The position numbers were made by a program, and so were the translations under genes. A stretch of DNA of 26,843 nucleotides, taken from positions 1 through 26,843 of the IMG/VR virus record IMGVR_UViG_3300022200_006040. One strand, written 5' to 3'. Positions 1 to 26,843 of the stretch are shown one piece after another. This DNA is from a virus. Under the pieces are notes generated by a model. That model was not told the DNA's origin. It saw nothing but the letters and a program-made list of their open reading frames with translations, and did no database searches. Position 1 is the stretch's first letter, and each line of letters starts with the position of its first letter.

Positions 1-106
1 TTTTATGATTTTCTTGTTTATTTTTTTGTGCTTGACCCCACATAGACATCACGCCGCCTAAAACGGATGAGCCTAGCATTGTTATAATTTCAAAAGGTAT
101 ACCCAT
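1..106 (-). CDS. small hydrophobic phage protein, cut by the window edge
   Basis: The reading frame starts at ATG 106-104 and stays open to the left edge (35 residues seen). It begins MGIPFEIITMLGSSVLGG, a hydrophobic glycine-containing segment that could be membrane inserted, followed by a polar Gln/Lys/Asn-rich stretch. A clear AGGAG ribosome site lies at 113-117, and a late promoter box (CATAAATA) lies at 131-138, so it is probably a late gene. Function is not recognised. Its neighbours are two other small membrane proteins, so a lysis or virion role is possible but unproven. Confidence 0.7.
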   Translation of the reverse strand, partial: MGIPFEIITMLGSSVLGGVMSMWGQAQKNKQENHK

Positions 107-130
107 GTTGAACTCCTAAGTCCTACAAGG

Positions 131-138
131 TATTTATG
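131..138 (-). promoter_or_regulatory. T4-type late promoter box CATAAATA
   Basis: CATAAATA matches the T4 late -10 box TATAAATA at 7 of 8 bases. It stands 24 bases upstream of the ATG at 106, with the AGGAG site in between, which is the expected layout for a conventional late transcript. Confidence 0.55.
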
Positions 139-157
139 CGTATATTATGATTTTTTG

Positions 158-481
158 TTAGGGTTCGTTGTACGGATCACAATGGCGAGATTTAAGAAAT
201 TCCTTTCCTAAACTACATCTTATTAATGTTATTGCTGTAAAGAAAAATGTTAAATCAACCATAATATGATTGGTAAGGAATTCTGGTCGAATAGTATTTG
301 TAAGCCATAAATGAGAACTGAATACAAACGATGTTAAGAACAGCACAATAGCTGTTATATAAACAGGGCATGTATAACGTTTAAAATGTCTAGTAATCCA
401 TAATAGACTAAGAATGATACTTGTTTGTGATATAACCGAAACTGCTTTAGCTACAAGCATTAGATCTAACTCAGGCAACAT
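158..481 (-). CDS. small multi-pass membrane protein
   Basis: A 107-residue protein with about three hydrophobic segments (roughly residues 10-30, 38-60 and 72-90), so most likely an inner-membrane protein. It has a good Shine-Dalgarno sequence (AAGGAGTATGATATG) that lies at the end of the upstream gene (483-722), so the two are translationally linked. No family is recognised. Next to a coiled-coil/TM protein that resembles holin accessory proteins, a role in lysis is possible, but this is only context. Confidence 0.7.
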   Translation of the reverse strand: MLPELDLMLVAKAVSVISQTSIILSLLWITRHFKRYTCPVYITAIVLFLTSFVFSSHLWLTNTIRPEFLTNHIMVDLTFFFTAITLIRCSLGKEFLKSRHCDPYNEP

Positions 482-482
482 A

Positions 483-722
483 TCATACTCCTTGCTTTAA
501 CGCCCAAATTACTAAGCCAACAACACCACTCACAAAGATCCAGAACATACGTTCCCCTTTGCCAATGGTTAGGGTGTTGTTGCTAACTAGCAGTTCGTTA
601 TTGTGCATGTTTCGTTTAATCTCATTTAGTGTATCATTGATACCTCTGATGTCGTCTTGAAGTGCAGCAACACGCTCTTCTAAACGGATCAAACGTTCTT
701 TATCATTTGAGTCCATTGGCAT
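483..722 (-). CDS. coiled-coil protein with C-terminal membrane anchor (XhlA-like)
   Basis: A 79-residue protein. Residues 8-48 form a heptad-rich, charged coiled coil (ERLIRLEERVAALQDDI and following), and residues 58-75 form one hydrophobic helix (MFWIFVSGVVGLVIWAL) ending in a short basic tail. This architecture is that of haemolysin XhlA-type phage proteins, which sit beside holins, so a membrane or lysis role is suggested. The start used (722) has GGGGA 6 bases upstream; ATG 716 is the alternative. A perfect late box TATAAATA lies at 757-764. The family call is from architecture only. Confidence 0.7.
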   Translation of the reverse strand: MPMDSNDKERLIRLEERVAALQDDIRGINDTLNEIKRNMHNNELLVSNNTLTIGKGERMFWIFVSGVVGLVIWALKQGV

Positions 723-756
723 TGTTATTCCCCATATGAGTTATATAACTCTTTAA

Positions 757-764
757 TATTTATA
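757..764 (-). promoter_or_regulatory. T4-type late promoter box TATAAATA
   Basis: Perfect match to the T4 late promoter box on the minus strand, 34 bases upstream of the coiled-coil/TM gene start at 722. It probably starts the transcript that also covers the membrane genes at 158-481. Confidence 0.6.
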
Positions 765-793
765 GGGTTTAGTCGCACTAGATATGTGCGTAT

Positions 794-2368
794 TTAATTT
801 AACAATCCTGCAAAATCTGGGTAAACGTCGTCAAAGTTTTCTTTGCGGTATTCGTCTCGGGCTTTATTTACTTTTTTAAAAGTGTCTAATAGATAAGTGT
901 TATCTTTTAAAAACATAAATTCGTTGATGCTTTTCCATGTATCTTGTATTGTTTGGTTAGCGTTGATAGATTCCAGCCAGTCTAAATGCGAATTGACAAT
1001 TTCTTTAACCTTTAATTTAAATTCATAAGGTAACATTTGCAATGAAAAATGATCGTTTCCAGAGACAAACGAAAATCGATAATCTTTTAGATTTACAAGT
1101 TTTTTATCGTACCATAGTTGTTGTAGTTCTGCGATTGATTGCACCGAAAGTAAACTAATTACCGGAGTAATCTCAATCTTTACATGTGGTAATTCGTTTT
1201 TAATTTTTATTAAATTGTGTTCGATTGTTTCCCATGAAGTTCCGTGGCGTGTATATTCTAACTTTTTGCCATGTCCGTCGATGCTGGCACCGACCTTAAC
1301 ATTTTTAAATTTATTCCATATTTTGGTTATTGATTCACCTTTATAATTTAAGTTAGTTAAATTTGTATTATAACGGATTTCCACATCGGTTTTATTTTTT
1401 TCTAGTAATCGATTGAGAATAATATAATGTTCGTCAATTATTAATGGCTCGCCTCCAGCAAAGTATATAGTCTCGATGTTATCGATATACGGTAACACTT
1501 TATCTAATAATATTTTTCTCTGATCCTTTGAAAAATCTAAGCTAATGTTTTCGTTATTTTTGAACAAAATGCTTTCTTCTTTTGCAATGCGACTACTAAG
1601 TCCTCCATAACATGTACGACACTTTAAATTACATTGATTACTTAAACGTAAATCCACAAATGTTGGCCTAAAATCTGTAATTCGCCCACTGGCATCGGTG
1701 TTTTTAATGAGATCATTTTTGAGATGTTGCCATTTTTGATTGTGTCTGGCCGTAGCAGGGACTTGATTATTTTTAACAGCCTGATTGCATGTCTCGCACT
1801 CTTTGCATTGCTTTCCTTCTAGCATATTTTTTCGCATGGCTCGAAATTTTTCATTGTTAATAATATCTTCGACGTTATTATTAAACAGGCTTCCCATCGG
1901 CATACTTTGCTCTGTTTGACAACAAGCATGCATATTTCCTTTTGGATTAACATACAGATGCATCCAAGGAAGTATGCAAAAAGTATCTCGAGTAATTAGA
2001 GATTTTTCATAAGGAGCATTGACAATTATATGTTTAATGCATTCGTTGTCTGTTGAATATAGTTCTTTGACAGACTTTAATTCTAGTTCGATTTCGCGAT
2101 TACCAGTAATTACAATTACAAAAAAATTTGAAATATCAATTTCTTGTAAAGAACGCTGCAAAAATATTAAAGATTCCCCCGGTTCGTCGTTGTACTCATA
2201 AATGTCGTTACAATCTTGAACTACAATTATTCGTTCATTGTTTTTAAAAGCGGGTTTATAGTATGATTTTAGTTGGTTATATATTTTAGATTTTTCTTCG
2301 GAAAGATATATTGGATCGCCAACGACATTATACGTAGATTGAATATTTTCAATTATTTCATTAAACAT
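794..2368 (-). CDS. large radical SAM protein with N-terminal extra domain and SPASM/twitch-like cysteines
   Basis: A 524-residue radical SAM enzyme. Residues 1-115 look like a separate alpha/beta domain with hydrophobic strands (RIIVVQD, FFVIVITG). Residues 131-194 hold an auxiliary cluster region: CILPW at 131, CC at 149-150, and C188, C191 and C194. The SAM-binding [4Fe-4S] motif CxxxCxxC is C246, C250, C253, followed by the glycine-rich AGGEPLI motif. So the auxiliary cysteines precede the core, as in twitch/SPASM-type proteins of marine phages that modify peptides or sugars. The start has no Shine-Dalgarno; a GTTAAATA box ends 5 bases before the ATG. Substrate unknown. Confidence 0.85.
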   Translation of the reverse strand: MFNEIIENIQSTYNVVGDPIYLSEEKSKIYNQLKSYYKPAFKNNERIIVVQDCNDIYEYNDEPGESLIFLQRSLQEIDISNFFVIVITGNREIELELKSVKELYSTDNECIKHIIVNAPYEKSLITRDTFCILPWMHLYVNPKGNMHACCQTEQSMPMGSLFNNNVEDIINNEKFRAMRKNMLEGKQCKECETCNQAVKNNQVPATARHNQKWQHLKNDLIKNTDASGRITDFRPTFVDLRLSNQCNLKCRTCYGGLSSRIAKEESILFKNNENISLDFSKDQRKILLDKVLPYIDNIETIYFAGGEPLIIDEHYIILNRLLEKNKTDVEIRYNTNLTNLNYKGESITKIWNKFKNVKVGASIDGHGKKLEYTRHGTSWETIEHNLIKIKNELPHVKIEITPVISLLSVQSIAELQQLWYDKKLVNLKDYRFSFVSGNDHFSLQMLPYEFKLKVKEIVNSHLDWLESINANQTIQDTWKSINEFMFLKDNTYLLDTFKKVNKARDEYRKENFDDVYPDFAGLLN

Positions 2369-2373
2369 TTAGA

Positions 2374-2381
2374 TATTTAAC
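2374..2381 (-). promoter_or_regulatory. late-type box GTTAAATA 5 nt from the start codon
   Basis: GTTAAATA on the minus strand, with 5 bases (TCTAA) between the box and the ATG at 2368. No ribosome binding site is present, so transcription would begin at or next to the ATG and give a leaderless mRNA. Confidence 0.4.
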
Positions 2382-2448
2382 GAGACACACCTGTTATGCA
2401 CTAAAACTTGAACCTTTGAAATAGTATTCCATTTTAGCATTAAGATTT

Positions 2449-2769
2449 TTAAACACTAAAACTCTGGTTGCATCCGCAGGTAGTTGTAGCGTTGGGATTG
2501 TTGATGATAAACGCTTGACCTTCTAAATCGTCTTTAAAGTCTAAGATAGCACCATCTAAATACATCATGCTCATAGCATCAATCATTAATGTTACTGATT
2601 CAGAAAGTTCTGCTACCATGTCATCTTCTTGTGGACGATCTAATTGAAATGCATACTGGAAGCCCGAACATCCGCCGCCCTGTACAGCAATGCGTAATCC
2701 AAGCCCGGTTTCTTCTTCTGAAGTGATAATTTCGTGCAGCTTTTCAACTGCTGCTGGTGTTACATCCAT
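2449..2769 (-). CDS. erpA: A-type Fe-S carrier, ErpA-like (HesB/IscA family)
   Basis: A 106-residue HesB/IscA-family protein. It would bind an Fe-S cluster or iron and hand clusters to apo-enzymes in the cytoplasm. The three ligand cysteines are present: C34 in GGGCSGFQY and C98/C100 in the C-terminal TCGCNQSFSV. The GGGCSGFQYAF stretch is more like ErpA than IscA. It is the last gene of the sulfur operon, 11 bases after iscA, with its own Shine-Dalgarno (AAGGAATAGAATATG). Having two A-type carriers in one phage operon is unusual; DsrA, with its siroheme-[4Fe-4S] and ferredoxin clusters, is the obvious client. The ErpA versus IscA assignment is less certain than the family. Confidence 0.88.
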   Translation of the reverse strand: MDVTPAAVEKLHEIITSEEETGLGLRIAVQGGGCSGFQYAFQLDRPQEDDMVAELSESVTLMIDAMSMMYLDGAILDFKDDLEGQAFIINNPNATTTCGCNQSFSV

Positions 2770-2780
2770 ATTCTATTCCT

Positions 2781-3101
2781 TTATACGTGAAAACTCTCGC
2801 CGCATCCGCAGCGATTCTTTTCGTTGGGATTAATAAATTCAAACCCCTCATTGAGCCCATTTTTTTGATAGTCTACTGTAACACCATCTAGGTAGACCAA
2901 ACTTTTAGGATCAACAAATACCTTTGCTCCGTTTGATTCGTACATGTAATCTTCGGCATTCTCACGGTCAACAAATTCCATTACATAAGACATGCCAGAA
3001 CATCCTGCTGTACGAACACCTAAACGAATTCCTTTACCTTTGCCTCTGCTTTCTAGGTAATGACGTATACGCTCCGCTGCTACACGAGTTACTTCGATCA
3101 T
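2781..3101 (-). CDS. iscA: iron-sulfur cluster assembly protein IscA
   Basis: A 106-residue A-type Fe-S carrier. Conserved ligands are C34 ([10 protein letters not shown]) and C98/C100 ([10 protein letters not shown]), exactly as in bacterial IscA, whose usual length is about 107. It receives clusters from IscU and passes them on. Its ATG overlaps the iscU stop by 4 bases (ATGA), so translation is coupled to iscU. Its low similarity to the neighbouring ErpA-like carrier outside the cysteine motifs argues against a recent tandem duplication. Confidence 0.92.
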
Positions 3102-3484
3102 GATTGCTCCCAGTGCTTGTTTTGGTAATCTTCGATTGCTGCTTTAATTGCAGATTCTGCCAGTACTGAGCAATGAATCTTGACCGGCGGCAGTGCGAGT
3201 TCGTTAGCAATATCTGTATTACGAATTGTTGCGGCCTCACTAAGTGTTTTGCCTTTAACCCATTCAGTGACAAGACTGCTACTAGCAATCGCAGACCCAC
3301 AACCATAGGTCTTAAACTTCGCGTCTTCAATCACACCATCCTTGACTTTTAGTTGAAGTTGCATTACATCTCCGCACGATGGGCTTCCAACCATTCCTGT
3401 ACCAACATCCGGATCTGTTTTTTCAAATTTACCCACGTTGCGTGGATTGTTGTAATGATCCTGAACTTTTTCTGAATAAGCCAT
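3098..3484 (-). CDS. iscU: Fe-S cluster scaffold protein IscU
   Basis: A 128-residue IscU of normal length. All scaffold ligands are intact: C37 and D39 (SPSCGD), C62 ([10 protein letters not shown]), and H104/C105 (KIHCSVLAE). The HscA-chaperone recognition motif LPPVK is at 98-102, suggesting that the phage protein still works with the host HscA/HscB chaperones. The start chosen (MAYSEKV) has GGAGGG 6 bases upstream; a longer frame to 3502 runs through that ribosome site and is unlikely. It begins 2 bases after the rhodanese gene. No IscS, HscA, HscB or ferredoxin gene is present, so sulfur and electrons must come from the host. Confidence 0.95.
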
Positions 3485-3486
3485 CT

Positions 3487-3759
3487 CTAGCCCTCCAAAC
3501 ACTCCTGGTATTGATGAATACCACCTATATTTACTGCTTCTATACCTTGCTGAGCAAGATAGTTAGCAGCAGATCCGCTACGAGCACCTGAACGACAATA
3601 CAACATATATTTGTTATTGCGATCCAGATGTACTACTTGTTGTAGCGGAACGTTTGTTGCTTCCTTTAAGTGTACTGCGAAGAATTCTTGTGGTTCGCGG
3701 ACGTCAACAAGTTTCCATCCTTCGTTAATCATCTCGCGAACTTTATCACATAAACTCAC
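3487..3759 (-). CDS. single-domain rhodanese (sulfurtransferase), GTG start
   Basis: A 90-residue single rhodanese domain. The active-site loop CRSGARS carries the persulfide cysteine C55, preceded by the typical VDVREPQEF (residues 18-26) and followed by NIGGIHQY (77-84). Such proteins carry sulfane sulfur to acceptors such as TusA. The frame extends upstream inside dsrA, but a GTG at 3759 overlaps the dsrA TGA (GTGA), the classic coupled start, with AAGGA about 9 bases before it; the ATG at 3732 is the alternative. In sulfur oxidisers a rhodanese is often encoded with tusA and dsrE; here it sits between dsrA and iscU. Confidence 0.88.
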   Translation of the reverse strand: MSLCDKVREMINEGWKLVDVREPQEFFAVHLKEATNVPLQQVVHLDRNNKYMLYCRSGARSGSAANYLAQQGIEAVNIGGIHQYQECLEG

Positions 3760-5084
3760 GCAGCGGCTTCCTTGCGTTCTTCCCACTTTGCGGCTTCCTG
3801 ATCCCATCCGTCTGTACGAACATAACTGCTTTGACGTGGAGTAGAGATCATGTTAGGATCAACATCAAGACCAACACCTTCTAAGAAGTTAACAAGTCCG
3901 ATGCGTTCAATCATCTCGCCTGTGCGTTCATGTTCTAGAGCATTCTCTGCGAAGAAGTCTAAGCATTCTTGTCCTAGGTCAGCGAGTGCTTCATAGTCTT
4001 CTTCAGTTTCTAGTTTCATAAATGGTACAACAACTGTACCCATGCTGTCACCAATCTTTAGTGTGCGCTTACCACCAACAAGAATGGAGACACCGCGATC
4101 GTCCCCAGGAGCCAATATTGCATCGCCATCTTTGCCGACAAGTTTCTCGGAATATGGGCTTGTTGCATTAAGGCAATGCATACAGCGTACACAACTGCTG
4201 TTGTCAATAGTAAGTTCATTGTCATCTCCCATACTCATAGCCTGTGTAGGGCAACGACTAATGATGTTTTCGTTGATGTATTGTCTGCCCTTGCTCTCTA
4301 CAAATGCCTTCCAACCCTCTTGGTTGATTTTAATGTCATCACGCCAAGTACCAATTACAGCAAAGTCACTTCTGTGGATTGCGTTCATGCAGTCATTTGG
4401 ACAACCGCTTACCTTTACTTTAAACTTGTAAGGTAGTGCAGGTCTGTGCATATCATCTAGAAACTGATTAACTAGAATACGATGTGCTTTCGCTTCGTTG
4501 TGCATGCTCATTTCGCAACGAGCAGCACCTACACAACTCATACCAGTACGAACAGCAGGACCAGCACCACCTAAGTCAAAACCAATTTCGTTTAGTTCAT
4601 TGAAGATCTTTTGAACATTAGTAGTCGATGCACCCTGCATCATAATGTCGCCAGACTGTCCGTGGAAAGCAATAAGCCCACTGCCTCCATTTGCTTCAAA
4701 GGTATCAACTAATTGACGCATCATAGCAGAAGTGTAGTGGTTGCCGGCTGGTGGTTGAACACGTAGAGTGTGAAACTCAACCGCATCTGGATACATGTAA
4801 GAACCGTCTGCGTTCTTTAATTCGGTAAATCTGGGGATAATACCGCCACCGTAGCCGACAACACCTACTGTGCCTCCTTTCCAATAGCCTTTGCGAGTTA
4901 CATAACTTTGCTCTAGTGTTCCAATAACACCTTTAGCCATTGCAGCACCTTCGTGCGATCCTGCGGCTAAACGCTTGAGACCACTAACAAAACTGGGCCA
5001 AGGTCCTTTTTCTAGTTCATCTAAGTTTGGAGTTGAAATGTCCTCAACTTCAGGACGCTCACTGTTTAGTCTTGTATTGCTCAT
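3756..5084 (-). CDS. dsrA: dissimilatory sulfite reductase alpha subunit DsrA (oxidative type)
   Basis: A 442-residue DsrA, full length for the family. DsrAB interconverts sulfite and DsrC-bound sulfide; in sulfur oxidisers it runs oxidatively, in the cytoplasm. Seen here: the N-terminal LDELEKGPWPSFVSGLKRLA block, GTVGVVGYGGGIIPRF (71-86) and AFHGQSGDIMMQG (139-151). The siroheme-[4Fe-4S] cysteines are C184/C190 (C-x5-C) and C228/C232 (C-x3-C). A ferredoxin-type cluster is formed by C278 and C298/C301/C304 (CVRCMHC). Siroheme and cluster ligands all look intact. No DsrB gene is present, so it presumably pairs with host DsrB. Its start overlaps the DUF1289 gene by 26 bases. Viral dsrA is known from SUP05 phages. 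Confidence 0.95.
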   Translation of the reverse strand: MSNTRLNSERPEVEDISTPNLDELEKGPWPSFVSGLKRLAAGSHEGAAMAKGVIGTLEQSYVTRKGYWKGGTVGVVGYGGGIIPRFTELKNADGSYMYPDAVEFHTLRVQPPAGNHYTSAMMRQLVDTFEANGGSGLIAFHGQSGDIMMQGASTTNVQKIFNELNEIGFDLGGAGPAVRTGMSCVGAARCEMSMHNEAKAHRILVNQFLDDMHRPALPYKFKVKVSGCPNDCMNAIHRSDFAVIGTWRDDIKINQEGWKAFVESKGRQYINENIISRCPTQAMSMGDDNELTIDNSSCVRCMHCLNATSPYSEKLVGKDGDAILAPGDDRGVSILVGGKRTLKIGDSMGTVVVPFMKLETEEDYEALADLGQECLDFFAENALEHERTGEMIERIGLVNFLEGVGLDVDPNMISTPRQSSYVRTDGWDQEAAKWEERKEAAA

Positions 5085-5220
5085 CTCTAAGTTCCTTCAT
5101 TATCCTTAATTGTTCTTGCGGTGAGTAATTTGCCCACTCTGCAATTTGCTTCTTACTGCGTCCGCAACCCTTGCATACATTGCCTTCCAGGACGCAAATT
5201 TTAACACACGGACTTGGCAT
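5059..5220 (-). CDS. DUF1289-type four-cysteine protein
   Basis: A 53-residue protein starting MPSPCVKICVLEG. Four cysteines, C5-x3-C9-x5-C15-x2-C18, are followed by GRSKKQIAEWANYS, the DUF1289 signature. The cysteines could bind zinc or an Fe-S cluster; the biochemical role of the family is not established. Start: the ATG at 5220 overlaps the dsrC-like stop as TAATG, and a longer in-frame extension would lie inside dsrC. Its place between dsrC-like and dsrA, with overlaps on both sides, suggests co-translation with the sulfite reductase and possibly a cofactor or assembly role, which is inference. Confidence 0.82.
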   Translation of the reverse strand: MPSPCVKICVLEGNVCKGCGRSKKQIAEWANYSPQEQLRIMKELRDEQYKTKQ

Positions 5221-5507
5221 TACACACAACCAGTTGGTTGAGGTAAGCCCCCGTACTTGGTGATTGGCTTCATTGGGCCAGTCATCCATTCCTTAAACAT
5301 TTCTTTTTGGTCCTTGCCACAATACTTGGCAAATTTACGAATTGGTGGTACAACAGCATTCTCATCATAATATTCACGTGCTGCTTTAATTTGTTCTACC
5401 ATTGACTCAGTTAATGTAAAATCATCTTCTTGAGCCATTTCATGCATGATCTCTTCTGACCATTGATCTGGATTAACAAGATATCCATTACCTGTACGTT
5501 CTAGCAT
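5220..5507 (-). CDS. DsrC/TusE-family protein lacking the second C-terminal cysteine
   Basis: A 95-residue DsrC/TusE/RspA-family protein. The C-terminal arm ends in GGLPQPTGCV, with the invariant CysA at C94. Eleven positions upstream, where true DsrC has CysB, this protein has T83, as TusE does (TusE also has Thr there). So it can carry a persulfide but cannot form the CysA-CysB trisulfide that DsrAB uses. It also differs from the second copy (20308-20619) through most of its length. It opens the sulfur operon, behind a TATAAATA late box (5572-5579) and a leader hairpin; AAGGA precedes the ATG. It could be a regulator, a TusE-like carrier, or an altered DsrA partner. Confidence 0.88.
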   Translation of the reverse strand: MLERTGNGYLVNPDQWSEEIMHEMAQEDDFTLTESMVEQIKAAREYYDENAVVPPIRKFAKYCGKDQKEMFKEWMTGPMKPITKYGGLPQPTGCV

Positions 5508-5539
5508 ATTATAATATCCTTATAAATTGTGTGTGAATT

Positions 5540-5560
5540 AACCAACTAATTTAGTTGGTT
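5540..5560 (-). promoter_or_regulatory. hairpin in the leader of the dsr/isc operon
   Basis: AACCAACTA / TAGTTGGTT form a perfect 9-bp stem with a 3-base loop, between the late box and the first gene of the sulfur operon. No T run follows it on the minus strand, so it is not a classical terminator; it could protect the 5' end of the mRNA. Confidence 0.5.
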
Positions 5561-5571
5561 ATTGTTATGAG

Positions 5572-5579
5572 TATTTATA
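5572..5579 (-). promoter_or_regulatory. T4-type late promoter box TATAAATA
   Basis: Perfect late box on the minus strand, about 65 bases upstream of the dsrC-like start. It is the only promoter signal I see before the dsrC-dsrA-rhodanese-iscU-iscA-erpA operon, suggesting late expression of these genes. Confidence 0.6.
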
Positions 5580-5584
5580 TCAAA

Positions 5585-6622
5585 TTACAGTAAACTGATC
5601 ATATTTTTTGATGTCATATAATTTTCCATCAAAAACTCTTGCTGCTTCTGCAAATCAGCATAGTAAGCATCATAGTTGTATAAAATGTTCTTGATATGAT
5701 TTACCAGATCTTGTTTGTGTGTCTGGTATGCATGCCAATCTTGAGTCCATTCTGTTGGATACAGATAGGAATCCAGATACATTTCGTTATATGAAAGTCT
5801 AGTAGGCATTAACGGAACAGTTTTGTTGAATACTGCTTCGACCATGCTGATCCCAAAGTTTTCGTGTTTATTAGCCGAAAAAGAAATCTTGGCTTTGCGA
5901 ATCAGTTCATAATATTCTGATTTAGAAAGATTGAGTTTTTGTGAAAAAACAAAATCATAATCAGGAAATTCTGTAGACAGGTCTTCAAAAATTTCTGGTT
6001 GTTTATCTGGAGAAATTCTGTGACCAAACAAGATAATATTTTCCTTGTGTTCCAGTGGAATGCTATCTGAATTATTGATGATGTTCAGATGTGGTTGTCC
6101 TGAATGATATGCTTTATCACCAGAAACATTTAGTATATTACAGAACAAATCACGGTGATACTTACTACCAAACCAATTGTAATCCAGTGCATGATACACA
6201 GAACGCTCAAAGGTATGTGACCACCGTTTGTCCTGAATAGTAAATCCCAGAATATCTGTCTTATCATATGAACCTGCATGCCAGATTCCGTGAATAGTTA
6301 CTGGAATACCCAACAACTCGCTCATGTATCTGACCTGAATGATACCTGTGTTCCATGAATCAGTAAACAAAAAAACGTCATTGGGTTTGATTTCACCACG
6401 ACTAAACATTTGTGCAATGGTATTGATTTGGTTGTTTTTCCAAACATTAGTGATTGCAAAATCTAAAAATGCACCAGCGGTTGTGCCAGTTTGCACACCG
6501 CCGTCAATGGTAACCACTTCTATGTTAGGTCTGTGCTTTTTGATTTCTTCTGGAATTGCAGTATACCATTGCGCAGTATATCGTTGTTCAATGGGCTCTA
6601 GAGCTACGTGGTAAATCGTCAT
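5585..6622 (-). CDS. GT-B-type glycosyltransferase
   Basis: A 345-residue protein with the C-terminal GT4-like signature: FGHRISPDKQPE (about 199-210) and ANKHENFGISMVEAVFNKTVPLMP (about 250-273), where the E-x7-E element binds the nucleotide-sugar donor. The N-terminal half (VFLFTDSWNTG, HGIWHAGSYD) would form the acceptor domain. The gene overlaps the nucleotidyltransferase-cupin gene by 4 bases (ATGA), so the two are coupled; together they suggest making and attaching an activated sugar, perhaps to virion proteins, DNA or host surface glycans. Acceptor unknown. Confidence 0.8.
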   Translation of the reverse strand: MTIYHVALEPIEQRYTAQWYTAIPEEIKKHRPNIEVVTIDGGVQTGTTAGAFLDFAITNVWKNNQINTIAQMFSRGEIKPNDVFLFTDSWNTGIIQVRYMSELLGIPVTIHGIWHAGSYDKTDILGFTIQDKRWSHTFERSVYHALDYNWFGSKYHRDLFCNILNVSGDKAYHSGQPHLNIINNSDSIPLEHKENIILFGHRISPDKQPEIFEDLSTEFPDYDFVFSQKLNLSKSEYYELIRKAKISFSANKHENFGISMVEAVFNKTVPLMPTRLSYNEMYLDSYLYPTEWTQDWHAYQTHKQDLVNHIKNILYNYDAYYADLQKQQEFLMENYMTSKNMISLL

Positions 6623-7392
6623 TGTCTTTCAATATCCTCTTCTACACAATTCTCACCATACTGGATCTCCACAATACGACAAGGAACATCATATGGGTTA
6701 GTTAATTGGTGCCATTCTCCGATTGGAACATGATATTCTTGGTGTACTGATAGCTGTTTTGCAGGCATACTGTATCCATTGGCCAATGCGCTGTTGACAA
6801 CGCATCGACCTTCACTCACGATCCAATATTCAGCACGCTGAAAGTGTCGTTGAAATGATAAAGATTTTCCTGGATCCACTGTTAGTTCTTTAACCTTTAG
6901 TCCAGGTATCTCATGCAACACTCGATAATAACCCCACTGGCGATCTGTTTTGGGTGATTTCCAATCCTGAAGAATCCAAGAACTTGAATTTGCCTTGTCT
7001 TCACCACCAACGCCAAACACAAATTCAACTTCTTCAAATACCATCTCGGGGATATTATCTTTGGTGCGATCTCCACCATTGGCAAAAATTACACCATCGA
7101 ACGGAATCCAATGTCCACCATGGTTTTTGACACCAAGTGCGTATTCAATTGCTTTGCAAGCAGATCCATCTGAATCGTCAAATTCAATGACTTCATCAAC
7201 ACATTCTAGTGCTTGAACAATTGCAGCTCGCTCTGTCCAGGGCATGAAGTAACGTCCTTTTTTACGATCGAGCCAATCGTCTGAATTTACACCTACAATT
7301 AAGTACGCACCCAGCTCTTTTGCTGCTTCTAGATAACGGATATGTCCGCTGTGAATCGGATCAAATCCACCCGTGGCAACCACAATCTTCAT
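6619..7392 (-). CDS. nucleotidyltransferase (HxGH) fused to a cupin
   Basis: A 257-residue two-domain protein. Residues 1-150 are a cytidylyltransferase-like domain: GGFDPIHSGH (8-17) with the catalytic HxGH (H14, H17), as in RfaE/TagD-type enzymes that make NDP- or CDP-activated precursors. Residues 160-250 look like the C-terminal cupin of type II mannose-6-phosphate isomerase (GKSLSFQRHFQRAEYWIVSEG, then VPIGEWHQLTNP). The predicted job is sugar or polyol activation plus isomerisation for the coupled glycosyltransferase. It has a strong Shine-Dalgarno (AAAGGAGATCTATATG) and a sigma70 promoter at 7420-7448, so the pair is probably early. Confidence 0.82.
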   Translation of the reverse strand: MKIVVATGGFDPIHSGHIRYLEAAKELGAYLIVGVNSDDWLDRKKGRYFMPWTERAAIVQALECVDEVIEFDDSDGSACKAIEYALGVKNHGGHWIPFDGVIFANGGDRTKDNIPEMVFEEVEFVFGVGGEDKANSSSWILQDWKSPKTDRQWGYYRVLHEIPGLKVKELTVDPGKSLSFQRHFQRAEYWIVSEGRCVVNSALANGYSMPAKQLSVHQEYHVPIGEWHQLTNPYDVPCRIVEIQYGENCVEEDIERQ

Positions 7393-7419
7393 ATAGATCT
7401 CCTTTAGAATTATTTTTAT

Positions 7420-7448
7420 ATTATAACTGATTTACACACTGAAGTCAA
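7420..7448 (-). promoter_or_regulatory. sigma70 promoter for the glycosyltransferase pair
   Basis: On the minus strand: TTGACT (7448-7443), 17-bp spacer, TATAAT (7425-7420). Only one -35 base departs from consensus. Start of the downstream gene at 7392. Confidence 0.7.
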
Positions 7449-7453
7449 CAGAC

Positions 7454-7633
7454 TCACCGGACTTTGGCTCCAGTGCTCTGAGAGCCACAATCAGGACAAA
7501 CAAATGTGATGGTTTCTCGTTCTGGGTTGAACGGTTTAGATTTTACGGAAAGTACATGAACTTCTGAAAAATACTTATACTCTGCGCACCTAGCGCAGTA
7601 AAGCATAGGTTCAGTATAAGCATGTCGGTTCAT
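7454..7633 (-). CDS. small zinc-ribbon-like protein
   Basis: A 59-residue protein (starts MNRHAYTEPMLYC) with two CxxC pairs, C13/C16 and C47/C50, separated by about 30 residues, the pattern of a zinc ribbon. This suggests nucleic-acid or protein binding, but no family is recognised. It has no good ribosome site; a GTTAAATA late-type box lies 9 bases upstream of the ATG (7643-7650). Confidence 0.6.
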   Translation of the reverse strand: MNRHAYTEPMLYCARCAEYKYFSEVHVLSVKSKPFNPERETITFVCPDCGSQSTGAKVR

Positions 7634-7642
7634 GTTACATAT

Positions 7643-7650
7643 TATTTAAC
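7643..7650 (-). promoter_or_regulatory. late-type box GTTAAATA
   Basis: Identical to the box in front of the radical SAM gene at 2368. Located 9 bases before the zinc-ribbon-like gene, which lacks a Shine-Dalgarno. Confidence 0.35.
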
Positions 7651-7697
7651 TGTTTTTAGTTCTTGGCATATTATTGTTTGTACTGACAAAAATTCTA

Positions 7698-7796
7698 TTA
7701 TCCTAGATGGTACAATCTAAACCCAATATAAATCATACTACTGAATACAACGACTGGTATCAGCCAATCGATAATTTCTAAAAGTTTATCACCCAT
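7698..7796 (-). CDS. 32-residue membrane peptide
   Basis: A short frame starting MGDKLLEIIDWLIP with one hydrophobic helix (about residues 10-27) and ending HLG. Its ATG lies 1 base after the stop of the acidic protein upstream (7798-7971), so it could be translated by coupling. Tiny single-span proteins are common in T4-like phages. No function recognised; the call rests on spacing and hydrophobicity. Confidence 0.5.
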   Translation of the reverse strand: MGDKLLEIIDWLIPVVVFSSMIYIGFRLYHLG

Positions 7797-7797
7797 G

Positions 7798-7971
7798 TTA
7801 GAACCCGTCTACATTAAAATCAACATCGTCAAAACTAGAAATTGAGAAATAATCACCGAATGAATTATACTGGTCCCAATCTTCCATCATTTTAGATTCT
7901 ACTTCAGCATAGTAGCGTACCTCGTCATTGCTATCAATTTCGCCATCAAAATCAAAATCAAAATCGTTCAT
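7798..7971 (-). CDS. small acidic protein
   Basis: A 57-residue, very acidic protein beginning with a DFDFDFD repeat and ending DDVDFNVDGF. It has a clear ribosome site (AGGAGTCTACCATG) and a sigma70 promoter just upstream (8007-8035), so it is a real early-type gene. The charge pattern could mimic nucleic acid, as anti-restriction or inhibitor proteins do, but that is speculation. Confidence 0.65.
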   Translation of the reverse strand: MNDFDFDFDGEIDSNDEVRYYAEVESKMMEDWDQYNSFGDYFSISSFDDVDFNVDGF

Positions 7972-8006
7972 GGTAGACTCCTGGTTGGTTGTTAAACAAT
8001 ATGCAT

Positions 8007-8035
8007 AGTATAGTAGTTGACAAGTTCTATGTCAA
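8007..8035 (-). promoter_or_regulatory. sigma70 promoter
   Basis: Minus strand TTGACA (8035-8030), 17-bp spacer, TATACT (8012-8007). It points at the acidic-protein gene starting at 7971. Confidence 0.7.
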
Positions 8036-8056
8036 CCTCTATTCTATAGAAATTTT

Positions 8057-8230
8057 TTATGCGTCGCAAGATTCTTCTAATTCGCGTGTTTCATATTCTA
8101 AATAACGTGCTTCTTGAATAATATCATCTAACTCGTAACATTTAGAAATTTTATTAGATTCTGATAATTCAATAATTTTTTTAGCTAAACATCGAGCTTT
8201 TTTAATAATTAACTTATTATCGTGTAACAT
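8057..8230 (-). CDS. small charged helical protein
   Basis: A 57-residue protein starting MLHDNKLIIKKARCLAKK, rich in Lys/Glu and predicted mostly helical. It starts 3 bases after the DUF3310 gene stop, so it is in the same operon. The ribosome site is weak (AAAGG in the upstream gene). No family recognised. Confidence 0.55.
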   Translation of the reverse strand: MLHDNKLIIKKARCLAKKIIELSESNKISKCYELDDIIQEARYLEYETRELEESCDA

Positions 8231-8233
8231 ATA

Positions 8234-8446
8234 TTATTTGCCTTTAATAGTATGAATATATCGATCCAGATACCACTTAGCTTTTTCTAATTCTTGTATT
8301 GTGGCGTCTTTTTTTCCTGCTCGCAAGACATATTTCACTACGTTACCTAAATGAAATCCAAGACCAAAATCTTCAATGATATCAATAACTTCAAATTTAT
8401 TTCCCTGATAATGATCTGGATGATCTACCATTTCTTTTTTTGACAT
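8234..8446 (-). CDS. DUF3310 family phage protein
   Basis: A 70-residue protein with the DUF3310 pattern: VDHPDHYQGNKFEVIDIIED, GLGFHLGNVVKYVLRAGKK and LEKAKWYLDRYI. The domain is widespread in phages, sometimes linked to nucleotide metabolism, but without an agreed function. The HPDHY motif and the conserved AGKK are intact. It is followed within 3 bases by the charged helical protein. Confidence 0.88.
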   Translation of the reverse strand: MSKKEMVDHPDHYQGNKFEVIDIIEDFGLGFHLGNVVKYVLRAGKKDATIQELEKAKWYLDRYIHTIKGK

Positions 8447-8455
8447 ACTAATACC

Positions 8456-8686
8456 CTACGTTAAAAATTTATATAGAAGAATTATACTACCCAACACAGT
8501 CATTGTCAAGTTAGTAATAATAAGAGGAGTATCTTTCATACGTAGCGATGCCCACGACCAAAGCACGCCACCGCTTACTTGTACAATAGGACCCAATGGA
8601 TAAAAATTAGCAGCATTTAGCCCAACACTAACAATAAGTGTAACAGTTGCCGCCCATTTAATTTGTTCTAACTTTGATAATTTCAT
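8456..8686 (-). CDS. small three-helix membrane protein
   Basis: A 76-residue protein with hydrophobic segments at about 10-27, 30-47 and 53-75. It has the look of small conserved membrane proteins of T4-like marine phages. Its start overlaps the end of the 8658-9530 gene by 29 bases, so translation is probably coupled. Function unknown. Confidence 0.7.
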   Translation of the reverse strand: MKLSKLEQIKWAATVTLIVSVGLNAANFYPLGPIVQVSGGVLWSWASLRMKDTPLIITNLTMTVLGSIILLYKFLT

Positions 8687-9530
8687 TTAACTTAGACTCC
8701 CAGTGAGATCCTAATTCTTGCAATCTGTTACGATTGTGTGTAGCAGCCCTTTCGCATTTTTGTTTATTATACACGGTAGTTGCTAAGGTGTCAAGTAATT
8801 TGCACAATCTAAGTTCTTGATTTGTAATAGAGTCGTAGCTGTGATCAACTAAGTCGTCGAGTACGTCAAACCCATTTTCTCTGAGAATATCAACAGAATG
8901 CGGACTACAAAATAGTAGCCACGGCCGCGGTGTTTGTAATGCTCTGAAAATTTTTTCAGAAAACGCAATAACAGAATCTGAAACATAGCTTTCTGCGACA
9001 ATAGTAACTTCGCTAGCCATAGCAGCAGTATCTGGATTATGTTCTGAAATTATTGGAATTTTGTTAATTAGTTCATTAAATGCCCAGTCCCAATGTGGCC
9101 AATTAACTTCTCGATGCATTTGCCTAAAGAATTCTTGTCGTTCTTCTATACTTGGATCACGTGTATGATATAAGCAATTAAAACTAATAATATTGTTATC
9201 AATGAGATTGCGTTCGTGCAACTTATATAATAGCAATAAACGTTCGCCACTAAGGCGATTTAACATACAATTTAACCGAATAGATGGTTTAATATTTTCA
9301 ATTTCGTTGCACAAATATATGTGCCAAAATTCAGGTGCAATAGATTCTACACTACGTCCATCTAGAAAATAATTATCGGTTATAATAGGTTTATCAGTTT
9401 CTATTTGTAAGCAATCAACTAATTGTATGTGCGCATCTGGCCTGCACGTTTGTAATTGTTGAACAATCGAATCTTCTTTGTCTTGACAGCCTGCTTGCCA
9501 AATACGATCATGATGTGTGGAAATGTGCAT
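8658..9530 (-). CDS. phage protein of a two-member family (paralogue of the 22145-23110 gene)
   Basis: A 290-residue protein of no family I can name. Its C-terminal third shares a pattern with the plus-strand gene at 22145-23110: V-x-IV-x-E, then EK-x3-AL, a hydrophobic strand with P, then GFD-x3-DL-x-D-x2-YD. The pattern recalls the donor-binding half of glycosyltransferases such as family 10, but key residues cannot be assigned. It starts 29 bases from the divergent gene at 9560. There is no Shine-Dalgarno; an ATTAAATA box lies 5 bases before the ATG, suggesting a leaderless late mRNA. Confidence 0.7.
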   Translation of the reverse strand: MHISTHHDRIWQAGCQDKEDSIVQQLQTCRPDAHIQLVDCLQIETDKPIITDNYFLDGRSVESIAPEFWHIYLCNEIENIKPSIRLNCMLNRLSGERLLLLYKLHERNLIDNNIISFNCLYHTRDPSIEERQEFFRQMHREVNWPHWDWAFNELINKIPIISEHNPDTAAMASEVTIVAESYVSDSVIAFSEKIFRALQTPRPWLLFCSPHSVDILRENGFDVLDDLVDHSYDSITNQELRLCKLLDTLATTVYNKQKCERAATHNRNRLQELGSHWESKLNEIIKVRTN

Positions 9531-9535
9531 TCAAT

Positions 9536-9543
9536 TATTTAAT
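9536..9543 (-). promoter_or_regulatory. late-type box ATTAAATA 5 nt from the start codon
   Basis: On the minus strand, 5 bases (ATTGA) separate the box from the ATG at 9530, with no ribosome site. Compare 10544-10551, which has the same eight bases 4 nt from an ATG. Confidence 0.4.
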
Positions 9544-9559
9544 ACAGATATATAGTGTT

Positions 9560-10180
9560 ATGAATGAATATTGCTTGTTGTACAACCCTAGGTTGTTGGT
9601 TTCGCAGATTTTTCCGGTATTGCCATTGAATACGTTAATTAACCGTTGCAACGAATCTTTGCAAAAGCCAAGAGAAACACACACCGACGGCCAGAAGAAC
9701 GATCTGGCACGCATGGTTCGCCTAAATTGGATGGTCGAAAATCTAAAAACTGATCGCGTATGGAAACCAATAGTGTTAACCCTGCGTTATTTTTTAATGA
9801 CCACTATTACGGGTGATACTCGGTTACAAGCAATTGAACTATCACCGCATATCACAGTTGTTCCCGCACTGCTAACCATTAAACATCAGTATCTGGATCA
9901 GTTTCCAGATTGGATCGAAATAGAAAGCACATCACACTTGGCAGAACTAATGTCTATATCCGAAGAAAAAATAGTATTTGCAGAGAATTTTACAAACTGG
10001 ACAGATCAAGAACTTGAATGGATTGAATTTGATTTACAAGAAACCAGTACACACATGCACGACGAAGATCAACGTTTGCGCATGATGTACAATTATCTAG
10101 ATCAACAGTCGAATGATTTTTGCTTTTCTAGAGATTGGATTAGCAATTTTATTGAGAATTGGAATCAGTACGATTTTTAA
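9560..10180 (+). CDS. phage protein of unknown function, plus strand
   Basis: A 206-residue protein when started at ATG 9560 (MNEYCLLYNPRL). An upstream in-frame ATG at 9515 would overlap the divergent gene. It contains GDTRLQAIEL (about 93-102), MSISEEKIVFAENFTNW, and an acidic, tryptophan-rich C-terminus (WTDQELEWIEFDL). One of only three plus-strand genes here. No ribosome site is visible; a poor late-like GATATATA lies 5 bases upstream. Its 3' end overlaps the convergent gene 10149-10325 by 32 bases. No homologue recognised. Confidence 0.65.
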   Translation: MNEYCLLYNPRLLVSQIFPVLPLNTLINRCNESLQKPRETHTDGQKNDLARMVRLNWMVENLKTDRVWKPIVLTLRYFLMTTITGDTRLQAIELSPHITVVPALLTIKHQYLDQFPDWIEIESTSHLAELMSISEEKIVFAENFTNWTDQELEWIEFDLQETSTHMHDEDQRLRMMYNYLDQQSNDFCFSRDWISNFIENWNQYDF

Positions 10181-10325
10181 TTTGTTTGTCTAGTTCTTCC
10201 AGTTGTTCAACTGGAGTTTTCGTTTTATTTTTGTTTCCAAAGATACGTTCCCAGTTATCTTCGTATGCTTTCTGATCTGCACCCTTGCGCGGTGCTGATC
10301 CTTTTCCGCCGTGCCAACTATTCAT
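10149..10325 (-). CDS. small conserved phage protein (NSWHGGKGS type)
   Basis: A 58-residue, very polar protein starting MNSWHGGKGSAPRKG, followed by AYEDNWERIFG and a charged helical tail. Small proteins of this shape (basic glycine-rich N-terminus, then NWERIFG-like) are common in T4-like phages; function unknown. The start overlaps the stop of the preceding mini-gene by 4 bases (ATGA). Its 3' end overlaps the convergent plus-strand gene. Confidence 0.65.
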   Translation of the reverse strand: MNSWHGGKGSAPRKGADQKAYEDNWERIFGNKNKTKTPVEQLEELDKQIKNRTDSNSQ

Positions 10326-10393
10326 GGGTAATTTTTAATCCAATATCCTATTAAGAGACCGATTACGATCGAAAGTAAAACAGTTAGTGTCAT
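10322..10393 (-). CDS. 23-residue membrane mini-protein
   Basis: A very short frame (MTLTVLLSIVIGLLIGYW and five more residues) consisting of one hydrophobic helix with a short polar tail. It is overlapped at both ends by ATGA junctions with its neighbours, which argues that it is translated. Function unknown. Confidence 0.45.
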   Translation of the reverse strand: MTLTVLLSIVIGLLIGYWIKNYP

Positions 10394-10539
10394 AATGGTT
10401 CTGTAAATTCAGATGTATCGTTGTCTAAGTCGTAGCGTCCTGTGATAAACCATTCTCTTGGTACTGCCCATTCAGGAGCGTCAGAATAGTCATAATTTGC
10501 TACTTCGTTATTTTCGTTAGGATCTTCTTTATCTTCCAT
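10390..10539 (-). CDS. small acidic protein, first of a coupled trio
   Basis: A 49-residue acidic protein (MEDKEDPNENNEVANYDYSD, then APEWAVPREWFITGRYD). The Trp/Pro-rich centre suggests a small folded binding element. No Shine-Dalgarno; the box ATTAAATA ends 4 bases before the ATG (10544-10551). It heads three mini-genes joined by ATGA overlaps. Confidence 0.5.
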   Translation of the reverse strand: MEDKEDPNENNEVANYDYSDAPEWAVPREWFITGRYDLDNDTSEFTEPL

Positions 10540-10543
10540 AACG

Positions 10544-10551
10544 TATTTAAT
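10544..10551 (-). promoter_or_regulatory. late-type box ATTAAATA 4 nt from the start codon
   Basis: Box and ATG (10539) are separated by CGTT only, and no ribosome site is present, so a leaderless transcript is expected. Confidence 0.4.
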
Positions 10552-10570
10552 GCAAGTGCCTATTATTAAA

Positions 10571-10592
10571 GCGGAACCTCTTGCTCCTCCGC
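10571..10592 (-). terminator. weak hairpin terminator candidate after tRNA-Leu(UAG)
   Basis: On the minus strand GCGGA and TCCGC enclose a 12-base loop, followed by TTTAAT. The stem is only 5 bp, so termination would be inefficient; it may instead be a processing structure. The GC-rich bases between it and the tRNA (10593-10629) show no gene and could be a decayed tRNA. Confidence 0.3.
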
Positions 10593-10629
10593 TAGGTTGG
10601 GGGTGTTTGGTGCCCAGGGGGCTCTAATT

Positions 10630-10714
10630 TGGTACGGGTGGAGGGACTCGAACCCCCAAGCCTCTCGGCAACAGGACCTAAACCTATCGTGGTTACCAAT
10701 TTCACCACACCCGC
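10630..10714 (-). tRNA. tRNA-Leu (anticodon UAG)
   Basis: 85 bases including an encoded CCA. Acceptor GCGGGTG/CACCCGT, anticodon loop TTTAGGT (UAG, codon CUA), long class II variable arm TGCCGAGAGGC, T-loop TTCGAGT. Confidence 0.95.
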
Positions 10715-10717
10715 ATT

Positions 10718-11341
10718 TTATATCTCATCTATTAAATTATATCGAAAAAGTACCTTTTTTACAGTAACGGCACTCCCCCACTTGTAATTTAACTCTTTTA
10801 GTGTAGCACTTAAAGTACCACACCTCTTAAACGTAGCGATAATTTCTTCATCACTACACTTTCTTGCTTTTTTCCCTTCGTACTGTCCTTTTTTCCAAGT
10901 ATCTGTAATACTATGGCAATTAGGACACAAACATCTTAAATTATTTCTAACATTATTATAACGATCACCGTCGATGTGATCTAACTCTAATGTTATACGT
11001 AAACCCATCCATTCATCTAATCCGCAATGTGAGCATTTATAGTCCTGCTCTTCCATTACAATCTTTTTACGTAATCTTTCGCCTAACTCTTCAAACGGTT
11101 TTTCTTCTACTAGTTTACGTCTATGCGAAGCATGACTTTTAGCTCGATGCTCGGCACTAAAAATAGGTATTTTCCCATCAGCGTGTGCTTTCTTTAAGCC
11201 TGCGCTGTTTTTTGCTTTGTTAGCAGGGCAACTATTAGCACTTTTAGCACATCTGTATCTACCAGTTGTTGGGCTAAAATAATGTGCTGGTTGTCCACAC
11301 CCGCTATCGCAAAGTTTTCCTTCTGGTATTTCGTGTTCCAT
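10718..11341 (-). CDS. HNH homing-type endonuclease
   Basis: A 207-residue HNH nuclease. An N-terminal zinc-finger-like stretch (C11, C15, C31, C38) is followed by a basic NUMOD3-like repeat (NSAGLKKAHADGK, FSAEHRAKSHASHRRK). The HNH core has zinc cysteines C103/C106 and C139/C142, catalytic DHIDGD (121-126), NNVRNNLRC and NCHS. A C-terminal helix-turn-helix-like segment (SDEEIIATFKRCGTLSATLKEL) should bind DNA. It lies between tRNA genes, ending 4 bases from tRNA-Leu, as free-standing homing endonucleases do in T4-like phages. It could target the tRNA region of competitor phages. Confidence 0.9.
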   Translation of the reverse strand: MEHEIPEGKLCDSGCGQPAHYFSPTTGRYRCAKSANSCPANKAKNSAGLKKAHADGKIPIFSAEHRAKSHASHRRKLVEEKPFEELGERLRKKIVMEEQDYKCSHCGLDEWMGLRITLELDHIDGDRYNNVRNNLRCLCPNCHSITDTWKKGQYEGKKARKCSDEEIIATFKRCGTLSATLKELNYKWGSAVTVKKVLFRYNLIDEI

Positions 11342-11402
11342 ACTTTTATTTATTAAAGTTGGTAGACACGTGCTATTTTGTTATACCAAAAGGTTCTAAA
11401 TT

Positions 11403-11478
11403 TGGAGCCCGCGATAGGAGTCGAACCTACGACCTGCTGATTACAAGTCAGCTGCTCTACCAACTGAGCTACACGGGC
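11403..11478 (-). tRNA. tRNA-Thr (anticodon UGU)
   Basis: 76 bases with encoded CCA. Acceptor GCCCGTG/CGCGGGC, anticodon loop CTTGTAA (UGU, codon ACA), T-loop TTCGACT. Confidence 0.95.
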
Positions 11479-11517
11479 GTTTATAGTGCGCATTAACTAC
11501 GTACTTTATTTACAAAT

Positions 11518-12054
11518 TTATTTAGCAATACCTAAATAATTCATGACATTTTCTGGCGAACTTTCGCCATAAGGATCCGGGTTGTCTGCGGTAGCATCTG
11601 GTTCAACAAATGCTTTTTCAACAACACCGTCCTTGATAACAACAGCAAAACGCTTTGAACGCTTACCAAAGCCAAGTTGGCTAAAGTCAGCAAGGCGGCC
11701 AAGTGCATCAGCAAACTCGCCGTTGCCGTCTGGCAGAACCTTAACATTCTGGATACCCAAAAAGTCTGCCCATGCATTCATAACAAAGCCGTCGTTAACG
11801 CTTGCTACATAAATTTCATCAATACCAGCATCGCGAATCTTGAAATAGTTATTTTCAAAACCAGGCAACTGATAAGTTGAACAAGTTGGTGTATACGCAC
11901 CTGGCAAACTAAACACTACTACACGCTTACCACCAAAAAGGTCCTTAGTAGTCTTGTGTACAAATTCGCCACCGATTGGGCAACCACCATCACCGGGAGG
12001 CAAATCGCCTTCTCGGTAATAAAAAGTGATGTCTGGAATACGAGTTCCTTCCAT
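11518..12054 (-). CDS. peroxiredoxin (Prx5/type II family)
   Basis: A 178-residue thiol peroxidase. The active-site motif PGAYTPTCS places the peroxidatic cysteine at C58 with T55; the conserved basic segment GKRSKRFAVV follows later. The sequence resembles the Prx5/PrxGrx group, which reduces H2O2 and alkyl hydroperoxides using glutathione or glutaredoxin. It has a strong Shine-Dalgarno (AAGGAGATAAAACAATG). A second cysteine, C25 (GDGGCPIGGE), could be a resolving or metal-binding residue. In a sulfur-oxidising host, protection of the oxygen-sensitive Fe-S enzymes during infection is a plausible role. Confidence 0.92.
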   Translation of the reverse strand: MEGTRIPDITFYYREGDLPPGDGGCPIGGEFVHKTTKDLFGGKRVVVFSLPGAYTPTCSTYQLPGFENNYFKIRDAGIDEIYVASVNDGFVMNAWADFLGIQNVKVLPDGNGEFADALGRLADFSQLGFGKRSKRFAVVIKDGVVEKAFVEPDATADNPDPYGESSPENVMNYLGIAK

Positions 12055-12088
12055 TGTTTTATCTCCTTAAAAATATATTATACAATTT

Positions 12089-12847
12089 TTATAATGCAAC
12101 TTTATATAATTTAGCTAAGTCTAGAACAATATCACGCTCTGCCTTTTTATGTAAAGTATACCATGTGTTATGTATGGTGTTTGCTAAATCATAATGGTCG
12201 TCTAGATCAAAGTAATCAATGACCTGTCTGTATAACTTTTGGTCTAATGTTGGTTGAAATAGTATATCACCATTTAATACCAAATCACTAGATGAACTAG
12301 ATTCTATATTAGAACATCCAAATTTTTTAAATATTTCTTCACTTAAATTGTTTAAGTTTGAGTTTAACTTTACATATGATCTATATGCTAAGTCTGGCGA
12401 AATATTTAAAATAATTTTTTTGTCAAAATTATCAATATAGTCGTTATGAGAAAACCAAATATATTGGTCTATGACTTCTCGAAACTTCCATTCGATGTTT
12501 AACCAGTTGTGCCAGGATCTCGTTGGCGCATATACCTCTTTATTAATAAATTCTATTTTATTTTCTAAATCAGTAAAATCTACGTTAAAAACATTTAATA
12601 TGTCTCTAATCTCTTGTTGAACAGTTAACGGATAATGTGAAATATCTGTTGAATCAAATTCAGGCCAGGTTGGGTCTTTGATTGAATTGTATTTTTCTAA
12701 ATTCCAATTCCAGTTTTTTTTATTAGCAATAAACCTAAATTTAAATTTGTCGTCCAATAAACATAACCATCTTAGATGGTTACCAAACCCTCCGGTCGGA
12801 GCCAAAATTGCATATCTTGATCTAACGATCTCAGATATGCTTTCCAT
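12089..12847 (-). CDS. phage protein of unknown function with GGFGNHLRW motif
   Basis: A 252-residue protein. Near the N-terminus is ILAPTGGFGNHLRWLCLLD (14-32), a glycine loop after a hydrophobic strand that could bind a nucleotide or phosphate, as in sulfotransferase-like folds; this is only suggestive. Residues 53-63 carry YNSIKDPTWPE, which also occurs in the neighbouring radical SAM protein (13128-14144). It follows the 12847-13035 gene with a TAATG overlap, so the sigma70 promoter at 13073-13101 probably serves both. Genes of this look recur in marine T4-like phages. Confidence 0.65.
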   Translation of the reverse strand: MESISEIVRSRYAILAPTGGFGNHLRWLCLLDDKFKFRFIANKKNWNWNLEKYNSIKDPTWPEFDSTDISHYPLTVQQEIRDILNVFNVDFTDLENKIEFINKEVYAPTRSWHNWLNIEWKFREVIDQYIWFSHNDYIDNFDKKIILNISPDLAYRSYVKLNSNLNNLSEEIFKKFGCSNIESSSSSDLVLNGDILFQPTLDQKLYRQVIDYFDLDDHYDLANTIHNTWYTLHKKAERDIVLDLAKLYKVAL

Positions 12848-13035
12848 TACGAACGTTCCATACCTGCTGCTTCAGCAACAATAGCGTTTACTTCTTCAAG
12901 TGAACTACACATTACCTTGGCAGTAGTCCAGTCGTCGTTGTCATCGCGACCGCTAACTTCTACCATGTAACCGTTATCGTAAAAATATACGTTAAGTGAA
13001 TCATCTGCTTTAGTAAGTTTATCTGACAGTTTCAT
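12847..13035 (-). CDS. small conserved phage protein
   Basis: A 62-residue protein (MKLSDKLTKADDSLNVYFYD at the start, then GYMVEVSGRDDNDDWTTAKV), acidic, with a likely beta-sheet centre. The type is common in marine T4-like phages without a known function. Strong Shine-Dalgarno (AGGAGAGTATAATATG), and a promoter at 13073-13101. Its stop overlaps the next start (TAATG). Confidence 0.75.
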   Translation of the reverse strand: MKLSDKLTKADDSLNVYFYDNGYMVEVSGRDDNDDWTTAKVMCSSLEEVNAIVAEAAGMERS

Positions 13036-13072
13036 ATTATACTCTCCTATGGGTTGTTGTTAAAGTTTGTTT

Positions 13073-13101
13073 ATTATAACATCACAGATACCGAAATGCA
13101 A
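13073..13101 (-). promoter_or_regulatory. sigma70 promoter
   Basis: Minus strand TTGCAT (13101-13096), 17-bp spacer, TATAAT (13078-13073), upstream of the gene starting at 13035. Confidence 0.6.
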
Positions 13102-13112
13102 TCTTTTTTGAA

Positions 13113-13120
13113 AATAAATA
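13113..13120 (+). promoter_or_regulatory. late-type box AATAAATA 7 nt from the start codon
   Basis: Plus strand, 7 bases before the ATG at 13128, with no Shine-Dalgarno for that gene. Confidence 0.35.
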
Positions 13121-13127
13121 TGCAATA

Positions 13128-14144
13128 ATGTTTTATTTGGAAAAGATTGAATTTTACATAACCAATGTTTGTAATTATAATTGCGACAATTGCAACCGAT
13201 TAAACAATTATAATTTTTCTGGACATCAAAAATGGGAAGACTATGCCGAGGTGTACAAGGCTTGGCGCAAACGAATAGATTTTGGGTTGATCGCTATTTT
13301 AGGTGGTGAACCATTGTTAAACCCGACATTACCAGACTGGATTACCGGATTACGGTCACTTTGGCCAAATGCACCCATACGGTTAGTAACTAATGGATCC
13401 AGACTAAAACACACACCCTGGCTTTATGACGCAATCAATAAAAATAAGATTGAACTATTGATTAACACACACAATCGCGGAACATTTGATAAAACTATGT
13501 CAGAAATATCTGAAATTTTATCAAAACCAATACAAATCAATCTGACTGAAAAATCAGATTCCTGGGTCAAAGAATACAATAGAATTAAGGATTCATCCTG
13601 GCCAGAATGTCAAACACATCTAGATTTTGAAAGTTTGCCAGAATGGATTCAGGATGAATGTACTAATTTCCATAAAATAGATCCCAAAACATTTTTTTAT
13701 AATTCCGGAATGGTACATCTTGTTGATGCTAACCAGGTTAATGTGTCACTGAAATATTCTGAAGATTTTATTACCGCTCCCTTATACTATAACAACGATA
13801 ATCACTTCAAAGTTTACAGTAGCGATCCAGAAGCCGCTCACGATGTTTGTATATCAAAAAACTGTCATCATTTTATTCGTGGAAAGTTGTACAAATGTCA
13901 CCATGTGGCGCTCCTACCGGAATTTTCTGAACAGTTTCATGTTGACATGACAGAAGAAGACACAGAATTGTTACATGCATATCAACCTGCGCAGTCAACC
14001 GATACAGATGAAGAACTGTCAATGTTTATAAACAATCTTGCACACAGTATTCCGCAATGTAAGCTATGTCCAGAAAAACTATTTCCAGTACGTGTTTTGG
14101 CATCAAATATTAAACCCAAGGTCTTAAAAAGACAAAAGGTTTAA
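13128..14144 (+). CDS. radical SAM protein, plus strand
   Basis: A 338-residue radical SAM enzyme. The cluster motif is C15-x3-C19-x2-C22 (CNYNCDNC), followed by ILGGEPLLNP (57-66) for SAM binding. The C-terminal third has a group of cysteines (CISKNCHH, YKCHHV, CKLCPE) that could bind auxiliary Fe-S clusters. Residues 150-160 contain YNRIKDSSWPE, shared with the divergently transcribed neighbour (12089-12847), so the two may recognise the same partner or substrate. No ribosome site; a late-type AATAAATA lies 7 bases upstream. Substrate unknown; peptide or sugar modification is typical for such phage enzymes. Confidence 0.85.
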   Translation: MFYLEKIEFYITNVCNYNCDNCNRLNNYNFSGHQKWEDYAEVYKAWRKRIDFGLIAILGGEPLLNPTLPDWITGLRSLWPNAPIRLVTNGSRLKHTPWLYDAINKNKIELLINTHNRGTFDKTMSEISEILSKPIQINLTEKSDSWVKEYNRIKDSSWPECQTHLDFESLPEWIQDECTNFHKIDPKTFFYNSGMVHLVDANQVNVSLKYSEDFITAPLYYNNDNHFKVYSSDPEAAHDVCISKNCHHFIRGKLYKCHHVALLPEFSEQFHVDMTEEDTELLHAYQPAQSTDTDEELSMFINNLAHSIPQCKLCPEKLFPVRVLASNIKPKVLKRQKV

Positions 14145-14201
14145 TATTTGATTTCTCGCTCCGACCAGGGTAAGTTTTGCGTCATTCCAAGACGTTAAAT
14201 T

Positions 14202-14286
14202 TGGTACCAGCACCCGGAGTCGAACCGGGACGCCCGAAGGCTCTGGATTTTAAGTCCAGTATGTCTACCAATTCCATCATGCTGGC
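14202..14286 (-). tRNA. tRNA-Leu (anticodon UAA)
   Basis: 85 bases with encoded CCA. Acceptor GCCAGCA/TGCTGGT, anticodon loop CTTAAAA (UAA, codon UUA), class II variable arm AGCCTTCGGGCGT. Confidence 0.95.
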
Positions 14287-14307
14287 AATTTCTTAAACAA
14301 TGTGTGT

Positions 14308-14335
14308 ATTATACACTATTTTTGCGCTGTGTCAA
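14308..14335 (-). promoter_or_regulatory. consensus sigma70 promoter for tRNA-Leu(UAA)
   Basis: Minus strand TTGACA (14335-14330), 16-bp spacer, TATAAT (14313-14308); perfect hexamers, 22 bases before the tRNA 5' end. Confidence 0.8.
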
Positions 14336-14354
14336 CTTATTTTTTAAACTTATT

Positions 14355-14429
14355 TGGTGCCCCCACCTGGACTCGAACCAGGAATATAGGTTTAGAAGAC
14401 CTAGGTTATATCCCTTTAACTATGGGGAC
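14355..14429 (-). tRNA. tRNA-Arg (anticodon UCU)
   Basis: 75 bases with encoded CCA. Acceptor GTCCCCA/TGGGGGC, D-stem GTTA/TAAC, anticodon loop CTTCTAA (UCU, codon AGA), T-arm CCTGG TTCGAGT CCAGG. Confidence 0.93.
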
Positions 14430-14438
14430 AATATTTGT

Positions 14439-14467
14439 ATTGTACGGTAGTTTTACGAAGGTGTCAA
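14439..14467 (-). promoter_or_regulatory. sigma70 promoter for tRNA-Arg
   Basis: Minus strand TTGACA (14467-14462), 17-bp spacer, TACAAT (14444-14439), 10 bases before the tRNA 5' end. Confidence 0.75.
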
Positions 14468-14468
14468 T

Positions 14469-14897
14469 CTAAAATTTTGCGTTTGAAAATTTCTGGGCCA
14501 GCTTTTTTTGTCTTTTGATATTAGGTGTATTGCCTGTGCCAGAATCTTGGTGTCTAAACAACCCATATATATCTAAATATCTGGGATCACGCCCGTGGAT
14601 TCGATAAAACACACTAACATCTTGTGTTAGATGTGCATGCCTTAGACCATCGATTGTGTTGCCTAGTGGGGCTTTGGAATTCATTGCAGAATCTCTGGAT
14701 CCATACAATGCTAGATTATTCATTTTTGTAGCAACAAAGTCTTTGAATTTTTCCGCAACAACTGAATCGTAGTCATTTACGTTGAATAGGTTTGATGTGC
14801 GAACAACCGTATCTGTATCTGCTTCATACAGAGTCCAAGTTACAGATTGAAATGATTCAATTAAACTTTCTAATTGATTGAATTCACGTAAGCGCAT
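14469..14897 (-). CDS. RelE/ParE-like protein
   Basis: A 142-residue protein. The C-terminal half, LRHAHLTQDVSVFYRIHGRDPRYLDIYGLFRHQD, resembles the core of RelE/YafQ-type toxins, which cut mRNA at the ribosome; the catalytic residues cannot be confirmed by eye. No antitoxin gene is next to it; the neighbours are tRNA genes. The frame continues upstream into tRNA-Ser, so the start at 14897 (MRLREFNQ) is preferred. No Shine-Dalgarno; CATAAATA ends 4 bases before the ATG, suggesting a leaderless late mRNA. It may be a co-opted host-takeover nuclease. Confidence 0.6.
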   Translation of the reverse strand: MRLREFNQLESLIESFQSVTWTLYEADTDTVVRTSNLFNVNDYDSVVAEKFKDFVATKMNNLALYGSRDSAMNSKAPLGNTIDGLRHAHLTQDVSVFYRIHGRDPRYLDIYGLFRHQDSGTGNTPNIKRQKKLAQKFSNAKF

Positions 14898-14901
14898 TGC
14901 G

Positions 14902-14909
14902 TATTTATG
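14902..14909 (-). promoter_or_regulatory. late-type box CATAAATA 4 nt from the start codon
   Basis: It lies between the CCA end of tRNA-Ser (14914) and the ATG at 14897. Box and ATG are separated by CGCA. Confidence 0.5.
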
Positions 14910-14913
14910 GTAA

Positions 14914-15003
14914 TGGAGGAAGAGGAGGGATTCGAACCCTCGGTACGCTTTCACGTACAACGGTTTTCAAGACCGACGCAATCAACCACTCTGCCACTCT
15001 TCC
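14914..15003 (-). tRNA. tRNA-Ser (anticodon UGA)
   Basis: 90 bases with encoded CCA. Acceptor GGAAGAG/CTCTTCC, anticodon loop CTTGAAA (UGA, codon UCA), long variable arm GTACGTGAAAGCGTAC. Its 5' half is part of the 60-bp direct repeat. Confidence 0.95.
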
Positions 15004-15018
15004 GTATAAATCTGGAGC
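14959..15018. repeat. 60-bp direct repeat, copy A
   Basis: It covers the 5' half of tRNA-Ser(UGA), the spacer GTATAAATC and the GCTCCA end of the preceding tRNA fragment. Copy B at 15745-15804 matches at 57 of 60 bases by my count. Confidence 0.85.
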
Positions 15019-15046
15019 AGAAACTCTACCATTGAGTTACTTCCGC
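15013..15046 (-). pseudogene. 5' half of a tRNA-Gly(GCC-type) gene fused to a CCA end
   Basis: The minus strand reads GCGGAAGTAACTCAATGG, TAGAGTTTCTGC, then TCCA directly. The acceptor 5' strand and D-arm match bacterial tRNA-Gly(GCC), but the anticodon loop, variable region and T-arm are missing. The join is at GCTCCA, a short sequence it shares with the intact tRNA-Gly(UCC), suggesting a recombination scar. Confidence 0.7.
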
Positions 15047-15072
15047 AATATCTTAGTTAACTCATGCTGCAC

Positions 15073-15100
15073 ATTATACAGGATTATTTGAAATTGTCAA
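15073..15100 (-). promoter_or_regulatory. consensus sigma70 promoter upstream of the tRNA-Gly fragment and tRNA-Ser
   Basis: Minus strand TTGACA (15100-15095), 16-bp spacer, TATAAT (15078-15073); perfect hexamers. It now transcribes the tRNA-Gly fragment and tRNA-Ser(UGA). Confidence 0.8.
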
Positions 15101-15107
15101 CGACTTT

Positions 15108-15731
15108 TTAGACTAAATGATAATTACGATATTTTTCAATGTACAATTTAGTAATATCGTTGTTTATGGAAATATTAAGTAAATCGGTAACTTGGGCTAG
15201 ATGCGTAAAAAACGAATCACTAAGCGGGTTGAACTGATCAATTACTAAGTCAGCTGAATATGATGCTAAACTATCTTCCCATTTTTTGTATTCATTTAAA
15301 CATAAACTAGCAGGCTGTCCGTTACTAAGTAGATCCCACTTTAGTCCTATCGCTAGGTTGATAAATTCGAGATCGGGAATGATTTTAATTATAGGACCAT
15401 TGCCGATAGTCTGTGTATAACATTCGATATTAAACCCATAATGTGCTACAAACGGAACATATTTATCTACTGTATTTAAATATTCAAACAATCCCCAATC
15501 TCTTGTCCTGCCGAATGATTCAGAACTTGGATCAGGGCCGTCGCATTTACAAATAGGTGGGTTGTGTATTTCATAAGTCCACCACGGATTTATGTGGTCG
15601 TGTGGAGGAACACTATCTAGTATTTTTTGGGGTAATGGCTCATTAAAATAAACCATCTCTGAAGAATACAGGCAATTTATTAAACTTTTGCCTCCTGCTC
15701 CGGCTATGTATGAAAAGTATACTGGAGTCAT
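15108..15731 (-). CDS. possible P-loop/sulfotransferase-like protein inserted in the tRNA array
   Basis: A 207-residue protein beginning MTPVYFSYIAGAGGKSLINC. The GAGGKS stretch directly after a hydrophobic strand is P-loop-like (GxxGKS), similar in position to the phosphosulfate-binding loop of sulfotransferases, but the rest is not diagnostic. It has a strong Shine-Dalgarno (AAGGAGATTAAGAATG). It lies between two copies of a 60-bp direct repeat, with a truncated tRNA-Ser directly upstream and a truncated tRNA-Gly downstream, so it appears to have arrived as a cassette. Function unknown. Confidence 0.6.
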   Translation of the reverse strand: MTPVYFSYIAGAGGKSLINCLYSSEMVYFNEPLPQKILDSVPPHDHINPWWTYEIHNPPICKCDGPDPSSESFGRTRDWGLFEYLNTVDKYVPFVAHYGFNIECYTQTIGNGPIIKIIPDLEFINLAIGLKWDLLSNGQPASLCLNEYKKWEDSLASYSADLVIDQFNPLSDSFFTHLAQVTDLLNISINNDITKLYIEKYRNYHLV

Positions 15732-15744
15732 TCTTAATCTCCTT

Positions 15745-15789
15745 AACAGTTTTTAAGACCGATGCAATCAACCACTCTGCCACTCTTCC
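15745..15789 (-). pseudogene. 5' half of tRNA-Ser, truncated
   Basis: Repeats the first 45 bases of tRNA-Ser(UGA) with three changes, one of which turns the anticodon-loop bases CTTGAAA into CTTAAAA. It then runs straight into the ribosome site of the 15108-15731 gene. Variable arm, T-arm and 3' acceptor are absent. Confidence 0.8.
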
Positions 15790-15804
15790 GTATAAATCTG
15801 GAGC
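15745..15804. repeat. 60-bp direct repeat, copy B
   Basis: Second copy of the 14959-15018 repeat, 786 bp apart in the same orientation. On this side it includes the real 3' GCTCCA of tRNA-Gly(UCC). Confidence 0.85.
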
Positions 15805-15872
15805 GGGATAAGGGAATCGAACCCTCGTCATTAGCTTGGAAGGCTAAGGTAATACCATTATACGAATCCCGC
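15799..15872 (-). tRNA. tRNA-Gly (anticodon UCC)
   Basis: 74 bases with encoded CCA. Acceptor GCGGGAT/TATCCCGC region, anticodon loop CTTCCAA (UCC, codon GGA), T-loop TTCGATT. Confidence 0.94.
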
Positions 15873-15878
15873 ATTAAT

Positions 15879-15954
<76 letters not shown>

Positions 15955-16059
15955 ATTTTAATAAGCACACTAGGCAAGGTCCTCCTATTCTGTATTCAGG
16001 ATACAATCCATCGTCTTTGAAGAACGACTGTCCTTAGGGACTAATGTGCTTATTAAAAT
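15955..16059 (-). ncRNA. structured RNA with 15-bp closing stem and tRNA-like internal arms
   Basis: A 15-base perfect inverted repeat (ATTTTAATAAGCACA at 16059-16045, with its complement at 15969-15955) closes a domain of 105 bases. Inside are GTCC-CTAA-GGAC, a 5-bp stem with a 7-base loop CTTCAAA (16027-16011), TGTAT-CCTGA-ATACA, and TAGG/CCTA. The plan is cloverleaf-like, but there is no D-loop GG or T-loop TTC, so it is not a canonical tRNA. It sits exactly between tRNA-Asn and a second structured RNA, and has no open frame. T4 encodes unexplained stable RNAs C and D in its tRNA cluster; this may be an analogue. Strand is inferred from the flanking tRNAs. Confidence 0.6.
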
Positions 16060-16060
16060 G

Positions 16061-16183
16061 GCCCGCCCTATCTCCACGCAGTTTAGCCTTAAAGGAACGA
16101 AGAGATTTGAATTCGTTCTATGCCGACGGGCAACATAGATATAGACTGAGAACTAGTAAAGCCTGTACGCTCAGTCTGCGTAG
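16061..16183 (-). ncRNA. second structured RNA, pseudoknot-capable
   Basis: Several long-range complements occur in this gene-free stretch: GCCCGTC (16131-16125) with GGCGGGC (16067-16061), and CTACGCAG (16183-16176) with CTGCGTGG (16081-16074). These two helices cross, so together they would make a pseudoknot. Local hairpins include GAACGAA/TTCGTTC (16118-16112 and 16101-16095) and ACTGAG/CTCAGT-type pairing around 16145-16175. It ends 14 bases from the CCA of tRNA-Ser(GCU). No protein frame and no known RNA family recognised. It would be co-transcribed with the tRNAs. Confidence 0.5.
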
Positions 16184-16197
16184 CAGTCAGTAAAAAT

Positions 16198-16287
16198 TGG
16201 CCGAGGGAGAGGGATTCGAACCCTCGATACGGTTACCCGTATACACACTTAGCAGGCGTGCGCCTTCAGCCTCTCGGCCATCCCTCG
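16198..16287 (-). tRNA. tRNA-Ser (anticodon GCU)
   Basis: 90 bases with encoded CCA. Acceptor CGAGGGA/TCCCTCG, anticodon loop CTGCTAA (GCU, codon AGC), long variable arm with TACGGGTAACCGTA. Confidence 0.94.
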
Positions 16288-16293
16288 ATATTG

Positions 16294-16367
16294 TCTCAGC
16301 GGTAGGATTCGAACCTACGACCCTCTGGTCCCAAACCAGATATTCTGCCAGACTGAACTACGCTGAG
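16294..16367 (-). tRNA. tRNA-Pro (anticodon UGG)
   Basis: 74 bases. Acceptor CTCAGCG/CGCTGAG, anticodon loop TTTGGGA (UGG, codon CCA), T-loop TTCGAAT. Unlike the other tRNAs here, the CCA is not encoded (CAA follows the discriminator), so host CCA addition is needed. Confidence 0.92.
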
Positions 16368-16372
16368 AATCT

Positions 16373-16446
16373 TGGCTGAGGGACCAGGACTCGAACCTGG
16401 ACTAACGGAGTCAAAGTCCGCTGATCTACCATTAATCTATCCCTCA
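16373..16446 (-). tRNA. tRNA-Gln (anticodon UUG)
   Basis: 74 bases with encoded CCA. Acceptor TGAGGGA/TCCCTCA, anticodon loop CTTTGAC (UUG, codon CAA), T-loop TTCGAGT. Confidence 0.94.
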
Positions 16447-16468
16447 ATGTTCTTATTTAACTTCGCAT

Positions 16469-16497
16469 ATTATAAGGTAAAAGTTTGTGCTTGTCAA
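16469..16497 (-). promoter_or_regulatory. consensus sigma70 promoter for the tRNA block Gln-Pro-Ser
   Basis: Minus strand TTGACA (16497-16492), 17-bp spacer, TATAAT (16474-16469), 22 bases before tRNA-Gln. The -35 overlaps the stop codon of the gene upstream. It probably also drives the two structured RNAs and tRNA-Asn/Gly. Confidence 0.8.
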
Positions 16498-16805
16498 GCC
16501 AACAAGCCGGAAGTTTTTCCTGAATAGTCTAGAAAAACAGGTCGTTGTCCACACATAATGTCAATAACAAATTGACGCATTTCGTAACTGATACGCCCTG
16601 TGCGCAACAGTTTCTTTGCAAACACTTCAACCATTTCTTTTAGAACAAATCCACGTTGGTTGTGAATCCACGTTGCGATTATCATGTGAACTGTTGTATA
16701 TGCAATATCGCAGCACATACCCAGTATAATTGAATCCTCTATCTCACAGTGAGTAGAAGCACGTAATTGTTCGCGGGTAATATATTCACATGCCATTCGC
16801 CGCAT
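16494..16805 (-). CDS. unknown protein between tRNA genes
   Basis: About 103 residues if started at ATG 16805 (MRRMACEYITREQ); ATG 16796 is the alternative. The frame runs further upstream into the tRNA gene, which is not coding. It holds several cysteines (CEY, THCEIED, GMCCDIA, DIMCG) in a mostly helical sequence. No Shine-Dalgarno; AATAAATA ends 4 bases before the ATG. No family recognised; a real late gene is likely because of the promoter box and intact frame. Confidence 0.55.
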   Translation of the reverse strand: MRRMACEYITREQLRASTHCEIEDSIILGMCCDIAYTTVHMIIATWIHNQRGFVLKEMVEVFAKKLLRTGRISYEMRQFVIDIMCGQRPVFLDYSGKTSGLLA

Positions 16806-16809
16806 GTAG

Positions 16810-16817
16810 TATTTATT
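16810..16817 (-). promoter_or_regulatory. late-type box AATAAATA 4 nt from the start codon
   Basis: Starts directly after the CCA end of tRNA-Ile (16818) and is separated from the ATG at 16805 by CTAC. Same arrangement as at 14902-14909 after tRNA-Ser. Confidence 0.5.
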
Positions 16818-16908
16818 TGGTACCCCCGCCCGGATTCGAACCAGGATCAGTCGATTATCTGTCGTTATGAGGTATAAGCTCACTGCTTTACCATTAAGCT
16901 ACAGGGGC
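16818..16908 (-). tRNA. tRNA-Ile (anticodon UAU) with an unusually long variable region
   Basis: 91 bases with encoded CCA. Acceptor GCCCCTG/CGGGGGT, D-arm GCTT...AAGC, anticodon arm GTGAG CTTATAC CTCAT (UAU, codon AUA), T-arm CCTGG TTCGAAT CCGGG. The variable region is 21 bases (AACGACAGATAATCGACTGAT), typical of class II tRNAs and not of tRNA-Ile, and can form a short CGA/TCG stem. Confidence 0.8.
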
Positions 16909-16939
16909 AATTTATTGCTTTTTGCTCTATTTTCTGCAA

Positions 16940-17716
16940 TTATAACTCGTTAAGATTATTAGAAAATTTTTTTAAAATTAGCGGAATTAAAAATTCTCTG
17001 GTCCATTGCAAATGTGCATCAGGGGTTGGATGCCCGTCGTTGGGTACTCTGCTATCAATAATGCCAGTGTAGTCTTCTAGCGGAAGAATATCGTCAAACG
17101 TTGATATTGCAGAGTTAATAATCGATATATCAATACCGTGGTTACTTAACTGCGTAGAATCATATGTTTTCCAAGGCATAAAAATATGTTTATATTGATT
17201 GCATTCTAAAAAAGATTTTAATGCAATAATCTTAAGCAAACTTTCATACTCTTGACCATATGCAGATACAATTTTTTTATAATCTAATGCTAACTTATCA
17301 AAAATGTTTTTTGGTGATGTAATTTCGTTAAAAATAGACAAATTACAAAAATAATCATTTAACTTTTGCATACTCATAAAATGATATTTTTCAACTTCGT
17401 TGCTAGTTTCTGTGATTACATCAGTTCTCCATAATTCCGGCCACATTACTATAACTAATGTGTTTTGATTAGTGATAGACGAGTTTGAGGTAATTTCATT
17501 AATAATACAATTAAATACGTTAGATGGACCACCGCCGCTTTGACTACAATCAAACACTTGATCGAATCCAGCAATATCTTTCAGGTAGTAAGGCCATGTG
17601 CAAATGTGTTCTTCAGAATTGTTCCACACATAACTACATCCAGCAACAAGCAGATTTGGCAAATCACTTTGTACCGTCTGTGTAAACACACTTTTTAATG
17701 ATCGTGTTTTGGCCAT
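16940..17716 (-). CDS. SGNH/GDSL-hydrolase-like protein
   Basis: A 258-residue protein. The block I-like LLVAGCSYVWN (22-32) has a serine in the GxS position, and the block V-like NDGHPTPDAH (about 225-234) supplies Asp and His. With GGGPSNVFN in between (block II-like glycine), this is an SGNH esterase pattern. Such phage enzymes may de-esterify host surface or capsule glycans, or act in the cell. It follows the 17716-18060 gene with a TAATG overlap. A distant relative in layout is the 25412-26107 protein. Substrate not known. Confidence 0.7.
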   Translation of the reverse strand: MAKTRSLKSVFTQTVQSDLPNLLVAGCSYVWNNSEEHICTWPYYLKDIAGFDQVFDCSQSGGGPSNVFNCIINEITSNSSITNQNTLVIVMWPELWRTDVITETSNEVEKYHFMSMQKLNDYFCNLSIFNEITSPKNIFDKLALDYKKIVSAYGQEYESLLKIIALKSFLECNQYKHIFMPWKTYDSTQLSNHGIDISIINSAISTFDDILPLEDYTGIIDSRVPNDGHPTPDAHLQWTREFLIPLILKKFSNNLNEL

Positions 17717-18060
17717 TACTTTTCTCTTCGTGCTTCTACTTCTTCTCCGCGAGTATAACGCACAGTATCATCGGGTGTCATAACACTAAACGAACGCTGG
17801 TACAATTTTTCCATAAGCGTTGTTCCTAAGTCAACCGCAATTTCTGCAATCTTGCTGCTTTTAGTAGGAAAGCGTGGATAGTTGATAAGTTCAATCATCA
17901 TACCTGCTTCTTCGCCACCTGTGTAAATGTAATCAAGCGGTGTTACAGTAACACACAATCCTTCTTCCCACACATATTTGCGGATGATCTTTTTAGCGTG
18001 TGTTATATCGCCAGCAATATAAATGCGAGCCCAATAAGTTTTACAACTTTGCTCTTTCAT
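17716..18060 (-). CDS. conserved phage protein, unknown function
   Basis: A 114-residue protein starting MKEQSCKTYWARIYIAGD. An alpha/beta pattern is suggested (ARIYIAG, AKKIIRKYVWEEGLCVTVTP, EEAGMMIELINYPRFP), with a charged, basic tail. It resembles small conserved proteins of marine T4-like phages. It lies 2 bases after the 18063-18386 gene and overlaps the SGNH gene. Likely early, in the operon from the promoter at 19333-19360. Confidence 0.7.
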   Translation of the reverse strand: MKEQSCKTYWARIYIAGDITHAKKIIRKYVWEEGLCVTVTPLDYIYTGGEEAGMMIELINYPRFPTKSSKIAEIAVDLGTTLMEKLYQRSFSVMTPDDTVRYTRGEEVEARREK

Positions 18061-18062
18061 AG

Positions 18063-18386
18063 TTACTTACGCTTGGGAATACGATAGATTACACCTTGCT
18101 CTGTTACAACCTTGGTATATCCACGTTCTTCGTAATCAGCTTCCAGCTCTGCCAGCAGTTCTGGATTCTGAACGCTGCCAACTGCCTTAAGTACAATAAA
18201 CTTCTGGCGGTAGTTTAGGTAGATCTTTCCGTAATAAGCCATTTCCAGCATCATCTTGACACGTTCGGCTTCTAATTTTTCTGAATCTGAATAGTGAGTA
18301 GATGCAACATAGCTACGCTGGCGTGCATCCACAACAGCCCACCATGAATTCTTTGCTTTACGACTTTCAAGTTCTACAGTTTGCAT
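18063..18386 (-). CDS. small basic phage protein
   Basis: A 107-residue protein (MQTVELESRKAKNSWWAVV...) with a Trp-rich N-terminus, a charged middle helix and a basic C-terminus (YRIPKRK). Strong Shine-Dalgarno (CAGGAGAAAATCCTATG). No family recognised; possibly nucleic-acid binding given its charge. It directly follows tRNA-Lys. Confidence 0.65.
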   Translation of the reverse strand: MQTVELESRKAKNSWWAVVDARQRSYVASTHYSDSEKLEAERVKMMLEMAYYGKIYLNYRQKFIVLKAVGSVQNPELLAELEADYEERGYTKVVTEQGVIYRIPKRK

Positions 18387-18408
18387 AGGATTTTCTCCTG
18401 AAATTAGT

Positions 18409-18484
18409 TGGTGGGCCCTGTGCGACTCGAACGCACGACCAAAAGATTAAAAGTCTTCTGCTCTACCAACTGAGCTAAGGGCCC
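18409..18484 (-). tRNA. tRNA-Lys (anticodon UUU)
   Basis: 76 bases with encoded CCA. Acceptor GGGCCCT/AGGGCCC, anticodon loop CTTTTAA (UUU), T-loop TTCGAGT. It lies inside a protein operon, away from the main tRNA block. Confidence 0.95.
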
Positions 18485-18491
18485 TGGTTTG

Positions 18492-18659
18492 TTAATTGTT
18501 GGTCTTGATTACACGTGGTTCGTTGAGCAACGTGCCAAAGCTCTGAAAGTATGACTTTGCTTCCATAGCATTGCGAGCTTCGTGTGTCATTACACGAGGT
18601 ACAGCGTTGTATGAACCAGACTTCACTGCGACCTTACACTCGTATACATAACTTGGCAT
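18492..18659 (-). CDS. small phage protein
   Basis: A 55-residue protein beginning MPSYVYECKVAVKSGSYNAV, with a predicted beta strand then helix (NAMEAKSYFQSFGTLLNEP). It has a good ribosome site (GGGAGCAAGAAATG). Its layout, short with one strand-helix unit ending near KTNN, resembles small Arc/dsRNA-binding-sized folds, but no family is recognised. It ends 8 bases before tRNA-Lys. Confidence 0.65.
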   Translation of the reverse strand: MPSYVYECKVAVKSGSYNAVPRVMTHEARNAMEAKSYFQSFGTLLNEPRVIKTNN

Positions 18660-18686
18660 TTCTTGCTCCCGGTTAAAAATTGTATT

Positions 18687-18866
18687 TTACGACAAAACTA
18701 CGCCGTCGTCAACCCCAGCAAAGGCTAAATCTTCATTAATTTCTGCCAAACGCTTTTCAATCTGTGCGTTGGATTCAGCATCCAATGACCCGCGAATCTC
18801 ACACAAATTGAAAGCTTCTTCGTATAATGATTCAATATACATCTGGGACTGATAATCTAAGCTCAT
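18687..18866 (-). CDS. small acidic helical protein
   Basis: A 59-residue acidic protein starting MSLDYQSQMYIESLYEEAF, nearly all helical. The start at 18866 has AAGGAGATCAAA immediately upstream; a longer frame to 18893 reads through that site. Part of the early-type operon below the 19333-19360 promoter. Function unknown. Confidence 0.7.
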   Translation of the reverse strand: MSLDYQSQMYIESLYEEAFNLCEIRGSLDAESNAQIEKRLAEINEDLAFAGVDDGVVLS

Positions 18867-18876
18867 TTTGATCTCC

Positions 18877-19071
18877 TTAGTAGTAATAGTCAACGGCCAT
18901 ATCGTAAAGATCGTGGTCGTAGTCTTCGTTGAGTTTGATCATTTCGTCGATGCTGAGTTCTTCGTTGGTATCTTCCCACCAAGCACGAACAATGCCACCA
19001 TCTTCGGTTGGACCACCGCGATCCATTTCATAATCACCAATTTTACGACCATTGAGTTCCAAAGTCCACAT
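18877..19071 (-). CDS. small acidic protein
   Basis: A 64-residue, strongly acidic protein (MWTLELNGRKIGDYEMDRGG, then an Asp/Glu-rich half ending DYYY). Good ribosome site (AAGGAGACACATTATG). Unknown function; acidic early proteins of phages are often inhibitors of host enzymes, which is conjecture here. Confidence 0.7.
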   Translation of the reverse strand: MWTLELNGRKIGDYEMDRGGPTEDGGIVRAWWEDTNEELSIDEMIKLNEDYDHDLYDMAVDYYY

Positions 19072-19082
19072 AATGTGTCTCC

Positions 19083-19295
19083 TTATGCTGTGATGCCTGC
19101 TTCGACTAGCGAAGCAAAGCGGTTAAACATTTCGTAATGTGCGTCAACGTCTGTGTCTGCTGGGTTGATGTCCATGTACACATCAGCGTCTACAAAGTTC
19201 CAGTTAACAGAACCGTCTGCGTTGTAGTTTTCAAGTGAACCCAACGCTTTGGTAACAGACTTGATCACTGCTAGTTCTTGTGCGGAAAGTTTCAT
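19083..19295 (-). CDS. small acidic protein, first gene of an early operon
   Basis: A 70-residue protein (MKLSAQELAVIKSVTKALGS at the start, ending NRFASLVEAGITA) with two helices around an acidic middle (DADVYMDINPADTDVDAHYEM). Strong Shine-Dalgarno (AAGGAGTTCAAAAATG) and a promoter 38 bases upstream. Function unknown. Confidence 0.72.
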   Translation of the reverse strand: MKLSAQELAVIKSVTKALGSLENYNADGSVNWNFVDADVYMDINPADTDVDAHYEMFNRFASLVEAGITA

Positions 19296-19332
19296 TTTTG
19301 AACTCCTTGCTGTGTTGTTTAACTATGTGCAT

Positions 19333-19360
19333 AGTATAGCAACCTTTTCTGAGTGGTCAA
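19333..19360 (-). promoter_or_regulatory. sigma70 promoter for the 16940-19295 operon
   Basis: Minus strand TTGACC (19360-19355), 16-bp spacer, TATACT (19338-19333). The genes behind it all have strong AAGGAG sites, and tRNA-Lys is inside the same unit. Confidence 0.65.
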
Positions 19361-19426
19361 CCCAAAATTCAGCAATTTTTTACATTTTTGCCAAAAAGAT
19401 TTTTATGGGGTCATAAAATCAATGAC

Positions 19427-19945
19427 TTAGCGAGATGATTTTTGGGGCATATTTAAATCTATGCAATTATATAATATGCTCAGATAATAATTCCCTAATA
19501 ATTCAGTATCTTCTAGAATAGTTAATTTATTCTTATCTAAGAATCTTTTAGTTCTATTAATTACATCGTGATATTGAACCCTAACATCTTGCCCGACATT
19601 TTTATCAAGCATTTTGTTAACAAATTCGTGATACGGTTCAGCAGTTGGTTCATCACCAAATACTACTTCTTGTACCATTAATCCTGCCATGTGCATTTGA
19701 TACAAGCAAGCCTTAGCGTGTCTTGGTGCTAACCCTTCTTCTATAAGCATAGCAACCATACGGCGTTCTGCTTCTGCTTCGTCGATGCACGCAGCACCTT
19801 GGTTATTAGGAGTAATTTGCTCCAGTGCTGGTTCTTCGCTAAATGGATTTTCTACAAGTTTGCCGTCGCCAAAATCAATAAACTCGTCAGCGGCGAATGC
19901 TGTAGTTGCTAGTAATAATACTAGGCCGATAATTCTTTTTCCCAT
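19427..19945 (-). CDS. secreted protein of unknown function
   Basis: A 172-residue protein with an N-terminal signal peptide: MGKRIIGLVLLLATTAFA, predicted cleavage before ADEF. The mature part is acidic and helical, with two cysteines (GAACIDE, HAKACLYQMH) that could form a disulfide in the periplasm, and a third (YNCID) near the end. The start at 19945 is preferred because GGGGAAG lies just upstream; it overlaps the preceding exported gene by 25 bases. One of four exported proteins around tusA/dsrC. Confidence 0.68.
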   Translation of the reverse strand: MGKRIIGLVLLLATTAFAADEFIDFGDGKLVENPFSEEPALEQITPNNQGAACIDEAEAERRMVAMLIEEGLAPRHAKACLYQMHMAGLMVQEVVFGDEPTAEPYHEFVNKMLDKNVGQDVRVQYHDVINRTKRFLDKNKLTILEDTELLGNYYLSILYNCIDLNMPQKSSR

Positions 19946-20256
19946 GATCTTCCCCATTTTAATCCGCACCAATAAGCGGTGCCGTAAATCATATCTAAAT
20001 ATGTGTCTAGATTTAAATCATCGTCCTTGAGATCATAGATTATTGATATAATTGTAAAATGGTCATTTAGATGATTAGTTGGAATGTTTTTCTCTGCGTA
20101 CCATTCTGTTAATATATCGGCACTAATATCTTGCTCTCTAGCATTAAAAGCAATGTCTACAGTTTCAATATAATAGTTGCACGGATATGGCATTTTCTCC
20201 TCAGCAATAGCTGCACTTGAAAATAACATTAATAGAAAGTATAAAACATTTTTCAT
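19921..20256 (-). CDS. small secreted protein of unknown function
   Basis: A 111-residue protein with the signal peptide MKNVLYFLLMLFSSAAIA, cleaved before EEKMPYPC. The mature part has two cysteines (PYPCNYY and YWCGLKW), likely a periplasmic disulfide. The frame opens 18 bases earlier (MISILD), but the signal peptide begins at 20256. It lies just after the terminator that follows dsrC, so it must have its own promoter or rely on readthrough. It overlaps the next exported gene. Confidence 0.65.
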   Translation of the reverse strand: MKNVLYFLLMLFSSAAIAEEKMPYPCNYYIETVDIAFNAREQDISADILTEWYAEKNIPTNHLNDHFTIISIIYDLKDDDLNLDTYLDMIYGTAYWCGLKWGRSWEKELSA

Positions 20257-20275
20257 ATCTAAAATACTTATCATT

Positions 20276-20298
20276 AAAAAAGCCCTTTTGGGCTTTTT
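20276..20298. terminator. rho-independent terminator after tusA-dsrC
   Basis: AAAAAGCCC-TTTT-GGGCTTTTT: a stem of at least eight base pairs with T runs on both strands. It lies 10 bases after the dsrC stop and ends the tusA-dsrC unit. Confidence 0.85.
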
Positions 20299-20307
20299 AT
20301 TAATATC

Positions 20308-20619
20308 TTAAATACATCCTGTTGGTTTTGGTAAACCTGCAATCTTACATCCTTGCTTACCAGGACCATATGGGAATAGTTCATAAAGATATTTGCTTGT
20401 GCCAAATTCTTTGCCAAACTTCTTACCAACTGCTTTAGTCAGTACACGTACTGCTGGAGCAATTTGATATTCATCATAGTACTCGCGTAGGAAATTGATA
20501 ATATCCCAGTGTGCGTCCGTTAATTCTAAATTCTCACCTGCTGCTAGTTCTTTAGCAATTTCTGGTGTCCAATCATTGATGTTTACGAGGAAACCCTCTT
20601 CGTCTACTGCATAACTCAT
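20308..20619 (-). CDS. dsrC: DsrC with both redox cysteines
   Basis: A 103-residue DsrC of normal length. The C-terminal arm GPGKQGCKIAGLPKPTGCI carries CysB (C91) and CysA (C102), the pair that forms the DsrC trisulfide, the substrate or product of DsrAB. The helix region KYLYELFPYGPGKQ is also canonical. It should carry sulfur from TusA/DsrEFH to DsrAB in the cytoplasm. It sits 10 bases after tusA, with a Shine-Dalgarno (AAGGAGATAACAATG) and a terminator right after it. It is about 15 kb from dsrA and is the functional-looking copy, in contrast to the one-cysteine copy at 5220-5507. Confidence 0.96.
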   Translation of the reverse strand: MSYAVDEEGFLVNINDWTPEIAKELAAGENLELTDAHWDIINFLREYYDEYQIAPAVRVLTKAVGKKFGKEFGTSKYLYELFPYGPGKQGCKIAGLPKPTGCI

Positions 20620-20629
20620 TGTTATCTCC

Positions 20630-20851
20630 TTATGCTTTTTTAATTAAAAATTTAAATTTGCCATCTGCTTCTGCTGACTCTACTAAAGTATTACCAGTTT
20701 GATTACAAAAAGCATCAAAATCTTTAACTGATCCGGGGTCAGTAGCAATAACTTCTAGTACTTGACCTGATTCTAAACCTGCTAATGTTTTCTTAGCACG
20801 TAGTATTGGTAGAGGACAATTTAGTCCTGTCGCGTCTAACTGCGCATCCAT
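20630..20851 (-). CDS. tusA: sulfur carrier protein TusA
   Basis: A 73-residue TusA/SirA-family protein. LDATGLNCPLPILRAK contains the CPxP motif with the persulfide cysteine C12, followed by GQVLEVIATDPGSVKDF, typical of TusA. In sulfur oxidisers TusA takes sulfur from a rhodanese and gives it to DsrEFH/DsrC; in other bacteria it serves tRNA thiolation. It directly precedes true dsrC, supporting the sulfur-oxidation role; with twelve phage tRNAs, thiolation is also possible. Ribosome site AGAGAGG upstream; a terminator hairpin lies 21 bases before the start. Confidence 0.95.
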   Translation of the reverse strand: MDAQLDATGLNCPLPILRAKKTLAGLESGQVLEVIATDPGSVKDFDAFCNQTGNTLVESAEADGKFKFLIKKA

Positions 20852-20871
20852 TATCTATACCTCTCTGTATA

Positions 20872-20898
20872 TAAAAATGGGCAATATATATTGCCCCA
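20872..20898 (-). terminator. terminator upstream of tusA
   Basis: GGGCAATATATATTGCCC is an 18-base perfect palindrome followed on the minus strand by ATTTTTATA. It ends the unit of small membrane peptides and isolates tusA-dsrC. Confidence 0.75.
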
Positions 20899-20924
20899 TT
20901 ACTATTTAATAAAATTGTAATATT

Positions 20925-21017
20925 TCAAATAAATTTATTTGTAACCCAACGATACAAACGTGGGCCTGGACATTTTGCATACCAAAAACTTACTGCACCA
21001 ATTAAAAATTCTTTCAT
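20925..21017 (-). CDS. 30-residue peptide
   Basis: A short frame, MKEFLIGAVSFWYAKCPGP and eleven more residues, with a hydrophobic start and a basic end. Good ribosome site (AGGAGAAGTTTTATG); its ATG overlaps the upstream stop (ATGA). It is followed by the terminator at 20872-20898. Function unknown. Confidence 0.55.
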   Translation of the reverse strand: MKEFLIGAVSFWYAKCPGPRLYRWVTNKFI

Positions 21018-21127
21018 AAAACTTCTCCTAAAAAATTAACCAAAGTAATTGCGTATAGAATCGCACCAACACCAATTGCTAGTGCCCATCCATCACAATT
21101 TTTTTCATTGCATTTTGTACAAAACAT
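21014..21127 (-). CDS. 37-residue membrane protein with an N-terminal cysteine cluster
   Basis: MFCTKCNEKNCDGW then one hydrophobic helix (ALAIGVGAILYAITLVNFL). Cysteines at 3, 6 and 11 could bind metal on the cytoplasmic face. AGGAGAAACAATAATG gives a ribosome site inside the preceding gene end; TAATG and ATGA junctions link it to both neighbours. Function unknown. Confidence 0.58.
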   Translation of the reverse strand: MFCTKCNEKNCDGWALAIGVGAILYAITLVNFLGEVL

Positions 21128-21372
21128 TATTGTTTCTCCTTCCAAACCGGGGTGTAATCTAAATCAATGTTAATTGCTACCACACCTGGCTTGCAACCGT
21201 CATCGCTGTCTAAACGAGTTGCCATCCACATAGCAAATTCATCTTTGTCGTGGAATTCTTGAACAATAACACGTTGCCCTTCGGGCAAGTTGCGTGTGAT
21301 TTCGACCCTGACATCTGCATTTGCAGCAGGTAAAATAAATATTGATGTTATTAGTAATAATAACTTTTTCAT
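21127..21372 (-). CDS. small secreted protein
   Basis: An 81-residue protein with a clear signal peptide, MKKLLLLITSIFILPAANA, cleaved before DVRVEI. The mature 62 residues contain one cysteine (DDGCKPG) and look beta-rich at the start and end. Head of a three-gene unit with the two small membrane peptides. Ribosome site weak (AGAG). No family recognised. Confidence 0.65.
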   Translation of the reverse strand: MKKLLLLITSIFILPAANADVRVEITRNLPEGQRVIVQEFHDKDEFAMWMATRLDSDDGCKPGVVAINIDLDYTPVWKEKQ

Positions 21373-21395
21373 TGTAAAAACTCTTTTTATCTATC

Positions 21396-21426
21396 AGATA
21401 AAACCCCTACCCACAGTGGGTAGGGG
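21396..21426. terminator. strong terminator after the sulfur-globule-like gene
   Basis: CCCCTACCCAC-x-GTGGGTAGGGG, an 11-bp stem with a one-base centre in the DNA palindrome, followed by TTTTATC on the minus strand and by a T run on the plus side. It lies 14 bases after the stop of the 21440-21910 gene. Confidence 0.85.
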
Positions 21427-21439
21427 ATCTTTTTAGATT

Positions 21440-21910
21440 TTACTGTGCGTTGCTGTAGTATGGAGCATAGCCATAGTATGGTTGGCTATAACCTTGACCA
21501 TATACACCAGTGTTGCTGTTAGCATCTGCTGACAAATTACCGTCTGCTGAACCTTCAGCGTTAACAGTCATTTCAAAATCACCAGTTGCTGAACCAGCGC
21601 CTGAGGTATTAGCAACTACGTTACCGTCATTCCAGAAGTTACCGTTAGTTGCGCTATTGTAACCATCTTCGCCATAACCAGCACCGTAGAAGCCATCGCG
21701 GCCATCAAAGTTGCTGTTGCCAGCCATATCAGCTGAACCCTTAGCCTTGATAGTCATTGTGAACTTACCGTGTCCAGCAGCACGTCCTTGACCTTGACCG
21801 GCGAAGTCGCCGTTGCCATAGCCGCTAGTGTTGCTGTTGCTGTCGTTGAAGAAAGCACTGGCAGAGCCAGCAGTTGCGATTAAAGTGATAGCTAATGCTA
21901 AATTTTTCAT
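21440..21910 (-). CDS. secreted Gly/Asn/Tyr-rich protein, candidate sulfur globule protein
   Basis: A 156-residue protein with the signal peptide MKNLALAITLIATAGSASA (cut before FFNDS). The mature part is low complexity: rich in Gly, Asn, Ser, Ala and Tyr, with no cysteine. It has two copies of a beta-strand-like motif 62 residues apart, GKFTMTIKAKGSAD (48-61) and GDFEMTVNAEGSAD (110-123), and a C-terminus QPYYGYAPYY. These features (Sec signal, Gly/Asn/Tyr-rich, no Cys, GDF-M-T motifs, PYYGYAPY tail) fit sulfur globule envelope proteins of sulfur oxidisers. It has its own sigma70 promoter, a 185-base leader, a strong ribosome site (AAGGAGACTTTATCATG) and a terminator. Alternative: an unrelated low-complexity exported or fibre protein. 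Confidence 0.72.
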   Translation of the reverse strand: MKNLALAITLIATAGSASAFFNDSNSNTSGYGNGDFAGQGQGRAAGHGKFTMTIKAKGSADMAGNSNFDGRDGFYGAGYGEDGYNSATNGNFWNDGNVVANTSGAGSATGDFEMTVNAEGSADGNLSADANSNTGVYGQGYSQPYYGYAPYYSNAQ

Positions 21911-21975
21911 GATAAAGTCTCCTTAAAGTTAAAAAATCTTTTCAAGTATTTAATTGTTTCCTAATATACGAACCT

Positions 21976-21997
21976 TAAAAAATTAGGCATGCGCCTA
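21976..21997 (-). promoter_or_regulatory. attenuator-like hairpin in the leader of the sulfur-globule-like gene
   Basis: TAGGC-GCAT-GCCTA followed by ATTTTTTAA on the minus strand is a short terminator-like element between the promoter (22096-22124) and the gene. The rest of the 185-base leader (21911-22095) is AT-rich, with no open frame longer than nine codons that I can see. Confidence 0.45.
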
Positions 21998-22095
21998 TTA
22001 GTATTCAATTAACTTCTTGTATATTTTTATTTAGCAAAACGACAAAAAAAGTTAATTTTTTTGCATCTTTTTTGTTATTTCTAAATTATGTGCGT

Positions 22096-22124
22096 ATTAT
22101 ATACTAAAATTCTGTTACTGTCAA
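22096..22124 (-). promoter_or_regulatory. consensus sigma70 promoter of the sulfur-globule-like gene
   Basis: Minus strand TTGACA (22124-22119), 17-bp spacer, TATAAT (22101-22096); perfect hexamers. It is back to back with the plus-strand gene at 22145. Confidence 0.8.
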
Positions 22125-22132
22125 CCTATTCT

Positions 22133-22140
22133 TGTAAATA
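22133..22140 (+). promoter_or_regulatory. late-type box TGTAAATA 4 nt from a GTG start
   Basis: TGTAAATA then GTTG then GTG (22145). It fits the spacing seen at other boxes that precede leaderless-type genes, but departs from the consensus at one base. Confidence 0.3.
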
Positions 22141-22144
22141 GTTG

Positions 22145-23110
22145 GTGCATTATAATGAAATATTTGTGAACGCATTTCGCAATGCGGGTTTTGATGTTGT
22201 TTATCAACCATCGTGTTTGATTAATAATTATGATCAAAAATGTTGGCCTATAAAGTTTCCAGACGTTAATTGGACAGACAACACAGTGGTTATAATGCAT
22301 ACACAAGATTTTGTTAGCATTAGCAACGGAAAGTGTCCAGAATTAGAAGCAATTGAAACATATTTTGGAGGAAATGCCAATCGTGTCATCGTTGTGCATT
22401 GGAATATTGACTTGCACACAGTTTATGATGGACCATTACATTTAGTATATTTCCCAACACACAGTTATGAACTGTTAAACAATTTAGCAAAAACACAAGA
22501 AGACTGGAATCTATCTTTACTTCGCAAACGAACTAAAAATTGGCAATGTTTGAATGGAACCACTCGTCGCCACAGAGAACTTGTTGCTTATTACATGCAA
22601 CAAAATTTTACAAATGGTGTTTTGAGTTATGGAGAACGTATTCTGTTGTCTGAATGGGATTTTAGTACGTATTATGGTTGTGAAAACGAATTAAACTGGA
22701 TAAGATTATTGCCGGTTTATGCAGACTGTAAGGTTAATATAGTTACAGAAACTCAGTATTACGAATCTCCGGGTATTATCACAGAAAAAACATTAATGGC
22801 ATTGTTGGGGTTGCAATTACCTATTGTAATCGGATACCCAGGCATTGTGGCGCATTGCAAACAGTTAGGTTTTGACATGTTTGAAGATCTATTAGATTAT
22901 ACATATGATACGCTATCGGACGATGCTAGATGGCGCACAGCCATAGATTCCAATAAGAATGTGATAAATGGAAATTTTGACAGAGATATTATCATGGATA
23001 GACTGCTGGCAAATCAAGACTATGTATTAAATCAATGGCCTGACATATTAGTAGAACAATTTAACAATAACGCTCAAGATATTGCATTACGTCTCCGCCA
23101 GTCAGTGTAA
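22145..23110 (+). CDS. phage protein, paralogue of the 8658-9530 gene
   Basis: About 321 residues. The only possible starts after the in-frame stop at 22139 are TTG 22142 and GTG 22145; the latter has the late-type box at the usual distance. The C-terminal part (VTETQYYESPGIITEKTLMAL, then GYPGIV and GFDMFEDLLDYTYDTL) matches the 290-residue protein at 8658-9530. Overall the fold may be a GT-B/fucosyltransferase-like one, a weak inference. Its 3' end overlaps the convergent gene at 23061 by 50 bases. No ribosome site. Confidence 0.7.
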   Translation: MHYNEIFVNAFRNAGFDVVYQPSCLINNYDQKCWPIKFPDVNWTDNTVVIMHTQDFVSISNGKCPELEAIETYFGGNANRVIVVHWNIDLHTVYDGPLHLVYFPTHSYELLNNLAKTQEDWNLSLLRKRTKNWQCLNGTTRRHRELVAYYMQQNFTNGVLSYGERILLSEWDFSTYYGCENELNWIRLLPVYADCKVNIVTETQYYESPGIITEKTLMALLGLQLPIVIGYPGIVAHCKQLGFDMFEDLLDYTYDTLSDDARWRTAIDSNKNVINGNFDRDIIMDRLLANQDYVLNQWPDILVEQFNNNAQDIALRLRQSV

Positions 23111-23411
23111 CCGCTGTTGCTTCTTTGCTACCGTACAATATTAGGTCATATTTTTTAATATAATATGGATTCTGAAATGACCGATCTGCCTGAATATAAA
23201 ATTTTGCGCTGCGGTATTTTATTCTAAATGTGTGTCCTTCAATACCAAGTTTTTCAAATACATATTGTCCTTGGTCTGTGAGTAACCAACCGCCGTCAGG
23301 ATTGGCCCACCACAGGCGTATTGTTTGCTCCAGTGGAAACTGTATTCCTGGAAGTTGATCCAGCATTTGCTGGGTTAACTCACTTTTCTGGATATACTTG
23401 GTCACCAGCAT
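23061..23411 (-). CDS. conserved phage protein, unknown function
   Basis: A 116-residue protein. It begins MLVTKYIQKSELTQQMLDQL and contains LEQTIRLWWANPDGGWLLTDQG and IEGHTFRIKYRS, an alpha/beta mix that recalls small nucleic-acid-binding proteins, but no family is certain. Overlaps the gene upstream by 32 bases and the convergent plus-strand gene by 50 bases. A late unit from the box at 23695 is likely. Confidence 0.65.
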   Translation of the reverse strand: MLVTKYIQKSELTQQMLDQLPGIQFPLEQTIRLWWANPDGGWLLTDQGQYVFEKLGIEGHTFRIKYRSAKFYIQADRSFQNPYYIKKYDLILYGSKEATAVTLTGGDVMQYLERYC

Positions 23412-23673
23412 TCAACAATACCACACTGAATAAATCAGTTTTGAATTGCTTGTTCAGCTTTTTTGCTAGATTAATTGCATGTCCTGGATTACTAAAAGAA
23501 ACCTTCCTGTATTTTGGTCCTGGGTATTGAACCAACATGTTCTGGTTCCTTAAATTAATGGGGTTGCCGTCAAAAAACACAGCCCAGATTCCTTCACTGG
23601 CCAGAACCTGATCTGTTTTATAGGTAGATTTGTCAGTAACTTCTGCTAATACTGTGGGTTTTGGTCTGCTCAT
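23380..23673 (-). CDS. small basic phage protein with a hairpin-framed ribosome site
   Basis: A 97-residue protein (MSRPKPTVLAEVTDKSTYK...) with GIWAVFFDGNPINLRN in the middle and a basic helix HAINLAKKLNKQFK. Upstream is the late box CATAAATA (23695-23702), then CTGTATC-AAAG-GATACAG, a 7-bp hairpin whose loop and 3' side hold AAAGGA, then the ATG. Function unknown. Confidence 0.66.
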   Translation of the reverse strand: MSRPKPTVLAEVTDKSTYKTDQVLASEGIWAVFFDGNPINLRNQNMLVQYPGPKYRKVSFSNPGHAINLAKKLNKQFKTDLFSVVLLNAGDQVYPEK

Positions 23674-23676
23674 AAA

Positions 23677-23694
23677 CTGTATCCTTTGATACAG
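23677..23694 (-). promoter_or_regulatory. hairpin presenting the ribosome binding site of 23380-23673
   Basis: CTGTATC / GATACAG with loop AAAG; the Shine-Dalgarno AAAGGA spans the loop and the first bases of the 3' arm, 3 bases before the ATG begins after TTT. It would make initiation depend on hairpin opening, or protect the late mRNA 5' end. Confidence 0.5.
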
Positions 23695-23702
23695 TATTTA
23701 TG
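23695..23702 (-). promoter_or_regulatory. T4-type late promoter box CATAAATA
   Basis: Minus strand, 21 bases upstream of the ATG at 23673; the hairpin directly follows it, so it would lie at the very 5' end of the mRNA. Confidence 0.5.
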
Positions 23703-23717
23703 AATAAACTGCGTATA

Positions 23718-23921
23718 TTACCAACTGTCCCCTTGTATTTGAACTTGAATTACTTCATTGGCAGTACTTTGTTTTGTTTCTTGTAGTGCATGCAGAGCGA
23801 TCAGCAATTTGGTAATATCTGCGTGAAGATCCTTTGCCTCGCGCATGGTCATTGTGAACTGCTTGCTGTTTTGAGATTCCAGTGCCTTTATTTTGTCAAC
23901 AAAGTTGTTAATGTGAATCAT
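23718..23921 (-). CDS. small helical phage protein
   Basis: A 67-residue, mostly helical protein (MIHINNFVDKIKALESQNSK at the start; a Leu/Ile-spaced helix DITKLLIALHALQE in the middle) with coiled-coil potential. Its ATG overlaps the upstream stop (ATGA). Unknown function; conserved type in T4-like phages near rnh is likely. Confidence 0.68.
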   Translation of the reverse strand: MIHINNFVDKIKALESQNSKQFTMTMREAKDLHADITKLLIALHALQETKQSTANEVIQVQIQGDSW

Positions 23922-24379
23922 TTAAATAATTGATCAAAGTTATTCTGATCAGGATCTTGCTTGAACGGTCCCTGATATTCGTTACGCTGAAGTATAATGA
24001 GCTTGGGACTGTACACGGTTTTCCAACGGTTTTTCAATTTAATTTTATACCACCCGGCTGCAAAAAAACTTTTGCTTTTCGCTTTTTTGGTATAAAGCGG
24101 AAGTTTTAGTTGAACATCCCACACAGCATTATGTATGGATCCTGCCGCTGGAAATCCATGCACAGATATTTGTTTCTTTTTGGCAGTCACAATGTTGATA
24201 TTGTCGTCAAATTCAATACCAGCACGACGTTTTAGTATGGCAAGTGTTTTAAACTGTGCTTGACTGTTATTCACAGTAACACTAAATCCACCTTGAATAG
24301 CGTTAACTTCTCCTACCTTGCGGTTACCATCTCTGAGAATCCAAAATTTATTTTTTACAACGGGTTTTGCTTTAATCAT
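23918..24379 (-). CDS. conserved phage protein next to rnh
   Basis: A 153-residue basic protein starting MIKAKPVVKNKFWILRDGN, beta-rich at first (KVGEVNAIQGGFSVTVNNS), with RRAGIEFDDNINIVTAK and a lysine-rich centre (TKKAKSKSFFAAGWYKIKLK). It overlaps rnh by 8 bases and the gene downstream by 4. Proteins of this look recur in marine T4-like phages beside DNA metabolism genes; function unknown. The basic charge would allow nucleic-acid binding. Confidence 0.75.
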   Translation of the reverse strand: MIKAKPVVKNKFWILRDGNRKVGEVNAIQGGFSVTVNNSQAQFKTLAILKRRAGIEFDDNINIVTAKKKQISVHGFPAAGSIHNAVWDVQLKLPLYTKKAKSKSFFAAGWYKIKLKNRWKTVYSPKLIILQRNEYQGPFKQDPDQNNFDQLFK

Positions 24380-25373
24380 TTAATATTCCATTATATGTAG
24401 CATTTAGCCAACTACCATATTGTTCGGCTTGATCACTGAGCCTAACAAGATCGTGCTTGCCACAGAAGCGCATAAAACGAATACCTACTTGTCCTATGTC
24501 TTTGTGTGTCACAGTGGTTTTAATAACGTCGTCGAAATCTTGTTTGAGTTCAGCAGGCTGCTTGGTTAAATCCACCAGTGTGCAATTACGATTGTAATCG
24601 TCAATTACGCGGTGTTCAACACCGTCCGGATCTGTCCAGCGTTGGAGCATAAGATTGTTCCAGGCATATCCTTGTTTTTCTCGATCCTCAAATGCTTCTG
24701 TGAGACCTATTTTCTTTTTGGTACTCTTGGTGCGAACACCAGGATAAGCACTAAAAATATTGTCCGATGAATCACCCCTCATGCATTTTTCAAAAAGAAG
24801 CCATTCAGGATTGGGGATTTCTTTTGGCTCTTTAGTTTTTTTATCTATTACACGTTCGTTTTTGTCATCAAAAATGCCATCTAGGGATATAAGTTCGTTC
24901 GAAATACCGTTGTATTGCACAACTTGACGAGAGATCAACTGAACAAAGTCAGTATCACTGGATAAGATGATATGCTCATCATCTGGATGAAGAGCAATCC
25001 ATCGGGCAATGAGGTCATCAGCCTCTGCTTGAGGATGTTGTAAGACAGTACAATTAGTCTGCTCACGTAAGTATTTATGAAATTCGTCAAAAATCTCCCA
25101 AAACAGAGCATCTTCTTCTAATTCTGCATCAGTTAATGCTTGTCGTGCTACTTTACGATTAGCCTTATAAGGCTCGTAAATGTCTTTACGCCACGCCCGT
25201 CCTTCAAGCATAAACACCACATGGTCTACGTTAAATTTACGAACTACTCTGTTAATAGCTGAAAATGTAAGATGCAACGCAAATCCCAGTTTGGTATATG
25301 TGTCCGTGGCTCGGTGCGCTGCATGTCGAGCTCTAAAAAACGTATTGGCGGTGTCAACCAGAATATATTTCAT
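24372..25373 (-). CDS. rnh: RNase H / 5'-3' exonuclease of the T4 Rnh (FEN) type
   Basis: A 333-residue FEN-family nuclease that removes RNA primers and short flaps during lagging-strand synthesis. The acidic metal-binding residues are visible: D7 (ILVDTANTFFRARH), E117/D119/D120 (AEADDLIA), D140/D142 (SSDTDFVQLI) and D201/D204 (GDSSDNI, the H3TH region). Length is close to T4 Rnh (305). A perfect sigma70 promoter ends only 6 bases before the ATG, and no ribosome site exists, so the mRNA is likely leaderless. It heads the operon rnh - 24379 gene - 23921 gene. Confidence 0.93.
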   Translation of the reverse strand: MKYILVDTANTFFRARHAAHRATDTYTKLGFALHLTFSAINRVVRKFNVDHVVFMLEGRAWRKDIYEPYKANRKVARQALTDAELEEDALFWEIFDEFHKYLREQTNCTVLQHPQAEADDLIARWIALHPDDEHIILSSDTDFVQLISRQVVQYNGISNELISLDGIFDDKNERVIDKKTKEPKEIPNPEWLLFEKCMRGDSSDNIFSAYPGVRTKSTKKKIGLTEAFEDREKQGYAWNNLMLQRWTDPDGVEHRVIDDYNRNCTLVDLTKQPAELKQDFDDVIKTTVTHKDIGQVGIRFMRFCGKHDLVRLSDQAEQYGSWLNATYNGILND

Positions 25374-25379
25374 ACACGT

Positions 25380-25408
25380 ATTATACGGTATTTTACAGAT
25401 GTTGTCAA
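25380..25408 (-). promoter_or_regulatory. consensus sigma70 promoter directly abutting the rnh start
   Basis: Minus strand TTGACA (25408-25403), 17-bp spacer, TATAAT (25385-25380), then ACGTGT and the ATG at 25373. The start of transcription would fall on the start codon. Confidence 0.8.
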
Positions 25409-25411
25409 GTA

Positions 25412-26107
25412 TTAAATTAGTTTATTTTGTGCAATGTATTTTAGTAGGTATCGTGCCCAGGCTTGATGAGCATCTGCTCCAAAATGATAAGATGTTGGTG
25501 TAACTGTTTGATAACCTTGAGATAAACACCAGTTGTTATAAGTTGTTGAACCATAAGGATCAATATAACTTGTGCCCCAGTCATAACGATTAATAACATC
25601 CTCAAAGGTATTGTTACCATTGAAGAAGATATGTTTAATGTCTCGATCGTTTAGCCATTCATGCATGAGCCAGATTTGCTCGTGTGCTTCAAGCGTTTTA
25701 GCCATCCAATCAATGCCCGCGATATATTCTTTATAGCGAACTTGATAATCCTCCGGAACAATATCAATACCACTTGCGTTAACTTGATAGTATTCACCGT
25801 CAATAAACCATTCTTCACGTTCCCACGTTGACCATTGAATAATAGCTAAAACATCTGTGTGTTTGGATTCTTTAAAGTATTCTTGTGTTGTGCGAATAAT
25901 GCGTGCGTTACTGCTTGCTGACTCTGCGTGTAATTGTAGATTCATTTTAGCAAGTGCTGCTAATTTTGTACCCCACGCAACTTTTGCATTATCTGGATGC
26001 GGAGCACGACCCATGTGCCATAACTTCCCGTCGTCCATAGCGAAACAATGAGGATTCACCGCTTCGGCAGCCGCAGCGTGACTATCGCCGTTAACGTAAA
26101 GAATCAT
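25412..26107 (-). CDS. DUF6071/SGNH-like phage protein
   Basis: A 231-residue protein beginning MILYVNGDSHAAAAEAVN (GDSH = SGNH block I, with the serine at position 9), with SYHFGADAHQAWARYL at the C-terminus supplying Asp and His (block V). The N-terminus matches the DUF6071 type common in T4-like marine phages. An esterase or lipase-like activity is possible; none is demonstrated for the family to my knowledge. ATGA overlap with the next gene upstream (26104-26493). Confidence 0.8.
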   Translation of the reverse strand: MILYVNGDSHAAAAEAVNPHCFAMDDGKLWHMGRAPHPDNAKVAWGTKLAALAKMNLQLHAESASSNARIIRTTQEYFKESKHTDVLAIIQWSTWEREEWFIDGEYYQVNASGIDIVPEDYQVRYKEYIAGIDWMAKTLEAHEQIWLMHEWLNDRDIKHIFFNGNNTFEDVINRYDWGTSYIDPYGSTTYNNWCLSQGYQTVTPTSYHFGADAHQAWARYLLKYIAQNKLI

Positions 26108-26493
26108 GAAATCTCAGAACGGCCATCGCCGAGATTACGTTTGTTATGAAAACGAACATCCATGTTAGAACGTTGCGCTTGTTCTTGTTCCCAGGTTTCT
26201 AATACAACATGTCTGCATACATTTTGGAACCACTGATCAACAATATCGGCATCTGTTTTGCCTTGATACCCAAAACGTATTAGTCGAGCAACGAACTGAT
26301 CATTCCAATCAAGTTCAAACGCTCCTGCATTTAGATCTTCCGGATCAACTTCCATAGAAAGAATGCCAACCCAGGGTTCTCCACGTTCAGTAGCAAGTTC
26401 TTTTTCAGTTTTCTTTTTGCGAGTTTGCTTTGGTTTTTCTTGTGCAGGCGCTGGTTGCTTCTTTTTAAATGCGTTTTTTAGTTTATCAAACAT
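26104..26493 (-). CDS. conserved T4-like marine phage protein
   Basis: A 129-residue protein. A lysine-rich N-terminal stretch (FKKKQPAPAQEKPKQTRKKK) is followed by a conserved domain: ERGEPWVGILSMEVDPEDL, FELDWNDQFVARLIRFGYQG, DADIVDQWFQNVCRHVVLETWEQEQ and a C-terminal LGDGRSEI. It recurs in cyanophage-like T4 relatives with no known function. The start could be 26505, 26496 or 26493; 26493 has GGGGA at the best distance and a TGATG overlap with queE. Confidence 0.82.
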   Translation of the reverse strand: MFDKLKNAFKKKQPAPAQEKPKQTRKKKTEKELATERGEPWVGILSMEVDPEDLNAGAFELDWNDQFVARLIRFGYQGKTDADIVDQWFQNVCRHVVLETWEQEQAQRSNMDVRFHNKRNLGDGRSEIS

Positions 26494-26843
26494 CATGTTC
26501 CCCATGCATTCTTAAAAAGGCTTACCTGTAAGCGTGGACTGTATCTCCAACCGTGCATCATGCAAATTTCAGCAACATCTTTTTCGTGTAATTCGTACCC
26601 GTCTACGGTGCCGCCTTCGGGCATAAGATATACGGGACCTGTAAATCCTGCACGTTTATATTCATTTACAGCAATGCTTGCATCAACAGCATCATCGTGT
26701 TTAGCTACAACGAACTTTAAAAATGCGCGGCCGTACTGTTCGTACTCTGTAACAACATCAGGAAGAATAGCATTATCCCACAATTCGCCAGAACACGGGA
26801 GTTTAGCACTTACACTAAAAGTAAGATCAATTTTTTTGTTCTT
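26493..26843 (-). CDS. queE: QueE-like 7-carboxy-7-deazaguanine synthase, C-terminal part (cut by window edge)
   Basis: The frame is open at the right edge; 116 residues are seen, with no stop or proper start. The end, AEICMMHGWRYSPRLQVSLFKNAWGT, and MPEGGTVDGYELHEKDVAEI match the C-terminus of phage QueE, a radical SAM enzyme that makes CDG in the queuosine and 7-deazaguanine pathway. Phages use these bases to protect DNA. FSVSAKLPCSGEL upstream is also typical. The catalytic N-terminus with the CxxxCxxC-type motif is outside the window, so activity cannot be judged. Confidence 0.85.
   Translation of the reverse strand, partial: KNKKIDLTFSVSAKLPCSGELWDNAILPDVVTEYEQYGRAFLKFVVAKHDDAVDASIAVNEYKRAGFTGPVYLMPEGGTVDGYELHEKDVAEICMMHGWRYSPRLQVSLFKNAWGT

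Follow-up and report, generated by a model that had tools for sequence, protein, structure and literature searches.

The window, the whole 26,843-nt stretch of viral DNA analysed here, carries on its minus strand, between positions 2449 and 5507, seven genes in the order DsrC/TusE-like, DUF1289, DsrA, rhodanese, IscU, IscA and ErpA, and an ORF check found every frame intact from its start codon to one stop. The first gene (5220..5507) encodes a 95-aa DsrC/TusE-like protein with a single C-terminal Cys (TIGR03342 66.8 bits, cut-off 53.5; PF04358 1.7e-21). It overlaps by 1 nt the gene for a small Cys-rich DUF1289 protein of 53 aa (5059..5220, start at 5220; PF06945 57.2 bits, cut-off 27, 1.5e-15, with 5059-5217 used in the profile search), which overlaps by 26 nt the gene for DsrA, the 442-aa reverse-type dissimilatory sulfite reductase alpha subunit (3756..5084; TIGR02064 515 bits, cut-off 392.85). 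A 4-nt overlap joins dsrA to the gene for a single-domain rhodanese with a GTG start codon and a CRSGAR loop (3487..3759; PF00581 44.8 bits, cut-off 22.2, 1.8e-11), followed after 2 nt by the gene for the 128-aa IscU scaffold (3098..3484; TIGR01999 212.5 bits, cut-off 192.4). The genes iscU and iscA overlap by 4 nt, and 11 nt separate iscA from erpA; both of the latter encode A-type carriers (IscA, 2781..3101, TIGR02011 162.1 bits, cut-off 150.6; ErpA, 2449..2769, NF010147 131.7 bits, cut-off 117). ORF coordinates and profile scores thus bear out the initial annotation of a seven-gene operon with overlapping or near-touching ends, and the LPPVK motif that it ascribed to IscU is present in the translation.

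Downstream of erpA, after 80 nt, lies the gene for a 524-aa radical SAM/SPASM protein (794..2368, minus strand; PF13186 and PF04055 over cut-off), possibly an extra operon member and Fe-S client. The window holds two radical-SAM genes and a QueE-like end fragment, and the phage has 12 tRNA genes. Its phage origin is indicated by the IMG/VR record and by phage exonuclease, virion protein and HNH families; the virus infects sulfur-oxidising bacteria.

A second sulfur locus, also on the minus strand, encodes the sulfur carrier TusA (20630..20851; PF01206 2.5e-25) and a DsrC with both C-terminal Cys (20308..20619; PF04358 4.5e-44, TIGR03342 154.3 bits), the defining feature of DsrC proper and the form tied to DsrAB as described in PMC3397948. 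The gene at 5220-5507 retains only the penultimate Cys, the first of the two being missing, and therefore belongs to the TusE/DsrC superfamily but not to DsrC proper; it also scores 39.9 bits on the TusE model NF008562, against a cut-off of 191. The original label "dsrC-like" needs correction: the protein is a single-Cys, TusE-like form, and the two-Cys DsrC lies outside the operon.

As initially annotated, DsrB and IscS are missing from the window. DsrB gave no match over cut-off. An IscS-type Aminotran_5 (PF00266), taken as the mark of a complete isc system, was found in none of 12 phage records including the window, all of them fragments, and the ferredoxin of locus L006 finds no match among the window ORFs. 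The record being a fragment, each of these absences applies to the window only. Since neither DsrB nor IscS is encoded in the window, the set is a supplement to host machinery.

The octamer TATAAATA, which we take to resemble the T4 late promoter consensus, lies at 5572..5579 on the minus strand, spanning -72 to -65 relative to the start codon of the operon's first gene. Such octamers are no more frequent in the window than chance would give (2 copies against an expectation of 3.27 from shuffling); each of the two precedes a gene start and is on the coding strand. The same octamer starts 41-42 nt before dsrA in L002-L005. In L275, L253 and L009 the 150 nt preceding the cassette contain no copy. 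We keep it as a positional hint only. A sigma-70-like match at 5537-5508 was set aside, as it ends directly before the ATG.

Linkage of dsrA and Fe-S genes

Thirty-six phage loci had a dsrA match, of which 24 were informative (with 2.3 kb or more of sequence past dsrA, or from a complete genome), forming 18 clusters at 95% nucleotide identity; the 12 others (L010, L012, L262-L265, L267-L272) had less than 2.3 kb after dsrA or a cut gene. Nearly all phage dsrA contigs are fragments. In 10 of the 18 informative non-redundant clusters iscU lay within 6 kb of dsrA, and an A-type carrier lay within the same distance in 11. The stretch covered held neither in 7, among them L003/L004, L011 and Lau218; L273 and L274 were scored as without Fe-S genes though both are truncated on the 5' side. 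L003/L004 and L011 are related to L002/L005; they have dsrA-rhodanese but lack erpA-iscU. In contrast, iscU and A-type carriers occurred in 0/80 bacterial dsr loci (the best 80 of 177, with flanks of up to 10 kb; 63/80 at least 12 kb long), a dsrB frame being found in 76/80 of the same best 80 of 177; for iscU the difference from phages (10/18 against 0/80 of these best 80) gives a Fisher p of 3e-9.

A comparison within the T4-like gp32 lineage points the same way: iscU is present in 3/6 dsrA loci (L002, L003/L004 counted as one, L005, L011, L174 and L273) and in 0/43 loci without dsrA (p 0.001), with A-type carriers in 2/43 of the latter. The 43 were limited to loci with 3 kb or more of sequence upstream of gp32, many gp32 flanks being short, and L271, where the contig end falls inside dsrA, was omitted. 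The dsrA/Fe-S combination recurs across several phage lineages in differing gene orders: rhd-iscU-iscA-erpA in the window, erpA-iscU-rhd in L002/L005 and dsrC-tusA-iscU-fdx-erpA-grx-iscA in L253.

IscU itself is common in phages. At least 599 viral contigs have a confirmed IscU; most of the best 80 of these loci also have an A-type carrier and none of the 80 has dsrA, which indicates that the iscU module has other uses. That Fe-S genes are a rare phage feature is rejected by this count and by Nishimura et al. 2017 (PMC5332604). The Fe-S genes beside dsrA had been singled out in the initial annotation; their linkage to dsrA recurs in phages and not in the bacterial dsr loci examined, but the genes alone are not surprising, since phages lacking dsrA widely carry IscU, mostly with an A-type carrier close by.

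Sequence and phylogeny of the phage proteins

The window DsrA keeps the CX5C, CX3C and ferredoxin-domain cysteines, and the siroheme/[4Fe-4S] and ferredoxin-domain cysteines are invariant across an alignment of nine phage DsrA. It retains 154/155 host-conserved columns; 24/25 phage DsrA differ at 0-2 of the 155, and L275 at 9. Aligned with the position occupied by Arg in active assimilatory-type enzymes and by Thr in solved DsrA (PMC10229431), the window DsrA has Ser (HGQSGD; position counted by hand). A phage DsrA that retains a non-catalytic site should need DsrB, and its otherwise normal make-up, judged from sequence, suggests that it would work with host DsrB as partner.

DsrA relatives with 89-91% identity lie on T4-like contigs carrying phage SSB, helicase loader, PhoH and tail tube genes. 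DsrA is under strong purifying selection (dN/dS 0.056-0.077 in 6 pairs), with dS of 1.5-1.9 between the window dsrA and its relatives. On the DsrA tree (79/111 rows) the viral label requires 8 changes, at least 4 of them forced by supported branches. For ErpA, the label of dsrA phages requires 4 changes, at least 3 of them forced. Each change on either tree could be a gain or a loss. On the IscU tree the sequences of SUP05-type dsrA phages come together as a clade next to SUP05 hosts (93) and are separated from a group of generic phages (91), both values being SH-aLRT only; for this tree roughly one in two of the 80 generic phage rows was taken, and L254, a near copy of L253, was wrongly labelled a non-dsrA phage, which leaves the reading unchanged. 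The phylogeny proposed at the outset thus places phage DsrA, IscU and ErpA each at several separate points of their own trees, and DsrA, together with IscU and ErpA of SUP05-type phages, nests among bacterial sequences. The window IscU is 82% identical both to a non-dsrA phage IscU and to that of L005, and its position, like those of the window and L275 ErpA, is unsure owing to long branches; the L275 ErpA groups with phages. The rhodanese is poorly conserved (43-47% identity between window and relatives).

Three T4-like contigs encode both dsrA and dsrB; L275 carries such a DsrAB pair. No dsrB match over cut-off was found in 16/19 phage dsrA records tested, most of them fragments, and the 3 of 19 with dsrB came from a dsrB search. 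One phage group, to which L258 belongs, carries a tandem pair of dsrA genes that come from different host lineages, a pattern that looks like matching to the DsrB of two hosts. The two lineages are Thioglobaceae clades, one on the side of Ruthia, Ruthturnera and Ca. T. pontius and the other on that of Thiodubiliella. A simple in-phage duplication of the tandem dsrA was rejected (one-clade AU test, p 2e-79), a test that is indicative only, the group having been chosen after the first tree and long branches being flagged. No verified viral dsrB was found in the literature searched; PMC6109700 names dsrB, without analysis, in a list of viral ORFs annotated from a lake virome.

Discussion

Previous reports show that phages carry dsrA, dsrC and single-Cys tusE-like genes, with NifU, IscA, GrxD and TusA within five genes of a phage sulfur AMG (Kieft et al. 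2021, PMC8190135). The occurrence of Fe-S genes near phage sulfur genes has therefore been known since 2021. The same authors suggested that sulfur AMGs work without depending on other pathways of the host, and dsrB was not found in their study. Our results differ from that account (PMC8190135) insofar as the Fe-S genes of the window share one overlapping operon with dsrA, bacterial and phage controls were used to test the linkage, and some contigs proved to carry dsrB or two dsrA. The phage IscU and A-type carriers resemble viral genes described by Nishimura et al. 2017 (PMC5332604), but those have, in the sections cited, no link to sulfite reductase. As in the isc operon of host genomes, IscU adjoins an A-type carrier, whereas Aminotran_5/IscS is absent from the 12 phage records and the phage genes are joined to dsrA. 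The operon shares dsrA and dsrC homologs with bacterial reverse dsr operons; it differs in having Fe-S carriers, which none of the 80 bacterial loci examined shows, and in lacking the dsrB seen in 76 of them.

Taken together, we consider it probable that with this operon the phage supplements the host's reverse dissimilatory sulfite reductase pathway, supplying DsrA, sulfur carriers and cluster carriers. Its close packing and the late-promoter-like octamer suggest transcription as a single message, probably late. Phage DsrA would pair with host DsrB; host IscS would feed IscU, and clusters would pass through IscA and ErpA to new DsrA, where one siroheme-coupled and one ferredoxin-type site would have to be loaded. 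By analogy with the Allochromatium pathway, rhodanese, TusA, the two-Cys DsrC and the single-Cys DsrC-like protein may extend a sulfane-sulfur relay to DsrAB. As Kieft et al. 2021 (PMC8190135) proposed, the phage would benefit from a larger supply of electrons from sulfur oxidation while it replicates.

The initial annotation likewise assigned the Fe-S set to the maturation of DsrA. The supplement, the phage origin, the intact genes and the recurrent linkage partly support that view, but some details need qualification. First, Lauvirus lau218 (Podophage Lau218, KJ183191) resembles the window in having dsrA (71.5% identity) and a dsrC gene, yet these lie ~20 kb apart, and its genome, annotated as complete, has no IscU or A-type carrier by the KJ183191 annotation or by a profile search of L007; this IMG/VR record was taken for Lau218 because its dsrA position equals that of KJ183193, and the annotation used is that of KJ183191. 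Carriage of dsrA consequently does not require Fe-S genes. Secondly, the rhodanese, initially counted as an Fe-S factor, would fit a sulfane-sulfur relay to DsrC at least equally well. Thirdly, DsrA may share its role as client with the radical-SAM enzyme just downstream, which would probably also receive clusters.

This last point bears on an alternative that we regard as possible but somewhat unlikely, namely that iscU-iscA-erpA are a general supply for phage Fe-S enzymes (radical SAM, QueE-like) and stand beside dsrA through a shared AMG-rich region. It would agree with the radical-SAM genes and QueE-like fragment of the window, one radical-SAM gene lying 80 nt behind erpA, with the abundance of viral IscU, and with the proposal by Nishimura et al. 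2017 (PMC5332604) that both the host and many viral Fe-S proteins benefit from Fe-S assembly genes of viruses. However, in the gp32 loci compared iscU was seen only with dsrA (3/6 against 0/43), A-type carriers being rare without it, and on the IscU tree the SUP05-type dsrA phages stand with hosts, away from generic phages, even though the L275 ErpA does group with phages.

Three further readings have very little in their favor. The nesting of DsrA and of SUP05-type phage IscU and ErpA among bacterial sequences could suggest functionless, recently acquired bacterial fragments, or a bacterial island; seven intact frames, the low dN/dS of DsrA at high dS, close relatives among T4-like genes and the absence of Fe-S carriers from the 80 bacterial dsr loci compared, the best of 177, make this most improbable. 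An island or contamination is rejected by the phage genes of the window, the T4-like context of the relatives and purifying selection, and the decayed bacterial fragment that the initial annotation named as contrary evidence was not what we found. It is equally hard to credit that rhodanese, TusA and the DsrC-like protein serve sulfur trafficking only, to Fe-S clusters or tRNA thiolation, with DsrA a minor by-product: the TusE-like lack of the first Cys and the tRNA genes would fit, but the phage also has the DsrAB-tied, two-Cys DsrC (PMC3397948), and its DsrA is under tight constraint. A phage DsrA working by itself or as a homodimer, as the mostly fragmentary records without dsrB might suggest, is scarcely credible given the Ser in place of the Arg of active assimilatory-type enzymes (PMC10229431) and the near-complete retention of host-conserved columns in 24/25 phage DsrA.

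Returning to the supplement to the host pathway, we tentatively suggest that a maturation cassette for the reverse sulfite reductase was built several times, and that assembly and loading of DsrAB, not catalysis, could limit sulfur oxidation in infected cells. A dedicated cassette of DsrA matched to host DsrB, sulfur relay and Fe-S carriers might then exist because these steps are limiting. On such a maturation reading, the two dsrA of one phage group and the dsrA plus dsrB of another could conceivably reflect matching to host DsrB.

Viral dsrA is a well-known case of viruses touching the sulfur cycle, yet it encodes the subunit with the inactive site, usually without its partner, and viral dsrA alone should not be counted as catalytic capacity. 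The Fe-S linkage, the phages with both subunits and those with two dsrA make a bottleneck in DsrAB assembly and cofactor loading a testable question.

Results

Gene calls and profile searches confirmed the seven tightly packed genes described in the initial annotation. On the minus strand of this linear fragment of 26,843 bases, a virus entry of IMG/VR, the operon runs from 5507 down to 2449 and encodes a single-Cys DsrC/TusE-like protein, DUF1289, DsrA, rhodanese, IscU, IscA and ErpA, with neighbours overlapping or at most 11 nt apart. Five of the seven proteins exceed the curated cut-off of NCBIfam models, and DUF1289 and rhodanese lie above the Pfam gathering score. A radical-SAM/SPASM gene (profile match) is found 80 nt downstream, and a second sulfur locus, outside the gene set first described, encodes TusA and a two-Cys DsrC 15 kb from the operon. 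The window also encodes 12 tRNA genes and, elsewhere, phage families (exonuclease, virion-protein, HNH). The octamer TATAAATA starts 72 nt 5' of the operon and 41-42 nt 5' of dsrA in the related contigs L002-L005; its count in the window shows no enrichment. Provided that it is a T4-type late promoter, it would point to late expression of the operon.

Several further genes were observed. A peroxiredoxin-like gene (Redoxin, AhpC/TSA; window:11518-12054) possibly shields clusters against oxidation. At window:6619-7392 a mannose-6-phosphate-isomerase C-terminal domain is fused to a cytidylyltransferase-like domain, and a sub-cut-off glycosyltransferase match adjoins. Relatives of two small ORFs near one window end (window:158-722) lie immediately 5' of dsrA in the dsrA contigs L253-L255 (L253:9366-9913). 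In another phage DUF1289 immediately follows iscU (L150:6001-6532), an order that hints at a connection of DUF1289 with Fe-S metabolism.

Two lines of evidence speak against a bacterial genomic island, the alternative named at the outset. First, the closest DsrA relatives (L002-L005, 89-91% identity) lie on phage contigs; profiles identified a phage single-strand-binding protein, DNA helicase loader, PhoH-like protein and tail-tube protein in L005, L004 and L002, the first two of which we take to be gp32-like and gp59-like. Secondly, DsrA is under constraint, with dN/dS of 0.056-0.077 in six pairs at 0.47-0.69 synonymous differences per site. Constraint extends to IscU (0.06), ErpA (0.03) and rhodanese (0.10) between L002 and L005; between the window and its relatives IscU is saturated, ErpA gives 0.17 with L002, and rhodanese identity falls to 43-47%. 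At 155 DsrA columns at least 97% conserved among 77 bacterial sequences, the window departs once and individual bacterial DsrA up to 11 times.

The dsrA genes found beside the helicase-loader and single-strand-binding genes of T4-like phages (L002-L005, L011, L174, L271, L273-L275) have at least three ancestries, and this neighbourhood is a possible insertion hot spot. One viral dsrA (L266:324-1627) is split into two reading-frame pieces, by sequencing error or as a broken gene; a near copy in L260 is intact.

Overlapping DsrA scans of viral contigs (11 and 30 loci), with L174 added from a gp32 scan and L273-L275 from a DsrB scan, gave 36 dsrA loci including the window, of which 24 could be judged; clustering at 95% nucleotide identity reduced these to 18. 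An iscU gene lies no more than 6 kb from dsrA in 10 of the 18 clusters (window, L002, L005, L006, L008/L009, L174, L253-L255, L256, L258/L259, L261) and an A-type carrier in 11, the same ten plus L275; neither was seen in the other seven (L003/L004, the published phage Lau218 (L007), L011, L257, L260/L266, L273, L274). IscU, IscA and ErpA were absent (0/80) from the best 80 of 177 bacterial dsr loci, with flanks up to 10 kb. Among gp32-found T4-like loci, those lacking dsrA had IscU in 0/79 and A-type carriers in 2/79 (0/43 and 2/43 with at least 3 kb upstream), and those with dsrA had IscU in 3/6. From the bacterial loci and the gp32 controls, the linkage looks to have been assembled in phages, not inherited from a bacterial dsr operon.

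The viral label requires 8 changes on the DsrA tree, at least 4 of them forced by supported branches; gains or losses are both possible, and we read the changes as several acquisitions. DsrA of the window and L002-L005 forms a separate clade (99) that does not belong to the SUP05 clade (99). ErpA of dsrA phages takes three positions: within the SUP05-host clade, among generic phage sequences (L275), and on long branches of its own (window, L002, L005), with at least 3 changes forced. In SUP05-type dsrA phages IscU groups in a clade (93) adjoining SUP05 bacteria, and window IscU has no settled position. The parts recur across phage groups in differing gene order, and this recurrence is our main argument that dsrA and the Fe-S genes would be functionally linked.

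In SUP05-type cassettes (L006, L008/L009, L174, L253-L255, L258/L259, L261) iscU and erpA flank a small ferredoxin-like gene, and some of these cassettes hold glutaredoxin or thioredoxin as well; a small ferredoxin of this type was not found in the window.

Discussion

The initial annotation interpreted the operon as a phage-borne Fe-S assembly line supplementing the host for DsrA. Phage origin and recurrent linkage favor this interpretation in part, but four observations weigh against a line dedicated to DsrA. IscU without dsrA is widespread in viral contigs: at least 599 viral IscU matches were confirmed, and the best 80 mostly have an A-type carrier nearby and never dsrA (0/80). Lau218, whose genome is annotated as complete, has dsrA and dsrC and lacks IscU and A-type carriers. 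L003/L004 and L011 retain dsrA-rhodanese while erpA-iscU is missing. Finally, the radical-SAM gene 3' of erpA is a possible other client for the carriers.

In DsrAB the catalytic siroheme is on DsrB and the DsrA site is structural, according to the portion of PMC10229431 consulted. By alignment, with the position counted by hand, window DsrA has Ser (HGQSGD) where solved DsrA has Thr and active assimilatory-type enzymes have Arg; one SUP05-type bacterial sequence shares this Ser. Phage DsrA therefore gives no sign of independent catalysis, and it would pair with DsrB, ordinarily from the host. A search of 12 phage records for IscS-type genes came back empty, so phage IscU presumably relies on the host, whose IscS would serve it. 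Rhodanese and TusA act upstream in the persulfide-sulfur relay to DsrAB, and phage TusA, rhodanese and DsrC may take places in that relay. In Allochromatium, DsrC receives sulfur from DsrEFH at its penultimate Cys; the Cys before that one is almost confined to organisms with DsrAB (both from excerpts of PMC3397948). The single-Cys DsrC/TusE-like protein may be a sulfur acceptor unable to free sulfite through disulfide formation.

Earlier publications already describe viral dsrA/dsrC, tusE-like genes with a single Cys and Fe-S genes close to sulfur AMGs (parts of PMC8190135 and PMC4164917); viral IscU and A-type carriers have likewise been reported (part of PMC5332604). As far as our literature searches reach, what is new is the seven-gene operon with its overlapping ends, the controlled test of linkage, the separate positions on the trees, the occurrence of dsrA and dsrB together on contigs bearing phage markers, and the two ancestries of the tandem dsrA.

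Adjacent dsrA and dsrB occur on three T4-like phage contigs (L275:2153-4500; L274:3-2079; L273:2-1332), each with a different IMG sample number. Their DsrB scores above the TIGR02066 cut-off (541-546 bits), forms a single clade (100/100) and retains 162-167 of 172 columns conserved in bacteria. Profiles identified a phage helicase loader in L274 and L275 and a phage single-strand-binding protein in L273; L275 additionally matched PhoH and exonuclease profiles, and in it erpA lies ahead of dsrA-dsrB. The relevant passages of the Kieft 2021 survey describe DsrB as not yet identified as an AMG and, unlike L273-L275, contain no dsrA-dsrB combination (PMC8190135); a 2018 lake virome, in the part concerned, names dsrB as one of its annotated viral ORFs and gives no analysis of it (PMC6109700).

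Some bacterial MAG contigs carry DsrA without DsrB (L053:4016-5371, L054:9986-11338, L060:7668-9083; the latter two near contig ends). These group in one clade and resemble a solo DsrA paralog of the chromosome; that of L053 adjoins apparent type VI secretion and cbb3-oxidase genes.

Two intact dsrA stand in tandem in the phage loci L006:3638-6278 and L258:8977-11719 (and its L259 copy). Each copy belongs to a Thioglobaceae-side clade of its own (98/99 for copy 1, 99/98 for copy 2) and is constrained at dN/dS 0.06. Placing the four tandem copies (L006, L258/L259) in one group was rejected by a tree test chosen after the first tree. The simplest reading of these placements is that the two copies would be alpha subunits each fitted to the DsrB of a different host lineage. 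The dsrAB contigs bear on why phages usually carry DsrA alone, and the tandem dsrA likewise bears on the question of DsrA without DsrB.
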